Shown: positions 1-64,000 of the stretch, piece after piece
Position numbering within the stretch: the stretch's first letter is position 1
Layout: every line of letters begins with the position of its first letter
From: Mumia xiangluensis
GTDB taxonomy: Bacteria; Actinomycetota; Actinomycetes; Propionibacteriales; Nocardioidaceae
Direction of reading: 5' to 3'
Length of the DNA: 64,000 nt
NCBI RefSeq assembly: GCF_010994095.1
Contig: NZ_WJYO01000007.1
Span: forward strand, 248,001-312,000
Position numbers and translations under genes: made by a program
Notes under the pieces: generated by a model
Database searches by the model: none
Told to the model about the DNA's origin: nothing
Seen by the model: the letters and a program-made list of their open reading frames with translations, nothing else

Positions 1-436
1 ACGGCCCTCCCCCGACGGGCGTGAACGGACCGAGGGCCGACGACGCGGTCGCGACTCCGATGCACTGTCTGCCCGACGCGGCGTGGCGCGCCGTGTAGGT
101 CATCGTGAGGGACCCGTCGGGGTTGGCGTGGACGTCTGGCGCCCAGGTCGCCCCTGCCTGCGCCCAGCTGGGGGACGGACCGCCAGGCATCGCGTCGCCC
201 CGGACCGTCCAGGGTCCGTCGATGGTGGGCGCGCTCGCGACGGGCACGTGCCGGTAGTTGTTGGTCGCGTAGGCGTACCAGGTGTTGCCGACCTTCACGA
301 TGTCGGGATCGGGGAAGTCCTCGGCGATGAGCGACTTGGGCACCTCCAGCGCGTGCGCCGGCGCGATCGCCAGGATGACGGCGGCCATCCCTGCGAGCAC
401 GGTGACCACCCTTCGTACGAGCGTCCTCTTCGCCAT
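1..436 (-). CDS. Secreted glycoside hydrolase family 43 protein, N-terminal part (cut by window start)
   Basis: The first 145 codons of a gene running off the left edge. A basic N-terminus (MAKRTLVRR) and hydrophobic stretch to about residue 27, ending APAHA, form a Sec signal peptide, so the protein is exported. Mature residues 35-50 read FPDPDIVKVGNTWYAYAT; the DPD element carries the Asp expected for the general base in family 43 five-bladed propellers (arabinanase/xylosidase group). WAPDVH and DGSLTMTYTAR further on are also typical. Substrate cannot be told from this part. ATG at 436-434. Family call is from motifs only. Confidence 0.82.
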   Translation of the reverse strand, partial: MAKRTLVRRVVTVLAGMAAVILAIAPAHALEVPKSLIAEDFPDPDIVKVGNTWYAYATNNYRHVPVASAPTIDGPWTVRGDAMPGGPSPSWAQAGATWAPDVHANPDGSLTMTYTARHAASGRQCIGVATASSALGPFTPVGGGP

Positions 437-603
437 GGCAACTCCTTCGATCAGCCGACGCGACGGTGTCGCGGAGCGGGGTTCGACAGGATATCTTTCG
501 GTATTCTGGAAATATCTTCCACTTACCGTGCGATAACAATGGCACCCCGCGTTGCACCCTGGCAAGGGTCTGGGGTCGCCGGATCAGCGCCGAAGCGCGG
601 GGA

Positions 604-690
604 GGGGTCTCGATCGCTTCGCGCCTCGACCAGCGGGAAGGAAGCGTCGACCAGCGGGGTCTCGATCGCTTCGCGCCTCGACCAGCGGGA
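604..690. repeat. 35-bp direct repeat, intergenic
   Basis: A 35-bp sequence starting GGGGTCTCGATCGCTTCGCG occurs at 604-638 and again at 656-690, 52 bp apart. Its downstream end merges into the 21-bp array. The style (GGTCTCGATCG...CCTCGACCAGCGG) resembles dispersed intergenic elements common in actinobacterial genomes; that resemblance is recalled, not searched. The 437-795 gap holds no gene I can support. Confidence 0.75.
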
Positions 691-779
691 AGGGAGCGCC
701 GACCAGCGGGAAGGGAGCGCCGACCAGCGGGAAGGGAGCGCCGACCAGCGGGAGGGAAGCGTCGACCAGCGGGAAGGAC
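628..779. repeat. 21-bp tandem repeat array
   Basis: Seven copies of a unit beginning GACCAGCGGGA start at 628, 649, 680, 701, 722, 743 and 764. The period is 21 bp except for one 31-bp step where the longer direct repeat intrudes. The copies at 680, 701 and 722 are identical. Open frames across it are only by-products of a unit length divisible by three. It lies just past the 3' end of the TetR gene and upstream of the GH43 gene. Confidence 0.85.
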
Positions 780-795
780 GCGAGGCGGGCGGGGC

Positions 796-1446
796 TCAGC
801 GCCCGGGCGCCGCCAACCACGCGACGACGACGTCGCCGATCATCGCGCGCAGCCTCGGCCGCGTGCCGTCGGCGAGCAGGTCGACGTCGAACAGGTAGCC
901 GAACGTGTACTGGTTGGCGACCTGGAACACGCAGTACGAGCTGATCAGCAGGTGCACGTCGAGGGCGTCGACGTCCGCGCGGAACACCCCGTCGGCGATC
1001 CCCCGGTCGAGGATCGACTCGAGGACCTCCATCGCCGGCTTGCCGAGGTCGCGGAGCACCTCCAGCTTGCGTACGCCCTCGCCACGGTGGATGTTCTCGA
1101 TGGCGACCAGACGCATGAAGGCCTGGTGCTCGACGTGATGGTCGTAGGTCAGCTCGGCCAACCGCCGGACGGCGTCCACGGGACCGAGGTCGCCGACCTC
1201 GAGCCGCTCCTCGGCCTCGCGGATCCCTCGGTACGCGTGCTCGAGGACCGCGAGGTAGAGCTGCTCCTTGCCGCCGAAGTAGTAGTAGATCATCCGCTTC
1301 GTCGTCCGGGTGCGCTCCGCGATCTCGTCGACGCGGGCACCGGAGTAGCCGTCCTCGGCGAACGCCTGCGTGGCCACCTCGAGGATCTCGGCCTTCGTGC
1401 GCTCGGCGTCGCGCCGTTTGAGGACCTGGTCAGCCACGGGCACCAC
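796..1446 (-). CDS. TetR/AcrR family transcriptional regulator, divergent from quiC
   Basis: A 216-residue TetR-type repressor. The N-terminal helix-turn-helix (about residues 15-62) includes KAEILEVATQAFAEDGYSGARVDEIAERT and TKRMIYYYFGGKEQLY, the classic TetR_N pattern. The C-terminal half is helical, with the TetR_C-type stretch GVFRADVDALDVHLLISSYC. It is transcribed away from quiC with about 75 bp between starts, so control of quiC and of itself is the obvious inference. The start is GTG 1446; GTG codons at 1443 and 1437 are alternatives. Ligand unknown; an aromatic or cyclitol acid would fit the neighbours. Confidence 0.9.
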   Translation of the reverse strand: MVPVADQVLKRRDAERTKAEILEVATQAFAEDGYSGARVDEIAERTRTTKRMIYYYFGGKEQLYLAVLEHAYRGIREAEERLEVGDLGPVDAVRRLAELTYDHHVEHQAFMRLVAIENIHRGEGVRKLEVLRDLGKPAMEVLESILDRGIADGVFRADVDALDVHLLISSYCVFQVANQYTFGYLFDVDLLADGTRPRLRAMIGDVVVAWLAAPGR

Positions 1447-1495
1447 CCTATCGAGCAGAGGCCGTTCTCTCGGGCGTTCGACCCCTGGCGAGTCA

Positions 1496-1514
1496 ATGTA
1501 CTAAATGGTACGTT
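1496..1514 (+). promoter_or_regulatory. quiC promoter with overlapping inverted repeat
   Basis: ATGTAC (1496-1501) and GTACGT (1508-1513) form an inverted repeat with one mismatch and a 6-bp spacer. It overlaps the hexamer TACGTT (1509-1514), which lies exactly 6 nt upstream of the quiC GTG. This fits a leaderless promoter covered by a TetR-type operator. Confidence 0.5.
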
Positions 1515-1520
1515 CACGGC

Positions 1521-3299
1521 GTGCGTACGTCGATCGCCACCGTCTGCATCAGCGGAAGCCTCGTCCCCAAGCTCCACGCCTGCGCCGAAGCCGGCTTCGA
1601 CGGCGTCGAGATCTTCGAGCCCGACCTCGTGACCGCGTACGAGTCGCCTGAGGAGATCCGCACGCTCGCGGCACGCCTCGGGCTCACGCTCGACCTCTAC
1701 CAGCCGTTCCGCGACTTCGAGGGCGTGGACGACGACCTCTTCGCCGACAACATGCGCCGCGCAGAGACCAAGTTCCAGCTGATGCAACGCCTCGGCATGG
1801 ACCTGGTGCTCGTGTGCAGCAACGTCGCGACCGCCACGATCGACTCCGACGACGTGTCCGCACGCCAGCTCCGCGCGCTCGGCGAGCTCGCCTCGTCGTA
1901 CGGGGTGCGCATCGCGTTCGAGGCGCTCGCCTGGGGGAAGTACGTCGACGACTACCGGCGGGCGTGGCGGATCGTCGAGCGAGCCGACCACCCGAACGTC
2001 GGCGTCTGCCTCGACTCGTTCCACATCCTGTCGCGCGGCCACGACCCCAGCGACATCGAGAAGATCCCGGGCGACAAGATCTTCTTCCTCCAGCTCGCCG
2101 ACGCGCCCGCCCTCACCATGGACGTCCTCTCGTGGAGCCGTCACCACCGGCTGTTCCCCGGGGAGGGCAGCTTCGACCTGACGGCGTTCCTCGGTCACGT
2201 GCTCGCTGCCGGATACACGGGCCCGCTGTCGCTCGAGGTGTTCAACGACGTCTTCCGCCAGACCGACGTACGCCGTACGGCCGCGCACGCCCACCGCTCG
2301 CTGGTGTGGCTCGCCGACCAGGTCCGCCGGCCCGGCGTCTCCGACGCGACGCACCACCTGACCGAGATCACTCCCCCGCAGGCGTTCGACTTCGTCGAGC
2401 TGCGCGGATCAGCCCTCGACGAGATCGACCTCGTGCTGGAGCAGCTCGGGTTCACGTTCCGCGGGCGGCACCGGACGAAGCCGGTGCGACTCTGGTCCTC
2501 CGGGCGTGCGCGGGTGATCCTCAACGAGCAGCGCGGCAACGACCGGCCGACCCACCTGGCTGCGTTCGGGCTCGAGGTCGCCGACGCCGACGCCGCGCTC
2601 GCCCGCGCCCGCGAGCTCGCCGCTCCCCCGGTGTTCCGGCAGACGCACGCCGGCGAGCAGGACCTGCCGGCGACCGCCGCGCCCGACGGCATGCAGATCC
2701 TCTTCAACGACAACGGACCGGATCCGCGGTGGCTCGACGAGTTCACCTACGGCGACCCCGGACGGGCCGACGTCGCCCGATCGATCGACCACGTGAACAT
2801 CACTCAGCGATGGCAGGACTTCGACGAGGCGGTGCTGTTCTACCAGAGCGTCCTCGGCCTGGAGTCCGAGCCGCCGCGCGAGGTGGCGAGCCCGCGCGGC
2901 CTGGTCCGCAGCCAGGTGATGCGCACCCCGGACGGGTGCGTGCGCCTCCCGCTCAACGTCGAGCCGCAGGCCGAGGAAGGGCGCACGCAGCACGTCGCGT
3001 TCACGTCGGACGACGTCGTCGGACTCGCGCGCACGGCACGGGAGCGCGGGCTGTCCTTCCTCCCGGTGCCGGACAACTACTACGACGACCTGCGCGCTCG
3101 CTTCGCGCTCGACGAGGCGTTCGTCGCGGAGCTGCGCTCGCTCGACCTGCTGTACGACCAGGACGCCGACGGCGGGTTCGTGCACTTCTACACACGCACT
3201 CTGGGCGACGTCTTCTTCGAGTTCGTCGAGCGACGCGAGGCGTACGACGGGTACGGCGCCGCCGCCGACGCTCCCGTGCGCCTCGCGGCACAACGCTGA
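1521..3299 (+). CDS. quiC: 3-Dehydroshikimate dehydratase, QuiC type (TIM barrel fused to HPPD-like domain)
   Basis: A 592-residue cytosolic enzyme converting 3-dehydroshikimate to protocatechuate. Residues about 1-270 are a xylose-isomerase-like/AP-endonuclease-2 barrel with metal-site segments FEALAWGKY, GVCLDSFHI, FLQLADAP and LEVFND. Residues about 285-580 are a vicinal-oxygen-chelate region resembling 4-hydroxyphenylpyruvate dioxygenase; H424, H491 and E567 occupy the positions expected of the 2-His-1-Glu iron ligands. Length and fusion match Pseudomonas-type QuiC. GTG start with no Shine-Dalgarno and TACGTT 6 nt upstream suggests a leaderless message. The genes that follow (transporter and a shikimate dehydrogenase) support the pathway. 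The role of the second domain is unknown. Confidence 0.88.
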   Translation: MRTSIATVCISGSLVPKLHACAEAGFDGVEIFEPDLVTAYESPEEIRTLAARLGLTLDLYQPFRDFEGVDDDLFADNMRRAETKFQLMQRLGMDLVLVCSNVATATIDSDDVSARQLRALGELASSYGVRIAFEALAWGKYVDDYRRAWRIVERADHPNVGVCLDSFHILSRGHDPSDIEKIPGDKIFFLQLADAPALTMDVLSWSRHHRLFPGEGSFDLTAFLGHVLAAGYTGPLSLEVFNDVFRQTDVRRTAAHAHRSLVWLADQVRRPGVSDATHHLTEITPPQAFDFVELRGSALDEIDLVLEQLGFTFRGRHRTKPVRLWSSGRARVILNEQRGNDRPTHLAAFGLEVADADAALARARELAAPPVFRQTHAGEQDLPATAAPDGMQILFNDNGPDPRWLDEFTYGDPGRADVARSIDHVNITQRWQDFDEAVLFYQSVLGLESEPPREVASPRGLVRSQVMRTPDGCVRLPLNVEPQAEEGRTQHVAFTSDDVVGLARTARERGLSFLPVPDNYYDDLRARFALDEAFVAELRSLDLLYDQDADGGFVHFYTRTLGDVFFEFVERREAYDGYGAAADAPVRLAAQR

Positions 3300-3325
3300 G
3301 CCGTCCCGCGAGCAGCGTCAACCGG

Positions 3326-4321
3326 TCAGGCGCTCGGTGCCGCTCCGGTCGATCCCCGCAGCACCAGCTCGGTGGGCAGCAGGACGCGCGGCGGCGTACG
3401 GGTCTTGCCGTTCGGCGTCGCCATGTCGAGCAGTATCTCCACCGCGGCACGGCCGACCTCGACGTGCGCCCCTCCGAGGGTCGTCAGGCTCGGCGTGCAC
3501 AGGTCCGAGGCGAAGATGTTGTCGAAGCCGAGCACGCTCACGTCCTCCGGGACCCGCACACCGCGCTGCGCGAGGCGTTGCACCACGCCGATGGCCAGCA
3601 GGTCGTTGTGCGCGACGATCGCGGTCGCGTTCGTGGTGAGAGCACCGTCGGCTGCCGCGCCGCCCTGCGACACCTTCGGGGTGAACGGGCCGACACGCTC
3701 CATCCGGATCCCGTGGCCCTCGGCCGCCGTCCGCAGCGCCGACCACCGCGTCGCCGCCATCCACGAGTTGCGCGGTCCCGCGAGGTAGACGAGGTGCCGG
3801 TGCCCGAGCGACACCAGGTGCTCGACGATCTGGCGGCAGCCCTGGACGTGGTCCAGCACGACGCTCGGGATCCCAGGGAGCTCCCGGTTCATCAGCACGA
3901 CGGGCCGCTGGGACGCGATCTGCTCGAGGTTCTCGTCGGGGAGACGGCTCGCGGCAAGGACGAAGCCGTCGACCGAGCTGACCAGGCGCTGGATCTGGTC
4001 GTACTCGATCCGCGGCGACTCCTCCGCGTTGACCAGCACGAGCGTGTACTCGGACGCCTTCGCCCGCAGCTCCGCTCCGCGGATGAGCTCGAAGTAGTGC
4101 GGGTTGGTGATGTCGGAGACCACCATGGCGACCGTGTGGTGACGCCCCGAGAACAGGGCTCGCGCGTGCGGGTTCGGGCGGTAGCCGAGTTCGGCCGCGG
4201 CGGCCAGGACGCGCTCTCGCGTATGGGCGCTGACACGCGTCGGCGTCGAGAACGCACGTGAGACCGTCGACGTCGCGACACCGGCGGCAGCGGCGACGTC
4301 GTAGATCGTCGGGTGGGCCAT
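3326..4321 (-). CDS. LacI family transcriptional regulator
   Basis: A 331-residue repressor. Residues 1-50 are the LacI helix-turn-helix (TIYDVAAAAGVATSTVSRAF, then RERVLAAAAELGYRPNPHARAL with the hinge helix). The remainder is a periplasmic-binding-protein-like sensor with VAMVVSDITNPHYFELIRG and the PEDVSVLGFDNIFASDLCTPSLTT block near the C-terminus. The ATG at 4321 was chosen because the fold begins there; the open frame runs 67 codons further upstream without homologous features. It is divergent from dctQ across the concentric dyads at 4342-4379, so it very likely controls the transporter operon. It is convergent with quiC (26 bp between stops). Confidence 0.92.
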   Translation of the reverse strand: MAHPTIYDVAAAAGVATSTVSRAFSTPTRVSAHTRERVLAAAAELGYRPNPHARALFSGRHHTVAMVVSDITNPHYFELIRGAELRAKASEYTLVLVNAEESPRIEYDQIQRLVSSVDGFVLAASRLPDENLEQIASQRPVVLMNRELPGIPSVVLDHVQGCRQIVEHLVSLGHRHLVYLAGPRNSWMAATRWSALRTAAEGHGIRMERVGPFTPKVSQGGAAADGALTTNATAIVAHNDLLAIGVVQRLAQRGVRVPEDVSVLGFDNIFASDLCTPSLTTLGGAHVEVGRAAVEILLDMATPNGKTRTPPRVLLPTELVLRGSTGAAPSA

Positions 4322-4341
4322 GTCACATAGGGAACACGATC

Positions 4342-4379
4342 TGGCAACCAGATGGCAACCGCTTGCCGTCAGGTTGCCA
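4342..4379. promoter_or_regulatory. LacI-type operator: two concentric dyads
   Basis: The inner dyad GGCAACCGCTTGCC (4354-4367) has the central CG of LacI-family sites. The outer perfect arms TGGCAACC (4342-4349) and GGTTGCCA (4372-4379) share exactly the same centre (4360.5). TGGCAACC is also directly repeated 11 bp apart (4342 and 4353). The block lies immediately upstream of TAGGTT (4387-4392), the likely dctQ -10. Confidence 0.78.
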
Positions 4380-4400
4380 CCCTCTCTAGGTTCGCCTGCT

Positions 4401-4979
4401 ATGACCCACGCCACACCCACGCCGCGTGGCCCCGCGCGACTCCAGGAGCTGTTCACGCAGCCCCCGCGGTGGCTCTCGCGGACGACCCGCACGCTCACCG
4501 CGATCGAGCTCGCGATCGGCATCGCCGCGCTCCTCCTGATCTTCTTCCTGGTGCTCGCGCAGGCGCTCCAGCGCTACCTGCCGTTCGAGGGCTGGCCGTG
4601 GACCGGCGAGCTCGCCCGCTTCTGCCTGGTGTGGCTGACCTTCGTCGTCGCGGGCGTGCTGGTGACCACCGACTCGCACATCGCGATCGAGATGATCGAC
4701 ACGGTCGACAACGACCTCGTACGCAGGTTCGTGCGCGTGCTGTCCTGCGTGATCGTCGCCGCGATCGGCGTCGTGCTCACTCTCGCGTCGTGGTCCCTCG
4801 TGCAGGAGCAGGGGATCGTCAAGTCACCGGCGATGCAGATGCCGATGTCGTGGTTCTACGCGATCTCGATGATCGGCTTCGTGAGCACCGCGCTGCGCGC
4901 CACGATCGCCGCCGTGCAGTACGCCGTCCTCGGCGTCCCGCGCGACGACTACGCCGATGCGGAGGCTCCGGTCGCATGA
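4401..4979 (+). CDS. dctQ: TRAP transporter small permease (DctQ family)
   Basis: A 192-residue membrane protein with four predicted helices (about residues 35-58, 72-92, 112-134 and 150-175). It carries the DctQ signature around WTGELARFCLVWLTFVVAG and the charged loop DSHIAIEMID. It forms the membrane complex with DctM and works with the binding protein DctP to import organic acids using the ion gradient. The ATG at 4401 follows TAGGTT by 8 nt, suggesting a near-leaderless transcript. The stop overlaps the dctM start by 4 nt. Confidence 0.92.
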   Translation: MTHATPTPRGPARLQELFTQPPRWLSRTTRTLTAIELAIGIAALLLIFFLVLAQALQRYLPFEGWPWTGELARFCLVWLTFVVAGVLVTTDSHIAIEMIDTVDNDLVRRFVRVLSCVIVAAIGVVLTLASWSLVQEQGIVKSPAMQMPMSWFYAISMIGFVSTALRATIAAVQYAVLGVPRDDYADAEAPVA

Positions 4980-6250
4980 GCCTCCTCGTCCTCTGCCTCC
5001 TGATCACGCTCCTGCTGGTGATCCGCGTCCCGATCGCGTTCGCGTTCATCGGGCCGTCGCTCCTCTATCTCCTCACCAACGACCAGTCGCTCGGACTCGC
5101 GCTGCGCCTCGTGGCGCAGTCGACGGCGAGCTTCCCGCTGCTCGCGGTCCCACTGTTCATCCTGCTCGGGTGCCTCGCGAACCACGCAGGCATCGCCGAC
5201 CGCCTCTTCGACTTCGCGCTCGCCCTCCTCGGCCGCGTCCGCGGCAGCCTCGGCTACGTCAGCGTCGGCGTCAGCGTCGGCTTCTCCTGGATGAGCGGCT
5301 CCGCGGTCGCCGACGCCGCCGCGCTCGGCAAGCTCCAGATCCCCGCGATGCTGCGCAGCGGCTACTCGAAGAAGTTCGCACTCGGCGTCACCGGCGCCGC
5401 CTCGCTCATCGCGCCGGTGATGCCGCCGAGCATCCCCGCGGTGATCTACGCGGGCCTTGCCGCCGTCTCGACGGGCGCGCTGTTCGCGGCGTCGGTCGTT
5501 CCCGCGCTGCTGATGGCACTCGGGCTCTGCATCGTCGTGTTCTTCTGGGTACGGCGTGACCCGAACATCCAGCGCACGGAGTTCAGCTGGCCGCGCGTCT
5601 GGGAGACCGGCAAGCGCGTGATCGCCCCGCTCGGCGCTCCCGTCGTGATCCTGGGCGGCATCCTCGGCGGCTTCTTCACCCCGACGGAGGCTGCCGCGGT
5701 CGGCGCGGCGTACATGCTGATCCTCGGCTTCGTGTACCGCACGCTCCGGCTGCGCGACATGCCGAAGGTTCTCACCGAGGCCGTCCTCACGACCGGTGCG
5801 ATCATGCTCATCGTCGCCTCGGCCAACCTCCTCGGCTACATCTTCGCCCGCGAGCAGGTGCCCCAGCACATCTCGACGTGGGTGCTCGACTTCACCGACG
5901 ACGCGACCGTGTTCCTGCTGCTGGTGCTGCTGCTGTCGCTCGTTCTGGGGACCGCGCTCGACGCGATCGCGGTGCTGACGCTGACCGTCCCGATCCTGCT
6001 GCCGATCAGCGCGGCGTACGGCGTCGACCCGATCGCGCTCGGCGTCCTCATGATCCTGTCGCAGATGATCGGCCTGCTCACCCCGCCCGTCGGCACCGTG
6101 ACCTTCGTCCTGCAGGCGATCGCGAAGGCACGGATGGCCGAGGTGTTCTGGGGGTCGCTGCCGTTCATGATCCCGCTGCTCGCACTGTGCTTCGCGATCA
6201 TCTTCTGGCCCGACGCGATCCTGTACCTCCCGAAGGAGCTCGGGCTGTGA
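4976..6250 (+). CDS. dctM: TRAP transporter large permease (DctM family)
   Basis: A 424-residue polytopic protein, the usual DctM length, with about 12 hydrophobic segments. Family motifs include FPLLAVPLFILLGCLANHAG, GFSWMSGSAVADAAALGK, IAPVMPPSIPAVIYA, GFFTPTEAAAVGAAY and LTPPVGTVTFV. This is the ion-coupled translocation subunit. It overlaps dctQ by ATGA and is followed by a 4-nt overlap with the dehydrogenase gene, so translation is coupled through the operon. Confidence 0.95.
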   Translation: MSLLVLCLLITLLLVIRVPIAFAFIGPSLLYLLTNDQSLGLALRLVAQSTASFPLLAVPLFILLGCLANHAGIADRLFDFALALLGRVRGSLGYVSVGVSVGFSWMSGSAVADAAALGKLQIPAMLRSGYSKKFALGVTGAASLIAPVMPPSIPAVIYAGLAAVSTGALFAASVVPALLMALGLCIVVFFWVRRDPNIQRTEFSWPRVWETGKRVIAPLGAPVVILGGILGGFFTPTEAAAVGAAYMLILGFVYRTLRLRDMPKVLTEAVLTTGAIMLIVASANLLGYIFAREQVPQHISTWVLDFTDDATVFLLLVLLLSLVLGTALDAIAVLTLTVPILLPISAAYGVDPIALGVLMILSQMIGLLTPPVGTVTFVLQAIAKARMAEVFWGSLPFMIPLLALCFAIIFWPDAILYLPKELGL

Positions 6251-7200
6251 GCGCGCCACGCGGCACCGACCGCTCGGTCCTGGTCGGGCTGCTCGGGCAC
6301 GGGGTCAAGCCGTCGCTCACCCCCGAGATGCACGAGCGCGAGGCTCAGCGCCACGGGCTGCGCTACGTCTACAAGACGGTCGACCTCGAGGGCGACAGGC
6401 TCAGCGTCGACCACCTCCGCGGCCTGCTCGCCGCCGCGGTCGAGCTCGGGTTCGACGGCCTCAACATCACCCATCCGATCAAGCGGACGATGCTGCCGCT
6501 CGTCGACGAGCGGTCCGCCGAGGTCGAGCGCATCGGGGCGCTCAACACCGTCCTCGTCCGCGACGGCGTGACACGGGCCTACAACACCGACGTGACCGGG
6601 TTCGCGCGCGCCTTCCGCGAGGGTCTTCCCGGCGCGGACCTCGGTGCCGTCGTCCTCCTCGGCGCGGGCGGCGCCGGCACCGCGGTGGCCGACGCCCTCG
6701 TGGACCTCGGCGCCGGTCGCCTGCACCTCGTCGACCCCGACCGGGCCCGCGCCGAAGCACTCCGCGACACCCTCGCGCGTACGGCTCCCGAGGTCGAGGT
6801 CGCCGTCGACGGCCCCGAGGCGCTCGCCGACGCCCTCACCGACGCGAGCGGCCTCGTCAACGCCACCCCGGTCGGGATGGCGCACCACCCCGGGACGCCC
6901 GTGCCCGACGACCTGCTGACACCTCAGCGCTGGGTAGCCGACATCGTCTACCGACCCCTGGTCACCGAGCTGCTCCGTACCGCGCGAGCACACGGTTGCC
7001 CGACCCTCAGCGGTGCCGGGATGGCGGTCCACCAGGCCGCCGACACCTTCGAGCTCCTCACAGGGAGGACTGCTCACCGCGAGGAGATGTTCCGCGACTT
7101 CGACGAGCTGGTCTCGGCCGAGACCGACTCGTCCACCGACGCGGACGTCGCTTCCACCACCCATCGGTCTCGGGAGTCCTCCGGAGAAAGGAACCACTGA
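6247..7200 (+). CDS. Shikimate/quinate dehydrogenase-like protein (AroE family)
   Basis: A 317-residue NAD(P)-dependent dehydrogenase. The N-terminal substrate domain has SLTPEMHE, NITHPIK (catalytic Lys) and YNTDVTGF (catalytic Asp). The Rossmann domain starts VVLLGAGGAGTAVADAL, and SGAGMAVHQAADTFELLTG closes the fold. About 45 residues rich in Ser, Thr, Asp and Glu extend past that. Position between TRAP subunit genes and near quiC suggests catabolic oxidation of shikimate or quinate rather than biosynthesis; this is inference. The GTG start overlaps the dctM stop. No 3-dehydroquinate dehydratase is in the window, so shikimate is the simpler substrate. Confidence 0.86.
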   Translation: MSAPRGTDRSVLVGLLGHGVKPSLTPEMHEREAQRHGLRYVYKTVDLEGDRLSVDHLRGLLAAAVELGFDGLNITHPIKRTMLPLVDERSAEVERIGALNTVLVRDGVTRAYNTDVTGFARAFREGLPGADLGAVVLLGAGGAGTAVADALVDLGAGRLHLVDPDRARAEALRDTLARTAPEVEVAVDGPEALADALTDASGLVNATPVGMAHHPGTPVPDDLLTPQRWVADIVYRPLVTELLRTARAHGCPTLSGAGMAVHQAADTFELLTGRTAHREEMFRDFDELVSAETDSSTDADVASTTHRSRESSGERNH

Positions 7201-7201
7201 A

Positions 7202-8227
7202 ATGTCTGCTCGAAAGCTCCTACGCACCGTGTCGATCGCCGCCTGCGCAGTCGTCCCGATGCTCGCCCTCACGGCGTGCGGCGGCGACGACGAAGGAGGA
7301 GGCGGTGGCGACTCCACCGAGCGTGAGCTGACGCTCGCGCACAGCTACACCGAGAACCAGCCGCAGCACCGGTGCGGCGCCCAGGTGATCGCCGACGAGG
7401 TCGCGAACGCCGACGTCGGCCTCACGGTCACGGTCCATGCCAACAGCACGCTCGGAGGCGATGCCGACCGCATCAGCTCGGTCGTCTCCGGCGACATCGA
7501 CATGGACATCCAGGGCGCCTCCGCCCTCGGTGCCGTGTACGAGCCGGTGGCCGTGCTCGACGCGGCGTACGCGTTCGACGACGCCGACCACCTGGCCCGC
7601 TTCTTCGACGACGACGCGTCTGACGAGGTCCTCGACGGCTTCAAGGAGGCGACCGGCGTCGGGACGCTCGGCGCGTGGTCCGCCGGCATGCGGCAGTTCA
7701 CCGCCAACGAGCCGATCCGCAACCCGGACGACCTCGACGGGCTGCGCATGCGCTTCCCCGCGTCGCCGCAGTTCCTGATGAACGCCAAGGCGCTCGGCGC
7801 CAACGCCACCGAGGTCGCGTACGAGGAGCTGTTCCTCGCGCTGCAGCAGGGCACGGTCGACGGACAGGAGAACCCGATCGTCAACATCGAGGCGATCAGC
7901 CTCGACGAGGTCCAGGACTACATCAGCATGTCGTCGCACCAGGCCAACTCCAACCTCGTCATCATCGGAAAGGTCTGGGACGAGCTGTCCGACGAGCAGC
8001 AGGACGCACTCCAGGCGGCCGTCGACAAGGCCGTCGAGCAGGTGCCGGGCTGTGTCGAGGAGGACGAGCAGAAGACGCTCGACGCCTGGGCCGAGAGCGG
8101 ATCGCTGGAGGTCGTCGACGACGTGGACGTCGACGCGTTCCGGACGCAGGCCGACACGTACCTGCGGGAGAACTTCAACGACGAGCAGCTGGCCGTGTAC
8201 GAGGCGATCCGAGGCACGGCTGGATGA
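7202..8227 (+). CDS. dctP: TRAP transporter substrate-binding lipoprotein (DctP family)
   Basis: A 341-residue secreted receptor. The signal peptide ends with the lipobox LTAC (Cys about residue 24), so it is probably lipid-anchored outside the membrane. DctP features include LTLAHSYTENQPQH, the binding-site Arg segment DDLDGLRMRFPASPQF, and FLALQQGTVDGQENPIVNI. A good Shine-Dalgarno (GGAGAAAGG) lies about 8 nt before ATG 7202. The next gene starts within its stop codon. Bound ligand unknown; operon context suggests a shikimate- or quinate-like acid. Confidence 0.93.
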   Translation: MSARKLLRTVSIAACAVVPMLALTACGGDDEGGGGGDSTERELTLAHSYTENQPQHRCGAQVIADEVANADVGLTVTVHANSTLGGDADRISSVVSGDIDMDIQGASALGAVYEPVAVLDAAYAFDDADHLARFFDDDASDEVLDGFKEATGVGTLGAWSAGMRQFTANEPIRNPDDLDGLRMRFPASPQFLMNAKALGANATEVAYEELFLALQQGTVDGQENPIVNIEAISLDEVQDYISMSSHQANSNLVIIGKVWDELSDEQQDALQAAVDKAVEQVPGCVEEDEQKTLDAWAESGSLEVVDDVDVDAFRTQADTYLRENFNDEQLAVYEAIRGTAG

Positions 8228-9204
8228 CGGCGGTGGTGGGGGAGGTCCAGACGTTCAGGGGCCCCGTCGAGGCGTCCGACCTCGGCGTCACGCTCATCCA
8301 CGAGCACGTGTTCGTGGGGCACCCGGAGCTCGACCTGAACTTCCCCCACCCCGAGTGGGACGAGGCCGCAGCGGTCGAGTCGGCCGTTGCCGGCCTCGAC
8401 CGCCTGTTCGACCTCGGCGTACGCACAGTGGTGGACCTCACCGTGCTCGGCCTCGGTCGCGACGTGGCGCGGGTGTCGCAGGTCGCGGCTCGGTCACGGG
8501 TCCAGCTGGTCGCGTCGACCGGCTACTACACGGCGGACGTGCTGCCGCCGTACTTCCACACCCACGGCCCCGGCCTCCTGATCGACCGGCCCGACCCGCT
8601 GGTGGAGATATTCGTCGCCGACATCGAGGACGGCATCGCGGGCACCGGCGTGCGCGCGGGGATGCTCAAGGTCGTGACCGACCGCGCAGGGTTCACACCT
8701 GACGTGACACGGGTGATGACGGCGGCTGCGGTCGCGCACCAGCAGACCGGCGTCCCGATCACGACCCACACGCACGCGCCGTCGCAGAGCGGGCGCGACC
8801 AGCTCGCGTTCCTCGGTCGTCACGGGGTCGAGCCCGATCGCATCATCGTCGGGCACTGCGGCGACTCGGAGGACCTGTCGTACCTCCGCGAGCTCGCCGA
8901 CGCCGGCGCGACGCTGGGCATGGACCGCTTCGGGATGGAGCACGTGCTCGACGACGAGAGCCGCGTACGCACGGTGCTGGCGCTGCTGGACCTCGGGTAC
9001 GCCGACCGGATGGTGCTGTCGCACGACGCCGCGTTCTTCAGCCGTGTCACGCCGCCGAGCTGGCGTGCCGTGCACGTCCCGAACTGGCACATGGAGAACC
9101 TGCATCGCCGGATCGTGCCGATGCTGCGCGAAGGGGGTGCCGCCGAGGACGACCTGCACCAGATGCTTGTCGTGAACCCGGCACGGCTGCTGGCCCCGCA
9201 CTGA
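8224..9204 (+). CDS. Phosphotriesterase-family metal-dependent hydrolase (lactonase-like)
   Basis: A 326-residue amidohydrolase-fold enzyme. The complete binuclear metal set is visible: H26-x-H28 (IHEHVF), K149 (candidate carbamylated Lys in MLKVVTD), H182/H184 (TTHTHA), H211 (VGHCGD) and D268 (SHDAAF). Most relatives outside true phosphotriesterases hydrolyse lactones. Overlap with dctP (ATGA) makes it the last gene of the transporter operon, so its substrate is probably the imported compound or an ester or lactone of it, such as a quinic acid lactone (hypothesis). A repeat array and terminator follow. Confidence 0.85.
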   Translation: MTAVVGEVQTFRGPVEASDLGVTLIHEHVFVGHPELDLNFPHPEWDEAAAVESAVAGLDRLFDLGVRTVVDLTVLGLGRDVARVSQVAARSRVQLVASTGYYTADVLPPYFHTHGPGLLIDRPDPLVEIFVADIEDGIAGTGVRAGMLKVVTDRAGFTPDVTRVMTAAAVAHQQTGVPITTHTHAPSQSGRDQLAFLGRHGVEPDRIIVGHCGDSEDLSYLRELADAGATLGMDRFGMEHVLDDESRVRTVLALLDLGYADRMVLSHDAAFFSRVTPPSWRAVHVPNWHMENLHRRIVPMLREGGAAEDDLHQMLVVNPARLLAPH

Positions 9205-9209
9205 CCGCC

Positions 9210-9323
9210 CGCGAGTCACCCTTCCCGCCCCGCGAGTCACGCTCTCCGCACCGCGAGTCACGCTCTCCGCACCGCGAGTCACCCTTCCCGCAACGCGAGT
9301 CACCAGCCCGCACCGCGAGTCAC
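9210..9323. repeat. Phased array of CGCGAGTCAC, 21-bp period
   Basis: The 10-bp core CGCGAGTCAC starts at 9210, 9231, 9252, 9273, 9294 and 9314: five copies at exactly 21 bp and a last step of 20. The linkers vary (CTTCCCGC or CTCTCCGCA types). It sits between the hydrolase stop and the terminator, so it would be transcribed in the 3' UTR. The two-helical-turn spacing of a short conserved core could mark a protein-binding array. Confidence 0.85.
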
Positions 9324-9337
9324 CCAGCGCTGGTTAC

Positions 9338-9375
9338 GACCACCGAGCGACGCCTGCATCCGTCGCTCGGTGGTC
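9338..9375. terminator. Strong hairpin terminator after the TRAP operon
   Basis: Perfect 15-bp stem GACCACCGAGCGACG (9338-9352) / CGTCGCTCGGTGGTC (9361-9375) with an 8-nt loop. There is no U-tract, as is usual for actinobacterial terminators. Confidence 0.85.
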
Positions 9376-9434
9376 GGAATCGGCGCCGGGCGAGACGGTC
9401 ACGCGGTGCGACGATCCGTGGACCGCCGCATCAG

Positions 9435-9440
9435 TACTGT
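9435..9440 (+). promoter_or_regulatory. -10 hexamer, leaderless promoter
   Basis: TACTGT lies 6 nt upstream of ATG 9447, with no Shine-Dalgarno between. Confidence 0.5.
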
Positions 9441-9446
9441 TCGGCC

Positions 9447-9938
9447 ATGAAGCGCATCGTCGGCGCCCTGGTGCTCGCCGTCTCGTTCCTCGTCCTCGGC
9501 CTCGTCGGGCCCGCGTCGGCAGAGACCATCGAGGACCAGCTGGACTGCCACCCGCCGCAGTGCTACGTGCAGGACGGCGACCCGTTCGACGCGAGCTCCG
9601 ACGGCGGGGTCGGGGTGGTCCTGGCGCTCGCCCTCATCGCGGGTGTCGTCGTCCTGGGCATCACCGCCTACAAGGTGAGCATGGCCCGCGACATCGCCCG
9701 CAGGTCCGGCATGGACCCGGACAAGGCGGCGGCGATGACACTGCTGAGCGACGACGGCCTCGACGCCACGTACCTCGCGGCCAACCTGCGCGATCGGGAC
9801 CCGAGCGACGTTCAGCAGGCTGCGCCCGCGCGGACCCCGCGGGAGCGTCTGCGAGACCTCACGGAGCTGAAGGCGCAGGGACTGGTGAGCGAGGACGAGT
9901 ACGCCCAGCGCCGCGCCGCGATCCTCGACTCGATCTGA
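9447..9938 (+). CDS. Membrane-anchored SHOCT-domain protein
   Basis: A 163-residue protein of unknown function. The signal peptide (residues 1-25, ending ASAE) is followed by a short external segment with two Cys (DCHPPQC) that could pair, a transmembrane helix at about residues 55-75, and a cytoplasmic tail. The tail ends in a SHOCT-like helix pair (RERLRDLTELKAQGLVSEDEYAQRRAAIL), a small domain often found at the C-termini of bacterial membrane proteins. No operon partner is obvious. ATG 9447 fits the leaderless spacing. Confidence 0.8.
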   Translation: MKRIVGALVLAVSFLVLGLVGPASAETIEDQLDCHPPQCYVQDGDPFDASSDGGVGVVLALALIAGVVVLGITAYKVSMARDIARRSGMDPDKAAAMTLLSDDGLDATYLAANLRDRDPSDVQQAAPARTPRERLRDLTELKAQGLVSEDEYAQRRAAILDSI

Positions 9939-9994
9939 CGGGTCTCGATCCGGGCCAGCACTCCGGCCCCGACCGGCGGAGGTGGTCCGGCCGC

Positions 9995-10000
9995 TATCGT
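9995..10000 (+). promoter_or_regulatory. -10 hexamer, leaderless promoter
   Basis: TATCGT lies exactly 6 nt upstream of ATG 10007; no ribosome binding site. Confidence 0.5.
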
Positions 10001-10006
10001 GCGCCC

Positions 10007-11077
10007 ATGACTGACACGGTGCTCGTGACCGGCGGCAGCGGCTTCATCGCGAGCCACCTCGTCGCGCAGCTGCTCGACGCCGGGTACGCCGTCCGCGCGA
10101 GCGTGAGAGACCTGAGCCGCACCGACAAGGTCGACCCCCTCCGTACGCTCGCCGCGGGCCGTCGCGGCACGCTCGAGGTGTTCGAGGCGGACCTCCTCGA
10201 CGACGGCGCCTTCACGGCAGCGATGGCCGGCTGCACCCGCGTGTTCCACGTCGCGAGCCCGTTCCTGATGCCCGAGCAGATCAAGGACGGCCGTCGCGAC
10301 GTGCTCGACCCGGCGACCATCGGCACCCGCAACGTGCTCGACGCCGTCAACGCCACGCCGAGCGTCGAGCGCCTGGTGCTCACCTCCACGGTCGGGGCGA
10401 TCTTCGGCGACTACGTCGACGTGCTCGCGATGAAGGACAAGACGCTGCGCGAGGAGTACGTCAACGAGACCAGCACGCTCGAGAACAACCCGTACCACTA
10501 CGCGAAGACGCAGGCGGAGCTCCTCGCGTGGGAGGCGGCCCGTGCGCAGGACCGGTGGTCCCTCGTCTGCATCAACCCCGGTCTCGTCCTCGGCCCCTCG
10601 ATCAGCGGCCCGTCCGACTCCGGCAGCCTCTTCCTGATGAACGAGCTGATGAGCGGCTACTTCTTCTACGGGGCACCCGACTTCAGCTTCACCGTCGCCG
10701 ACGTGCGGGACGTCGCCGCCGCGCACGTCCGTGCAGCAGAGACCGACGACGCGCACGGCCGCTACATCGTGGCGCGCCCGGAGATGCTGTCGTTCCTCGA
10801 GATGGCGCGCATCATCCGGAGCCGTCACCGCCGCCGGGTCCTCATCCCACGGCACCCGGTGCCCGATGCTGCGGTGCGGGTGCTGGGGCCCCGCTTCGGC
10901 CTCACCCCGGACTACATCGCCAAGCACCTCGGCATCCGGTTCGCGGTGGACAACAGCCGCAGCGTCGCGGAGCTGGGGATCGCGTACCGGCCGGCCGAGG
11001 AGACGATCCTCGACCACTTCGACGGCTGGCTGGCGGGCCGGTCTCGAAGGCGCGAGCGCGCTTCCGCGCGGGCGTGA
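10007..11077 (+). CDS. NAD-dependent epimerase/dehydratase, dihydroflavonol-reductase-like
   Basis: A 356-residue extended short-chain dehydrogenase. The cofactor motif TGGSGFIASHLVAQLL is at residues 8-23. The active site has Ser/Thr in LVLTSTVGAIFG and the catalytic pair in YHYAKTQ. CINPGLVLGPSISG is typical of the DFR/aldehyde reductase subgroup that reduces carbonyls with NADPH. Substrate unknown. The open frame extends 149 codons upstream, but ATG 10007 begins the fold directly and has TATCGT 6 nt before it. The final codons overlap the CRP-like dyad at 11074-11087. Confidence 0.88.
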   Translation: MTDTVLVTGGSGFIASHLVAQLLDAGYAVRASVRDLSRTDKVDPLRTLAAGRRGTLEVFEADLLDDGAFTAAMAGCTRVFHVASPFLMPEQIKDGRRDVLDPATIGTRNVLDAVNATPSVERLVLTSTVGAIFGDYVDVLAMKDKTLREEYVNETSTLENNPYHYAKTQAELLAWEAARAQDRWSLVCINPGLVLGPSISGPSDSGSLFLMNELMSGYFFYGAPDFSFTVADVRDVAAAHVRAAETDDAHGRYIVARPEMLSFLEMARIIRSRHRRRVLIPRHPVPDAAVRVLGPRFGLTPDYIAKHLGIRFAVDNSRSVAELGIAYRPAEETILDHFDGWLAGRSRRRERASARA

Positions 11078-11087
11078 CGTAGGTCAC
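11074..11087. promoter_or_regulatory. CRP/FNR-type dyad upstream of globin operon
   Basis: GTGACGTAGGTCAC matches the CRP-family half-site arrangement GTGA-N6-TCAC. It covers the stop codon of the preceding gene and lies about 175 bp upstream of the truncated globin start. Confidence 0.5.
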
Positions 11088-11174
11088 ATTTCTGCCCGCC
11101 AGGACGGCGCCACGTCATTTCCGACAAAACCACACATAGCGACACAGGGTGCGCTAGCGCCCCGCGATTCGCCC

Positions 11175-11204
11175 TTGGCTGCCTGATGAAATCACTGCTA
11201 TACA
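11175..11204 (+). promoter_or_regulatory. Promoter of the globin operon
   Basis: TTGGCT (11175-11180) and TATACA (11199-11204) are separated by 18 bp, a good sigma-70-type pair about 60 nt before the globin ATG. Confidence 0.55.
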
Positions 11205-11261
11205 GGCGGCCGACGCGTGGGTCGCAAATCCGGAGTCGACCACGCAGAAGGGAGCGCCCCC

Positions 11262-11651
11262 ATGACCGAGGCCGTCGCAGCTCAGGACGAGCAGACCCCC
11301 TACGAGCGCGTGGGTGGTGGAGCCGCCGTCAAGGTCGTCGTCGACCGGTTCTACGAGCTCGTGCTCGCTGACGAGACTCTCGCCCCGTACTTCACCGACA
11401 GCGACCTAACGAACCTCAAGCGTCACCAGGTGCAGCTCATCTCGCACCTGCTCGACGGCCCGGTCTCGTACGAGGGCCGCGAGCTCCGCGACGCCCACGC
11501 CGGCCTCGCGATCACCCCCGAGGCGTACGCGCGCGTGACCGAGCACCTGGTCGGCGTTCTCGTGGACGCCGGCGTGCCGGACGACATCATCGCCTCACTC
11601 GGTGGGACGCTCGGGGCCGTCGAGCCCGAGATCGTCGCCCCGCAGAACTGA
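11262..11651 (+). CDS. glbN: Group I truncated hemoglobin
   Basis: A 129-residue heme protein of the 2-on-2 globin fold. PYERVGGGAAVKVVVDRFYELVLADETLAPYF is the family N-terminus, with the B10 Tyr in RFYELV. The proximal heme His is in LRDAHAGLAI. Group I members dioxygenate nitric oxide or bind oxygen. ATG 11262 was preferred over upstream codons because AAGGGAG lies 8 nt before it. The flavohemoglobin gene starts 5 nt after its stop, indicating one transcript for NO or redox stress. Confidence 0.92.
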   Translation: MTEAVAAQDEQTPYERVGGGAAVKVVVDRFYELVLADETLAPYFTDSDLTNLKRHQVQLISHLLDGPVSYEGRELRDAHAGLAITPEAYARVTEHLVGVLVDAGVPDDIIASLGGTLGAVEPEIVAPQN

Positions 11652-11656
11652 CCGGC

Positions 11657-12811
11657 GTGGATGCAGCAGCACTGAAGGAGAGCTGGGCGTACGTCGCGAA
11701 GAACGGTGACGACGTACCCCTGTTCTTCTACTCGCACCTGTTCCTGTCCCATCCCGACGTCCGGAGCATGTTCCCGATCTCGATGTCGGGTCAGCGCGAC
11801 AAGCTGGTGGCCGCGCTCGGCGCGGTCGTGAGCAACGTCGACCGGTTCGACACCGTCGCGCCTCTCCTCGGCCAGCTCGGCAACGACCACCGGCGCTTCC
11901 GCGCCACGCCCGACCAGTACAACGCGGTCGGCGCATCGCTGCTCGCGACGCTCCAGCACTTCCTCGGCGAGCAGTGGACCGACGAGCTCGCCGCCGACTG
12001 GGCAGCGGCGTACGGCGTGATCGCCAAGACGATGGTCCAGGGCGCCGAGGAGGCCGCCAAGACCGCCCCGTCGTGGTGGGACGCCGACGTCGTCTCCGTC
12101 GAGCGCCGCACGCTCGACGTCGCGGTGATCCAGATCCGCCCGCAGCAACCACTCCCGTACGAGCCGGGTCAGTCCGTGGCGGTCGAGGCCCCCCAGCGCG
12201 AGCGCCTGTGGCGCTACTACAGCCCCGCCAACGCTCCCCGCGAGGACGGCACGCTCGACCTGCACGTGCAGATCGTCGACGGCGGGCAGGTCAGCAGCGC
12301 GATGGTCAAGGAGCTCACGGTCGGAGACACCGTGCGCATGAGCGCACCGATCGGCACGGCCCTCACGATGGACGACCCGTCCCGCGACCTCCTGCTCATC
12401 GCCGGAGGGACCGGGCTCGCGCCCTTCAAGGCCGTGGTCGAGCAGGTCGACCGCCTGTGGCGTGCGACCGGCAAGGGCCCGAAGGTGCACCTCTTCCACG
12501 GCGCCCGGATGCCGTGGAACCTGTACGACGACGAGGCCATGAGGGCGTACGCCGAGCTTCCGTGGTTCTCGTACGACACCGTCGTCTCCGACGACGCGAG
12601 CTACCGCGGGCTCCGCGGCAACGTGGCCGAGGTTGCGGCCGCCCAGGGGGGTTGGGCAGGCTACCGCGTCATGGTGTGTGGTTCGGGAGCGATGGTCGAG
12701 GGCTCGTTGACCGACCTCGTCGCAGCCGGATTCTCCCCCGACGACATCCGCTACGAGGACTTCGGGACGAGCGGCTCACCGCCGTCCGCCGACACGGGAA
12801 GGACGGAGTGA
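11657..12811 (+). CDS. hmp: Flavohemoglobin-like nitric oxide dioxygenase
   Basis: A 384-residue cytosolic enzyme. The globin domain (1-135) has B10 Tyr (FFYSHLF), distal Gln (SGQRDKL) and proximal His (GNDHRRF), followed by DQYNAVGASLLATL. The FAD domain (140-235) has RYYSPAN, matching the RxYS flavin motif. The NAD domain (240-370) has LIAGGTGLAPFKA and VCGSGAMV. Such proteins convert NO and O2 to nitrate. It is co-transcribed with the truncated globin. GTG 11657 or ATG 11660 could be the start. Confidence 0.9.
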   Translation: MDAAALKESWAYVAKNGDDVPLFFYSHLFLSHPDVRSMFPISMSGQRDKLVAALGAVVSNVDRFDTVAPLLGQLGNDHRRFRATPDQYNAVGASLLATLQHFLGEQWTDELAADWAAAYGVIAKTMVQGAEEAAKTAPSWWDADVVSVERRTLDVAVIQIRPQQPLPYEPGQSVAVEAPQRERLWRYYSPANAPREDGTLDLHVQIVDGGQVSSAMVKELTVGDTVRMSAPIGTALTMDDPSRDLLLIAGGTGLAPFKAVVEQVDRLWRATGKGPKVHLFHGARMPWNLYDDEAMRAYAELPWFSYDTVVSDDASYRGLRGNVAEVAAAQGGWAGYRVMVCGSGAMVEGSLTDLVAAGFSPDDIRYEDFGTSGSPPSADTGRTE

Positions 12812-12815
12812 CGCC

Positions 12816-13430
12816 ATGACCACCCCCATCGACGTCAACAAGATCGCGTCCGAGATCCGCCGCGCGAGCTTCACGGTGCGCCGACGCGGGTTCGACGAGG
12901 ACGAGGTCGGCATCTTCCTGCGTGAGCTGGCGACCGCGGTGCAGCGCCTCGAGGACGAGAACGACTCCCTTCGCACCGAGCTGAAGGCGCGTGACGTCAA
13001 GAGCACCGAGCCGATCAGCGCTCAAGCGGTGATCATGTTCGCCGAGGCGCAGAAGATCGCCGACAGCCTGATCGACGAGGCGGTGTCGCACGCTCGCGAG
13101 CTCATGGTGTCGGCCCGCTCGCAGCAGCGCGACATCGTCCGCGACGCGCACGCGGCAGCGGCGGCGGCCGCAGAGAAGGCGGCCGAGACCGCCGAGCAGG
13201 TCAGGGCCGAGCAGTCCAGGTCGGCACCGGACAACGGCGACGGCTCCGGCGGCACCCGGTACGACCACCCGATCGCGGAGATCGAGTACGTCCGTACGTT
13301 CGCGAAGGTCGCCCAGATCCAGCTGCGCTCGGTGCTCGACGCGCTCACCGAGCAGGTCGACGCGCTCGGCGAGATGCCGCGGCTCGACCAGGTCGACGAG
13401 TCACGCCAGCGGCCGCGGCGCGATCGCTAG
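12816..13430 (+). CDS. DivIVA-domain coiled-coil protein
   Basis: A 204-residue protein. Residues 5-40 (VNKIASEIRRASFTVRRRGFDEDEVGIFL) are the DivIVA N-terminal membrane-curvature domain. A coiled coil follows (about 40-70), then a second helical block with SARSQQRDIVRDAHAAA. Relatives organise polar growth or septation. It starts 4 nt after the flavohemoglobin stop with a GGACGGAG ribosome site, so it may share the globin transcript; a functional link is doubtful. Confidence 0.85.
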   Translation: MTTPIDVNKIASEIRRASFTVRRRGFDEDEVGIFLRELATAVQRLEDENDSLRTELKARDVKSTEPISAQAVIMFAEAQKIADSLIDEAVSHARELMVSARSQQRDIVRDAHAAAAAAAEKAAETAEQVRAEQSRSAPDNGDGSGGTRYDHPIAEIEYVRTFAKVAQIQLRSVLDALTEQVDALGEMPRLDQVDESRQRPRRDR

Positions 13431-13541
13431 GCTCCCGTCCGGCCGCCCCGGAGTGCGCATGGCCGCCCCGGGGCGGTCGGGTGAGCGTCCAGGCGTCGGA
13501 CGCGGTCGTGCGGCGATCGAGCACGGGTTCGAGAGGCCGGG

Positions 13542-13706
13542 ATGTCCGCCGAGAGCCGGTGGTCGGACGAGCCTCTCGTGGTGCTCCCGTGCCTGGCCGA
13601 CGACGACTCGAGGCACGCCGCGCGGAGATCACCGCTGCCGCGGACTGGCAGGTCGACGCCCGCCTCTGACGCAGGAGTCGGCGCCCGGGCCGGTCAGGAG
13701 AGGTGA
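13542..13706 (+). other. Possible small ORF or gene remnant upstream of gpgS
   Basis: A 54-codon frame starting MSAESRWSDEPLVVLPCLAD, preceded by GAGAGG at good spacing. After about residue 28 the next frame reads RRAEITAAADWQVDARL and then stops, which looks more protein-like, suggesting a frameshifted remnant. I do not recognise a family. The rest of the 13431-13721 gap holds only a GC-rich palindrome (CCGCCCCGGGGCGG, 13463-13476). Confidence 0.2.
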
Positions 13707-13708
13707 AC

Positions 13709-13714
13709 TACCAT
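13709..13714 (+). promoter_or_regulatory. -10 hexamer for gpgS
   Basis: TACCAT is 7 nt upstream of the gpgS GTG, in otherwise GC-rich DNA; leaderless arrangement. Confidence 0.4.
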
Positions 13715-13721
13715 TTCGAAG

Positions 13722-14684
13722 GTGAGCCACCCAGTCGCGAACCGCCGCACGTTCGGGCGAGGTCGATGGAGCGCGGCCGAGCTCGCCGAGCGCAAGCGTC
13801 GGCAGGGTCTGCGGGTCAGCGTCGTCCTCCCCGCGCGCGACGAGGAGAAGACGATCGGCAGCATCGTCGAGCGCCTCGTCTCCGATCTGGTCGACGCCGT
13901 GCCGCTGATCGACGAGCTCGTCGTCGTCGACTCCGACTCGACGGACGCCACGTACGCCGTCGCGGCCGCGGCCGGCGCGCGGGTGCACCGCGCGTCCGAG
14001 ATCGCCCCCGAGCTCGGCAGCCGACCGGGCAAGGGCGAGGCGATGTGGAAGTCGCTGTTCGTGACCGAGGGCGACATCCTCGTCTTCATGGACGCCGACC
14101 TCGTCGAGTGGGAGACCGACTTCGTCGTCAACCTCGTCGGGCCGTTCCTCGAAGACCGGGGCATCGACCTCGTCAAGGGCTTCTACGAGCGCCCGCTGAT
14201 CCTCGGCGACGGCTCGGCCCTGGCGGCAGGGCGTGTCACCGAGCTGGTCGCCCGTCCCGTCATCGCGCTGCAGTGGCCGGAGCTGAGCGGGCTCGTCCAG
14301 CCCCTCGCGGGCGAGTGGGCCATCCGCAGATCGTGGTTCGCCGAGCTGTCGGTCCCGACGGGCTACGCAGTCGAGCTGGCAGCACTGGTCGACACCGCTG
14401 CGGCGCACGGTGCCGCGGCGATCGCCCAGGTCGATCTCGGACGCCGCGAGCACGGCCACCAGGGCCTCCACGATCTCGGTGTGATGGCTACCCAGATCCT
14501 GGCGATGGCGCGGGACCGAGCGGGCCGTGCGACCGAGCGGCCGGAGACCGTGCACCTGCGTCAGTTCGCGATCCGCGACGAGGAGCCGGTCGCGCTCGAC
14601 CGCTTCGTCCCGGTCGACGAACGCCCGCCGGCGGTGTCCGTCGCGGGGTACCGCAGCAGGGAAACCGCGGAGCACCCGTGCTGA
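13722..14684 (+). CDS. gpgS: Glucosyl-3-phosphoglycerate synthase
   Basis: A 320-residue GT-A glycosyltransferase (family GT81) that transfers glucose to 3-phosphoglycerate, the first step of glucosylglycerate or methylglucose lipopolysaccharide synthesis. Visible features are the nucleotide-binding start RVSVVLPARDEEKTIGSIV, the metal-binding DxD in FMDADLVEWE, VKGFYERPL and GVMATQIL. The GTG start lies 7 nt after TACCAT. It overlaps folP2 by 7 nt; the same pair is adjacent in mycobacteria (Rv1208/Rv1207), which supports both names. Confidence 0.92.
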   Translation: MSHPVANRRTFGRGRWSAAELAERKRRQGLRVSVVLPARDEEKTIGSIVERLVSDLVDAVPLIDELVVVDSDSTDATYAVAAAAGARVHRASEIAPELGSRPGKGEAMWKSLFVTEGDILVFMDADLVEWETDFVVNLVGPFLEDRGIDLVKGFYERPLILGDGSALAAGRVTELVARPVIALQWPELSGLVQPLAGEWAIRRSWFAELSVPTGYAVELAALVDTAAAHGAAAIAQVDLGRREHGHQGLHDLGVMATQILAMARDRAGRATERPETVHLRQFAIRDEEPVALDRFVPVDERPPAVSVAGYRSRETAEHPC

Positions 14685-15538
14685 GACTGGGGCGCCGCAC
14701 GTTCGGCGACGACGAGACGCTGATGATGGCCATCGTCAACCGGACCACCGACTCGTTCTACGACAAGGGCGCCACCTGGCAGGAGGACGCCGCGCTCGAA
14801 CGCGTCCGTGCCGTCGTCGACCAGGGCGCCGAGATCGTCGACATCGGCGGCATCAAGGCCGCTCCGGGGGTCGAGATCAGTGCCGACGAGGAGATGCGCC
14901 GCGTCGTCGACTTCGTCGCCAAGGTGCGTGCCGAGCACCCTGACCTGATCATCAGCGTGGACACCTGGCGGGCGAGCGTCGGACGCGCCGTGTGCGCGGC
15001 GGGTGCCGATCTCCTCAACGACGCGTGGGGCGGCGCGGACCCCGACCTCGCCGAGGTCGCAGCCGAGTTCGACGTCGGACTGGTCTGCACTCACGTCGGC
15101 CCGCAGCAACCGCGGACGCGGCCCCACCGCGTCGAGTACGCCGACGTGGTCGCCGACGCGATCGCGACGACGGTCGGCCTGGCGGAACGGGCGGTGAGCC
15201 TGGGCGTCGACCGCGACCGGATCCTCATCGATCCCGCCCACGACTTCGGCAAGAACACGTGGCACTCCCTGGAGGTCACGCGTCGACTCGACGAGATGGT
15301 GGCGACGGGCTGGCCGGTGCTCGTGTCGCTCTCCAACAAGGACTTCGTCGGTGAGTCGCTCGACCTGCCGGTCGGCGAGCGCCTGATGGGCACGCTCGGC
15401 GCGACGGCGATCTGCACGTGGCACGGCGCGCGGGTGTTCCGCGTCCACGAGGTCACCGAGACGCGGCAGGTCGTCGACATGGTGTCGACGATCCGCGGTG
15501 TACGCCGGCCGAGCCGCGCGGTCCGAGGGCTCGCGTGA
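14678..15538 (+). CDS. folP2: Dihydropteroate synthase paralogue, FolP2 type
   Basis: A 286-residue TIM-barrel protein of the pterin-binding family. MAIVNRTTDSFYDKG replaces the NVTPDSFSDGG box of true dihydropteroate synthase, and DIGGIKAAPG replaces DVGGESTRPG. These changes mark the FolP2 branch, whose mycobacterial member is reported to lack dihydropteroate synthase activity. Later motifs include ISVDTWRA, LNDAWGGAD and ILIDPAHDFGKN. Translationally coupled to gpgS. Its real reaction is not known. Confidence 0.85.
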   Translation: MLRLGRRTFGDDETLMMAIVNRTTDSFYDKGATWQEDAALERVRAVVDQGAEIVDIGGIKAAPGVEISADEEMRRVVDFVAKVRAEHPDLIISVDTWRASVGRAVCAAGADLLNDAWGGADPDLAEVAAEFDVGLVCTHVGPQQPRTRPHRVEYADVVADAIATTVGLAERAVSLGVDRDRILIDPAHDFGKNTWHSLEVTRRLDEMVATGWPVLVSLSNKDFVGESLDLPVGERLMGTLGATAICTWHGARVFRVHEVTETRQVVDMVSTIRGVRRPSRAVRGLA

Positions 15539-15548
15539 GGAGCGTCAG

Positions 15549-16190
15549 GTGATCGTCGCAGGAGCCGTCTGCCCCGCTCCCCCGCTGCTGCTGCCCGAGC
15601 TCGCCGGTCAGGAGGACGTCGGCCGTGAGCTGCGCGAGGTGTGCGTGCGCGCGGTCACCGACCTCCTCGCGCAGCGGCCGGACGTCGTGGTCGTCGTGAC
15701 GGTCGAGGACCCGGTGCGCTCGCCGTCGCTCCCCCAGCGGGTCGCGGAGATGCTCCTCAGCGGGGCTCTCGACGCCGTCGCGGCGGCAGACCGCCCCCGC
15801 GTCGAGCATCTCGTGGTCCCCGCCGACGCCGACACCTCGGACATCGAGAAGCTGGCCGGGCCGCTCCTCGAGCGCACCGACGACGTGGCGATCCTGGTGC
15901 TCGCCGAGGGCAGCGCGCGCCGTACCGAGAAGGCGCCCGGCCACCTCGACCCGCGTGCCTCCGCGTACGACGAGGTCACCCGTGCCGCCCTCGAGACACC
16001 CGATCCGGCGGCGCTGCTGGCCCAGGACGTCGAGCTCGCGGACGCGCTGCTCGCTGCCGGCCACCGAGCGCTCGTCCTGCTCGCTGCGGCGACCCAGTCC
16101 GCTGCGCCGTCACCCGTCGGAGACCTCCGTTGGGCCGACGACCCCTTCGGGGTCATGTACTTCGTGGTGGTGTGGTCGTGCGCATCCTGA
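15549..16190 (+). CDS. Class III extradiol dioxygenase-like (LigB superfamily) protein of unknown role
   Basis: A 213-residue protein starting MIVAGAVCPAPPLLLPELAG, a form found in actinobacterial proteins related to the LigB fold. It lacks the clear His pair of active extradiol enzymes, so catalysis is doubtful. GTG 15549 was chosen because GAGGAG lies about 8 nt upstream and the fold begins there. The 3' end overlaps the reductase gene by 13 nt. Function not recognised. Confidence 0.65.
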   Translation: MIVAGAVCPAPPLLLPELAGQEDVGRELREVCVRAVTDLLAQRPDVVVVVTVEDPVRSPSLPQRVAEMLLSGALDAVAAADRPRVEHLVVPADADTSDIEKLAGPLLERTDDVAILVLAEGSARRTEKAPGHLDPRASAYDEVTRAALETPDPAALLAQDVELADALLAAGHRALVLLAAATQSAAPSPVGDLRWADDPFGVMYFVVVWSCAS

Positions 16191-16984
16191 TCGATGAGCT
16201 CCACCGGGTCGACGAGGTGGGTCCTCCGCAGGGTTCCGGAGCTCGGCAGCCCGACCTCGCCGACCTCCCGACGCTCTATGCCTACCCGGAGGCCGCTGAC
16301 ACGCGCTGGTGGGCGCGCGCCAACATGGTGTCGACCCTCGACGGCGCCGCGACGGGCAGCGACGGGCTCTCGGGCACGATCAGCGACGCGCTCGACAAGG
16401 AGGTGTTCGGTCTGCTCCGGGCACTGGCCGACGTCGTCGTCGTGGGTGCAGGGACGGTCGAGCGCGAGGGCTACCGTGCTCCGCGCCCGCCGGCTCAGGT
16501 GTGGTCCGCGCTCCGCGACGGTCGCCCGCAGGCTCCCGCTCTCGCGGTCGTGAGCCGCCGCGGTCGGGTGCCGGACTCGCTCCTCGCCGAGCCACGGGAC
16601 GGCGACGGCGACGTCCTGCTCGTGACGTGCGGCTCAGCAGGGCGTACGGCGCTGGACCTCGCCGCGGAGCGGCTCGGTCCCGACAACGTGCTGGTCCTCG
16701 GGGACAGCTCGGTCGACCTCGTCGCGATGACCGACGCGTTCGCCGCACGCGGCTGGACCCGCGGCCTGTGCGAAGGCGGTCCGACGTTCCTGGCCACGAT
16801 GGTGACCGACGGCCGGATCGACGAGCTGTGCCTGACGGTGTCGCCGAAGTTCGTCGCAGGCGACCACCCGCGGATCGCCCACGGCCTGGGCATCGACCGT
16901 ACGACCGTGCCTCGCCTCCTCGTCGAGCACGACGGCGCGCTGCTCGGCCGGTGGGCCATCGAGGCGACGGACCCACCGGCCTGA
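16178..16984 (+). CDS. Pyrimidine reductase-family protein (RibD C-terminal fold)
   Basis: A 268-residue dihydrofolate-reductase-like protein. ARANMVSTLDGAATGSDGLSGTISDALDKEVF and LADVVVVGAGTVEREGY are RibD C-terminal motifs; LCEGGPTFLATMVTDGRIDELCLTVSPKF completes the domain. Free-standing forms reduce flavin precursors or use F420 or NADPH for other substrates. It stands next to an F420:NADPH reductase on the other strand. GTG 16178; GTG 16172 is possible. Confidence 0.85.
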   Translation: MRILIDELHRVDEVGPPQGSGARQPDLADLPTLYAYPEAADTRWWARANMVSTLDGAATGSDGLSGTISDALDKEVFGLLRALADVVVVGAGTVEREGYRAPRPPAQVWSALRDGRPQAPALAVVSRRGRVPDSLLAEPRDGDGDVLLVTCGSAGRTALDLAAERLGPDNVLVLGDSSVDLVAMTDAFAARGWTRGLCEGGPTFLATMVTDGRIDELCLTVSPKFVAGDHPRIAHGLGIDRTTVPRLLVEHDGALLGRWAIEATDPPA

Positions 16985-16996
16985 CCGGCGCCAGGC

Positions 16997-17680
16997 TCAG
17001 AGGTCGGTGACCCGAAGGCCCGCGTGCACCTTGTAGCGACGGTTCACACTGATGAGGTTCGCGGTGAGCGCCTCGACCTGGTGTGCGTTGCGGAGGCGGC
17101 CGCCGTACACGCCACGGACGCCGGGGATCGCCGACGCGAGCTCCTGCACGAGGTCGGTCGCCTCGCGGTCGTCGCCGAGGACGAGGACGTCGGTGTCGAC
17201 GGTCGTGACCTCGGGGTCCTCGAGCAGCACGGCCGAGACGTGGTGGAACGCCGCGGTGACGATGGAGTCCGGGAGCACGGCGCGCGCCTGCTGGGCCGCG
17301 GACCCCTCCTCGACCGGCAGCGCGTACGCACCCTGCTTGTCGAAGCCCAGCGGGTTCACGCAGTCGACGACGATCTTGCCGGCCAGCTGCGGGGCGAGCT
17401 CGACGAGGAGCTCTCGGTGCCCGTCCCACGGCACGGCCACCAGCACGATGTCGCCCGCAGCGGCCGCGTCGGCGTTGGTCGCACCGGTCACCGCCGCCGA
17501 TCCGCCGCCGATCGACTCGGCCAGCGTCGCGGCCACGTCGGAGGCGCGGCCTGCGTCACGCGAGCCGAGCACGACCCGGATGCCGGCGGCGGCAAAGCGT
17601 CGGGCCAGCCCGCGTCCCTGCGGTCCGGTGCCACCGAGCACTGCCACGGTCCGGTCGGCCCACTGTTCGGACATCGTCAT
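16997..17680 (-). CDS. npdG: NADPH:coenzyme F420 reductase
   Basis: A 227-residue Rossmann enzyme passing hydride between NADPH and F420. The dinucleotide motif AVLGGTGPQGRGLARRFAAAG is followed by the NADP phosphate-binding SRDAGRA. IVLVAVPWDGHRELL, VDCVNPLGFDKQGAYAL and FHHVSAVLLEDP are typical of the Fno/NpdG family. It implies that the host makes F420. It is convergent with the RibD-like gene with 12 bp between stops. ATG 17680 (or 17674). Confidence 0.88.
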   Translation of the reverse strand: MTMSEQWADRTVAVLGGTGPQGRGLARRFAAAGIRVVLGSRDAGRASDVAATLAESIGGGSAAVTGATNADAAAAGDIVLVAVPWDGHRELLVELAPQLAGKIVVDCVNPLGFDKQGAYALPVEEGSAAQQARAVLPDSIVTAAFHHVSAVLLEDPEVTTVDTDVLVLGDDREATDLVQELASAIPGVRGVYGGRLRNAHQVEALTANLISVNRRYKVHAGLRVTDL

Positions 17681-17878
17681 GTCTGCTTTCCTCTCATCGC
17701 CGCCCGGGGCCTCCCGGGGACAACAGTCGTCCGGGCCAGGGTCCAGCCCGTCTCGTGCTCACCTTGCCAGGAGGGTGACGGCGTTCCGCACGCGGTCCAC
17801 CGATCGGATGGTTCGTGAGCCGTGATCGGGCATCGTGTGCCGCGACCACGCCGACCCTGCTGCCCGTCGAGCGCCGTT

Positions 17879-17925
17879 GGTGCGCTGGTGGTCACTGGCC
17901 GCGGCGCGGTGACCACCAGCGCACC
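17879..17925. terminator. Hairpin terminator
   Basis: Perfect 16-bp stem GGTGCGCTGGTGGTCA (17879-17894) / TGACCACCAGCGCACC (17910-17925), 15-nt loop. It lies just past the stop of the minus-strand lysine-rich gene. Nothing else is supported in 17681-17946. Confidence 0.8.
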
Positions 17926-17946
17926 GATGCCGACGCCGTACGGCGG

Positions 17947-18996
17947 TCAGCTGAGGTCGTCGAGCGCGCGTCGAGCCCGTGCCTCCTCGCGCTCGGCGGC
18001 GGCGTTGGCGCGCAGCGCCTCCTTCGCCTCGCGCTGGCCACGCGTCAGTGCCGCGTCGATGCCTTCGAGCTCGTCACGGAGTGCGGCGCGGCGCCGCTCG
18101 AGGTCGTCGACGGCGTCCGTCGCCGCTGCCGCACGCTGCTGAGCCGCCGAGACCGCGTCGCGTGCACTGCTCAGCCGCTCCCGCGCCGCCCGGAGCGCAG
18201 CGCCCGCCTCCTTCTTCGCCTTCTCAGCCTTCGCCTTCTCAGCCTTCGCCTTCTCAGCCTTCGCCTTCTCCGCCTTCTTCGCCCTCCCCTGCTTTGCCGC
18301 CTTCTCGGGCTCAGCCTTCTCAGCCTTCTCCGCCTTCTCGGCCTTCTTCGCCTTCTGCCGGCTCGTCGGCTTCTCCGGCTCGGCCTTCTCAGCCTTCTCG
18401 GCCTTCTTCGCCTTCTGCCGGCTCGTCGGCTCCGGCGACTTCACCAGCCGCAGCCGAGGTCGCCCGACGACGTCGCCGACCGCCTCCGGCACCGCCACGA
18501 GACCGTCGAGGTCGATGGGCTCGAACCCGGTCGACGTCAGGGAGTCCACCAGCAGCCCGGTCTCCAACGCGGCCGCCGCGCGCGCGTCGGTGAGGGCGGC
18601 GTTCAACGTCCTGGCGACCGCGTCCGCCCCGGGATCTCCGAGGGGTTCGCCGGCCTGCTCGGCGAGCCTGCGGGCGTCCCCCACGAGGTCGGCGACGAGC
18701 GCACGCCGACGGGACGCGGCCGCCCGCAGCTCACCAGCGTCGAGCCGGTCCTGCGCGTCGCGGAGCTCGACCCCCAGGGCGAGCAGCGTGTCGACCCGGT
18801 CGCGCTCGCGGCGTACGAGGAGGTTCGTCGCCCACGCGGCCTTCGTCGGCTTGCGAAGGGCGGCGATGCGCCGGGCGAGTGCGGCGTCGCCTGCGGCGCG
18901 GGCGTCCTTGGCGCTCGCGGTGCGGGTGCTGACGAAGTCCGCGGGCAGCACGGCGTACAGGTCTCGCGCCACGTCGTCGATGTCCACCGCGGGCAC
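17947..18996 (-). CDS. Lysine/alanine-rich coiled-coil protein of unknown function
   Basis: A 349-residue protein with three parts. An N-terminal helical domain (1-180) includes LRKPTKAAWATNLLVRRERDRVDTLLALG, a block I have seen in actinobacterial hypothetical proteins. A low-complexity stretch (about 190-262) is built from KAEKA and TSRQKAKKAEKAEKAE repeats, very basic overall. A C-terminal coiled coil (265-349) is rich in Ala, Arg and Glu. The Lys/Ala tail recalls histone-like nucleic acid-binding proteins, but this is inference. GTG 18996 or GTG 18987; GGAGG lies just upstream of both. Confidence 0.75.
   Translation of the reverse strand: MPAVDIDDVARDLYAVLPADFVSTRTASAKDARAAGDAALARRIAALRKPTKAAWATNLLVRRERDRVDTLLALGVELRDAQDRLDAGELRAAASRRRALVADLVGDARRLAEQAGEPLGDPGADAVARTLNAALTDARAAAALETGLLVDSLTSTGFEPIDLDGLVAVPEAVGDVVGRPRLRLVKSPEPTSRQKAKKAEKAEKAEPEKPTSRQKAKKAEKAEKAEKAEPEKAAKQGRAKKAEKAKAEKAKAEKAKAEKAKKEAGAALRAARERLSSARDAVSAAQQRAAAATDAVDDLERRRAALRDELEGIDAALTRGQREAKEALRANAAAEREEARARRALDDLS
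18211..18430 (-). repeat. Internal Lys-rich coding repeats
   Basis: Tandem 15-bp units encoding KAEKA (four copies) sit next to a duplicated block of roughly 60 bp encoding TSRQKAKKAEKAEKAE, all in one frame. Low-complexity DNA, prone to length change. Confidence 0.75.
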
Positions 18997-19009
18997 CCCC
19001 TCCGTCTGC

Positions 19010-19474
19010 TCAGAGGGTACGCGTCATGAAGGTGCTGTTCGGGTCGTGCTGGTACGAGCCGAAGGGGTCGCACGCCACGAACCCCGCCCGCGCGTAGAGC
19101 GCCCGGGCCGCCGCGAAGAAGTCCATGGTGCCGGTCTCGAGCGACACGCGAGCCACACCGCGGCTCCGCGCGTCGGCGAGCACGTGCTCGAGCAGACCCT
19201 TCGCGACGCCCCGTCCGCGGTGCTGCGGATCGGTCCGCATGCTCTTGAGCTCCTCGTGGTCCGGCTCCAGCGCGGCCAGTGCGGCGGTGCCGATGATCTC
19301 GCCGCCGCCCTCCGCGACCCACATCCGTACCTCAGGGACCGCCAGCGAGGACAGGTCGAGCGCGTGCCTGCTCTCGGCAGGCGCGGTCGGGGCGAGGTCG
19401 TCGAGGTGCGCCTGGAGGAAGGCGGCGAGCCGCCGGTCGGTGAAGTCGGCACGGTCGATGAGGATCGTCACCAC
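19010..19474 (-). CDS. GNAT family N-acetyltransferase
   Basis: A 154-residue acetyl-CoA-dependent acetyltransferase. MWVAEGGGEIIGTAAL (strands 2-3) is followed by the acetyl-CoA loop RTDPQHRGRGVAKGLLEHVL and the C-terminal ARALYARAGFVACDPFGSY. The substrate is not predictable. It lies 13 bp upstream of the lysine-rich gene on the same strand and may share its transcript. Confidence 0.9.
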   Translation of the reverse strand: MVTILIDRADFTDRRLAAFLQAHLDDLAPTAPAESRHALDLSSLAVPEVRMWVAEGGGEIIGTAALAALEPDHEELKSMRTDPQHRGRGVAKGLLEHVLADARSRGVARVSLETGTMDFFAAARALYARAGFVACDPFGSYQHDPNSTFMTRTL

Positions 19475-19585
19475 ACCATGGTCGTACGGCGATGTTTCGC
19501 GCAGGTGACCCTGCCCTTGAGCGTCGCTAGGGTGCCCCTACCCGACAACGGGGCCGCCCGGCGGTCCCGAGCAAGGAGATCCCCC

Positions 19586-19888
19586 ATGACGATCAACGTC
19601 GTCGCGCTGTTCACGGTCAAGGAGGGCGAGGGCCCGGCCTTCGAGTCCGCCATCGCCACCGCGCGCCCCGCCATGCTCGCGCAGGAGGGCTGCGAGCGCT
19701 ACGACCTGCAGCGCCGGGTGGACGACGACGCCGCGTACGTCCTGCTCGAGGCGTACGCGTCGGGCGACGCGCTGCGCCAGCACGGCTCGTCCGCGGAGTT
19801 CACCGAGCTCGTCGCGGCGGTCACCGACCTCCTCGCGGAGCCGATGGAGGTCCTGCTCCTGCGGCCGGTCGGCGACCAGCAGGGTTGA
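19586..19888 (+). CDS. Antibiotic biosynthesis monooxygenase (ABM) domain protein
   Basis: A 100-residue ferredoxin-like protein. Conserved positions include VVALFTVKEGEGPAFESAI, GCERYDLQRRVDD and YVLLEAYASGDALRQHGSSAEF. Members are cofactor-free quinol monooxygenases or small heme-binding proteins. ATG 19586 with AAGGAG 8 nt upstream. It is convergent with the FAD monooxygenase gene (10 bp apart). Confidence 0.85.
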   Translation: MTINVVALFTVKEGEGPAFESAIATARPAMLAQEGCERYDLQRRVDDDAAYVLLEAYASGDALRQHGSSAEFTELVAAVTDLLAEPMEVLLLRPVGDQQG

Positions 19889-19898
19889 TCCTCGCGCC

Positions 19899-21458
19899 TC
19901 AGGCGGCGGTGGACCCGAGCACCGACCTCAGATAGCGGTCGACGCCGCTCAGGTCCCCGCCGTCGGCGCGATGGCCGACGTAGCCGTCCGGGCGCACCAG
20001 CAGCTGCGTGCTCTGGCCTGCGGCGCCGACCCTGCACGTCCGCAGGACGGCTCCCCAGCGGGCCTCCAGCGCCCGGACGTCCGCGGCCGACCACCGGTCG
20101 GCCGGGCCGCGCAGCACGAGCGTGAACGACGTCGCGGAGAGGTTGCGGTGGAGCCGACCCTCGAGGCCGTCCACGACGACCTGACCGTCCGGCAGCCGGT
20201 CTCCCGCACGCACGCCGTCCGTACGCCGTCCGCTCGCGTCGACGGCGAGCGGCCCGCCGCGGTAGCCGACGTCGAGCTCCGACACCGCCCGGAACCCCGC
20301 TCGCCGCAGCGCCGGCACCCGCGCAAGCAGCGGCAGCACCCTCGGGGCCGCTCGTGGTCGGAGGAAGCGGACCAGCGGGTTCGACGACGTCGCGACACGG
20401 AACGCGCGACCGGTCGTCGCCACGACGCGCCGCGCGACCGGCAGGCGCTCGGCTTCGTAGGTGTCCAGCAGCGCGGGCGTGGCCATCCCGCGGCAGACCA
20501 GGGCGAGCTTCCAACCGAGGTTCACGGCGTCCTGGATGCCGGTGTTCATGCCCTGCCCACCGGCCGGGCTGTGGATGTGCGCCGCGTCCCCCGCGAGCAG
20601 CACCCGACCGGCGCGCAGCCGGTCGACGCACCGTTCGGAGATCGAGAAGTCCGTCATCCAGGCCGGGTCCCGGACGGTCACGCCGCCGCCGGTCTGTGCC
20701 GCGACCACCCGCTGGAGCTCGCCCAGCGTCGTCGCCCCGCGGGCTTCCGCCGGTCGCGCGGTGAGGACACGCCACGGCGCGGGGTGGGCGAGCGGGAAGA
20801 AGAAGACCAGCCCGGTCGGACCGACGTACGCATGGACGCCGTCGCCCAGACCGTCCGCCTCCACGTCGGCGAGGACGAAGGACTGCGGGTACGTCCGACC
20901 GCGGAACGCGATCCCTGCGCCCGCGCGCACCGCACTGTGGGCACCGTCGCAGCCCACGACGTACCGCGCCGTGACGCGTTCGGCGTCTCCGTCGCCACGC
21001 CCGACCGTGCACGTGACCAGGTCGCCGTCCTGCTCCACGGCGACGACCGGGCTCGCGCGCTCGACGTACACCTCGCGCCGCGCGAGGTGCCCGAGCAGGA
21101 TCCGCTCGGTCTCGGCCTGCGAGAGGAAGAGCAGGAACGGGTACGCCGTCTCCGCGACCGCCGCGTCGAAGAGCGGGATCGTCGCCGCCCTCCCCCGTCC
21201 GTGCACAGTGACGCTCCCGGCGTGGTCGCCCGCTGAGACGAGATCGTCGGCGACGCCGTGCCGGTCGAGCAGCTCCAGCGTCCGTGCCTGGATGACCATC
21301 GCGCGCGACTCGTGGACCGCGTCGGGCGCCGCGTCGACGACCCTCACGTCGACACCCTGTGCCGCGAGCTCCAGCGCGAGGGCGAGACCGGTCGGACCCG
21401 CGCCGACCACCAGGACGTCGGCGGGCGCTCCCGCATCGCTCCTCGGCCGAGGATTCAT
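19899..21458 (-). CDS. FAD-dependent aromatic monooxygenase (PheA/TfdB family)
   Basis: A 519-residue flavoprotein hydroxylase. ADVLVVGAGPTGLALALELAAQGV is the FAD Rossmann motif; YVVGCDGAHSAVR is the DG motif; RVLLAGDAAHIHSPAGGQGMNTGIQDAVNLGWKL is the GD motif. The C-terminal thioredoxin-like domain (about 390-519) is present, which is typical of phenol or polyketide hydroxylases. Substrate unknown. ATG 21458 has TAGGCT 6 nt upstream (leaderless). Divergent from the GH15 gene. Confidence 0.9.
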   Translation of the reverse strand: MNPRPRSDAGAPADVLVVGAGPTGLALALELAAQGVDVRVVDAAPDAVHESRAMVIQARTLELLDRHGVADDLVSAGDHAGSVTVHGRGRAATIPLFDAAVAETAYPFLLFLSQAETERILLGHLARREVYVERASPVVAVEQDGDLVTCTVGRGDGDAERVTARYVVGCDGAHSAVRAGAGIAFRGRTYPQSFVLADVEADGLGDGVHAYVGPTGLVFFFPLAHPAPWRVLTARPAEARGATTLGELQRVVAAQTGGGVTVRDPAWMTDFSISERCVDRLRAGRVLLAGDAAHIHSPAGGQGMNTGIQDAVNLGWKLALVCRGMATPALLDTYEAERLPVARRVVATTGRAFRVATSSNPLVRFLRPRAAPRVLPLLARVPALRRAGFRAVSELDVGYRGGPLAVDASGRRTDGVRAGDRLPDGQVVVDGLEGRLHRNLSATSFTLVLRGPADRWSAADVRALEARWGAVLRTCRVGAAGQSTQLLVRPDGYVGHRADGGDLSGVDRYLRSVLGSTAA

Positions 21459-21464
21459 GAGCCG

Positions 21465-21470
21465 AGCCTA
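21465..21470 (-). promoter_or_regulatory. -10 hexamer, leaderless promoter of the FAD monooxygenase
   Basis: On the minus strand TAGGCT is followed by CGGCTC and then the ATG at 21458. Confidence 0.5.
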
Positions 21471-21486
21471 GGGCGCGTCGCGTGGC

Positions 21487-21492
21487 TAGGCT
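21487..21492 (+). promoter_or_regulatory. -10 hexamer of the GH15 gene
   Basis: TAGGCT overlaps the earliest possible GTG (21482), arguing that translation begins at GTG 21524, which has a GAGGTG ribosome site 6 nt upstream. Confidence 0.4.
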
Positions 21493-21523
21493 GGCGAAGC
21501 CGACGGGGAACGAGGTGCAGGCA

Positions 21524-23353
21524 GTGGCGGATCGGATCGAGGACTACGCGATCATCGGCGACACCGAGACGGTCGCCCTGGTCGGGCGCACCGGCTCGAT
21601 CGACTGGTGGTGCACGCCGCGGATCGACTCCGGAGCGTGCTTCGCCGCGCTCCTGGGCGACGAGAGCCACGGGCGCTGGCTGCTGCGACCGGCGGAGGAG
21701 ATCGTCTCCGTCCGCCGGTGGTACCGCCACGACACGCTCGTCCTGGAGACCGAGTACGAGACGGCGAGCGGCACCGTCGCCGTGGTCGACTTCATGGCGC
21801 CGCCGGACGCGCACCCGCGGATCTTCCGGGTCGTCGAGGGCCGCACCGGCACCGTCCCGATGACGATGGACCTCGCGGTGCGCTACGACTACGGCTCGAT
21901 CACCCCGTGGGTCAACAGCGTCCCTGGCGGTCAGACGCTCGTCGCCGGCGCGGACGGGCTCCGCCTCCACTCCGGCGTGCCGGTGGAGGGCAAGGACATG
22001 CGGACCGTCGCCGACTTCACGTGCAGCGAGGACCAGACCCTGGGCTTCTCGCTGGTCTGGTACGACTCCCTCACCGACCCGCCGCTCCCCCTCGACGCGC
22101 TGGCGGCGTGCTCCCGCGCCGAGAGCTGGTGGCGCGAGTGGGCGGGGCGGTGCTCGTACGAGGGCGACTGGAGCGACGAGGTGCTGCGTTCGCTGATCAC
22201 CCTGAAGGCACTGTCGTACTCGCCGTCCGGAGCGATCGCCGCAGCTGCCACGACGTCGCTGCCCGAGCTCGTCGGCGGAGTCCGCAACTGGGACTACCGC
22301 TACTCGTGGCTGCGCGACGCGTCGTTCGCGCTGCAGGCGCTGGTGCTCAGCGGGTACGACTCGGAGGCGCAGGCCTGGTACCGCTGGCTGCGCCGTGCTG
22401 TCGCCGGCAGCCCCGGCGAGTTCCAGATCATGTACGGCGTGCGCGGCGAGCGGCGCCTGACCGAGATCGAGCTCGACTGGCTGCCCGGGTACGAGGACTC
22501 GCGCCCGGTCCGCATCGGCAACGCCGCCAGCGACCAGTTCCAGCTCGACGTGTTCGGCGAGGTCCTGGATGCCTCGTGGACGGCGGTCAAGGCCGATCTC
22601 GTCACCCACCCCGAGGACCTGCCAGCGCTCCGCCACCAGCAGGACGCGATGCTGCCCGCGCTCATGGAGCACCTCGAGAAGGTCTGGCAGGACCCCGACG
22701 AAGGCATCTGGGAGATCCGCGGACCACGCCGCCACTTCGTCCACTCGAAGGTGATGGCGTGGGTCGCGTTCGACCGAGCCGTCCGGATCGCCGAGCGGCT
22801 CGCCCTCACCGACGTCGTGCCGGTGCAGCGGTGGGCCGAGCTGCGCGACGCCGTGCACGCCGAGGTCTGCGAGAAGGGCTGGAGCGACGCGAAGAACAGC
22901 TTCGTCCAGTTCTACGGCGCGGACGTCGTCGACGCCTCACTGCTCATGCTCGCGCGGGTCGGCTTCCTCCCGCACGACGATCCACGCATCGTCGGCACGG
23001 TGGAGGCGGTCGAGGCCGACCTGCTCGTCGACGGTCTGCTCATGCGCTATCCGATGACGGTCGAGCACGCCGTCGACGGTCTCCCGCCCGGCGAAGGGGC
23101 GTTCGTGATGACGACGTTCTGGCTGGTCGACGCGCTGGCCCTCATCGGCCGTACGGCGGACGCCCGGGCGCTGTTCGAGCGCCTCCTGGCCCTGCGCAAC
23201 GACGTCGGCCTGCTCGCGGAGGAGTACGACCCCGCCGCCGGCCGGATGCTGGGCAACTTCCCTCAGGCGTTCTCGCACCTCGGACTCATCGTGTCGGCCG
23301 CGAACCTGTCGATGGGTGAGGCCGGCCCGTTCGGAGACGTCCCGCAACCGTGA
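21524..23353 (+). CDS. Glycoside hydrolase family 15 protein (glucoamylase/trehalase type)
   Basis: A 609-residue enzyme. The N-terminal beta-sandwich begins RIEDYAIIGDTETVALVGRTGSIDWWCTPRIDSG, a GH15 hallmark. The (alpha/alpha)6 catalytic domain starts about residue 230, with GGVRNWDYRYSWLRDASFAL and later RHFVHSKVMAWVAFDRAVR. Related actinobacterial enzymes are trehalases or glucoamylases acting on cytosolic alpha-glucans; no signal peptide is seen here. The GTG at 21482 is possible, but a promoter hexamer overlaps it. Confidence 0.92.
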   Translation: MADRIEDYAIIGDTETVALVGRTGSIDWWCTPRIDSGACFAALLGDESHGRWLLRPAEEIVSVRRWYRHDTLVLETEYETASGTVAVVDFMAPPDAHPRIFRVVEGRTGTVPMTMDLAVRYDYGSITPWVNSVPGGQTLVAGADGLRLHSGVPVEGKDMRTVADFTCSEDQTLGFSLVWYDSLTDPPLPLDALAACSRAESWWREWAGRCSYEGDWSDEVLRSLITLKALSYSPSGAIAAAATTSLPELVGGVRNWDYRYSWLRDASFALQALVLSGYDSEAQAWYRWLRRAVAGSPGEFQIMYGVRGERRLTEIELDWLPGYEDSRPVRIGNAASDQFQLDVFGEVLDASWTAVKADLVTHPEDLPALRHQQDAMLPALMEHLEKVWQDPDEGIWEIRGPRRHFVHSKVMAWVAFDRAVRIAERLALTDVVPVQRWAELRDAVHAEVCEKGWSDAKNSFVQFYGADVVDASLLMLARVGFLPHDDPRIVGTVEAVEADLLVDGLLMRYPMTVEHAVDGLPPGEGAFVMTTFWLVDALALIGRTADARALFERLLALRNDVGLLAEEYDPAAGRMLGNFPQAFSHLGLIVSAANLSMGEAGPFGDVPQP

Positions 23354-23374
23354 CGGCGGCCGCGTCGGCGCCGG

Positions 23375-24034
23375 TCACGTCACGAACGTGACGCTCTCCT
23401 CCAGCGGCGCGCGTGTCGTACGGAAGCCGTTCACCGGGTGCTCCTCGTCGGCGTGGCCGAGCGCGACCGCGCAGACGACGAGCCGGTCGTCGGCGATGCC
23501 GAGGACCTCGCGCACGTGGTCGGAGTACATCGCGATCGCGGCCTGCGCGACCGTCGCGACGCCGTACGCGTGCGCGGCGTTGAGGAGGTTCGCGACGTAA
23601 CCGCCGCAGTCGACGGCACCGTAGACGCCCTGCGCCCTGTCGGTCGTGATGATGGCCGCGTGCGGCGCCCCGAAGAAGGTGAAGTTCCTGAGCATCTGCG
23701 CACCACGCGCAGCCAGGTCGTCGCGCTCGATGCCGAGGCTCTCGTACAGCGCGAAGCCGGAGTCGCGGCGCCGCTGCCGGTAGACGCCGGAGTACTCCTG
23801 CGGGGTGGGCAGGTCGGAGGACGGCGCGTTCTCTTGGACGTGCGCGGTCAGGCTCGCCGCCAGCTCGCGCGTGGCGTCACCGCTCAGGAGGTGGACGTGC
23901 CACGGCTGGGTGTTGCACCACGAGGCGGTCCGCTGGGCGAGCGTCAGCACGTCGCGCAGCGTCTCCGCGGGCACCGGCTCGCTGCGGAACGCGCGGCAGC
24001 TCCACCGCTGGGCGAGCACGTCCGACAGCTGCAT
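23375..24034 (-). CDS. Nitroreductase family protein
   Basis: A 219-residue FMN-dependent oxidoreductase. QRWSCRAFRSEPVPAETLRDVLTLAQRTASWCNTQPWHVHLLSG is the FMN-binding N-terminus; AVDCGGYVANLLNAAHAYGVATV is the central helix, and VVCAVALGHADEEHPVNGFRTTR the C-terminal loop. It reduces quinones, nitroaromatics or similar. ATG 24034 begins the family-conserved region and has AAGGAG 6 nt upstream; that ribosome site lies inside a perfect hairpin. Confidence 0.9.
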   Translation of the reverse strand: MQLSDVLAQRWSCRAFRSEPVPAETLRDVLTLAQRTASWCNTQPWHVHLLSGDATRELAASLTAHVQENAPSSDLPTPQEYSGVYRQRRRDSGFALYESLGIERDDLAARGAQMLRNFTFFGAPHAAIITTDRAQGVYGAVDCGGYVANLLNAAHAYGVATVAQAAIAMYSDHVREVLGIADDRLVVCAVALGHADEEHPVNGFRTTRAPLEESVTFVT

Positions 24035-24038
24035 GAGG

Positions 24039-24068
24039 GGCTCCTTCGCGAGGTCGTGCGAAGGAGCC
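24039..24068 (-). promoter_or_regulatory. Hairpin sequestering the nitroreductase ribosome binding site
   Basis: In the mRNA, GGCTCCTTCGC pairs perfectly with GCGAAGGAGCC (11 bp, 8-nt loop). The 3' arm contains the Shine-Dalgarno AAGGAG and ends 4 nt before the ATG. It could be an attenuator of translation, or the terminator of the lipoprotein gene that ends 45 nt upstream, or both. Confidence 0.7.
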
Positions 24069-24113
24069 TCCCACGCGGTGTGCCGCTCGCGGCGACCGGG
24101 TCTCACCCGGCCG

Positions 24114-24587
24114 TCAGCACCTGCCCTCGAGCGTGAAGGTCGTCGGCTGCGCGGTGTCGTCGGCGAGCGTGCCCTCGCCCGACGCGTTCACCGAGCCGTC
24201 GTCGCCGATGATCATCGACGTGATCCGGCCCTCGAACTCCGTCGACCCGGACACCGTGACGCTGCCCGTGCCGCCGCTGACAGCGACGACGACCGTGGCG
24301 CCGTCGTCGGCGAAGGTGACGTTCAGCGTCCCCTCGTCAGGGTTGTCGCACGCCGTGGCCGCCCCGTCGACGTCGACGGAGTCGTCGGCCGTGTCGAGCT
24401 CGAACTCCATCCGGTCGTCGTCGGAGCCGCTCGTCGCACCGGTCGTCGGCGTCGCCTCGGACGGCGCGTCCGTCGTCGCGGCAGGCGTCGGTGTGTCGTC
24501 GTCGTCCGGGTCGTCGTCGCCGCAGGCCGCGGTCGCGAGCAGGACGAGGACGGCGGCAGCGGACGCCAGCGCGCGGGACGTGGTCAT
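24114..24587 (-). CDS. Secreted lipoprotein, LpqH-like
   Basis: A 157-residue lipoprotein. The signal peptide ends in the lipobox ATAAC (Cys about 22), followed by an Asp/Thr/Pro linker (23-60) and a small beta-rich domain containing two Cys (ACDNPDEG near 80 and EGRC at the C-terminus) that could form a disulfide. Pattern and length recall the mycobacterial 19-kDa antigen LpqH family; this is motif-level only. ATG 24587 with AGGGGG upstream. The TetR gene lies upstream on the same strand, 40 bp away. Confidence 0.7.
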   Translation of the reverse strand: MTTSRALASAAAVLVLLATAACGDDDPDDDDTPTPAATTDAPSEATPTTGATSGSDDDRMEFELDTADDSVDVDGAATACDNPDEGTLNVTFADDGATVVVAVSGGTGSVTVSGSTEFEGRITSMIIGDDGSVNASGEGTLADDTAQPTTFTLEGRC

Positions 24588-24627
24588 GGAACCCCCTGAG
24601 TGTGCGTGCACCTGGCTCCTCACGGTG

Positions 24628-25296
24628 TCAGGCCGACGCGCCCCCCGCACCTCGGTCGGCCTGCAGGTAGCCGAGGCTGAGCCGGACGAGCTCGTCGAGG
24701 ACGACGTCGCGCGGGATCGGCGGCGCGTCGAGGACCCAGCGGACGGCGAGGTTCTCGACCGCGAGCACCAGCACCCACGCGACGACGGTCGGCTGCCGTG
24801 GCGACGGCTCTCCGGCGCGGCTGGCGGCGAGGTACGCGGCGACGAGGTCCTGCACGCGACGCTCGAGCGCTGCGCGGCGTGCGGCGTTCTGCCGAGCCGG
24901 GAGCTCCTCGAACACGACACGGAGCAGGTCGGCGTTCTCCTCGAGCGCGGTCAGCAGCGCATCCGCGCACGCGCGGACCATCGCGGGACCGACCTCGCCG
25001 AGCCGGTCGACGAGCGACGCGGCGACCTGGTCCGACACGTCGTCGGAGTAGCGGTCGACGATGGCGGCGACGATCGCGTGCTTGTTCGGGAAGTACTGGT
25101 AGAGCGACCCCGGGCTGATCCCTGCCGCGTCGGCGACCCGGTTCGTCGAGAAGGCGTCGTAACCATCGCTCAGCAGCACCTCGCGGCCCGAGGCGAGGAT
25201 GCGGTCGACGGTGGCCCGCGAGCGGGCCTGACGTGGCTGCTTGCGTGGGCGGAGGGCGTCGGGGCTGCCGTACGGCGGTGGTCCGGGCGCGGTCAT
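24628..25296 (-). CDS. TetR family regulator, divergent from the MpaB-family oxygenase
   Basis: A 222-residue repressor. RSRATVDRILASGREVLLSDGYDAFSTNRVADAAGISPGSLYQYFPNKHAIV is the TetR_N domain (about 23-75), with a helical ligand domain following. ATG 25296 is preferred over ATG 25308, because the latter lies inside the palindrome 25305-25321 that probably is its operator. Likely controls the oxygenase and itself. Confidence 0.9.
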   Translation of the reverse strand: MTAPGPPPYGSPDALRPRKQPRQARSRATVDRILASGREVLLSDGYDAFSTNRVADAAGISPGSLYQYFPNKHAIVAAIVDRYSDDVSDQVAASLVDRLGEVGPAMVRACADALLTALEENADLLRVVFEELPARQNAARRAALERRVQDLVAAYLAASRAGEPSPRQPTVVAWVLVLAVENLAVRWVLDAPPIPRDVVLDELVRLSLGYLQADRGAGGASA

Positions 25297-25304
25297 GGCG
25301 CTCA

Positions 25305-25321
25305 GCATACGACTGGTATGC
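25305..25321. promoter_or_regulatory. TetR operator palindrome
   Basis: GCATAC (25305-25310) and GTATGC (25316-25321) are perfect inverted arms with a 5-bp spacer, placed between the divergent TetR and oxygenase genes. Confidence 0.65.
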
Positions 25322-25349
25322 GAGTCCTGGCTCGCGTCAGGATGGAGCC

Positions 25350-26564
25350 ATGACGACGCTCGAGAGCGCCCCGGCCGCGCCCGGCTCCCCCACCCTCCCG
25401 ACCCGTTTCCGCGAGTACGAGGAGCGCAGCGCCCGCATCGCGAAGCCGTTGCGCCTCGTCGGCCGGGTCCACGCGGTCGACGAGGAGCTGATGGCCCGCA
25501 TCGGTGCCGGCTTCCTCGAGCGCGACGAGGTCGGTCACCGCCTCGCGGAGGCGATGCGTTTGCGAGCCGACGCCCCCGGACGGGTGTCGATGCGCGACTT
25601 CGCGGCCCGGCTCGCCGACCCAGCCGCGGTGCCCGACGCGCCCGCAGCGCTCACGGACTTCTTCACCGCGGTCGAGGCCACGCCGGACTGGGTCGACCTC
25701 GACCTGATCGCCGAGGCGGGCCGGGTGCAGCGCCGGTTCGGCCGCAACGCCGCCGACGTCCTCCTCCAGCTGTCGCTGATCGGCGGCTACCGGTTCGGCG
25801 GGCCGACCGACCTGCTCGTCGCCACCGGCGGCCTGACCGGCGACATGACACGACGCCGCCTCGCCGAGACGCAGAAGTGGGCGGTCGCCCTCGCACAGCC
25901 CGACGCCCTCCTCCCGTACGGCGAGGGCTGGCGCCTGACCGTCCACGTCCGCGCGATGCACGCCCTCGTGAACCACACGTTCGAGCCCACGTGGGACGTG
26001 GCGCGGTGGGGACTGCCGATCAACCAGACCGACCAGGCCGCGACCCTCGGCCTGTTCGACGGCGTCCTCCTCCTCGGTGCGCGCTCACTCGGCGTACCGG
26101 TGACTCGTCACGAGTCGCGCGCCGTCATGCACCTCTGGAAGTACGTCGGATGGCTGATGGGCGTCGACGACCTCTGGCTGGTCGACACCGAACGCGAGCG
26201 GCACCGGCTGAACTACCACCTCGTGCTCGCACAGGCCGACATCTCCGACGCGGGACCGCAGCTCGCGCAGTCGATCATCGAGACGCTGCGCGACCTCCCG
26301 CGCGGCGCCGTACGCCAGGAGCGCACCCTGTCGATGCTCACGACGTTCCTCGGTCCCCGCAGCATGCGCGAGCTGGGACTTCCTGTCCGGCTCCCGTGGG
26401 CGACGCTGGCCACGATCGCCGAGAACACCGTGCGCTACCGGGTGCTCGGCCGCGGCGAGGCGGGGCGCCGCAGGCTCGAGGCGTGGGGCGACAGGGTCGC
26501 GGCCGACCTCCTGCGCGACTACTACGGGGACGACGCCGCCCAGGACGTCGGCGCGCTGCGCTGA
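25350..26564 (+). CDS. Oxygenase MpaB / latex-clearing (DUF2236) family protein
   Basis: A 404-residue helical protein. The catalytic-domain core contains LIGGYRFGGPTDLLVATGGLTGDMTRRRLAETQKW and WRLTVHVRAMHALVNH; the latter includes a candidate heme His. The family includes rubber oxygenases and the mycophenolate-pathway protein MpaB. Neither a signal peptide nor a known substrate can be assigned. ATG 25350 follows AGGATGGAG closely. The 3' end overlaps the PAP2 gene on the other strand by 43 nt. Confidence 0.82.
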   Translation: MTTLESAPAAPGSPTLPTRFREYEERSARIAKPLRLVGRVHAVDEELMARIGAGFLERDEVGHRLAEAMRLRADAPGRVSMRDFAARLADPAAVPDAPAALTDFFTAVEATPDWVDLDLIAEAGRVQRRFGRNAADVLLQLSLIGGYRFGGPTDLLVATGGLTGDMTRRRLAETQKWAVALAQPDALLPYGEGWRLTVHVRAMHALVNHTFEPTWDVARWGLPINQTDQAATLGLFDGVLLLGARSLGVPVTRHESRAVMHLWKYVGWLMGVDDLWLVDTERERHRLNYHLVLAQADISDAGPQLAQSIIETLRDLPRGAVRQERTLSMLTTFLGPRSMRELGLPVRLPWATLATIAENTVRYRVLGRGEAGRRRLEAWGDRVAADLLRDYYGDDAAQDVGALR

Positions 26565-27307
26565 CGCACCACGGCGGACGCGAGCCCGACGAAGACCACG
26601 CCCATGACGGCGTCGAGCACCCAGTGGTTCGCCGTCGCCACGACCACCAGCGAGGTCACGACCGGATACAGCCAGACGAGTCGGCGGGCGGCGACGCCCT
26701 GCCAGCAGGTGCGCAGTGCGAGCGCGACCCAGATCGCCCAACCGACGTGCATCGACGGCATCGCGGCGAGCTGGTTCGTGATGCCTCCCCCGCCCGGCGG
26801 TGCGGCGTCGCCCCACCAGCCCCACCCAGCCGTCTGGCCGAGGATGTCGGGATACCCGGGGAGGAGGCGCGGCGGCGCCGTCGGCAGGACCAGGTAGACC
26901 ACCAGCGCCGCCAGGGTCGCCACGACCAGAACGTCGCGGACGTGCCGGTAGTGCTCGGGGTGCCGCACCCAGACATGCAGGAGCACCGTCGCGGTGACCA
27001 CGTAGTGGGCGATCGCGTAGAACCCGGAGCACACGACGGCGACGGCCAGGTGCGCGCTGGTCCACGTCGCCACCGCCCGCTCGACGTCGAGGCCGAAGAA
27101 GCCCTCGATGCCGACGACCCGGGAGGCGACGTGGACGGCCGAGCCGACGTCGTCCGCGGCGGCGAGGCGCGTGAACGAGTAGGCGACGAACAGCGCGCCG
27201 AGGAGCACCAGCTCGCGCGGCCCGCGCGCGTCGCGCCGCCGCACGACCGTGCGGGGCCGTGCGGCCGTGCGGCGCCGTGCGGACCCGCCCTGCACGCCCT
27301 TCGCCAT
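26522..27307 (-). CDS. PAP2-family phosphatase, membrane
   Basis: A 261-residue membrane protein with five or six helices. The acid-phosphatase signature appears as AAMPSMHVGWA (PSxH) and ATANHWVLDAVMG (HxxxD), the subclass also found in inositol-phosphorylceramide synthase relatives, so a lipid phosphate is the likely substrate. The basic N-terminus (ARRRTAARPRTVVRRR) should lie in the cytoplasm. It starts 8 nt after the MFS stop, so it is the second gene of that operon. ATG 27307; the open frame extends far upstream only because it shadows the MFS gene. Confidence 0.85.
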   Translation of the reverse strand: MAKGVQGGSARRRTAARPRTVVRRRDARGPRELVLLGALFVAYSFTRLAAADDVGSAVHVASRVVGIEGFFGLDVERAVATWTSAHLAVAVVCSGFYAIAHYVVTATVLLHVWVRHPEHYRHVRDVLVVATLAALVVYLVLPTAPPRLLPGYPDILGQTAGWGWWGDAAPPGGGGITNQLAAMPSMHVGWAIWVALALRTCWQGVAARRLVWLYPVVTSLVVVATANHWVLDAVMGVVFVGLASAVVRQRSAPTSWAASSP

Positions 27308-27315
27308 CGCGCCGA

Positions 27316-28758
27316 TCAGTGGACGGCCGGAAGCATCTCGCCGGCCTGACGCCGCGGAAGGAAGGCGGCGATCGCGAAGGCCACGAAGGCAGCGAGCGCA
27401 CCGAGCGCGAGGACGAGCCGCAGCCCGTCCTCCGACGGCACCACGTGGCCGCCCAGGTCGAGCGTCATCTGCGCCAGGACCACACCGGCCACGGCACTCG
27501 AGACGGAGGTGCCGATCGAGCGCATCAGCGTGTTGAGTGCGTTCGCCGCCGCCGTCTCGGTGACGGGCACCGCCGACATGATCAGAGCGGGCATCGCCCC
27601 GTACGCCATCCCGACCCCGACGCCGGTGATCACGGCAGCGGCGACGAAGTGCCACACCTCGGACATGAAGAACACCGTGAAGAGGTAGCCGAGACCGACC
27701 ACGAGAGCTCCGGCCATCAGGGAGACCTTGGGCCCGTACAGGCGGGAGACCTTCGCCGAGACCGGTGCGATCAGCATCATCACGATCCCGGAGGGTGCCA
27801 TCACGAGGCCGACCTCGAGCATCGAGCCGCCGAAGCCGTAGCCCGTCGCCTCGGGGACCTGGATGATCTGCGGCACGACGAGCGACAGCCCGAACATCGC
27901 GAAGCCGAGCATGATCGACGCGAGGTTCGTCAGCAGGACCTGGCGACGGACAGTCGTCCGGAGGTCGACCAGCGGGTCGGTCGTCCGGAGCTCCCAGACG
28001 GCCCAGAGGACGAGCGCGACGAGCGCGAGCGCGGCGAATCCGAGCGTGCGCCCGGAGGCCCAGCCCCAGGTCCCGCCCTTCGAGATCGCGAGCAGCATCG
28101 AGAACAGCCCGACCGAGAGCCCGACGGCTCCGACGGCGTCGAATCGTCCACCGCTCTTCAGGTCGGCCGCAGGGACGAGCGTCAGCACGCCGACGAGCGC
28201 GACGACGCCGGCGACCGCCGAGGTCCAGAAGAGGACGTGCCACGAGAAGTTGTCGGCGATCAAGGCAGCGGCGGGCAGGCCGAGCGCGCCACCGATGCCG
28301 AGCGACGCACTCATGAGCGCGACTGCGCTGCCGAGCTTCTCGGGCGGGAGCTCGTCGCGCATGATGCTGATGCCCAACGGGATCACGCCGGAGGCGAGCC
28401 CCTGCAGCGCACGCGCCACGATCAGCACCGCCAGGGTGTCGGCGAGTGCGCCGAGCACCGATCCGGCGACGAGGACCACCAGGCTGAGGATGAGCATCTT
28501 CCGCTTGCCGAACATGTCGCCCAGGCGCCCGACGATCGGCACGGCGACGGCGCTCGCGAGGAGCGTCGCAGTGATCGCCCACGCGGTGTCGGCAGCATCG
28601 GCGTGGAGCAGGGTCGGGAGCTCGGGGACGATCGGGATCACCAGGCTCTGCATGAGCGCGACGACGATGCCGGCGAACGCGAGCACCGCGACGATGACCG
28701 ACGGCGACCGCGCGGGGAGGTCCTGACGTGTTCCGTCAGGGGCGAGTGTGGCGGTCAT
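27316..28758 (-). CDS. MFS drug/H+ antiporter (DHA2, EmrB/QacA type)
   Basis: A 480-residue transporter with about 14 hydrophobic segments. Motif A is VGRLGDMFGKRKMLI; the antiporter motif C region is ASLGIGGALGLPAAALI. It exports toxic compounds using the proton gradient. Divergent from a TetR gene across a near-perfect palindrome, so it is very likely repressed by it and induced by its substrate. The PAP2 phosphatase follows in the same operon. Confidence 0.93.
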   Translation of the reverse strand: MTATLAPDGTRQDLPARSPSVIVAVLAFAGIVVALMQSLVIPIVPELPTLLHADAADTAWAITATLLASAVAVPIVGRLGDMFGKRKMLILSLVVLVAGSVLGALADTLAVLIVARALQGLASGVIPLGISIMRDELPPEKLGSAVALMSASLGIGGALGLPAAALIADNFSWHVLFWTSAVAGVVALVGVLTLVPAADLKSGGRFDAVGAVGLSVGLFSMLLAISKGGTWGWASGRTLGFAALALVALVLWAVWELRTTDPLVDLRTTVRRQVLLTNLASIMLGFAMFGLSLVVPQIIQVPEATGYGFGGSMLEVGLVMAPSGIVMMLIAPVSAKVSRLYGPKVSLMAGALVVGLGYLFTVFFMSEVWHFVAAAVITGVGVGMAYGAMPALIMSAVPVTETAAANALNTLMRSIGTSVSSAVAGVVLAQMTLDLGGHVVPSEDGLRLVLALGALAAFVAFAIAAFLPRRQAGEMLPAVH

Positions 28759-28798
28759 GGAACTCCTCGGAGGGGGGCGTGCTGGAACGGAGCAACTT

Positions 28799-28818
28799 TA
28801 AGTCAAGTGCTTGACTTA
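28799..28818. promoter_or_regulatory. TetR operator between MFS and TetR genes
   Basis: TAAGTCAAG-N2-CTTGACTTA: perfect 9-bp arms in an unusually A/T-rich patch. TTGACT within it can serve as a -35 element on both strands. Confidence 0.85.
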
Positions 28819-28828
28819 TTCAAACAGG

Positions 28829-28834
28829 TAGGAT
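28829..28834 (+). promoter_or_regulatory. -10 hexamer of the TetR gene
   Basis: TAGGAT, 5 nt before the ATG of an 8-codon upstream ORF (28840-28866). Confidence 0.4.
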
Positions 28835-28839
28835 TCTCC

Positions 28840-28866
28840 ATGTCCCGACGAACGAGGTGGATGTGA
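28840..28866 (+). CDS. Leaderless upstream ORF of 8 codons (MSRRTRWM)
   Basis: An ATG lies where a leaderless transcript from TAGGAT would start. Its reading frame ends in TGA at 28864-28866, overlapping GTG 28863, the likely start of the TetR repressor. ACGAGG upstream of that GTG could support re-initiation. The arrangement suggests translational coupling. No coding-bias evidence is possible at this length. Confidence 0.35.
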   Translation: MSRRTRWM

Positions 28867-29507
28867 CCAGAACCACGAGCCGTGACGCCCGCGCTGCGGC
28901 GACCCAGGAGGCGATCCTCACCACGGCCGAGCAACTCTTCGCCGAGCACGGCATCGCGAACGTCTCCAACCGCCAGATCAGCGAGGCGGCCGGGCAGGGC
29001 AACAACGCCGCGGTCGGCTACCACTTCGGCACGAAGACCGATCTCGTCCGCGCCATCGCCCAGAAGCACGCCGAAGCGATCACTGCCATCCGCGAGCGGA
29101 TGCTCGCCGAGATGGACGAGTCGGCGGATCTGCGCGACTGGGTGGCCTGCCTCGTCGAACCTGTCGCCGAGCACCTCGACGACCTCGGCGACCAGACCTG
29201 GTACGCGCGGTTCACCGCACAGCTCTCGACCGATCCCGCGCTCCGGTTGCTGGTCGACCGCCAGACCGCCGACGACGACAGCATCCGCGCCGTCATCGCC
29301 GGCATCGAGCGCCACCTCCCTGCGATGCCGCCGGAAGTCTGGCGGGCGCGGGCCACGATGATGCGCTACCTGCTGACGCAGATGAACGCCGAACGCGAGC
29401 GGGCGATCGCCGACGGCGCCCCGATCGACCGCGAGCGCCGGGCGACGACGGTGGCGCTCGTGGACGCCATCACCGGCATGCTCCAGGCCCCGGTCACCGC
29501 GGTCTGA
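28863..29507 (+). CDS. TetR/AcrR family regulator of the MFS exporter
   Basis: A 214-residue repressor. AAATQEAILTTAEQLFAEHGIANVSNRQISEAAGQGNNAAVGYHFGTKTDLVRAI is a TetR_N domain; the C-terminal ligand domain is helical. GTG 28863 was chosen for the ACGAGG site 6 nt upstream; GTG 28857 is also in frame. The palindrome at 28799-28818 is its probable operator. Confidence 0.9.
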   Translation: MTRTTSRDARAAATQEAILTTAEQLFAEHGIANVSNRQISEAAGQGNNAAVGYHFGTKTDLVRAIAQKHAEAITAIRERMLAEMDESADLRDWVACLVEPVAEHLDDLGDQTWYARFTAQLSTDPALRLLVDRQTADDDSIRAVIAGIERHLPAMPPEVWRARATMMRYLLTQMNAERERAIADGAPIDRERRATTVALVDAITGMLQAPVTAV

Positions 29508-29510
29508 CCC

Positions 29511-30731
29511 TCAGGCCCCGAGCCGCATCCGGTCGACGACGTGCTCCGCGATCGCCAGGCTCGACGTGGCGGCCGGCGAGGGAGCGTTGCGGACCGCCGT
29601 GACCCCGTCGCGCTGCTCGAGCACGAAGTCGTCGATGAGAGACCCGTCGCGCGCGATCGCCTGAGCCCGGAGCCCGAGCCCCCGTCGACTGACGTCCGCG
29701 GCGCCGATCTCCGGGACGTACCGCTGAGCCGCCGCCATGTACGCCCGCTTGGAGAGGACTCCGCCCAGCTCCGAGAGCCCCGTACGCCAGTGGTGACCGG
29801 CGAACCGCCAGAACCCCGGTGCGCCCAGGGTCGCCGCGAGATCGCGGGGCGACACGGACGCTCGGCCGTACCGCTGTCGGCTGAACGCGAGGAACGCGTT
29901 GGGTCCGACCTCCAGCCCGCCCGTGACGCGGCGGGTGAAGTGCACGCCGAGGAACGGGTAGCGCGGATCGGGCACCGGATAGATCATGCCGCGGACGAGC
30001 TCCTGCTTCTCCGCGGCGACCGTCATGTACTCGCCGCGGAAGGGGATGATGCGTGGCTCCGGTTCGCCGCCGGCGAGCGCGGCGACGCGATCGCTCTCGA
30101 GCCCCGCGCAGACGACCAGTCGGTCGACGCGCAACGCTCGTGGTCCGGCCGTCACGACGACCGAGCCCGCGCGGTGTTCGATCGCGGTCACCGGCGAGCC
30201 GAGGTGGATCTCTCCGCCGGAGGCGACGATGTCCTCCCCGATCGCGCGGGCGACCGCGACGAAGTCGGTGATCGCGGTCGCGGGCGAGTGCAGCGCCACG
30301 ATGCCGGCCGCGTGCGGCTCGATGTCGGTGATGCCTGTGCCATCCACGCGCACGAGACCCGGCACGCCGTTCTCCCGAGCGGTCCTCTCGAGCGCGTCGA
30401 ACCGCTGCATCTCGTCGTCGTCAACCGCGACCACGAGCTTGCCGCACTCGGTGTACGGGATGCCGCGATCGGCGCAGAACTCCTTGAGCAGGCCCCTCCC
30501 CCGCGTGCACAGCTGCGCCTTCAGACTGCCGGGTCGGTAGTAGATCCCCGCATGGACGACACCCGAGTTGTGCCCGGTCTGGTGGGCGCCGAGCCTCTCC
30601 TCCCTCTCGAGCACCACGACCCGCGTCCCCGGGAGCCGTCGGGCGACCTCGCGGCCGATCGCCAGTCCGACGATGCCGCCACCGACGATGCCGACGGTCC
30701 GGGTGCGTGCGGCGGGGCTCGGGCTCGTCAT
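29511..30731 (-). CDS. lhgO: L-2-hydroxyglutarate oxidase (LhgO family)
   Basis: A 406-residue FAD oxidoreductase. TVGIVGGGIVGLAIGREVARRLPGTRVVVLERE is the FAD motif; HQTGHNSGVVHAGIYYRPGSLKAQLC and PFRGEYM are LhgO hallmarks. It oxidises L-2-hydroxyglutarate to 2-oxoglutarate, a metabolite-repair or lysine-catabolic step at the membrane. ATG 30731 has TACATT exactly 6 nt upstream, so it is probably leaderless. Divergent from the racemase-like gene with 47 bp between starts. Confidence 0.92.
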   Translation of the reverse strand: MTSPSPAARTRTVGIVGGGIVGLAIGREVARRLPGTRVVVLEREERLGAHQTGHNSGVVHAGIYYRPGSLKAQLCTRGRGLLKEFCADRGIPYTECGKLVVAVDDDEMQRFDALERTARENGVPGLVRVDGTGITDIEPHAAGIVALHSPATAITDFVAVARAIGEDIVASGGEIHLGSPVTAIEHRAGSVVVTAGPRALRVDRLVVCAGLESDRVAALAGGEPEPRIIPFRGEYMTVAAEKQELVRGMIYPVPDPRYPFLGVHFTRRVTGGLEVGPNAFLAFSRQRYGRASVSPRDLAATLGAPGFWRFAGHHWRTGLSELGGVLSKRAYMAAAQRYVPEIGAADVSRRGLGLRAQAIARDGSLIDDFVLEQRDGVTAVRNAPSPAATSSLAIAEHVVDRMRLGA

Positions 30732-30737
30732 GGGACG

Positions 30738-30743
30738 AATGTA
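30738..30743 (-). promoter_or_regulatory. -10 hexamer, leaderless promoter of lhgO
   Basis: Minus-strand TACATT, then CGTCCC, then ATG 30731. Confidence 0.5.
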
Positions 30744-30764
30744 GGCGGACCGCGCCACCCGCTG

Positions 30765-30770
30765 TAGTCT
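30765..30770 (+). promoter_or_regulatory. -10 hexamer of the racemase-like gene
   Basis: TAGTCT lies 8 nt before GTG 30779; the two divergent -10 elements are only 21 bp apart. Confidence 0.45.
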
Positions 30771-30778
30771 CGGTCGCC

Positions 30779-31522
30779 GTGACGAATGTCGTCGGGCCAC
30801 GGGCCGTCTTCGGAGTGGTCGTCCCCTCCACCAACACCGTCGTCGAGCACGACTACTGGCGCGCCGGCGTCGAGGGCGTGGCGTTCCGCGCCGGGTCGAT
30901 GCACATCGCCGACCCGTCGATGGACGGCGACGCCGGCTTCGAGGCGCTCCTCGTCCAGATCCGCGCGTCGATCGACACCGCGGTCCGCGACGTGATGACC
31001 GCCGAACCCGACCGCCTCGTGATGGGCATGTCGGCGGAGACGTTCTGGGGCGGTGTCGAGGGCAACGCCGCGTTCGAGCGACGGCTGCGTGACGCGACCG
31101 GCCTGCCGGTGACGACGGGTGCGAGCTCGTGCCGCGCGGCGCTCGAGACGCTGGGCGCGCGTCGTGTCGCGGTCTTCTCGCCGTACCAGCCCGTCGCGGA
31201 CGTCGAGGTCGGCCGCTTCTTCACCGAGGCGGGCTTCGAGGTCGCGGCGATCACCGGCCTCCGCTGCGCCACAGCGACCGACATCGCGCGCGTCGACGAA
31301 CCGCGCCTCCGTGCGGTGGTCGCCGAGCTGGACGGCCCAGACGTGGACGCGATCGTCCAGGTCGGCACCAACCTGTCGTTCGTGGCGCTGTCCGAGACGC
31401 TGGAGGCCGAGCTCGGCAAGCCGGTCGTCGCGATCAACGCCGCCACCGTGTGGCACGCGCTGCGCGAGCACGGCATCGACGACCGGGTCGAGGGCTCCGG
31501 CTCGCTCCTGCGCGAGCACTGA
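30779..31522 (+). CDS. Asp/Glu racemase superfamily protein, maleate isomerase-like
   Basis: A 247-residue enzyme of the two-Cys racemase/isomerase fold. FGVVVPSTNTVVEHDYW is the start seen in arylmalonate decarboxylase/maleate isomerase relatives. The second-domain Cys is in TTGASSCRAAL; the usual first Cys position (near MGMSAETFWGG) is Ser, so one of the two catalytic Cys appears to be missing. That pattern recalls single-Cys decarboxylases rather than isomerases. GTG start, leaderless spacing. Confidence 0.75.
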   Translation: MTNVVGPRAVFGVVVPSTNTVVEHDYWRAGVEGVAFRAGSMHIADPSMDGDAGFEALLVQIRASIDTAVRDVMTAEPDRLVMGMSAETFWGGVEGNAAFERRLRDATGLPVTTGASSCRAALETLGARRVAVFSPYQPVADVEVGRFFTEAGFEVAAITGLRCATATDIARVDEPRLRAVVAELDGPDVDAIVQVGTNLSFVALSETLEAELGKPVVAINAATVWHALREHGIDDRVEGSGSLLREH

Positions 31523-31547
31523 CGCCTACCGCCGGCTCGACGCCTGG

Positions 31548-32297
31548 TCAGCCTGCGCGGTGCCGGACCCAGACGTTCGCCTCGACGTAGACCGCGTGCC
31601 CCTGCTCGACGTCGCAGTGCACCGGCGCGAGGGCACCGGGCACGTGGACGGGGCCGGTGGTGTCGAACGGCAGCCCGGTCCACCGGCGCCAGTCGTCGAG
31701 GGTGCCGGGCACGACCATCGATCGAGGCGCAACGGTCTCGATGACGCCGCCGGCACGCACGTGGGTGCGGAGCCACGAGTCCTCGGGAAGCCCGTCGGGA
31801 CGGACGCGTACGGCGTACTCCTCCATCGGCACGTCCGGGAACGCGTGCTTGTCGCTCGGTCGCACGGGTGCGACGAGCGTGTCGAAGCCGAGGCGGGCGG
31901 TGTTGGCGCGCATCTCCGCGAGCATCCGGCCTGACAGGCCCTGTCCGCGCTGGTCGGGCTGGACGCAGATCTCCAGCGCGGACACGATGGTCGGCGTCGT
32001 GCCGAGGGTCCGGTTGATCGCGGAGCGCTGGATCATCCGGTCCCACCCGCCGGGTGGCAGCGGGTCGTCGCCCCACGCGACCGGCACGCTGAAGGCGCAG
32101 GCGACGGCGCGGTCGGGCACCTCCGGGTCGAGCGCGACGAGCACGTACTCCGGGTAGGCCTCCTCGGCCACCGCGTAGTAGACCGCGCCCATCGGGTCCC
32201 ACCGCATGAACTCCGGCCACGCCCCGTCGAACCCGTCCAGCAGCGGCGCGAGGTCGGGGCGTGCCGCCAGGGTCACCACCTCAAGATTCCGAGTCAT
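31548..32297 (-). CDS. GNAT-like acetyltransferase, uncharacterised
   Basis: A 249-residue protein. The acetyl-CoA binding segment is ALEICVQPDQRGQGLSGRMLAEMRANTARLG (about 105-135). The N-terminal domain (YYAVAEEAYPEYVLVALD) and long C-terminal beta part make it larger than a minimal GNAT. TAATCT lies 6 nt upstream of ATG 32297 (leaderless). Substrate unknown. Confidence 0.75.
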   Translation of the reverse strand: MTRNLEVVTLAARPDLAPLLDGFDGAWPEFMRWDPMGAVYYAVAEEAYPEYVLVALDPEVPDRAVACAFSVPVAWGDDPLPPGGWDRMIQRSAINRTLGTTPTIVSALEICVQPDQRGQGLSGRMLAEMRANTARLGFDTLVAPVRPSDKHAFPDVPMEEYAVRVRPDGLPEDSWLRTHVRAGGVIETVAPRSMVVPGTLDDWRRWTGLPFDTTGPVHVPGALAPVHCDVEQGHAVYVEANVWVRHRAG

Positions 32298-32303
32298 GGC
32301 CGC

Positions 32304-32309
32304 AGATTA
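32304..32309 (-). promoter_or_regulatory. -10 hexamer, leaderless promoter
   Basis: Minus-strand TAATCT, then GCGGCC, then ATG 32297. Confidence 0.5.
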
Positions 32310-32356
32310 CGCGGCTGGAGAGTTTGCGCTTCGGCACCGTCGGGTACACGCTGGCC

Positions 32357-34749
<2,393 letters not shown>

Positions 34750-34815
34750 CCCGGAGAGCACACCCCCTCGCCCTGACCCCGCTTCCAGCGCACACTGACG
34801 GATGGGGGGCTCATC

Positions 34816-35940
34816 ATGAGACTGGCATCGTTCAACGTCGAGAACCTGTTCGCCCGGCCGAAGGCCATGGCCGAGGACCAGGGCACATCGGCTGCCCGCA
34901 AGAAGGTGCTCGCAGCCCATGCGCGGCTCGCCGCGCTGCTGGACCGCGAGAGCTACGCCGGTGTCGAGGACGACATCCTCACGCAGCTCGGCGTGCTCGG
35001 CCTGCTGACCTCCGACAGCGGGCCGTACGCGCGTCTGCGCAAGATGCGCGGCCAGCTGCTGCGCCGCCCGCGCACGGGTCCGGTGACGCTCGCCGCGCGA
35101 GGCCGCGCCGACTGGGTCGGCTGGGTCGAGCTCGTGACCGTCCCCGTCAACGTCGTCGCGACCGAGAACACCGCGCGCGTGCTGGACGCGCTCGAGGCCG
35201 ACGTCGTGACCGTGGTCGAGGCCGACAACCGTCCCGACCTCCACCTGTTCTCGGAGACGCTGCTCCGTGCGGTCGGCGGGACGTCGTACGAGCAGGTCAT
35301 GGTCGTGGAGGGCAACGACGAGCGCGGCATCGACGTCGGCATGCTCGCGTACTCGGACTATCGCCTCGTGCAGATGCGCAGCCACATCTTCGACCGCGAC
35401 GAGTCGGGGACGGTGTTCTCGCGGGACTGCTGCGAGTACCACCTGGAGACTCCGCTCGGCAACCGTCTGGTGGTGCTGGCCAACCACTTCAAGTCCAAGG
35501 GCTACAGCTCCCCCGGTGACCCGATCGGGAGCGCGAAACGGCACCGTCAGGCCACCCGGGTCGCGCGGATCGTCCGCTCGCTGCACGACGAGGGCTTCGA
35601 CCTGATCGCCGTGACGGGTGACCTCAACGACGACCCCGGCAGCGACGCCCTCGCGCCCCTGCTGGTGGACAGCAAGCTCACCGACATCAGCGCGCACCCG
35701 GCGTTCGACTGGAACCATCGCCGAGGCACGTACGGCTCGGGCAACGAGAAGGACAAGATCGACTACGTCCTGCTGTCCGACGCGCTCTTCGCGCACGCCG
35801 AGGGCGGCGGCGTCTTCCGCAAAGGGGTGTGGCGGGGTCCCCGCACCAAGGATCCGTGGGAGATGTTCCCCACGCTCACGTCGAAGGTCGAGGAGGCCTC
35901 GGACCACGCGGCGATCTACGCCGACCTGTCCGGCGTGTGA
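34816..35940 (+). CDS. Endonuclease/exonuclease/phosphatase family protein
   Basis: A 374-residue protein without a signal peptide. MRLASFNVENLF opens the EEP fold; VVTVVEADNRPD replaces the usual QE with an E-containing segment; RLVVLANHFKSKGY, AVTGDLNDDPGSDAL and EASDHAAIYADL supply the remaining active-site motifs. An N-terminal insert at about residues 30-100 is unusual. Distinct from the secreted EEP gene at 32.4 kb. GGGGGG precedes ATG 34816 by 6 nt. Confidence 0.87.
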   Translation: MRLASFNVENLFARPKAMAEDQGTSAARKKVLAAHARLAALLDRESYAGVEDDILTQLGVLGLLTSDSGPYARLRKMRGQLLRRPRTGPVTLAARGRADWVGWVELVTVPVNVVATENTARVLDALEADVVTVVEADNRPDLHLFSETLLRAVGGTSYEQVMVVEGNDERGIDVGMLAYSDYRLVQMRSHIFDRDESGTVFSRDCCEYHLETPLGNRLVVLANHFKSKGYSSPGDPIGSAKRHRQATRVARIVRSLHDEGFDLIAVTGDLNDDPGSDALAPLLVDSKLTDISAHPAFDWNHRRGTYGSGNEKDKIDYVLLSDALFAHAEGGGVFRKGVWRGPRTKDPWEMFPTLTSKVEEASDHAAIYADLSGV

Positions 35941-35973
35941 CCGGTCGCGTGGTCCGGACCCCCTCGTCCCAGG

Positions 35974-36834
35974 TCAGGCCTTGCGGGCGGTGAGCAGCAG
36001 GTACTCCCACTCCATCCGGCCGGTGTCCGCCCCGTAGCGACGTCCGAGCTCCGCGAGCTCGGCATCGAGCGTCGCGACGCGGCCGGGCTCGTCGGCGATC
36101 GCCGCGTACACCGCGATCGTCGGACCGTACGTCGCCTTGAAGAAGTCCCGGAACTCCTCCCCGGAGCTGAAGCGGTCCACGACCAACGTCTGACGCGTCG
36201 CGGTCACGTCGCGCACCCGGTCACCCAGCAGCGCCCGCACGTGCTCCTCGTCGCCCCACAGCGGCGGCGGCTGCGCGCCCGGAGGCGGCGGCGGGGCGTA
36301 CGGCTTCATCGTCGCGAACATCTGGCCGATGAAGCCCTGCGGCGTCCAGCTCAGGAGCCCGATCCGCCCTCCCTGACGGGTGACCCGGACGATCTCGTCG
36401 GCCGACTCCTGGTGATGCGGCGCGAACATCACGCCCACGCACGACAGCACGACGTCGAACGCGTCCGCGTCGTAAGGCAGGTGCTCGGCGTCGCCCTCCT
36501 CCCACTCCAGCGTGACGCCCTCGGCCTGCGCCGCGAGCCGCCCGTTCTCGAGCAGCGCGGGCGTCAGGTCGCTCGCGGTCACGGTCGCGCCGGTGCGAGC
36601 GGCCGGGATCGCGACGTTGCCGGACCCTGCACCGACGTCGAGGACGGTGTCGGACGGGCCGACCCCGCAGGCCTCGACGAGGACCGGGCCGAGGCTCGCG
36701 ATGACCTCGGTCGCGACGGCCGGGTAGTCCCCGAGCCCCCACATCGTGCGGTGCTTGGCCTTGAGCGCCTTGTCCGCGTCAGCCGCATCGGTGCTTGAGG
36801 CGTCGTTGCCCTGAGCGGTCGTGTGCGTCGTCAT
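35974..36834 (-). CDS. Class I SAM-dependent methyltransferase
   Basis: A 286-residue cytosolic methyltransferase. Motif I is VLDVGAGSGNVAIPAARTGATVTASDLTPALLENG; motif II lies in AFDVVLSCVGVMFAPHHQ; motif III is LLSWTPQGFIGQMF. The substrate is not identifiable. ATG 36834, divergent from an HxlR gene 110 bp away that may regulate it. Confidence 0.88.
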   Translation of the reverse strand: MTTHTTAQGNDASSTDAADADKALKAKHRTMWGLGDYPAVATEVIASLGPVLVEACGVGPSDTVLDVGAGSGNVAIPAARTGATVTASDLTPALLENGRLAAQAEGVTLEWEEGDAEHLPYDADAFDVVLSCVGVMFAPHHQESADEIVRVTRQGGRIGLLSWTPQGFIGQMFATMKPYAPPPPPGAQPPPLWGDEEHVRALLGDRVRDVTATRQTLVVDRFSSGEEFRDFFKATYGPTIAVYAAIADEPGRVATLDAELAELGRRYGADTGRMEWEYLLLTARKA

Positions 36835-36910
36835 GGTGAGATTCCCCCTTGTCGCCGGACGTCTCTCGCCCGGCCGGATCGACGTTACGGAGGACGCCTG
36901 CAAGCGGGCT

Positions 36911-36938
36911 AGTACGAGATCTGTACCGGCCGTACGCT
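36911..36938 (+). promoter_or_regulatory. Promoter/operator region of HxlR gene
   Basis: GTAC occurs three times (36912, 36923, 36932). TACGCT (36933-36938) is 6 nt upstream of ATG 36945, the leaderless arrangement. The GTAC pairs may be regulator half-sites. Confidence 0.4.
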
Positions 36939-36944
36939 GCAGTG

Positions 36945-37622
36945 ATGGGGGCGCCGTACCACCAGTTCTGCCCGGTCGCGAAAGCCATGGAGCTGCTCGA
37001 CGAGCGCTGGACGATGCTGCTCGTGCGGGAGCTGGTGCTCGGCAGCCAGCACTTCAACGACCTCCGGCGGGGCCTGCCGCGCATGTCGCCGACGCTGCTC
37101 TCCAAGCGACTCAACCAGCTCGTCCGCGCCGGCATCGTGGACAAGCAGGTCGACGGGCACGACGTCACGTACGTCCTCACGCCGGCCGGCAGAGAGCTGC
37201 AGGCCGTCGTGGAGTCGGTCGGCCTGTGGGGCGTGCGGTGGATCGGCAACCTCGGCGACGAGGACCTCGATCCGAAGCTCCTCATGTGGGACATGCACCG
37301 CAACGTCGACCTGGACGCGGTCGCCGAGCCGCCGCAGGTCGTGCACTTCGTGTTCGACGACGTCCGGGGGCCGTCGCGCCAGTGGTGGATCGTGATCGAG
37401 CGCGACGAGACCGAGGTGTGCGACATCGATCCGGAGCGTCCGGTCGCGGTGACGGTGAGGTCGGACCTGCGCACGTTGACGGAGGTGTGGCGTGGCGACC
37501 GCACCTGGAGCCAGGCGCAGCGGGTCGGCGCGGTGCAGATCGACGGGCCTACCGCGTTGTGCCGTGCGGTGCCGGCGTGGTTCCCGCCGACCGGCTTCGC
37601 CCAGGCCGTACGTCCGGCCTGA
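36945..37622 (+). CDS. HxlR-type winged-helix regulator with C-terminal extra domain
   Basis: A 225-residue protein. Residues 1-100 are the HxlR winged helix (FCPVAKAMELLDERWTMLLVRELVLGSQHFNDLRRGLPRMSPTLLSKRLNQL). The C-terminal part (110-225) is a beta-rich SCP2/sterol carrier-like segment (VVHFVFDD, WWIVIERDETEVCDIDPERPVAVTV). The last 74 nt overlap the 3' end of the epoxide hydrolase gene on the other strand. Confidence 0.88.
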   Translation: MGAPYHQFCPVAKAMELLDERWTMLLVRELVLGSQHFNDLRRGLPRMSPTLLSKRLNQLVRAGIVDKQVDGHDVTYVLTPAGRELQAVVESVGLWGVRWIGNLGDEDLDPKLLMWDMHRNVDLDAVAEPPQVVHFVFDDVRGPSRQWWIVIERDETEVCDIDPERPVAVTVRSDLRTLTEVWRGDRTWSQAQRVGAVQIDGPTALCRAVPAWFPPTGFAQAVRPA

Positions 37623-38688
37623 GGAAGAAGTCGCGGACGTCCGCGGCGAGCAGCTCCGGCACCTCCATCGCGGCGAAGTGCCCGCCCCGCTCGAACTCCG
37701 ACCAGTGCCTGATGTCGTAGAGCCGCTCGGCCAGCGGTCGCACCGACTGCGTGATGTCGTGCGCGAACACCGCCACGCCGAGCGGGACCGGGCACGGCTC
37801 GAACCCCCGGGCGGTGTCGTGGTGCAGCCGGCCGGCCGACGCCGCGGTGGCGGTCAACCAGTACAGCGAGATGTTGGTGAGCATCCGGTCGTCGCCGACC
37901 TGCGAGCGCGGGTCCGTCCACTGCGCGAAGCGCTCGGCGATCCAGACGAGCTGGGCGACCGGCGAGTCGGTCAGCGCGTAGCCGATGGTCTGCGGGGTGG
38001 AGGCCTGCAGCGCCTGGTACGGCGGACGGCTCGCCATCAGCTGCCGGATCGTGTCGAGCCGGGCCTCGTCCGTCGCCGACAGCACGACGTCGGCGTCAGG
38101 GTCGGGGCGCGTCGGCAGGTAGTTCACGTGGACGCCGACGACGTGCTCGGGCGCGACCGCGCCGAGCGCCGTCGAGATGCCCGCACCGAAGTCGCCGCCC
38201 TGCGCGCCGTAGTGCTCGTACCCGAGACGGCGCATCAGCTCGGCCCACGCCCGCGCGATCCGGAGGACGCCCCAGCCTCGCTCGTGGGTCGGTCCGGAGA
38301 AGCCGTAGCCCGGGATCGACGGGACCACCAGGTGGAAGTCGCGCGACAGCGGCTCGATGACGTCGAGGAACTCGAGGAACGACCCGGGCCAGCCGTGGGT
38401 GAGGATCAGCGCGAGCGCGTCAGGACTCGCGGACCTGACGTGGACGAAATGGATGTTCTGGCCGTCGATCTCGGTGGTGAAGTGTGGGAGCTCGTTGAGC
38501 TCGGCCTCGTGCTCGCGCCAGTCGTAGTCGCTGCGCCAGTGGTCGGCGAGCTCCTTGAGCCGGGCCAGCGGGAAGCCGTAGTCCGACCCGGCGTCGGCAA
38601 CCTCGTTGGGCCACCGGGTGCGGGCGAGCCGGTCGTCCAGATCGTCGAGGTCTGCTTGCGGGATGTCGATGCGGAACGGTGTGATCAT
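37549..38688 (-). CDS. Epoxide hydrolase (EHN-type alpha/beta hydrolase)
   Basis: A 379-residue enzyme. The N-terminal EHN domain (1-110) is FRIDIPQADLDDLDDRLARTRWPNE...HWRSDYDWREHEAELN. The hydrolase core has the oxyanion motif ILTHGWPGSF, the nucleophile elbow GAQGGDFGAG (Asp) and the catalytic His in RGGHFAAMEVPE. It opens epoxides to diols. ATG 38688 follows GAAGGC. Divergent from a MarR gene across a clear dyad; its C-terminal extension runs antisense into the HxlR gene. Confidence 0.92.
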   Translation of the reverse strand: MITPFRIDIPQADLDDLDDRLARTRWPNEVADAGSDYGFPLARLKELADHWRSDYDWREHEAELNELPHFTTEIDGQNIHFVHVRSASPDALALILTHGWPGSFLEFLDVIEPLSRDFHLVVPSIPGYGFSGPTHERGWGVLRIARAWAELMRRLGYEHYGAQGGDFGAGISTALGAVAPEHVVGVHVNYLPTRPDPDADVVLSATDEARLDTIRQLMASRPPYQALQASTPQTIGYALTDSPVAQLVWIAERFAQWTDPRSQVGDDRMLTNISLYWLTATAASAGRLHHDTARGFEPCPVPLGVAVFAHDITQSVRPLAERLYDIRHWSEFERGGHFAAMEVPELLAADVRDFFLRPDVRPGRSRSAGTTPAPHGTTR

Positions 38689-38703
38689 GCCTTCACGCTA
38701 CAT

Positions 38704-38726
38704 AATCGTTGGTGCGACTAACGATT
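38704..38726. promoter_or_regulatory. MarR operator between epoxide hydrolase and marR
   Basis: AATCGTT (38704-38710) and AACGATT (38720-38726) are perfect arms, with further GT/AC symmetry inside. It overlaps the -35 region of the marR promoter (TTGGTG-N16-TAGACT). Confidence 0.8.
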
Positions 38727-38730
38727 CATT

Positions 38731-38736
38731 TAGACT
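38731..38736 (+). promoter_or_regulatory. -10 hexamer, leaderless promoter of marR
   Basis: TAGACT, 6 nt before ATG 38743. Confidence 0.55.
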
Positions 38737-38742
38737 CGTCTC

Positions 38743-39171
38743 ATGACCACGTCCGACTGGAGAGCGCGGCCGAGCTGGTTGCTCACGCAGACCGCCCAGC
38801 ACGCGCACCGGCTGGTGGCCGAGGGCTTCTCGTCCGTCGGCGCGCGCGGCTACCACTACCGCCTGCTCGCGACACTGGAGGAGCTCGGCCCCGCCAGTCA
38901 GGCCACGCTCGGCCGCCGGAGCAGCATCCACCTCAGCGACATGGTCGCGACGATCAACGAGCTCGCCGACGCGGGTCTGGTCGCACGCACCCCGGATCCC
39001 GCCGACCGGCGCCGCAACGTCGTCTCGCTGACCACAGCGGGCAAGCGGCGCCTGCGTCAGCTCGAGAAGCGGCTCGACGAGAGCCAGGACACCCTGCTCG
39101 CTCCGCTGTCACCTGCAGAGCGGCAGCAGCTGATCGAGCTGCTGTCCACGCTGCTCGACCACCACGACTGA
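38743..39171 (+). CDS. MarR family transcriptional regulator
   Basis: A 142-residue winged-helix repressor. LLATLEELGPASQATLGRRSSIHLSDMVATINELADAGLVARTPDPADRRRNVVSLTTAGKRRLRQLE covers recognition helix and wing. Likely represses the divergent epoxide hydrolase and itself through the 38704-38726 dyad. Its stop is 2 bp from the stop of the convergent nucleosidase gene. Confidence 0.92.
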   Translation: MTTSDWRARPSWLLTQTAQHAHRLVAEGFSSVGARGYHYRLLATLEELGPASQATLGRRSSIHLSDMVATINELADAGLVARTPDPADRRRNVVSLTTAGKRRLRQLEKRLDESQDTLLAPLSPAERQQLIELLSTLLDHHD

Positions 39172-39173
39172 CC

Positions 39174-39713
39174 TCACGTGCTGGAGCGAAGCCACTCCCC
39201 CAGGACGCGCGCGCTCGCGTCGACGACCTGCGGCCACTCCATCGCCGACGCGTCGGCCTGGTCGCTGACGTGCTTGACCAGCCGGACGGGGACGCCGAGG
39301 TGCGCGGCGACCGCCGCGACCGCGAAGCCCTCCATGTCCACGAGGCGCGCCCGCAGCGCGAGCCGCTCACGCACGGCCGGGTCGGTCACGAACGTGTCTC
39401 CGCTGGCGAGGACGCTGCCGTCGCCGCCAGGGATCGCGATCTCGTCGACGACCGGGTAGCCGAGGGCTGTCAGCTCCACGGCACTGATGTCGTGGTTCAC
39501 GACCCTCGACGGCAGGTGAAGACCCGTGCTGCCGTCGAGGGCGCCTGCCGTGCCGACGTTGAGCACGATCGACGGCCGCAGCTCCGCGACGGCGAGGGCG
39601 GTCACGAGAGTGGCCTGCACCTTGCCGATGCCCGTCACGACCAGGCGCAGCCCAGCAGGGACGTACGCGGCTTCCGCCGCGGTCGCGGCGATGACGAGGG
39701 GTTCGGCGGCCAT
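39174..39713 (-). CDS. Purine/5'-methylthioadenosine-type nucleosidase
   Basis: A 179-residue PNP/UDP-family phosphorylase-fold nucleosidase, shorter than MtnN. LVIAATAAEAAYVP is the first strand; SIVLNVGTAGALDG, RLVDMEGFAVAAVA (catalytic base Glu region) and VKHVSDQAD (catalytic Asp) are family motifs. May cleave methylthioadenosine, S-adenosylhomocysteine or futalosine. ATG 39713 has TACGCT 6 nt upstream (leaderless). Confidence 0.88.
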   Translation of the reverse strand: MAAEPLVIAATAAEAAYVPAGLRLVVTGIGKVQATLVTALAVAELRPSIVLNVGTAGALDGSTGLHLPSRVVNHDISAVELTALGYPVVDEIAIPGGDGSVLASGDTFVTDPAVRERLALRARLVDMEGFAVAAVAAHLGVPVRLVKHVSDQADASAMEWPQVVDASARVLGEWLRSST

Positions 39714-39719
39714 GCGCCG

Positions 39720-39725
39720 AGCGTA
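39720..39725 (-). promoter_or_regulatory. -10 hexamer, leaderless promoter
   Basis: Minus-strand TACGCT, CGGCGC, then ATG 39713. Confidence 0.5.
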
Positions 39726-39726
39726 G

Positions 39727-40812
39727 TCAGTCGCGCTTGCCCGACGTCTCGCGGTCGCCGACCTCCTCGCTCGTCGTACGCCCGCGGCTCTCCCGCAGTC
39801 GTCGCCCGCGCTCCAGGTCCTCGGCACGCTTTGCCTGCGACTTCTCGATCTTGCGCGTGTCCCGCGGCGGCAGCTGCAGCGTCTCCTCGGCCGGCATCCC
39901 CGCCTGGAGCTCACGACCGCGCTCCAGCTCGGCGTCGACCTCAGCCCCGAACAGCAGGGCGAGGTTGGTGATCCACAGCCACAGGAGGAAGACGACGACG
40001 CCCGCCAGCGACCCGTACGTCTTGTCATAGCTGGAGAAGCTGGCGACGTAGAAGCCGAAGGCCACCGACGCGACCATCCAGATGACGATCGCGAGCACCG
40101 CGCCCACGCTGATCCAGCGGAAGCGCGGCTGCCTGACGTTCGGCGTCGCGTAGTACAGCAGCGCGACGACGAGGACGACCGCGAGCAGGATCACCGGCCA
40201 CTTCACGATGTTCCACACCGTCACCGCGGTGGAGCCCAGCCCGACCGCGTCCCCGACCGCCTGCGCGGCCGGGCCCGTCAGGACGAGCGCCAGCGCGACC
40301 AGGGCACACAGGATCACCGTGACGACGGTGACGAGCAGCATCAGGGGGCGCAGCTTCCAGACGGGCCGGCCCTCGTCGATCTCGTACACGCGGTTCATGG
40401 CACGGCCGAACGCCCCGACGTACCCGGACGCCGACCAGAGTGCCACCGCCAGTCCCACGACGAAGGCGAGCCCCGCACCACGACCCTTGCTCAGCTCAAC
40501 GAGCGTCGGCTCGAGCGTGTCGGCGGCCGAGGTGGCCCCGACGTCGCGGAGGATGCCGAGCAGGGTGTCCACCGTCTCGCGCCCCTGGCCGAAGAGACCG
40601 ACCAGCGACAGCAGCGCGATGATCATCGGGAACAGCGCGAGCACGGAGTAGTACGTCAGCGCGGCCGCGATGTCGAGGCACTCGTCTTCCGAGAACTCGC
40701 GCACCGCCTTGCGCCCGACGTACAGCCATGACGGCTTCGTGACGTCGGTGGGCGAGTCCGGCTTCGCCGGATCGTCCGGCGGGACCCGCCTGTCGTCGTG
40801 GGTGTCGGTCAT
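39727..40812 (-). CDS. YihY/BrkB family inner membrane protein
   Basis: A 361-residue membrane protein with about six helices between residues 45 and 290. SEDECLDIAAALTYYSVLALFPMIIALLSLVGLFGQ, GLAVALWSASGYVGAFGRAMNRVYE and FLLWLWITNLALLFGAEVDAELERGR are hallmarks. A charged C-terminal tail (300-361) lies in the cytoplasm. The molecular function of this family is not established. ATGA overlap with the upstream YtxH-like gene. Confidence 0.92.
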   Translation of the reverse strand: MTDTHDDRRVPPDDPAKPDSPTDVTKPSWLYVGRKAVREFSEDECLDIAAALTYYSVLALFPMIIALLSLVGLFGQGRETVDTLLGILRDVGATSAADTLEPTLVELSKGRGAGLAFVVGLAVALWSASGYVGAFGRAMNRVYEIDEGRPVWKLRPLMLLVTVVTVILCALVALALVLTGPAAQAVGDAVGLGSTAVTVWNIVKWPVILLAVVLVVALLYYATPNVRQPRFRWISVGAVLAIVIWMVASVAFGFYVASFSSYDKTYGSLAGVVVFLLWLWITNLALLFGAEVDAELERGRELQAGMPAEETLQLPPRDTRKIEKSQAKRAEDLERGRRLRESRGRTTSEEVGDRETSGKRD

Positions 40813-41120
40813 CCAGACTGACCCGTGGGGCGGCTCGAGGCGGGCGACCCGCTGGTCGCGGCCAAGTGCTCGCCACCGTTCTCACCACGGTGAGTCACCT
40901 TGTCGACCGTGTCCTTGGCCGTCTGCACGACCTTGTCCTGGACCTCTGGGGCCTTCTCCTTCGCGAAGTCCTGGGCGTCGGACACCTTCTGCTGGACCGT
41001 GGGGTCGTTCCACATGCTCGAGGCCCTGCCCTTGATCTGCTCAAAACGCTCACGGCCGTCACGCGTGCCCAGGACGTAGCCGACGGCCAGGCCGCCGATC
41101 AGTGCCAACTTTCCCTTCAT
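40809..41120 (-). CDS. YtxH-like small membrane-associated protein
   Basis: A 103-residue protein. The N-terminal hydrophobic segment KLALIGGLAVGYVLGTRDGRERFEQIKG is followed by an amphipathic helix (DAQDFAKEKAPEVQDKVVQTAKDTVDKVTH). This is the pattern of actinobacterial YtxH/stress-associated proteins. GAAAGGA lies 9 nt upstream of ATG 41120. Transcribed with the YihY gene. Confidence 0.85.
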   Translation of the reverse strand: MKGKLALIGGLAVGYVLGTRDGRERFEQIKGRASSMWNDPTVQQKVSDAQDFAKEKAPEVQDKVVQTAKDTVDKVTHRGENGGEHLAATSGSPASSRPTGQSG

Positions 41121-41188
41121 GGGAGATTTCCTTTCGTCGAGTTCCGGTCCATGTCCGAGTACCCGATCCAGGAAGGATCAACCCACGA

Positions 41189-41722
41189 TCACGCGTTCGG
41201 ACCCAGGATCAAGCAGCTGCTGGTCGCGTACGCGAGGAGGCGGTCCTGCCCGTCGAGCAGCTCTGCCTCGGCGAGGGCGGTCGAGCGACCCCGGTGCTTG
41301 ACACGGCCGACGCACCGGACAGGACCGGTCTCGACGGTGATCCTGCGGAGGAACTTCACGCTGAGGTCCTGGCTCGTGTAGCCGACGCCGGCGGGGAGCG
41401 TGGTGTGCACCGCGCACCCGGCGGCAGAGTCCAGCAGCGTCGCGTAGATGCCGCCGTGCACGGAGCCGATGGGGTTGTACATGTAGTCCTGCGGCACCAG
41501 CCGGAACTCCGCGAGCCCGTCCTCGACCTTCGCCAGCTCGAAGCCGATCAACCGGGCGATCGGGGGCGCAGGGACGACGCCGTCGCGGACGTCCTGCATG
41601 ATCTCGAGCCCGGTACGTCCGGCGGCGGCGCGGACGGTCGCCATCGGGTCGTCCCAGGTGTGGGTCCGCTGCCGCGGTTCGGTCGTCGTCGGCGGCGTGG
41701 TCGTGGCCTGGCTGCTCATCAT
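41189..41722 (-). CDS. PaaI-type hotdog thioesterase
   Basis: A 177-residue acyl-CoA thioesterase of the hotdog fold. PPIARLIGFELAKVEDGLAEFRLVPQDYMYNPIGSVHGGIYATLLDSAAGCAV contains the HGG(I)-xxLLD active site. The C-terminal strand pair includes GVGYTSQDLSVKFLRRIT. It overlaps the upstream HxlR gene by 4 nt and so is autoregulated with it. Substrate not predictable. Confidence 0.9.
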   Translation of the reverse strand: MMSSQATTTPPTTTEPRQRTHTWDDPMATVRAAAGRTGLEIMQDVRDGVVPAPPIARLIGFELAKVEDGLAEFRLVPQDYMYNPIGSVHGGIYATLLDSAAGCAVHTTLPAGVGYTSQDLSVKFLRRITVETGPVRCVGRVKHRGRSTALAEAELLDGQDRLLAYATSSCLILGPNA

Positions 41723-42240
41723 GCGGCTCCTCTGTCCCGGCGGCGCCGGGCTCGTCGTGCGTTCAGGGTGGTGAAGCGGTCGAGCATCGCCTCGCTCGCG
41801 GCCGGCCCCGGGACGGCTGCCAGCCGGATGTCCTTCAGCGGGGTGCCCGTGACGGCGTCGACGAGCACCGGCTCGACCTCGCGGCCGGTGTCACGGTCGG
41901 CCAGCACCACCGCCCGCTCCTGCGGAGGGAGCTGGTCGTTGCCCCAGGCGAGGAGGGCGACGACGACCACCTGCGCCGCGCGTCCGCGGGGCGTGAGGAC
42001 GTACTCGAACCGCTGCGGGTGCTCGCTGTAACGACGCCGCTCCAGCAAGCCGCTGTCGACCAGCGTCCGCAACCTGCGGGTGAGCATGGCCGGGGAGATC
42101 GGGAGGTCGGCGGCAAACTCGTCGAACCGGCGGATCCCGTCGAGCGCATCACGCAGGATCAGCAGGCTCCACCAGTCGCCGAGCTCTCCTGCACCGCGTG
42201 CGATCGGGCACTCGGCATCGCTCAGGTCGACCCGTCTCAT
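41719..42240 (-). CDS. HxlR family transcriptional regulator
   Basis: A 173-residue regulator. CPIARGAGELGDWWSLLILRDALDGIRRFDEFAADLPISPAMLTRRLRTLVDSGLLERRRYSEHPQRFEYVLTPRG is an HxlR winged helix with the near-N-terminal Cys often used for redox sensing. First gene of the HxlR-thioesterase operon; a near-perfect palindrome lies 28 bp upstream. Confidence 0.92.
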   Translation of the reverse strand: MRRVDLSDAECPIARGAGELGDWWSLLILRDALDGIRRFDEFAADLPISPAMLTRRLRTLVDSGLLERRRYSEHPQRFEYVLTPRGRAAQVVVVALLAWGNDQLPPQERAVVLADRDTGREVEPVLVDAVTGTPLKDIRLAAVPGPAASEAMLDRFTTLNARRARRRRDRGAA

Positions 42241-42267
42241 GGTGGTCTCCTCGGCTCGAAGCAGTGA

Positions 42268-42282
42268 CTACCATGATGATAG
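42268..42282. promoter_or_regulatory. HxlR operator candidate
   Basis: CTACCATGATGATAG is a 15-bp dyad with a single mismatched pair, upstream of the HxlR-thioesterase operon. Confidence 0.6.
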
Positions 42283-42358
42283 GCACGGCGGGAGCGAGAA
42301 GTCGACGGTGGGCTGGACGGATCGCCCGGGGCACGCGCGTCTGACCCTCGTCGCTTCG

Positions 42359-42364
42359 TAGGAT
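42359..42364 (+). promoter_or_regulatory. -10 hexamer, leaderless promoter
   Basis: TAGGAT, CGCCAC, then GTG 42371. Confidence 0.5.
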
Positions 42365-42370
42365 CGCCAC

Positions 42371-42658
42371 GTGACCTCCGAGACGACGGCCGACGCCGTA
42401 CGCACGCCACGTCGTGTGTGGCTCGGTGTCCTCTTCGCCGCCATCGGTCTCACGTCGCTCGCGGCTTGCGCGCCCGCAGCGACCGACGCGGAGTGGCTCG
42501 CTCTCGGCCGTCGGGCGACCTGCGCAGGCATCTTCGTGCTCTACGCGTACGGCCACTTCCGCTGGCCGCACGCACGCTGGCCGAAGCGCGGGGAGAGAGC
42601 CGCCGCGCTCCTGGTCGTCGGCTACCTCGTCTGCGTGGTGCTCGCGCTGACGTCTTAG
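42371..42658 (+). CDS. Small membrane protein of unknown function
   Basis: A 95-residue protein with hydrophobic segments at about 17-36, 47-60 and 76-94 (two or three membrane spans). The Arg/Trp/His-rich loop GHFRWPHARWPKRGER lies between the last two. I do not recognise a family. GTG start exactly 6 nt after TAGGAT supports expression. It is convergent with the next small gene; a mini-hairpin TAGCG-gtg-CGCTA spans the two stop codons. Confidence 0.6.
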   Translation: MTSETTADAVRTPRRVWLGVLFAAIGLTSLAACAPAATDAEWLALGRRATCAGIFVLYAYGHFRWPHARWPKRGERAAALLVVGYLVCVVLALTS

Positions 42659-42665
42659 CGGTGCG

Positions 42666-42884
42666 CTAGGTGCCGGGCTTGCGGTCCCCCGCGTACTCCG
42701 CCGCCAACGCTTCGCCCTGGTCGGTCGGGATCGTCTCCGACTCGACATCCACGAAGTACCAGGCCTCCGGGCCGGCCCCCGCACCACCGAGGATCAGCAC
42801 GTAGCCGTCCGCGTCTGGCTCCACGTCGTCCCAGACCTGGTTGGCGTACTCCAAGGGACCACCGAACGTCACCACCATCGCCAT
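42666..42884 (-). CDS. Small acidic hypothetical protein
   Basis: A 72-residue protein (MAMVVTFGGPLEYANQVWDD start; GYVLILGG, AWYFVDVESETIPTDQGEALAAEYAG). Net acidic, no membrane segment. ATG 42884 has TACTGT 7 nt upstream on the minus strand, suggesting a leaderless message. Family not recognised; divergent from lactate dehydrogenase. Confidence 0.6.
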   Translation of the reverse strand: MAMVVTFGGPLEYANQVWDDVEPDADGYVLILGGAGAGPEAWYFVDVESETIPTDQGEALAAEYAGDRKPGT

Positions 42885-42891
42885 GAGCGTG

Positions 42892-42897
42892 ACAGTA
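42892..42897 (-). promoter_or_regulatory. -10 hexamer, leaderless promoter
   Basis: Minus-strand TACTGT followed by 7 nt and ATG 42884. Confidence 0.45.
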
Positions 42898-42980
42898 GTA
42901 CCGAACGGACATCTCCACCCGATCAGTGACAGACTTTTGGCGCGTGCACGTGTCCGTCCGAGCCCGATCGAGGGAGTCCG

Positions 42981-43943
42981 ATGGCCGACCGAACCGCCAA
43001 GATCGCCGTCTGCGGAGCAGGCTCCGTCGGCAGCACCGTCGCGTACGCGGCTCTCCTGCGAGGCCTCGCGGGAGAGATCGTCCTCTTCGACATCGCGACC
43101 AGCCTCGTCAACGCGCAGGCGATCGACCTCAACGACGGCGCGGCGTTCGCACCGCCGACGACGATCGTCGGCAGCGACGATCCCGCCGCGTGCGCGGGCG
43201 CCGACATCGTCGTCATGACCGCCGGTGCGCGCCAGCGACCCGGGCAGACCCGTCTCGACCTCGCCGAGGAGAACGTCGGCATCACCCGCAGCGTCCTGGG
43301 TGCCGTGCGCGAGGTCGCCCCCGATGCCATCTACCTCGTCATCACCAACCCGTGCGACGTCCTCACGTATGCCGCGATCGGCTTCCTGGACCTCCCCCCG
43401 GGCCGCGTCTTCGGGTCCGGGACCGTCCTCGACACCGCCCGGCTGCGCTACCTCCTCTCCCAGCGGCTGCACGTCTCGACGCGCAGCGTCCACGCGCTGG
43501 TCGCCGGTGAGCACGGGGACTCCGAGATCGTGCTGTGGTCGTCGGCGAACATCGGCGGCGTCCCGCTCGGGGCGTACGACGTCGAGGGTCGCTCGATCGA
43601 TCCGTCCGAGTACGACGCCATCCGCGAGACGGTAGCCAACTCGGCCTACAAGGTCATCGAAGGAAAGGGCGCGACGAACTACGCGATCGGGCTGGCGACC
43701 GCCGACATCATGTCGGCCGTGCTGCGCGACGAGCACCGCTTCCTGCCCGTGTCGACGCTGTTCACGGGCCAGTACGGCATCAGCGACGTCTGCCTGTCCG
43801 CGCCGTGCGTGGTCAGACGTGCGGGTGTCGCCGGTCCGGCTGAGCTGCCGCTCGACGGCACCGACCTGGCTGGTCTGCAGGCGTCGGCGCAGACGCTCCG
43901 CAAGCAGATCGACCTGCTCGGCCTGCCCGCGGTGGCAGCCTGA
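42981..43943 (+). CDS. ldh: L-lactate dehydrogenase
   Basis: A 320-residue NAD-dependent enzyme. KIAVCGAGSVGSTVAYAAL is the NAD motif. In the mobile loop TAGARQRPGQTR the Q marks lactate rather than malate specificity. ITNPCDVLTYAA, FGSGTVLDTARLR and the catalytic His in VAGEHGDSE follow. It reduces pyruvate to L-lactate. GAGGGAG precedes ATG 42981. The stop abuts the convergent FUSC gene stop with no gap (TGATCA). Confidence 0.94.
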   Translation: MADRTAKIAVCGAGSVGSTVAYAALLRGLAGEIVLFDIATSLVNAQAIDLNDGAAFAPPTTIVGSDDPAACAGADIVVMTAGARQRPGQTRLDLAEENVGITRSVLGAVREVAPDAIYLVITNPCDVLTYAAIGFLDLPPGRVFGSGTVLDTARLRYLLSQRLHVSTRSVHALVAGEHGDSEIVLWSSANIGGVPLGAYDVEGRSIDPSEYDAIRETVANSAYKVIEGKGATNYAIGLATADIMSAVLRDEHRFLPVSTLFTGQYGISDVCLSAPCVVRRAGVAGPAELPLDGTDLAGLQASAQTLRKQIDLLGLPAVAA

Positions 43944-45077
43944 TCACTGCGCCGACCCCATCGCACGGTCGACCTGCGCGACGGTCCAGCCCGTCGCGTA
44001 CAGGAGGTCGGAGGCGATCGCCCGGACCTGCGCGACGACCGCGGCGTCGTTGATCGTCGCCGCGTCCGGCAGCGCGCGGGTCGCCAGCTTGGCGGCGTCG
44101 ATGAGCTGCCGGCGCGCCTCGTCGTACGCGTCCTCGGCGGCGATGTCGTCGGCGAAGACGCCCACCGACAGCTGGAGCAGCCCGACGGCCTCCGGGATGC
44201 CGGGGAACGCGCGCTCACCGCGCCGCAGCATGGTGTGCACCCGGCGAGCGAGGACCCGGGTGTCGCGGATCGCGTTGTCGACGTCGCGGATCGCGATGAC
44301 GTAGCGCTCGACGTGACCGCGCTGCCCCCACCGCAACGGCGAGTAGCGCGCGATCTCGTCGGCGTTCGCGACGGTCGTCTCGAGGCCGGTGATCGCCGGC
44401 TGCGCGGCTCGCAGCTGCTGGAGCGCCGTCCATGCAGGTCCGGCGTCGCCGAGACGGAGCGCGGTCTCGATCTGCCGCAGCGCCTCGTCGAGGGACCCGA
44501 GCACCACCTGCATGTCGCGGTTCGCTCGGCGCGCGGGGTTGCCCGGGATCAGCAACGCCATGGCGAGGCCGACGAGGCCTCCGACGACGGCGTCGACGAA
44601 CCGGACCACCGCGGGGTTGCCGGACGTGACGGGGACGATGGCCGCGAGGAGGCTGGCCGACGTGGCGGCCTGGGTCCGTGCGAGCCCGCGCATCCCGAGG
44701 AACGTCGCGGCCATCGCGGCGAGCGCGACGATCACGCCGATCTGCCACCAGCCGCGACCGATCACCAGGATGAGACCCTCACCGATGAGCACGCCGACCG
44801 ACACCCCGAAGAAGAGCTCGATCGTGTTCTGCCGTCGGCCGCCTGCGCCGGCGAAGATCACCAGGATCGCCGCCACTGGAGCGAAGAACGGCTGCTCGTG
44901 ACCGATCACGGTGTGCGCGATCACCCAGGCGATCGCGGCGCCCAGCGAGATCTGCACGATCGCGGTCCACTGCGACCGCACCCAGGCGATGCGCGTATGC
45001 AACGAGACGGGCACGCGCCCGCCGCGCACGTCGGGGCGACCGGCGATGCGCTGCAGGAAGCCTTCCTCGCGCGCCAC
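43944..45077 (-). CDS. FUSC-family membrane protein (aromatic acid exporter-like)
   Basis: A 377-residue protein. The N-terminal half has six hydrophobic segments (ISLGAAIAWVIAHTVIG, FFAPVAAILVIFAGAGGRRQNTIELFFGVSVGVLIGEGLI, then WWQIGVIVALAAMAATFLG), the FUSC/ArAE pattern. The C-terminal half is a helical cytoplasmic domain. Starts 8 nt after the GroES-like stop, hence the last gene of the DUF3618-GroES-FUSC operon. Confidence 0.87.
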   Translation of the reverse strand: MAREEGFLQRIAGRPDVRGGRVPVSLHTRIAWVRSQWTAIVQISLGAAIAWVIAHTVIGHEQPFFAPVAAILVIFAGAGGRRQNTIELFFGVSVGVLIGEGLILVIGRGWWQIGVIVALAAMAATFLGMRGLARTQAATSASLLAAIVPVTSGNPAVVRFVDAVVGGLVGLAMALLIPGNPARRANRDMQVVLGSLDEALRQIETALRLGDAGPAWTALQQLRAAQPAITGLETTVANADEIARYSPLRWGQRGHVERYVIAIRDVDNAIRDTRVLARRVHTMLRRGERAFPGIPEAVGLLQLSVGVFADDIAAEDAYDEARRQLIDAAKLATRALPDAATINDAAVVAQVRAIASDLLYATGWTVAQVDRAMGSAQ

Positions 45078-45085
45078 CGCGCCGC

Positions 45086-45403
45086 CTACAGGTAGAGCCC
45101 GGTCTGGCCGTCGTCGATGCGTTCGGCGGCGACAGCGTGCAGGTCACGCTCGCGCAGCAGGATGAAGTCCTTGCCGCGGACCTCGACCTCCGCCCGCTCG
45201 TCGGGGTCGAAGAGCACCCGGTCACCGATCTGGACGGTCCGGACGCTGCTGCCGACGGCCTCGACCCGCGCCCACGACAGCCGGTGCCCGAGCTGGGCGG
45301 TCGCGGGGATGACGATCCCGCCCGTGGAGCGGCGGTCTCCCTCGGGGTCGATCGACACGAGGAGCCGGTCGTGGAGCATCCGGATGGGAAGCCCGTCGGC
45401 CAT
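45086..45403 (-). CDS. Stand-alone GroES-like co-chaperonin
   Basis: A 105-residue protein of the GroES beta-barrel family: IRMLHDRLLVSIDPEGDRRSTGGIVIPATAQ, then GDRVLFDPDERAEVEVRGKDFILLRERDLHAV. It lacks a GroEL partner nearby and has a C-terminal extension (ERIDDGQTGLYL). The mobile loop (about 20-32) is present. Its ATG directly follows the DUF3618 stop codon. Confidence 0.88.
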   Translation of the reverse strand: MADGLPIRMLHDRLLVSIDPEGDRRSTGGIVIPATAQLGHRLSWARVEAVGSSVRTVQIGDRVLFDPDERAEVEVRGKDFILLRERDLHAVAAERIDDGQTGLYL

Positions 45404-45688
45404 TCAGCTGCTCACGATCTTGCGGATCACGACGATGACGCCGACGACGGCGACGATGCCGCCGACCACCGGGACGATGGTCTCCATCCGGGGCTCACCC
45501 GAGGGAGTGACGAACTTGCTCTTGAGGTCGGCGAGGCCGCGTCGCGCGATGGTCTTGGGGTGGGAGCGCTGCACGAGCTGGTCGACGTTGGCGGCCAGCC
45601 GGTTGCGGACTTCGTCGATCTGGGTGACGAGCTGGTCCGGCGTCCCTGTGATAGTCGTCGGGACTTCCGGCCTGGAATCGTTCGTCAC
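45404..45688 (-). CDS. DUF3618 membrane protein
   Basis: A 94-residue protein. TPDQLVTQIDEVRNRLAANVDQLVQRSHPKTIARRG is the DUF3618 signature, followed by a single C-terminal membrane helix (ETIVPVVGGIVAVVGVIVVIRKI). GTG 45688 is chosen because GAGGAG lies 6 nt upstream; the frame extends further without reason. First gene of a three-gene operon; divergent from bcp. Confidence 0.86.
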   Translation of the reverse strand: MTNDSRPEVPTTITGTPDQLVTQIDEVRNRLAANVDQLVQRSHPKTIARRGLADLKSKFVTPSGEPRMETIVPVVGGIVAVVGVIVVIRKIVSS

Positions 45689-45792
45689 GTCCGTCTCCTC
45701 GCTCCGCATCTTGGTGAGCCCACCGGACCCTGGGGCCGGGCGTCTCGCAGTCACCTGTCGAGACCACGTTACCGATACGCAAGGATAGGACC

Positions 45793-46263
45793 ATGACCAC
45801 GCGACTGCAGCCAGGTGACCAGGCGCCGGACTTCACCCTTCTCGACGACCACGGCAACGAGGTCACGCTCTCCGACCTGCGGGGCGGCAAGGTCATCGTG
45901 TACTTCTACCCGGCCGCGATGACACCGGGCTGCACGCGCGAGGCCTGCGACTTCACCGCCGAGCGCGAGACGTTCGACCAGTCCGGCTACACCGTGCTCG
46001 GCATCTCCCCGGACAAGCCCGAGAAGCTGGCGACGTTCCGCGAGAAGGAGAGCCTCGAGATCACGCTCCTCTCCGACCCGGACAAGGAGGTCCTCCGCGC
46101 CTGGGGTGCCTTCGGCGAGAAGAAGCTCTACGGCAAGGTCATCGAGGGCGTCATCCGGTCCACGTTCGTCGTGGACGAGGAAGGCAGGATCGAGGTCGCC
46201 CAGTACAACATCAAGGCCACCGGGCACGTCGAGCGCCTGATCCGCCAGCTCAAGCTCTCCTGA
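45793..46263 (+). CDS. bcp: Thioredoxin-dependent peroxiredoxin, Bcp type
   Basis: A 156-residue thiol peroxidase. YFYPAAMTPGCTREACDF contains the peroxidatic Cys (about 46) and the resolving Cys five residues later, the two-Cys Bcp arrangement. SPDKPEKLATFREKESLEITLLSDPDKEVLRAWGAFGEK completes the fold. It removes H2O2 and organic hydroperoxides in the cytosol. AAGGATAGG precedes ATG 45793. A strong terminator follows. Confidence 0.95.
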   Translation: MTTRLQPGDQAPDFTLLDDHGNEVTLSDLRGGKVIVYFYPAAMTPGCTREACDFTAERETFDQSGYTVLGISPDKPEKLATFREKESLEITLLSDPDKEVLRAWGAFGEKKLYGKVIEGVIRSTFVVDEEGRIEVAQYNIKATGHVERLIRQLKLS

Positions 46264-46291
46264 CGAAACCCGCCGCTCTCCCGAACGCCCG

Positions 46292-46345
46292 GGCGGTGAG
46301 CTAGGTCCCACCCAGCACGTGGCTCGTGGGACCCCACTCACCGCC
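46292..46345. terminator. Terminator after bcp
   Basis: Two-part stem: GGCGGTGAG (46292-46300) with CTCACCGCC (46337-46345), and GGTCCCAC (46304-46311) with GTGGGACC (46326-46333), separated by a symmetric 3-nt bulge. Confidence 0.85.
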
Positions 46346-46388
46346 GGCCACGAGGGAAGACCGCGGTGCGCCCTAGAATGTCCGGCGG

Positions 46389-46470
46389 GCCGGTGTGGTG
46401 GAACTGGTAGACACGCAGGATTTAGGTTCCTGTGTCGCGAGACGTGCAGGTTCGAGTCCTGTCACCGGCA
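46389..46470 (+). tRNA. tRNA-Leu, anticodon UAG (CUA codons)
   Basis: Acceptor arms GCCGGTG (46389-46395) and CACCGGC (46463-46469) pair, with discriminator A at 46470. The anticodon stem is CAGGA/TCCTG with loop TTTAGGT, giving anticodon TAG. A long variable arm (GTCGCGAGAC) marks a type II tRNA, and the T-arm contains GGTTCGAGTCC. CCA is not encoded. Confidence 0.95.
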
Positions 46471-46483
46471 CCCCGATCGAGAC

Positions 46484-47647
46484 TCAGCTCTCGTACGACA
46501 GCCCGCCGAGCTTGACCTTTCCCGAGCCGATCTCGAGCTCGATCTCGTCGCAGGTGCCGTCGGCGGGGTCGCAGACGGTGATGCGGTCGGCGTCGGCGTC
46601 GACCGACAGGGTGTTGCCCGTCGGTGTCCAGCCGTACGCGACGCCGCCCGGGAGGGTGACCGTCGCTCCCGACTCGACCGACACGAACCGCCTCTCCGTC
46701 GCCGTCGGCTCACCGTCCACCGACCAGGCGTCGTCGACGACCTGCACGTAGCGGCCGTCGGGCGACAGGTCCCCGAAGATCGTCCCCGGGTCCGCGATGC
46801 TCTGCTGGACGGCGCCCGTCCGGAAGTCCCTCACGCGCCACTGCCCGGGGACCGGTCCGGCGTCGGTGAACCGCGCCGTGGAGTCCGCGTACCGTCCGTG
46901 GGCCGCCTCGAACATCGCGCCCGCGGTCCCGGGGACCACCCGGGTCGCCCCCGTACGCCAGTCGAGCTCGTGCCAGCCGTCGTCGAACAGTCCCCAGAGG
47001 TGGTCGCCGGCCAGCGACGCGGGCGGGGCCTCCCACCCTCCCCACGTGAACGCGCCGTGCTCGAACTGACGTGCGACCTCGTCCCCCGTACGAAGGTCGA
47101 CGACCACGAACGCCCAGCGGCTCGCGTCGCCCTCCACAGGGTCCAGGTATCCGAGGTACGGACTCTCCGGGTCGGTCGCTGGGACGCGGTCGCCCATGTC
47201 GAGCGCGACCTCTCGGGTGGACCCGTCGGGGCTGATGAGCGTGTAGTGCGACGGCCCCGCGTCGTCGAGGTACGCCTTCTCACCCGTGCGTACGAGCACG
47301 CCCGTGGACGTGTAATAGATCGACTTCACCGCCTCGTCGAAGGACACCTGGTGGTTCCCGATGTAGACCGTGCGGCCCGCGGCGAAGGCGCCGTACGTGC
47401 CGTAGGCCGGCGCCGCGGCCGCGTTCTCGAAGCGCGCCTGCGCAGCGCTCGCGGGCGCGCCCGACTCGACGGTCAGGCCGACACCGGTGGCGACGATCCC
47501 GGCGGCTGCGAGGACTCCGATCCCCCGGGTCGCCCGCCGACGACGTAGCGCTGCGCGACCGGAGCGCACGATCGATGTCACCGGCGCCGCGGGCACGGCG
47601 ATCGCCTCGGCCTCGTCGCGGAGCAGGTCGGAGAGTCGGTCAGTCAT
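46484..47647 (-). CDS. Single-pass membrane protein partner of the sigma factor
   Basis: A 387-residue protein. A cytoplasmic N-terminus (MTDRLSDLLRDEAEAIAVPAAPVTSIVRSGRAALRRRRATRG), one membrane helix (about 43-62), then a large external domain rich in Trp, Gly and Asp with repeat-like blocks (DLRTGDEVARQFEHG, DWRTGATRVVPG, DFRTGAVQQSI, LSPDGRYVQVV), suggesting a beta-propeller. It overlaps the sigma-factor gene by 8 nt. Such an arrangement fits a sensor or anti-sigma-like role, but no recognised anti-sigma domain is seen. Confidence 0.7.
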   Translation of the reverse strand: MTDRLSDLLRDEAEAIAVPAAPVTSIVRSGRAALRRRRATRGIGVLAAAGIVATGVGLTVESGAPASAAQARFENAAAAPAYGTYGAFAAGRTVYIGNHQVSFDEAVKSIYYTSTGVLVRTGEKAYLDDAGPSHYTLISPDGSTREVALDMGDRVPATDPESPYLGYLDPVEGDASRWAFVVVDLRTGDEVARQFEHGAFTWGGWEAPPASLAGDHLWGLFDDGWHELDWRTGATRVVPGTAGAMFEAAHGRYADSTARFTDAGPVPGQWRVRDFRTGAVQQSIADPGTIFGDLSPDGRYVQVVDDAWSVDGEPTATERRFVSVESGATVTLPGGVAYGWTPTGNTLSVDADADRITVCDPADGTCDEIELEIGSGKVKLGGLSYES

Positions 47648-48152
47648 GGCGGGTTCCCTCCAGGGTCGGGGTGATGGAGTCGCCGAGCAGCGCGCGGAGC
47701 TTGGCGAGGGCGTGCGAGGTCTGGCTCTTGACGGTGCCCGTGCTGATGTTCAGCGCGTCCGCGGTCTGCTCGACGCTGAGGTCCTCGTAGAAGCGGAGCA
47801 CCACCACCGCCCGTTGACGGTCGGGCAGGCGCCGTAGCGCCTCGAGCGTCAGCGACGTGTCCGTGTCGACGGGCTCGAGCGGATGCTCGGGGACCGCGTC
47901 GACGACGGTCTCCGCGTTCCAGCCGCGGCGCCGGAACCACGAGTTGGCGGTGTTGACGACGACGGTGCGTGCGTACGCGTGCGTCGCGTCGGCGTCCCGG
48001 ATCCGACCCCAGTGGAGGTACACCTTGGCGAGCGCCGTCTGGACGAGGTCCTCAGCGTGCCCGTGGTCGGCGAGCAGCAGGTATGCGGTGCGGTACAGGC
48101 GTGGCCACGCGTCGCGGGCGAAGTCCGAGAACGCGTCGTCGCGTCGGGCCAT
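47640..48152 (-). CDS. SigE-family (ECF-like) RNA polymerase sigma factor
   Basis: A 170-residue sigma factor. Region 2 is FARDAWPRLYRTAYLLLADHGHAEDLVQTALAKVYLHW; region 4 is ALRRLPDRQRAVVVLRFYEDLSVEQTADALNISTGTVKSQTSHALAKLRALL. Length and STGTVKSQ place it in the actinobacterial SigE/SigM-like group. AGGAGGACCGG precedes ATG 48152. Co-transcribed with the membrane partner gene. Confidence 0.93.
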   Translation of the reverse strand: MARRDDAFSDFARDAWPRLYRTAYLLLADHGHAEDLVQTALAKVYLHWGRIRDADATHAYARTVVVNTANSWFRRRGWNAETVVDAVPEHPLEPVDTDTSLTLEALRRLPDRQRAVVVLRFYEDLSVEQTADALNISTGTVKSQTSHALAKLRALLGDSITPTLEGTRHD

Positions 48153-48223
48153 CCGGTCCTCCTGGGTGATCGGGTCTCACCCACCTAGACGCGGTGGGAG
48201 GCCGATCTGGTTGTACGACAACG

Positions 48224-48260
48224 TGCAAGATCCGAGCCGCCTGGCGACTCGGATCCTGCA
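48224..48260. terminator. Terminator of the AraC-VOC operon
   Basis: GATCCGAG (48229-48236) pairs with CTCGGATC (48248-48255); flanking TGCA boxes (48224-48227 and 48257-48260) extend the stem past one mismatch. It lies 15 bp after the VOC stop. Confidence 0.75.
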
Positions 48261-48274
48261 CCATCATGCGTTCC

Positions 48275-48697
48275 TCAGTGCGGCTCGCCGCGGTAGGTGC
48301 CGAACGACCAGGAGTTGCCCTCCGGGTCGGCGGCGATGAAGTCACGGCTCCCGTAGTCGGTCGTGGTCAGCTCCATGACGATGGTGGCGCCCGCCGCCTT
48401 GGCGCGGGCGTACAACGCGTCTGGGTCCGAGCAGACGACGTACGCGCCGAAGGTGCCCGCCTTCTGCTGCCAGTGGCCCTCCGTCTTCTCCGAGCCCATC
48501 ATGATGCCGCCGCCCTCGGGCCACGCGAGCTCGGCGTGGTGGACGTGGTCACCCTCGGCCATGACGACGACCCGCCGGAAGCCGAACGCCCGCTCCAGGA
48601 AGTCGATCATGCCGAGCGCGTCGCGGGCTGCGAGGGCCGGCCACACGGTCGGTGCGGGCGTCGTCGTGGTCTGCGTGGTCTGCTCGTGTGTGCTCAT
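48275..48697 (-). CDS. VOC/glyoxalase-like protein
   Basis: A 140-residue protein of the vicinal-oxygen-chelate fold (PhnB-like). PALAARDALGMIDFLERAFGFRRVVVMAEGDHVHHAELAWPEGGGIMMGS and DPDALYARAKAAGATIVMELTTTDYGSRDFIAADPEGNSWSFGTY give the two beta-alpha-beta modules. Function unknown. It follows the AraC gene by 4 nt and is probably controlled by it. Confidence 0.9.
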   Translation of the reverse strand: MSTHEQTTQTTTTPAPTVWPALAARDALGMIDFLERAFGFRRVVVMAEGDHVHHAELAWPEGGGIMMGSEKTEGHWQQKAGTFGAYVVCSDPDALYARAKAAGATIVMELTTTDYGSRDFIAADPEGNSWSFGTYRGEPH

Positions 48698-48701
48698 GTC
48701 C

Positions 48702-49580
48702 TCACCCTGTCTCGGCGCCGTGCCCGCCGGCTTGGATGTTTCGGCGTTCCTCGGCCAGCCAGCCGGACGGCGAGGTGCCGGCCATCGCCTGGAACTCGTG
48801 GACCAGGTGCGCGTGGTCGGAGTAGCCCGCCCGTGCGGCCGCGTCGCTCAGCGACTCCTCCCCCGGCCGCGCCACCTGGTCGCGCACCATGCCGACGGCA
48901 CGGTCGAATCGGACGAGCCTGCCGAGCACCTTCGGCCCGAGGCCGAGCTCGTCGACGAACACCGTACGCAGCTGGCGCGGGCTCAGCGCCACGTGCGCGG
49001 CGAGGTCGTCGACACGGCCGTTGCCTCCGTGCGCGACGATCCACCGCCAGCCCTCGACCACCTCGGGCCTCGGGCGTACGGCGGCCGCACCGCTCGCGGT
49101 CCGGGCGCGCGTCGCGAGGAACTCGCGCACAGCGGCGAACCGTTCCGACCAGTCGTCGGTGTCGGCGACGCGGCGGCGAAGCGCCGCCGCGGACGGCCCG
49201 AGGACGTCGCCGAGATCGAGGGCGAGGCCGGGCAGCCTGCTCGCCGGCGCCCCGAAGAGCCACCGCGACGCGAATGGGTGCACCGCGAGCTGGACACCCT
49301 CCTGCGTGTCGGGCTGGTCGATGTAGGCCGGGTGGGTCGACAGGGGGCCGAGCATGTCGTACGCCGCGACCGGGGCCGCATCGTCCTCCCGCTCACCGAC
49401 GACGACGGGAGTGTCGAGCGCGATGACGAGCGTCAGGTACGGCGACGGCAGGCCGCGGTGCAGCCGCTGCGTGACGCCGCTCTGGCGGTAGCCGACCATC
49501 GACGTGACCGCACCCGCGTACGGGCCGCGGGTTTCCGCGCGCACGAAGTCCATCTTCGCCTCGGTCGTCGACGTGGTCAC
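48702..49580 (-). CDS. AraC family transcriptional regulator
   Basis: A 292-residue protein. The N-terminal sensor (1-185) contains GVQLAVHPFASRWLFGAPASRL. The C-terminal double helix-turn-helix includes GNGRVDDLAAHVALSPRQLRTVFVDELGLGPKVLGRLVRFDRAV and SDAAARAGYSDHAHLVHEFQAMAGTSPSGWL. Same operon as the VOC gene. GTG 49580, with GATACT 6 nt upstream as a possible leaderless promoter. Confidence 0.92.
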   Translation of the reverse strand: MTTSTTEAKMDFVRAETRGPYAGAVTSMVGYRQSGVTQRLHRGLPSPYLTLVIALDTPVVVGEREDDAAPVAAYDMLGPLSTHPAYIDQPDTQEGVQLAVHPFASRWLFGAPASRLPGLALDLGDVLGPSAAALRRRVADTDDWSERFAAVREFLATRARTASGAAAVRPRPEVVEGWRWIVAHGGNGRVDDLAAHVALSPRQLRTVFVDELGLGPKVLGRLVRFDRAVGMVRDQVARPGEESLSDAAARAGYSDHAHLVHEFQAMAGTSPSGWLAEERRNIQAGGHGAETG

Positions 49581-49621
49581 GATTCGAGTATCCGCCCGAT
49601 CGGACGTGGACGGGGCCGCGA

Positions 49622-49627
49622 TAACCT
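49622..49627 (+). promoter_or_regulatory. -10 hexamer, leaderless promoter
   Basis: TAACCT, CGGACG, then ATG 49634. Confidence 0.5.
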
Positions 49628-49633
49628 CGGACG

Positions 49634-50098
49634 ATGTTCCGAATCCTCTACTACGAGCCGCGCATCCCGCCCAACACGGGCAACGCGATCCGGCTGGCGG
49701 CGGCGACCGGCGCCCAGCTGCACCTCGTGGAGCCGCTGGGGTTCGACCTCTCCGACGCGAAGCTCAAACGCGCCGGCCTCGACTACCACGACCTCGCCGA
49801 CGTCTCCGTCCACAGCGGTCTGGAGGCCGCCTTCAAGGCGCTCGACCCGGTCCGCGTGTTCGCGTTCACGACGAAGGCGACGACGTCGTACGCCGACATC
49901 GCGTACGAGCCCGGCGACGTCTTCCTCTTCGGCCCGGAGCCCACCGGCCTCCCGGAGCACGTGCTCGCCGACCGGCGCATCACCGAGCGGCTGCGCATCC
50001 CGATGCAGCCGTCACGGCGCTCGCTCAACCTTGCCAACTCGACGGCGATCGTCGTGTACGAGGCGTGGCGGCAGCAGGGCTACGCCGGAGGCGTGTAG
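49634..50098 (+). CDS. trmL: tRNA (cytidine/uridine-34 2'-O)-methyltransferase
   Basis: A 154-residue SPOUT methyltransferase. RILYYEPRIPPNTGNAIRLAAATGAQLHLVEPLGF, FLFGPEPTGLPEHVL and RIPMQPSRRSLNLANSTAIVVYEAWRQ are the TrmL motifs forming the knotted SAM site. It methylates the wobble ribose of tRNA-Leu isoacceptors in E. coli; a tRNA-Leu gene lies 3 kb upstream, probably by chance. Confidence 0.94.
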   Translation: MFRILYYEPRIPPNTGNAIRLAAATGAQLHLVEPLGFDLSDAKLKRAGLDYHDLADVSVHSGLEAAFKALDPVRVFAFTTKATTSYADIAYEPGDVFLFGPEPTGLPEHVLADRRITERLRIPMQPSRRSLNLANSTAIVVYEAWRQQGYAGGV

Positions 50099-50117
50099 CA
50101 GCTGAGCGCCGAGGTGT

Positions 50118-50426
50118 CTAGGACAGCCGCCCGAGGCGTTTCCGGACCTCACCAGGCGCTGCCCCCTCAGCCCAGGCCTCGAAGAGCACGCCGGCCTCGG
50201 GCGACGTGCGCTCGGTGTATGCCTCGCCGAGACCACTTTCGTAAAGGCGATCCCTGAGATTGTCCTCAGAGCGGTCACCCGTCCGGTCACGCCTGCGGAT
50301 CGCGGCCTCATATGCCCCCACCGCTGTGCTGTGCGGGCCCGCGTAGTCCGCCGGGTCGATCGAGCCCGAGGCGACCGTGAGCACGATGTCGACCAGCCGC
50401 TTCGCCCGGCGCCCGATCCAGCTCAC
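50118..50426 (-). CDS. Hypothetical protein, last gene of the rph-rdgB operon
   Basis: A 102-residue protein starting MSWIGRRAKRLVDIVLTVASG, then a charged helical region (YEAAIRRRDRTGDRSEDNLRDRLYESGLGEAYTERTSPEAGVLFEAWAEG). No membrane segment beyond a weak N-terminal helix; no family recognised. GTG 50426 overlaps the preceding stop by 4 nt, which supports it as a real gene. Convergent with trmL. Confidence 0.6.
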   Translation of the reverse strand: MSWIGRRAKRLVDIVLTVASGSIDPADYAGPHSTAVGAYEAAIRRRDRTGDRSEDNLRDRLYESGLGEAYTERTSPEAGVLFEAWAEGAAPGEVRKRLGRLS

Positions 50427-50815
50427 GACACCGGCTCCGCTCCACGTCGCTGCCGCAGGACCCGGCGTACGACGGCGATCGCCAGGAGTGCCGCCGCGAA
50501 GCCCCACCATGCGGCCGGCTGCTCGACGCCGAACGCGGGCGAGGAGTCGACGATCCACGCGTACGTGCCGACGGCGACGGCGCCCGCGATCGTGACCAGC
50601 ATCGCCGGCACGAGCATCGTGACCAGCCCGGCGACGAGGATGACCAGGCCGACCTGACGGATGTCGTCCTGGTTGGAGTACCACCAGAGCGTGTCGGGAT
50701 CCATGCCGTCGGGGTTGGGCATGCCCGTGGAGCTCAGCGCTCGCCACGTCGCGACGAACGCGACGGCGAACGCCACGACGGCGACGATGCGCAGCAGGAC
50801 CAGCAGCGTACGCAC
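50423..50815 (-). CDS. Membrane protein of unknown function
   Basis: A 130-residue protein with four hydrophobic segments (about 5-25, 55-75, 77-90, 102-117) and a polar loop PNPDGMDPDTLWWYSNQDDIRQ. No family recognised. GTG 50815, 7 nt after the rdgB stop. Confidence 0.68.
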   Translation of the reverse strand: MRTLLVLLRIVAVVAFAVAFVATWRALSSTGMPNPDGMDPDTLWWYSNQDDIRQVGLVILVAGLVTMLVPAMLVTIAGAVAVGTYAWIVDSSPAFGVEQPAAWWGFAAALLAIAVVRRVLRQRRGAEPVS

Positions 50816-50822
50816 GGCGCCG

Positions 50823-51437
50823 TCAGGCCAGCAGAGAGACGAGGTGCGGGACCATCGCGCGCAGCGCGTTGCCGCGGTGGCTGATGGCGTCCTTGTCGGC
50901 CGGGGTCAGCTCGGCAGTCGACACGTCGTAGCCGTCGGCCACGAACAACGGGTCGTACCCGAAACCGCCGTCGCCGGTCGGTCCGCGCTGCACGCGCCCG
51001 CGCATGATGCCGATCTCGACGACCTCGGTGCCGCTCGGCAGCACCAGCGCCATCGCGCACCGGAACTCGGCACCGCGGCGCTCGTCGGGCACGTCGGCGA
51101 GCTGGTCGAGCAGCAGGGCGTTGTTCTTCGCATCAGACTTCGGCTGCCCGCCCCACCGCGCCGACAGGACGCCCGGCATGCCGTTGAGCGCGTCGACGCA
51201 GATGCCGGAGTCGTCGGCCAGCGACGGGAGCCCGGTGGCCTTCGCCGCCGCGCGGGCCTTGAGCAGCGCGTTGCCCTCGAAGGTCGGCTCGTCCTCGACG
51301 GGCTCCGCGAAGTCGCCGATGTCGTCGAGCCCGAGCACCTCGATGGCGGGCAGATCGGGCTCGAGGATGCGGCGCAGCTCGGCGAGCTTGCCCTGGTTGT
51401 GGCTGGCGAGGACTACCCGGCGTCCGGACCCGCTCAT
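50823..51437 (-). CDS. rdgB: XTP/dITP (non-canonical purine NTP) diphosphatase
   Basis: A 204-residue Ham1/RdgB enzyme that removes inosine and xanthosine triphosphates. [18 protein letters not shown] (substrate loop), [46 protein letters not shown] (metal-binding acid residues) and [11 protein letters not shown] are all present. GGAGGAACC lies before ATG 51437, which overlaps the rph stop. Confidence 0.95.
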
Positions 51438-52168
51438 GCGGTTCCTCCGCCCAGGGCGGCAGCCTGGATCGTCGTCAGGTCGGCGCAGCCCTTCTCGGCG
51501 AGCGCGAGAAGCGCGTCGAGCTCCGCGCGGTCGAACGGCGCCCCCTCGGCAGTCCCCTGCACCTCGACGAACGAGCCCGCACCGGTCATCACGACGTTCA
51601 TGTCGGTCTCGGCGCGGACGTCCTCCTCGTACGGGAGGTCGAGCATCGGCGTGCCGTCGATGATGCCGACCGACACGGCGGCGACGGAGCCGGTGAGCGG
51701 CTCGGACACCAGCGACCCGCGCTCCCGCAGGTAGGAGACGGCGTCGGCCAGCGCGACGTACGCTCCAGTGATCGCCGCGGTGCGAGTGCCGCCGTCGGCC
51801 TGCAGGACGTCGCAGTCGATGACGATCGTGTTCTCGCCGAGCGCCTTGTAGTCGATGATCGCGCGCAGCGAGCGTCCGACCAGGCGGGAGATCTCGTGCG
51901 TACGGCCGCCGATGCGGCCCTTGACCGACTCGCGGTCGGAGCGGGTGTGGGTCGCACGCGGCAGCATCGCGTACTCGGCGGTCACCCACCCGAGCCCGGA
52001 GTCACGGCGCCAACGCGGGACGCCCTCGGTGACGCTGGCCGCGCACAGGACGCGGGTCCGCCCGAACTCGACCAGCACCGAGCCCTCGGCGTGGTCGAGC
52101 CAGTTGCGGGTGATCGTGACAGGGCGCAGTGTGTCGGCCGCACGGCCGTCGGCTCGGGTGGTGGACAT
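51434..52168 (-). CDS. rph: Ribonuclease PH
   Basis: A 244-residue phosphorolytic 3'-exoribonuclease that trims tRNA 3' ends. [47 protein letters not shown] (phosphate-binding Arg), [27 protein letters not shown] and [21 protein letters not shown] are family blocks. TAGGCT lies 7 nt upstream of ATG 52168 (leaderless). Confidence 0.96.
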
Positions 52169-52175
52169 GCCGCCG

Positions 52176-52181
52176 AGCCTA
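52176..52181 (-). promoter_or_regulatory. -10 hexamer, leaderless promoter of rph
   Basis: Minus-strand TAGGCT, then CGGCGGC, then ATG 52168. Confidence 0.5.
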
Positions 52182-52219
52182 TCGAGCGTTCCCGCCGAGC
52201 GTGCCCCCGCGGCTCCGGG

Positions 52220-52984
52220 TCAGCCCACCTCGTAGACGGCGCCGGCCTCGGCGAGCTCGCTGGGGCCGGTGAACGCCGCCTTCGCCTCGGCGGCGATGAG
52301 GTCGCGGTCGGTCCACGCCGGGATGTGCGTGAGGAGGAGGCGTCCGACGCCCGCGCCGGTCGCAGCCTCGCCGGCGTCCGTACCCGTGAGGTGGAGGTGC
52401 GGCGGGTTCAGCGGGTTGTCGGTGAACGACGCCTCGCACAGGAAGAGGTCGGCGTCGCGCGCCGCTTCGACGAGTGCCGGGGTGGGTCCGGTGTCGCCGG
52501 AGTAGGTGAGAACCGCGCCGCCGGCCTCGACCCGCAACGCGTACGCCTCGACCGGGTGGTCCATCAGGTGCGGCGTCACGGTGAAGGGCCCGAGCTCGAC
52601 CGCGACGCCGTCGACCCAGGTGGACACGTCGAGGACCTCGGACATGCCCGGGTCGAGCGGCAGGTCGTACGCCAGTGCGAACCGGTCCGCACTCCCCGTC
52701 GGGCCCCACGTCGGGATGCGCGGCAGCGGACCACCGGTGACGTAGCGGCGGTAGACGTACATGCCGCACACGTCCATGTAGTGATCCGGGTGCAGGTGCG
52801 AGACCGCGATCGCGTCGATCTCGTCGAGCCCGACGTAGCGCTGCAGCGGCCCCAGAGCGCCGTTGCCGAGGTCGATGAGGAGCCGGAAGGTGCGGCCCGC
52901 GTACGGGGCTTCGACGAGGTAGCAGCTCGCCGGTGACTCCGGGCCGGGATACGACCCGGCGCACCCGATGACCGTCAGCCTCAT
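52220..52984 (-). CDS. MBL-fold phosphodiesterase-like hydrolase (Rv1339 type)
   Basis: A 254-residue metallo-beta-lactamase-fold protein. [14 protein letters not shown] is the HxHxDH metal motif; [30 protein letters not shown] and LLLTHIPAW supply the other ligands. Its place between murI and rph matches M. tuberculosis Rv1339, described as a cAMP phosphodiesterase; transferring that activity here is inference. ATG 52984 overlaps the murI stop by 4 nt. Confidence 0.9.
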
Positions 52985-53784
52985 ACGCCCACCCACGCGA
53001 ACTGGTCGACCCGGTCGATCTCCGGGCCGAGGAACCGACGACCCAGCGTCCGGAACTCGTCCGGCTGCCCCGTCGTGAGGAATCGGTGCCGGGGCGGCGC
53101 GGCCGCGGTGCGCTCGAGGCCGTGGCGCACGAGCAGCGAGTACACGTCCTTGGCGGTCTCGTCCGCGCTCGAGACGAGCGTGACGTCGTCGCCCATCACG
53201 TACGAGATGACGCCGGTGAGCAGCGGGTAGTGCGTGCAGCCCAGGACCAGGGTGTCGACCCCGGCCTCCTGCAGCGGGGCAAGGTACTCGTGGGCGACAC
53301 CGATCAGCTCGGGGCCCGCCGTGACCCCTGCCTCGACGAACTCGACGAACCGCGGGCACGCCGAGACGGTGACCTGGACCGACGGGTTCGCGGCGAACGC
53401 GTCGTCGTAGGCCATCGACGTCTTGGTCGCGTGGGTGCAGATGACGCCGACGTGGTTGTTGCGGGTGGCCGCGACGGCGCGACGGGTCGCGGGGACGATG
53501 ACCTCGACCACCGGCACGTCGTACCGCTCGCGGGCGTCGCGCAGGACCGCGGCGCTGGCGGAGTTGCAGGCGATCACGAGCGCCTTCACACCCTGCGTGA
53601 CGAGATGGTCGAGGCACTCGAGCGCGAACTCGCGGACGTCGGCGATCGGCTGCGGGCCGTACGGCTGGCGCGCGGTGTCGCCGAGATAGGAGACGGCCTC
53701 GTTGGGCAGCTGGTCGATCACGGCTCGGGCGACGGTCAGCCCGCCGAAGCCGGAGTCGAAGATGCCGATGGGCGCGTCGTTCAC
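52981..53784 (-). CDS. murI: Glutamate racemase
   Basis: A 267-residue cofactor-independent racemase making D-glutamate for peptidoglycan. [42 protein letters not shown] (first catalytic Cys) and [11 protein letters not shown] (second Cys) are all present. GTG 53784 is preferred: TAGGCT lies 7 nt upstream and the fold begins there. First gene of murI-MBL. Confidence 0.95.
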
Positions 53785-53791
53785 CCGAGCG

Positions 53792-53797
53792 AGCCTA
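53792..53797 (-). promoter_or_regulatory. -10 hexamer, leaderless promoter of murI
   Basis: Minus-strand TAGGCT, CGCTCGG, then GTG 53784. Confidence 0.5.
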
Positions 53798-53858
53798 GTG
53801 GGCGATTCACACGCACGAAACACAAAGCGGTCGACACCACATCGTGGGGCGCGTCACC

Positions 53859-53864
53859 TAGTGT
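53859..53864 (+). promoter_or_regulatory. -10 hexamer, leaderless promoter
   Basis: TAGTGT, CGGCGC, then ATG 53871. Confidence 0.45.
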
Positions 53865-53870
53865 CGGCGC

Positions 53871-54374
53871 ATGAGACGCGTGCCGTTCACCGGCGACGAG
53901 AAGGAGAGCCTGTACGTGGCTCTCGACCGGCACCGCGATGCCGTCCTGTGGAAGCTCGAGGGACTCTCCGACGAGGACCTGCGGCGGCCGATGGTCCCGT
54001 CCGGGACGACACTGCTCGGCATGGTGAAGCACCTCGCCTCGGTCGAGTACGCGTGGTTCTGCGCGACGTTCGGCCGGGAGTCGCTCGAGGTCCCCTACTC
54101 CGAGGACGACTGGGACTCCGACTGGCGCATCGAGGAGTGGGAGACGACCGAGGGCGTGCTCGGCTACTTCGCGATGGCCCGCGCTGCGGCCGACGCCGTC
54201 ATCGACGAGCTGGACGTGCTCGACACAGGCACGGCCTGGTATGGACCGACCGTGACGCTGCGCTGGGTGCTGATCCACATGGTCGAGGAGTACGCCCGCC
54301 ACGCCGGCCATGCGGACATCCTCCGCGAGCTCATCGACGGCGCCACCGGCCCGTTCGAGGGGTACCCCAGCTGA
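53871..54374 (+). CDS. DinB-family (DUF664) four-helix protein
   Basis: A 167-residue protein of the DinB/YfiT-like metal-binding bundle. KESLYVALDRHRDAVLWKLEGLSDEDLRRPMVPSGTTLLGMVKHLASVEYAWF and the C-terminal LRWVLIHMVEEYARHAGHADILRELIDG supply the three-His pattern (KHL, IHM, RHAGH). Often thiol transferases dependent on mycothiol in actinobacteria (family knowledge). Divergent from murI. Confidence 0.9.
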   Translation: MRRVPFTGDEKESLYVALDRHRDAVLWKLEGLSDEDLRRPMVPSGTTLLGMVKHLASVEYAWFCATFGRESLEVPYSEDDWDSDWRIEEWETTEGVLGYFAMARAAADAVIDELDVLDTGTAWYGPTVTLRWVLIHMVEEYARHAGHADILRELIDGATGPFEGYPS

Positions 54375-54401
54375 TTTCTCTCAGCGATCAAGGAAATATC
54401 G

Positions 54402-54429
54402 TGACGTGACGTGTCACACAGGTTTACTC
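54402..54429 (+). promoter_or_regulatory. Promoter with embedded palindrome upstream of the secreted protein
   Basis: TGACGT (54402-54407) and TACTCT (54424-54429) are spaced 16 bp. The perfect palindrome GTGACGTGTCAC (54406-54417) sits between them, an operator-like position. A small hairpin GCCCGC/GCGGGC (54437-54457) follows in the leader. Confidence 0.45.
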
Positions 54430-54490
54430 TCTCCTTGCCCGCGCGCTCCGTGCGGGCGGCTCTGTGCACGAGGAGAGGGAGAGAACCGGA

Positions 54491-57175
54491 GTGAAGACAG
54501 GACCACGACCCAGATCCTGGGCCCGTAGGACGACGGCGGTCGGCAGCGCGGTGGCGCTCGTCGCAGGCGTCGCCGCGGTGATCGGCGGAGGCACCTCCGC
54601 CACCGCCGTACCCGTCAAGAAGACCATCACGTACAGCTGCACCGTCACCGCCGGCGAGACCGCGCTCGGCACCCACGACATCGCGCTCGACACGCGGATC
54701 GACCTGCCCGACCGCTACCCGGGAAGCCCGATGGGGCTCACCGGCTTCTTCGACATCACCGTCCCGAGCGCCCTGCGGGCGAAGCTCGTCGACGAGGTCA
54801 AGGCGACCGCGATCGCGCACCCCACCCTGCGCGTCACCACGTTCCGGACGCCGCTCTACCTCAACGACGCCACGCTCGCCGGCGGCGGCGCCGCCCAGCT
54901 GACGCTGAACAACCCTGCGGCGGTGCCGACGGACGCCGACACGCCGTGGGTGCTCCCGTTCACCTTCACGACCGTCAACGGCACCATCCCCCTGGGGTCG
55001 CAGGGGGGATGGGGGATCACCTTCCCCCAGGCCTTCACGCTCGCTCCGAAGGCGGTGACCGCGGCCGGTGAGGTCGCGACGAGCTGGGCCTGCACCGGGC
55101 CGGCCGCCGACGCCGACCGTCGCATCGGGCCCGCCGAGCTCTTGAACCGGCCGCCGGTTGCTCAGGGTCTGACGGTGGAGACCGGCAAGGACACCCCGGT
55201 CGCGCTGCCGCTCGTCGCGAGCGATCCCGACGCGCACACGTTGAAGTACACCGTCACCTGGCCCGACCACGGTTCGCTGGCAGGTCGCGCCCCGAACTTC
55301 ACCTACACGCCCGACGCGGGCTACAGCGGCCCTGACGGCTTCGACTACACCGTCAGCGACGGCCTCGCCTCGACCAAGGCGACGGTCAAGATCAGCGTCG
55401 CCGACGGTCCGGTCGGACCTCCCGTCGCCGAGGACGTCGCCCTCGGTGACCTGCCCCGCGGAGTCCGCGAGGTCGCGCTCCCCGTCACGGGCGGCCAGGG
55501 CAAGCTCACGTACGCGTTCTCGACGAACGACGTCTCGGTCGTCGATCGCACGGCCAAGGTCCGCTCCGCCGGCGCGCTCGGCGACCGCTCGGTGACCTAC
55601 ACCGTGACCGACGCCGAGGGACGCGTGAGCAACGAGGCCACGATCACGTACTCGGTCCTGACGGCACCGCCCGAGATCGAGGGCGAGGCGCTCGTGACCT
55701 CGAAGGACGTCCCGCTCGACATCTGGCCGTGGGTCACCGACGCCGACATCGGCGGCGTCCCGTGGCAGACCGCCGGTGAAGCCAGGTACAAGGTGAGCTA
55801 CACCGACGGCGCCCACGGCACGGTGAGCCGGTGGTTCACCTCGTCGAACCCCGAGCACCCGATGATGTCGGCGTTCCCCGAGATCAACCACAAGGCGACC
55901 TACTCCCCCGACCCCGGATTCGTGGGCACGGACACGTTCGACGTCACCGTCACCGATCTCGAGGGCGGCACGACCACGAGGACCTTCACGATCGACGTCG
56001 TCGATCCCGGCGCCGCGAAGCGAGGCGTCCTCGAGGACGTCCGCTACCGGTGCGAGCCGACCTTCCGTGACGAGGACGGCAGCGTCAACGTCGGCTTCTC
56101 CGACATGGCGGGCTACGTGGTCGGAGGGGACATGGCGTTCCGGGTCGACGTCCGCGCCGACGTCCCGCAGACGCTCGTCGCAGGCTCGCAGTTCCGGCCG
56201 GCCGACACCGAGATCGACCTCCTGATGCCGCGCCAGTTCGTCCGCGTCCTCAGCATCAACGGCCAGACGTCGGTCGGCGGCAGCTCGGTGTCCGACGCCG
56301 TGTTCGACCTGTCGGCGACCGGTGAGCAGCTGCGGATCCCGCTCCAGGGCCTCAAGGCGACCGACGTGCCCGTCACGTGGCCGTACGCGAGCGACTTCCT
56401 GACGATCCCCGTCAAGGGCTCGCTGCCGCCGATCGCCGTGCCGCAGTCCGGCACGGTGAAGGTGTCGATGCCCGAGACGTTCGTCATCAACTCCCACCTC
56501 GAGCCGGGGCTGATGGGGATCATCCAGGACGTCGAGCTGCTGTGCACCGCGCAGCCGGGGACCAACCGCCTGATCGGCACGTCGACGGTCGTGCAGCCCG
56601 GAGACGCGGCGTCGACGGTGAAGGCGACCATCGCTCGCAGCACGTACGGACAGCCGGCCGTCGCCTCGGTGACCGCCACCACCGGCGGCAAGGCCGCCAC
56701 CGGTGCAGTGGAGATCCGCTCGGGTGCCAAGGTCCTGGCCAAGGGCACCCTCGCGGGTGGCAAGGCCACGGTCCGGATCCCCGCGAAGGCGCTCACGCCG
56801 GGCACCCGGCGTCTCACCGTCGCGTACGCCGGCGGGCGCGGCGTCAAGCCGTCGCAGACAACCGTGACCGCGGTCGTCGCGAAGGCCTCGAGCCGGGTGT
56901 CGGCGAAGGTCGTGACCAAGAAGGTCGTGGCCAAGAAGACCCGCGCCAAGCTCGTCGTCACCGTCAGGACTCCGGCAGGTGTCCCGGCGACCGGCAAGGT
57001 CAAGGTCACGCTCGGCGGCAAGACCGTCGGGACCGCCGTCATCCGCAGCGGCAAGGCCTCGGTGTCCCTCAAGAAGCTCCCGAAGGGCACCAAGCGGCTG
57101 ACAGTCCGTTACGCCGGCAGCTCGACCGTGGCCGGTGACGCCACGACCGTGAAGGTCAAGGTAAGGGCGAGGTAG
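54491..57175 (+). CDS. Large secreted multi-domain beta-sandwich protein
   Basis: An 894-residue exported protein. The signal peptide spans about residues 1-38. Two diverged copies of one domain are visible: 45-215 (ITYSCTVTAGETALG...SWACTGPA) and about 515-695 (VRYRCEPTFRDEDG...ELLCTAQPG), each bounded by a conserved Cys. Between them lie cadherin/Ig-like repeats (PPVAQGLTVETGKDTPVALPL, FTYTPDAGYSGPDGFDYTVSDG, YSPDPGFVGTDTFDVTVTDLEG). The C-terminus has two bacterial Ig-like repeats rich in Lys, ending RLTVRYAGSSTVAGD. No LPXTG or membrane anchor. Probably surface adhesion or wall association. GTG 54491 has a GGAGAGGGAG site upstream. Confidence 0.82.
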   Translation: MKTGPRPRSWARRTTAVGSAVALVAGVAAVIGGGTSATAVPVKKTITYSCTVTAGETALGTHDIALDTRIDLPDRYPGSPMGLTGFFDITVPSALRAKLVDEVKATAIAHPTLRVTTFRTPLYLNDATLAGGGAAQLTLNNPAAVPTDADTPWVLPFTFTTVNGTIPLGSQGGWGITFPQAFTLAPKAVTAAGEVATSWACTGPAADADRRIGPAELLNRPPVAQGLTVETGKDTPVALPLVASDPDAHTLKYTVTWPDHGSLAGRAPNFTYTPDAGYSGPDGFDYTVSDGLASTKATVKISVADGPVGPPVAEDVALGDLPRGVREVALPVTGGQGKLTYAFSTNDVSVVDRTAKVRSAGALGDRSVTYTVTDAEGRVSNEATITYSVLTAPPEIEGEALVTSKDVPLDIWPWVTDADIGGVPWQTAGEARYKVSYTDGAHGTVSRWFTSSNPEHPMMSAFPEINHKATYSPDPGFVGTDTFDVTVTDLEGGTTTRTFTIDVVDPGAAKRGVLEDVRYRCEPTFRDEDGSVNVGFSDMAGYVVGGDMAFRVDVRADVPQTLVAGSQFRPADTEIDLLMPRQFVRVLSINGQTSVGGSSVSDAVFDLSATGEQLRIPLQGLKATDVPVTWPYASDFLTIPVKGSLPPIAVPQSGTVKVSMPETFVINSHLEPGLMGIIQDVELLCTAQPGTNRLIGTSTVVQPGDAASTVKATIARSTYGQPAVASVTATTGGKAATGAVEIRSGAKVLAKGTLAGGKATVRIPAKALTPGTRRLTVAYAGGRGVKPSQTTVTAVVAKASSRVSAKVVTKKVVAKKTRAKLVVTVRTPAGVPATGKVKVTLGGKTVGTAVIRSGKASVSLKKLPKGTKRLTVRYAGSSTVAGDATTVKVKVRAR

Positions 57176-57181
57176 CCGGAT

Positions 57182-57231
57182 GCCACCACTGCGGGTGACG
57201 GCGTCGCGGCGCTGTCACCCGCAGTGGTGGC
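57182..57231. terminator. Bidirectional hairpin terminator
   Basis: Perfect 18-bp stem GCCACCACTGCGGGTGAC (57182-57199) / GTCACCCGCAGTGGTGGC (57214-57231), 14-nt loop. It is shared by the convergent genes; the right arm also encodes the last residues HHCG and stop of the minus-strand gene. Confidence 0.9.
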
Positions 57232-58018
57232 TCGGCTCGAACCCGACCGACCCCGAGTCCGGGAGCGGGACGACCTCACCGTCGGTCGCCATGAACTCCT
57301 CGCCGGCCTCCTGGGCCGAGAGCACGATCCCGTCCTCCGGCACGGTGACGGTGCGTTCTGCCCCCGTGTCGGCCTTGTAGCCCACCTCGAAGTACACGGT
57401 GTGGGTCAGCTCCTTGCAGGACGTGATCTCGTAGTCGAGGAAGACCGTCTCACCGGGGGCGACGCTGAACGGCTCGAACGTCGCCGGCACGGGCTCGTAC
57501 TCGACGGTGTCCTCGACCAGGTAGAGGTCGGAGGAGGAGTCGCCGAGCAGCGCCAGGTAGTGCCGCGAGTACTGGCCGCCGCCGCAGCCCTCGGGGCGTA
57601 GGAGCCAGGAGGGCGGGTCGTCCCGCGACTCGGTCCGCAGCGTCACGGACCGGACGTCGATCGCCGTCAGCTCCGCGGTCGTCGGCAGCGCGAAGTGCAG
57701 CCGGACCGTGCCGAAGCCCTGCATCATGCCCGTGTCCTTCACCGCGTCGGCCACGCCGTCCGTGCCCGTGTAGCGAGCCGTCGTGTCCGGGTCCGTCCAC
57801 CCCACCGCTCCCCGGTAGGAGCACCCGTTCCCCGGATACGACACGTCCACGGCGAACCGCTCGGCGTCCGCTTTCGAGACGCCTTCGTCGGCGGCCTCAT
57901 CGCCGAGCCGCTGGACGAGCAGGGTCCCGAGGATGGCTGCGGCCGCCGTGCCGGCAGCAGCCACGGCGGCGATCAGCGCCTTGCTACGTGCTGGTGCGGA
58001 CGGGTCGCGCTCGGGCAT
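57215..58018 (-). CDS. Membrane-anchored extracytoplasmic protein of unknown function
   Basis: A 267-residue protein. A short cytoplasmic N-terminus and one membrane helix (ALIAAVAAAGTAAAAILGTLLV, about 14-35), then an external domain with five Cys (GNGCSYRG, PEGCGGGQ, TSCKEL, HHCG). Beta-rich sequence; no catalytic motif or family recognised. GAGGGGG precedes ATG 58018. Its 3' end forms half of the terminator stem. Confidence 0.7.
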   Translation of the reverse strand: MPERDPSAPARSKALIAAVAAAGTAAAAILGTLLVQRLGDEAADEGVSKADAERFAVDVSYPGNGCSYRGAVGWTDPDTTARYTGTDGVADAVKDTGMMQGFGTVRLHFALPTTAELTAIDVRSVTLRTESRDDPPSWLLRPEGCGGGQYSRHYLALLGDSSSDLYLVEDTVEYEPVPATFEPFSVAPGETVFLDYEITSCKELTHTVYFEVGYKADTGAERTVTVPEDGIVLSAQEAGEEFMATDGEVVPLPDSGSVGFEPSHHCG

Positions 58019-58128
58019 CCGTCAACCCCCTCGCTGACGTGTTCCGCCTTCCACGGTTCACGCCGGACGGGTCATGGGCAAGCCCCGTTGCACAACAGTC
58101 CGTCCCCGCGGTCGCACCCGCGTGAGGG

Positions 58129-59094
<966 letters not shown>

Positions 59095-59373
59095 TCAGCG
59101 CGAGCCGCCCGCGACGGCGGGCAGGATCACGACGACGTCGCCGTCGGACAGCGGCGTCTCGAGGCCGCCTGAGAAGCGGATGTCCTCGTCGTTGACGTAG
59201 ATGTTCACGAAGCGGCGCGGCTGGCCGCCCTCGACCAGCCGGTCCTTGATGCCGGCGTGGTTGACCTCCAGGTCCTCGATCAGCGCGCTGACCGACTCAC
59301 CGGCGGCGGAGACGTTCTTCTCGCCGCTGGTGTAGGTGCGGAGGATGGTGGGGACACGGACCTCGATGGCCAT
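59095..59373 (-). CDS. cysO: Sulfur-carrier protein CysO (ubiquitin-like) with two extra C-terminal residues
   Basis: A 92-residue MoaD/ThiS-fold protein: VRVPTILRTYTSGEKNVSAAGESV, RRFVNIYVNDEDIRFSGGLETPLSDGDVVVILPAVAGG. In M. tuberculosis the chain ends at the diglycine that is thiocarboxylated; here SR follows (AVAGGSR, stop at 59095). The two residues would have to be removed, presumably by the neighbouring JAMM protease. Confidence 0.93.
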   Translation of the reverse strand: MAIEVRVPTILRTYTSGEKNVSAAGESVSALIEDLEVNHAGIKDRLVEGGQPRRFVNIYVNDEDIRFSGGLETPLSDGDVVVILPAVAGGSR

Positions 59374-59401
59374 CAGACGTCAGCTTTCTCGTTCTTCGTG
59401 A

Positions 59402-59421
59402 CCTGGGCAGAACCGCCCAGG
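59402..59421 (-). promoter_or_regulatory. Hairpin between mec and cysO
   Basis: CCTGGGC / GCCCAGG, 7-bp perfect stem with a 6-nt loop, in the 72-bp mec-cysO gap. Could be a partial terminator or mRNA processing/stability element. Confidence 0.45.
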
Positions 59422-59445
59422 AGTGCGTGGTCGTCACTCTCGAGC

Positions 59446-59871
59446 CTAGTAACGCTCGACAACCGTGACTTCTTCCTCGGTCACCTCGCCGTCGACGATC
59501 CGGTACGAGCGGAACTCGACCGGGCCGGACTCGTGAGCGCCGTCACGGGTCGAGACCAGGACGTAGTGCGCCTCGGGCTCGCCGGCGAGGTTGATGTCGG
59601 TGCGCGACGGGTACGCCTCGGTCGCGGTGTGCGAGTGGTAGACCACGACTGGCACCTCGTCGTTGTCGTCCATCTCCTGGTAGAGACGCAGCAGGTCTGT
59701 CGAGTCGAACTCGTAGAACGTCGGCGACATCGCCGCGTTGACCATGGGGATGAACCGCGTCGGCAGGTCGGATCCAACGGCACCGGCGACCACGCCGCAC
59801 GCCTCGTCGGGGTGGTCCCGGCGGGCGTGCGCGACGATCGCGTCGTACGTCGCCTGGTCGATGGTCAGCAC
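59446..59871 (-). CDS. mec: JAMM/MPN+ metalloprotease Mec
   Basis: A 141-residue zinc protease. The JAMM motif is VVYHSHTATEAYPSRTD (HxH...SxxD) with the upstream Glu in DEACGVVAG. In M. tuberculosis Mec releases cysteine from the CysO-Cys adduct; here it may also trim the SR tail. GTG 59871 has TACGCT 7 nt upstream (leaderless). Confidence 0.94.
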   Translation of the reverse strand: MLTIDQATYDAIVAHARRDHPDEACGVVAGAVGSDLPTRFIPMVNAAMSPTFYEFDSTDLLRLYQEMDDNDEVPVVVYHSHTATEAYPSRTDINLAGEPEAHYVLVSTRDGAHESGPVEFRSYRIVDGEVTEEEVTVVERY

Positions 59872-59878
59872 GCCTCAC

Positions 59879-59884
59879 AGCGTA
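59879..59884 (-). promoter_or_regulatory. -10 hexamer, leaderless promoter of mec
   Basis: Minus-strand TACGCT, GTGAGGC, then GTG 59871. Confidence 0.5.
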
Positions 59885-59966
59885 CGTGGTCTCGCATGGC
59901 GAACAGCAGGCGTCCGGCATGCGGGATCTCCGGCGCCGCCCTCAGGCCGTCGTCACGGGTACGCCG

Positions 59967-60419
59967 TCAGCCCAGCGGCCACGTGCGCAGCACCCGCCGC
60001 CGGCTCGGATCGCCGTCCGGCCGCATGTCCACCAGCGCGACGTCCTCGAGGTGCACCGGCGCGCCGACGGCGAGCACCCGCTCCCCCTGCGCGGACACGT
60101 GGGGGCGGAACTCGTCACGCACGTGGCGCATCCCCAGGACGTCCACGCCCTGGTCCGCGAGCACAGCGAGGAGACCACGGTGCAGGGCGTCGATCGCCTC
60201 CGTCCGCGCGAGCTCGGCGACCCGTACGTCGTGGCGTGCGCCGAACCACGCCTCGCCCACCACCTCCGTGCCGATCGCGGCGTGCGCGGTGAGCACGTGC
60301 CCGAGATCCGGCTCGGCAGGCACGTCGAATGGAGGGACCCACGTGACGTGCAGCGGCCACGCGTCGCGACCGAACTCCTCAGGAGCGGGCTCGACGAACG
60401 CGACCAGGCAGCACCTCAC
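59967..60419 (-). CDS. 2H phosphoesterase-like protein (2'-5' RNA ligase fold)
   Basis: A 150-residue protein with the two His motifs of the family: WPLHVTWVPPF (HxT) near residue 24 and FRPHVSAQG (HxS) near residue 107. Members act on 2'-5' linkages or cyclic phosphates. Third gene of the clpS operon, 10 nt after DUF2017. GTG start. Confidence 0.82.
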   Translation of the reverse strand: MRCCLVAFVEPAPEEFGRDAWPLHVTWVPPFDVPAEPDLGHVLTAHAAIGTEVVGEAWFGARHDVRVAELARTEAIDALHRGLLAVLADQGVDVLGMRHVRDEFRPHVSAQGERVLAVGAPVHLEDVALVDMRPDGDPSRRRVLRTWPLG

Positions 60420-60429
60420 GACGCCGTCC

Positions 60430-61011
60430 TCAGTCGAGCGCCTGGACCAGCGACTCCTGGACGAAGCCGAGCCAGTCGTAGATGTCGATCACGACGGAGA
60501 CCGCCTCGTCGTCGCTCTCCTCGGCGGACTCCGCATCCTCCTCGGACTCGATGCCGAGACGGGCCGCGAGGGCGAGGCGTACGTCGGTGAGCGAGCGCAG
60601 CCACGCCTGGACGGCGCGCTCCCCCAGCTCGACCTCGACGGTGGCCTCGGACTGGTCCGGGTCGTCCACGTCGAACCCGCCGGCCACCAGCGACGCCACC
60701 ACGGCCTGCGCGTTCTCGACCTTCACCGTCGAGAGGCTCCGCTCCGTGAAGCGGCGGAAGTCGGCGGCTGCCTCGTCGTCGTCGCGGTAGGCGTCCGGAA
60801 GCAGCCGCTTCAGCACCGGGTCGTCCGGCGGGATCGACGACCCGGTCGTGCCGAGCTGTCCGAACAGCGGGTCGGGCGACGACTCCTCGGGGCCGTTGCG
60901 GTCCCGCAGGAGCTCCACGACCTGGCCGAGGAGATTGGTCAGGAGGGCTGCCTCGGCAGGCTCGAACTCCGCCCGCACCCGGTCGCGCTTGCGCCGTTCG
61001 AACGCCTTCAT
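60430..61011 (-). CDS. DUF2017 protein
   Basis: A 193-residue actinobacterial protein regularly found beside clpS. FEPAEAALLTNLLGQVVELLRDR, DPVLKRLLPDAYRDDDEAAADFRRFTERSL and an acidic C-terminal region ending IDIYDWLGFVQESLVQALD. Function unknown. Starts 10 nt after the clpS stop with GGGTGAACC as ribosome site. Confidence 0.9.
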   Translation of the reverse strand: MKAFERRKRDRVRAEFEPAEAALLTNLLGQVVELLRDRNGPEESSPDPLFGQLGTTGSSIPPDDPVLKRLLPDAYRDDDEAAADFRRFTERSLSTVKVENAQAVVASLVAGGFDVDDPDQSEATVEVELGERAVQAWLRSLTDVRLALAARLGIESEEDAESAEESDDEAVSVVIDIYDWLGFVQESLVQALD

Positions 61012-61021
61012 CGGTTCACCC

Positions 61022-61327
61022 TCATGCGTCGGACCTCTGCAACGTCGCCCACAGCCCGTACTCGTGCATCGCCTGCACGTGACGCTCCATCTCCTCGCGC
61101 GGTCCGGTGGCGACGACGGCCCTGCCGTCGTTGTGCACCTTCATCATCAGCTCGTGCGCCTTCTCGTCGGCATAGCCGAAGTACGACTTGAACACGTACG
61201 CGACGTAGGACATCAGGTTGACCGGATCGTTCCAGACGATCGTCACCCAGGGACGGTCCAGCTCGGTGACCTCGTCGGTCTCCGGCTGGTCGACCTCGAT
61301 CGGGGCTGGGCTGCTCACCCGGCCCAT
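61022..61327 (-). CDS. clpS: ATP-dependent Clp protease adaptor ClpS
   Basis: A 101-residue adaptor delivering N-degron substrates to ClpC/ClpA-Clp[60 protein letters not shown] contains the NDPVNxMxYV substrate pocket and VHNDG. ATG 61327 or GTG 61318; a CACAAT hexamer overlapping the ATG would favour the GTG in a leaderless transcript. First gene of clpS-DUF2017-2H. Confidence 0.93.
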
Positions 61328-61385
61328 TGTGGCGCACGTGCAAACCGCTTCCGCCTGACCCCGCGCTGCTGCTGTGATACATGGC

Positions 61386-62675
61386 ATGAGACGGACGTCG
61401 GCCCTGCTGCCCGCTGCTGCGCTGATCGGCGGGAGCCTGGTCCTCGCGACACCGTCGACCGTCTCAGCCGCTCCACCGACCATCGCGCCGGCGCCCGACC
61501 GGGTGATCGCGGGCGCCGCGACCGGGCTGCAACGCCCGATCGGTCTCGCCCTCGGTCCCGACGGGCGGCTGTTCGTCAGCAACATGGCTTCCACCCCGAC
61601 ACCGGGATCGGTGAGAGCGTTCGCGCCCGCCGCGTCCGGCAACGTACCTGCCGTCGCCGTCCTCGACTCGACTTCGCCCGGGATGAGCTTCCTCACCAAG
61701 CCGGCCGGCATCGCCGTGGGGCCCGACGGCCTCCTTCACATGGCGGCCTACAACGACAACGCCATCCGTACCTTCACCGTGCCCGCGACGGGCACCGGCT
61801 TCGCCGTGCAGTCGGGGATCGGCGCGGCGACCCTGATCTCCGCACCCAACGACCTCGCACTCACGTCGCCGACGAGCTTCTGGGTCGCCAGCGGCGGCAC
61901 CGACGAGGTCGTGCGCCTCGACGTCGGATCGACGACCCGCCTGCGGACGCTCGACACGCCTGCGCCGATGGGACTCGCCGTGCACGGGACGTCCCTGTAC
62001 GTGAGCGGCGGCAACGGGACCTCCCCGTACGTCAAGGTCTTCTCCGCGGGGACCAGCGGGTCCGCATCACCGTCGCGGACGATCTCGGGGCCGGCGACGG
62101 GCCTCGACAACGTCTGGGGTCTCACCGTCGACCGGTACGGCCGGACGTACGTCGCGAACGGCGGCGACGACTCGATCCGCGTGTTCGCTGCGGGCGCGAC
62201 CGGCAACGTCGCGCCGACCGTCGTTCTCCAGGGAGCGGCGACACAGCTGGACAGTCCGTCGGACGTGATGCTGGACGGTGCGGGACGCATCTGGGTGGCC
62301 AACGACACGGTGCCCGGCACGGTGCTCCGGTTCGCGGCGCTCGCCGCGCCGCCGACGCCGGTTCCAGCGCCACCGCGGACCACGGCGCCGTCCACGCCTC
62401 GTGCGCTCAAGGTCTCGGGCAAGGTCACCGCACGCAAGCGTGTCGTCCGCTGGAAGGCTCCCGCGCGCAACGGCGGCAGCCGCATCCTGCGCTACCGCGT
62501 CGTGGTCAAGAAGGGCAAGAAGACCCTGCTCGTCCGGACCGTCTCCGCCTCCCGACGCACGCTCGTCGTCAAGCGCGCCAAGCTCCGTGCGGGCAAGCTC
62601 ACGGTCCGCGTCCGCGCGGTCAACGCCAAGGGCGGCAGCCCCTACGCGGTGAAGCGGTTCCGGGTGCGACGCTAG
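61386..62675 (+). CDS. Secreted NHL/YncE-type beta-propeller with C-terminal Fn3-like domain
   Basis: A 429-residue exported protein. Signal peptide (residues 1-32, ending TVSAAPP). Repeats of about 50 residues such as [39 protein letters not shown] and [38 protein letters not shown] build a six-bladed-type propeller (33-320). A Pro/Thr linker leads to a C-terminal fibronectin-III-like, strongly basic domain (345-429). Divergent from clpS. No enzyme motif; likely wall-associated. Confidence 0.8.
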
Positions 62676-62684
62676 GAGCCGCAC

Positions 62685-62690
62685 TACGCT
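62685..62690 (+). promoter_or_regulatory. -10 hexamer, leaderless promoter of pncB
   Basis: TACGCT, GGCGCC, then GTG 62697. Confidence 0.5.
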
Positions 62691-62696
62691 GGCGCC

Positions 62697-64000
62697 GTGA
62701 CTCCCACGGACCACGCTGCGCTGCCCACCGACCACACTGCGCTGCTCACCGACCACACTGCGCTGCTCACCGACCACTACGAGCTGACCATGCTGCAGGC
62801 GTCGCTGACCGACGGCGCAGCGGACCGCCGCTCGGTGTTCGAGCTGTTCGCCCGACGCCTTCCCGGTGGGAGGCGCTACGGCGTCGTAGCCGGGGTCGGG
62901 CGGGTCCTCGACGCCATCGAGCGCTTCCGGTTCGCCGACGACGACCTCGCGTTCCTGCGCGAGAACGCCGTGGTCGACGGACCGACGCTGGACTGGCTCG
63001 CCGACTACCGGTTCCGCGGGAATGTCTGGGGATACCCGGAGGGCGAGGTGTACTTCCCGCAGTCCCCCGTCCTCGTCGTCGAGGGCACCTTCGGCGAGGC
63101 GGTGCTGCTGGAGACGGTGCTCCTGTCGATCCTCAACCACGACTCCGCGATCGCGTCGGCGGCGGCGCGGATGATCGGTGCCGCGGACGGACGTCCGTGC
63201 ATCGAGATGGGGTCGCGCCGCACGCACGAGGCCGCAGCGGTCGCCTCGGCGCGGGCCGCGTACGTCGCGGGCTTCGCGACGACGTCCAACCTCGAGGCGG
63301 GACGCCGGTACGGCATCCCGACCACGGGCACGTCGGCCCACTCGTTCACGCTCCTGCACGACACCGAGCGCGACGCGTTCACCGCCCAGGTCGCCTCGCT
63401 CGGCACGGGGACGACGCTGCTCGTCGACACCTACGACGTGGCCGAGGCCGTGCGGGTCGGGATCGAGGTCGCCGGCCCCGGCCTGGGCGCCGTACGCCTC
63501 GACTCCGGCGACCTGCCCTCCCTCGCCGCCCAGGTACGCCGTCAGCTCAACAGCCTCGGCGCCACCGGCACCAAGATCGTGGTGACCAGCGACCTCGACG
63601 AGTTCGCGATCGCCGGCCTGGCCGCGGCGCCCGTCGACGGGTACGGCGTCGGCACCTCGCTCGTCACCGGCTCGGGACACCCGACCTGCGGCTTCGTCTA
63701 CAAGCTGGTCGCGCGCGCCGACGGGCTCGGCCCCGACGCGACGATGGTGTCGGTGGCGAAGGCCAGCAAGGACAAGATCTCGATCGGCGGCCGCAAGTAC
63801 GCGCTGCGCCGGCTCGACGGCCGCGGTACGGCGAGCGCCGAGGTCCTGGGCATCGGCGAGCCGCCGCACAGCGACGACAACGATCGCCCGCTGCTCGTCC
63901 CGCTCGTCGAGTCGGGCCGCCGCGTCCACGACGAGCCGCTGCAGGTCGCCCGCGACCGGCTCCGTACGTCGCTCGCCGAGCTACCCTTGCAGGCTCGGCA
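62697..64000 (+). CDS. pncB: Nicotinate phosphoribosyltransferase, truncated by the window end
   Basis: 434 codons are visible of a gene leaving the right edge. It converts nicotinate and PRPP to nicotinate mononucleotide in NAD salvage. LTDHYELTMLQASL (substrate site), RRLPGGRRYGVVAG, ETVLLSILNHDSAIASAAARM, EMGSRRTHEAAAVASARAAYVAGFATTSN, GTSAHSF and VRLDSGDLPSL are family blocks. The usual protein begins at LLTDHYELT; here three extra heptads (TDHAALP, TDHTALL, TDHTALL) precede it. Leaderless GTG start. Same clpS-side location as mycobacterial pncB1. Confidence 0.95.
   Translation, partial: MTPTDHAALPTDHTALLTDHTALLTDHYELTMLQASLTDGAADRRSVFELFARRLPGGRRYGVVAGVGRVLDAIERFRFADDDLAFLRENAVVDGPTLDWLADYRFRGNVWGYPEGEVYFPQSPVLVVEGTFGEAVLLETVLLSILNHDSAIASAAARMIGAADGRPCIEMGSRRTHEAAAVASARAAYVAGFATTSNLEAGRRYGIPTTGTSAHSFTLLHDTERDAFTAQVASLGTGTTLLVDTYDVAEAVRVGIEVAGPGLGAVRLDSGDLPSLAAQVRRQLNSLGATGTKIVVTSDLDEFAIAGLAAAPVDGYGVGTSLVTGSGHPTCGFVYKLVARADGLGPDATMVSVAKASKDKISIGGRKYALRRLDGRGTASAEVLGIGEPPHSDDNDRPLLVPLVESGRRVHDEPLQVARDRLRTSLAELPLQAR
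62706..62778 (+). repeat. 21-bp tandem duplication at the pncB 5' end
   Basis: Units begin at 62706, 62727, 62748 and (partial) 62769. Units two and three are identical and the first differs at three positions. Each encodes TDHxALx, copying the conserved start of the enzyme. Confidence 0.9.

Follow-up and report, generated by a model that had tools for sequence, protein, structure and literature searches.

The cassette spans positions 796-9204 of the window (the whole 64,000-nucleotide stretch that was analysed, from the soil actinobacterium Mumia xiangluensis). It consists of tetR, quiC, lacI and a packed dctQ-dctM-aroE-dctP-PTE operon, with all genes intact:

796-1446, minus strand: tetR, TetR-family regulator, divergent from quiC
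1495-1514: putative TetR operator AATGTACTAAATGGTACGTT, in the tetR-quiC intergenic region
1521-3299, plus strand: quiC, fused 3-dehydroshikimate dehydratase (AP_endonuc_2 TIM barrel and HPPD-like domain)
3326-4321, minus strand: lacI, regulator of the LacI family, transcribed away from the TRAP operon (start assigned on the sequence)
4342-4357: weaker LacI-type site, overlapping the following one
4353-4368: putative LacI-type operator TGGCAACCGCTTGCCG, consensus TGGCAAN4TTGCCA
4401-4979, plus strand: dctQ, TRAP small permease (PF04290)
4976-6250, plus strand: dctM, TRAP large permease (TIGR00786, above cut-off)
6247-7200, plus strand: aroE-like quinate/shikimate dehydrogenase (NF009201; closest solved relative C. 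glutamicum QSDH)
7202-8227, plus strand: dctP, lipoprotein TRAP solute receptor (TIGR00787, above cut-off; lipobox LTAC in the sequence)
8224-9204, plus strand: PTE, phosphotriesterase-family metallohydrolase (PF02126, 273 bits)

All seven genes named in the initial annotation (quiC, LacI, dctQ, dctM, AroE-like, dctP and the hydrolase) were found, with refined coordinates, and tetR is also part of the unit. The transporter and enzyme genes do overlap or nearly touch, as had been noted: dctQ/dctM, dctM/aroE and dctP/PTE share 4 bp each, and aroE and dctP are separated by 1 nt. The three subunits of the DctPQM transporter are complete within one operon. Chance does not explain the gene order, which is found again in Jiangellaceae, Geodermatophilaceae, Pseudonocardiaceae, Cellulomonadaceae, Microbacteriaceae and Micrococcaceae.

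The TGGCAAN4TTGCCA operator between lacI and dctQ is conserved and is unique in the Mumia genome. An AATGTAC-N6-GTAC(A/G)TT palindrome is conserved between tetR and quiC, with sites similar to 1495-1514 recurring across the tetR-quiC intergenic regions of relatives, and TetR homologues adjoin quiC or the PTE gene in many related cassettes. The two operator-like sites probably mark two separate control units, and we infer that LacI controls the transport/hydrolase/dehydrogenase operon and TetR controls quiC.

The AroE-like protein scores 362 bits against the NCBIfam model NF009201 'shikimate dehydrogenase' (cut-off 235) and matches the QSDH structures 3jyo/2nlo over its full length (E ~ 4e-73). 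QuiC aligns over its full length to 5hmq and has the fused AP_endonuc_2 and HPPD-like architecture. It scores 534 bits against the very strict equivalog cut-off of 1200, so its architecture and gene context class it as a homologue of QuiC, not as NCBI's QuiC equivalog. Elsewhere the Mumia genome carries a single general aroQ (C1:1135945), a separate biosynthetic-type aroE and, outside the cassette, pcaHGBL (near C1:725294). The quinate gene set is thus complete genome-wide: it covers the dehydrogenase, the dehydratases for dehydroquinate and dehydroshikimate, and the cleavage of protocatechuate. A role of PTE as a PcaD replacement was dropped, as pcaL is present in the genome. About one third of the related cassettes carry their own 3-dehydroquinate dehydratase (AroQ), adjoining the cassette in Jiangella, Modestobacter and others, while pcaHGB-IJ is contiguous with it in Cellulomonas and Agromyces. 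Since AroQ is adjacent in many relatives and the breakdown of shikimate needs no dehydroquinate dehydratase, quinate is favoured as the substrate. The earlier proposal of a TRAP system for a shikimate/quinate-type acid is supported by QuiC, the quinate/shikimate dehydrogenase, and the neighbouring AroQ and pcaHGB-IJ of relatives, which favours reading the cassette, from its genes, as a TRAP-fed quinate/shikimate catabolic unit of the quinate type.

In C. glutamicum, quinate and shikimate are utilised through the qsu cluster, which has an MFS-type carrier and regulation other than LacI plus TetR. The Mumia cassette shares with it the 3jyo-type quinate/shikimate dehydrogenase, the dehydroshikimate dehydratase and the route to protocatechuate, but differs in TRAP import, control by LacI plus TetR, and the added metallohydrolase. 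The LacI-bearing MFS-type quinate clusters of Nocardioidaceae (three loci compared) are closer, with a LacI 51-54% related, the same TGGCAAN4TTGCCA operator, AroE and QuiC; however, they have an MFS carrier in place of TRAP and no PTE, which is found in 0/13 MFS-type quinate clusters. A sister TRAP cassette (family f88, eight loci) has the same LacI-operator-DctQ-DctM-DctP arrangement with QuiC and AroE, but no PTE (absent in 8/8 genomes examined), and its DctP is only 50-55% identical, with changes at the putative pocket positions. PTE is therefore not in the core pathway, and the idea that all TRAP-type quinate cassettes require it was dropped.

Plasmid searches found no PTE-AroE-TRAP cassette. 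A match (53%) on the Rhodococcus USK10 plasmid has no TRAP, AroE or QuiC match within its 19 kb, and one on a Roseomonas plasmid has genes for a tripartite tricarboxylate receptor, CaiB and a thiolase as neighbours. The Corynebacterium deserti TRAP genes were also rejected as a related cassette, their context being unrelated and sugar-acid-like.

The neighbourhood search for dctQM-aroE-dctP-PTE co-occurrence, recommended in the initial annotation, reveals a cassette widespread in Actinomycetota, with PTE fixed in one DctP clade. All 36 PTE-bearing rows together form this clade (support 100/99), which is recovered in 100% of bootstrap trees. The first locus sets were found via PTE, so the linkage is biased there; in the samples chosen by DctP, which are a less biased test, PTE is adjacent to close DctP orthologues in 11/11 genomes at the family level and 9/9 at the class level. 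PTE is also kept alongside a different AroE lineage plus AroQ (four loci) and alongside CaiB plus a Zn-alcohol dehydrogenase (two loci). As PTE is retained despite the dehydrogenase swap, it follows the solute receptor and not the pathway enzymes. The claim that the hydrolase is part of the cassette consequently stands for one lineage but not for the sister TRAP cassette or the MFS clusters. By sequence comparison, DctP shares R164 and R184 with its closest solved relative, 4pc9, and these invariant arginines should bind a ligand carboxylate. A fold search with the DctP model (pLDDT 72) matched numerous TRAP receptors equally well and did not point to a ligand.

In the case of PTE, the PF02126 pattern within the TIM-barrel family (HxH, carboxylated Lys, two His, Asp) is present, and the metal ligands H26, H28, K149, H182, H211 and D268 are invariant in a 23-sequence alignment; with all six found, the active site is complete, as initially described. 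The closest solved structure is the M. tuberculosis PPH (4if2, Z 49.7), followed by the SsoPox/VmoLac lactonases (Z about 46). Two sequence hallmarks of phosphotriesterase-like lactonases (PLLs), Y102 and R235, are invariant in the same alignment. No signal peptide was seen in the sequence. The fold, the binuclear metal site and the conserved Tyr/Arg are shared with the PLLs and PPH, whereas the genomic context is catabolic and loops 7 and 8 are clade-specific and more polar. These loops, the predicted substrate loops, make up 11% of the protein and hold 9/16 clade-specific residues (hypergeometric p 5e-6); H240, D244, S273, T276 and R281 are polar, while PPH-like cousins are mostly hydrophobic at those positions.

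Chlorogenate-type esters are a major natural form of plant quinate, and we know of little on their uptake by soil actinobacteria. Based on the gene context, we propose that TRAP imports a carboxylate-bearing quinate or shikimate ester from which cytoplasmic PTE releases the acid, a reading to which we assign a probability of roughly 45%. The ligand of the PTE-clade DctP would most likely include ester-bound quinate or shikimate, the leading candidate being an acylquinate of the chlorogenate type. After import by DctPQM and hydrolysis by PTE, the freed quinate or shikimate would be oxidised by the AroE-like dehydrogenase; 3-dehydroquinate, if formed, would be dehydrated by AroQ (in Mumia, the single general enzyme), QuiC would convert 3-dehydroshikimate to protocatechuate, and this would enter the pcaHGBL route. 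The ester reading is favoured by PTE tracking the receptor, its persistence when downstream enzymes change, the intact metal site, the polar clade-specific loops 7/8, and the kept R164/R184 of DctP. It is weakened by the sister TRAP cassette, which manages without PTE, and by the PLL/PPH relatives, which are known chiefly for lactonase rather than alkyl esterase activity. Acylquinate import might also be expected to recruit hydroxycinnamate-type genes, and none recur next to the cassettes among the loci compared.

The cassette is probably an undescribed variant of the known quinate/shikimate pathway: as the initial annotation had remarked, no described pathway with PTE as a fixed member was found, nor anything joining these genes, in a literature search of incomplete coverage. 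A comparable system is the Acinetobacter hca/qui supraoperonic cluster, in which the chlorogenate esterase HcaG is linked to quinate catabolism genes, but HcaG is an unrelated alpha/beta hydrolase and TRAP is absent. More tentatively, PTE may be a dedicated acylquinate/acylshikimate hydrolase co-inherited with the TRAP receptor in an undescribed 'import first, hydrolyse inside' route. To our knowledge, the physiological roles of the phosphotriesterase family are mostly unknown, and the pairing of receptor and metallohydrolase, if true, would give one branch a natural substrate. The DctP clades with and without PTE form natural pairs, making the question directly testable.

PTE could instead be a lactonase that acts on quinide, the example named in the initial annotation, or on a lactonised pathway intermediate, and thereby saves lactone that diffuses in or forms inside. 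The nearest structures and the invariant Y102 and R235 agree with this, and it would account for a useful yet dispensable hydrolase. We consider it unlikely: quinide is scarce at neutral pH, and the MFS-type quinate clusters would need PTE too. As a ligand, quinide is also less likely than an ester: being neutral, it offers no carboxylate to the DctP arginines that should bind one, yet PTE follows the receptor clade exactly. It is similarly improbable that only free quinate or shikimate is imported and that PTE clears a dead-end or damaged metabolite, or acts on another ligand of a promiscuous DctP. The sister TRAP cassette and the MFS clusters do run the core route with no PTE, and the PTE group also occurs with citryl-CoA lyase, CaiB and a ThDP enzyme near related TRAP genes (loci L057 and L093/L134), but a shared ligand accounts better than a general repair role for the tight co-inheritance with one DctP clade and the 4-bp overlap with dctP. 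Finally, that PTE is an ordinary PPH-like enzyme placed in the operon by chance is very improbable and already disfavoured by the neighbourhood data: PPH-like paralogues at 42-51% identity are common (one lies in the Mumia genome at C3:58689), but in the five loci inspected these cousins are not accompanied by TRAP genes, and the cassette PTE is fixed and clade-specific, with distinct substrate loops.

All the cassette genes named in the initial annotation were found intact in the window sequence, on a 4.62 Mb Mumia genome (Nocardioidaceae) with Mumia quercus and Mumia sp. zg.B17 as the nearest relatives. One further gene is counted as a cassette member:

796-1446, tetR, facing quiC

The dctQ/dctM, dctM/aroE and dctP/hydrolase pairs overlap by 4 bp and the aroE-dctP gap is 1 nt, so that dctQ, dctM, aroE, dctP and the phosphotriesterase-family hydrolase gene (PTE) probably form a single translationally coupled operon. 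A lipobox can be read in the receptor DctP; no signal peptide was seen in the PTE sequence, and the enzyme should reside in the cytoplasm.

The cassette AroE is closest to the C. glutamicum quinate/shikimate dehydrogenase. QuiC aligns with 5hmq over its full length but scores below NCBI's strict QuiC equivalog cut-off. All six metal ligands are present in the aligned PTE, and its structure model (pLDDT 94.5) is nearest in fold to M. tuberculosis PPH (4if2, Z 49.7), with the SsoPox/VmoLac lactonases also near (Z ~46). Elsewhere, the genome encodes a single aroQ, a further AroE-family gene that is of biosynthetic type, and pcaHG-B-L, accompanied by pobA- and pcaF-like genes that were identified by eye. 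It also carries a second, PPH-like PTE (G000:C3:58662-59606; 44% identical), preceded by TetR and AMP-ligase-like genes, with no TRAP genes in the short flanking stretch examined.

Searching 84,980 species genomes with PTE gave 31 loci (53-86% identity) in Nocardioides, Aeromicrobium, Jiangella, Modestobacter, Blastococcus, Pseudonocardia, Cellulomonas, Agromyces, Microbacterium, Nesterenkonia and other genera. DctP adjoins PTE in all 31 and AroE in 28, while LacI and QuiC each occur in 24 within the flanks examined. Because these loci were found by PTE, searches with DctP served as a less biased test. Every close DctP orthologue has PTE next to it: 11/11 among 150 genomes of the family (≥62% identity) and 9/9 among 395 of the class (≥59%), with several genomes common to both samples. 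In the DctP tree, all 36 PTE-bearing rows form one clade (support 100/99).

PTE is absent from a sister TRAP cassette with DctM-DctP-QuiC-AroE in eight genomes of family f88 (DctP 50-55% identical), seven of which also have DctQ and LacI in the stretch examined and six the same LacI operator, and from all 13 quinate clusters with an MFS carrier, QuiC and AroE or a Zn-alcohol dehydrogenase. Quinate/shikimate catabolism as such therefore does not need the hydrolase, which belongs to one receptor lineage. Within this lineage PTE is retained when the downstream enzymes change. In L092, L094, L095 and L096 it occurs with another AroE lineage, in most cases accompanied by AroQ; in L052 and L053, two MAGs labelled Chloroflexi and Acidimicrobiia, it occurs with CaiB and a Zn-alcohol dehydrogenase. 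The Zn-alcohol dehydrogenase replacing AroE in one MFS-QuiC cluster (L121:7582-8553) is 41% identical to that beside PTE in L053.

In 33/38 loci (some near-duplicates), lacI is separated from the adjoining gene, usually the first transporter gene, by a region with a LacI-type site (TGGCAAN4TTGCCA, up to one mismatch); outside this position the site was seen only once in 748 kb. TGGCAAN4TTGCC occurs once in the Mumia genome (4353-4367). The MFS-type clusters have the same site, which supports a shared effector. An AATGTAC-N6-GTAC(A/G)TT palindrome recurs in tetR-quiC intergenic regions (1495-1514 in Mumia).

Since the enzyme follows the receptor, PTE most likely acts on the ligand imported by DctP. 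TRAP ligands normally carry a carboxylate, which chlorogenate-type acylquinates have and quinide lacks; for this reason we prefer, with modest confidence, that an ester would be imported first and then cleaved by PTE, over lactone opening. No hydroxycinnamate genes recur near the cassettes among the neighbourhoods examined, which counts against ester cleavage; lactone opening and a side role for PTE are less favoured alternatives. Sixteen positions are fixed across the cassette PTE clade and seldom shared by its PPH-like cousins, and 9 of them fall within loops 7 and 8 (p 5e-6). At H240, D244, S273, T276 and R281 the cassette enzyme has polar residues, whereas those of the cousins are mostly hydrophobic (often Lys at 281); this is consistent with a substrate that is hydroxylated or charged. 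DctP retains R164 and R184, both also present in 4pc9. It departs from the sister clade that lacks PTE at, e.g., 47, 53, 55, 106, 107, 160, 161, 190, 191, 228, 249 and 251, some of which we take to lie in the pocket by analogy with SiaP-type receptors rather than on the basis of a complex.

AroQ is required for quinate and not for shikimate. Jiangella, Modestobacter and several Nocardioidaceae have it next to the cassette; in Cellulomonas and Agromyces, pca genes follow. Two genomes (G073, G082) each combine a TRAP-PTE-AroE-AroQ cassette with an MFS-AroE-TetR-QuiC cluster that lacks AroQ, suggesting that quinate and shikimate are divided between the two.

No paper combining phosphotriesterase, shikimate dehydrogenase and TRAP transporter was found, and only a general genome survey joined TRAP transporter, quinate and catabolism; most subscription journals lay outside this search, so the absence is weak evidence. 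The cassette is real and conserved and, as far as could be checked, an undescribed variation on a catabolic cassette of known type.

Related TRAP modules with an acetolactate-synthase-like ThDP enzyme (L134/L093 in G064, L133 in G057, L143 in G580, L098 in G491, and L057) each have at least two of citryl-CoA lyase, CaiB CoA-transferase, acylating aldehyde dehydrogenase, PQQ dehydrogenase and a ThuA-domain protein. Among them PTE occurs only in L057 and L134/L093 (in the latter ~8 kb from dctP). The consecutive AroE, TIM-barrel, ThDP enzyme, citryl-CoA lyase and acylating aldehyde dehydrogenase genes of L057:724-6585 are reminiscent of inositol-type ring opening, and may represent a way to degrade a quinate-like acid that does not pass through protocatechuate.

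Immediately 3' of the PTE stop codon there are six imperfect 21-bp direct repeats (CCGCGAGTCACCCTTCCCGCA, 9204-9325), and past them a terminator-like inverted repeat (9320-9393; 33-nt arms, 8-nt loop). Just downstream of tetR (~640-790), ORFs translate to DQREGS-like peptides that recur, which points to another short tandem repeat.
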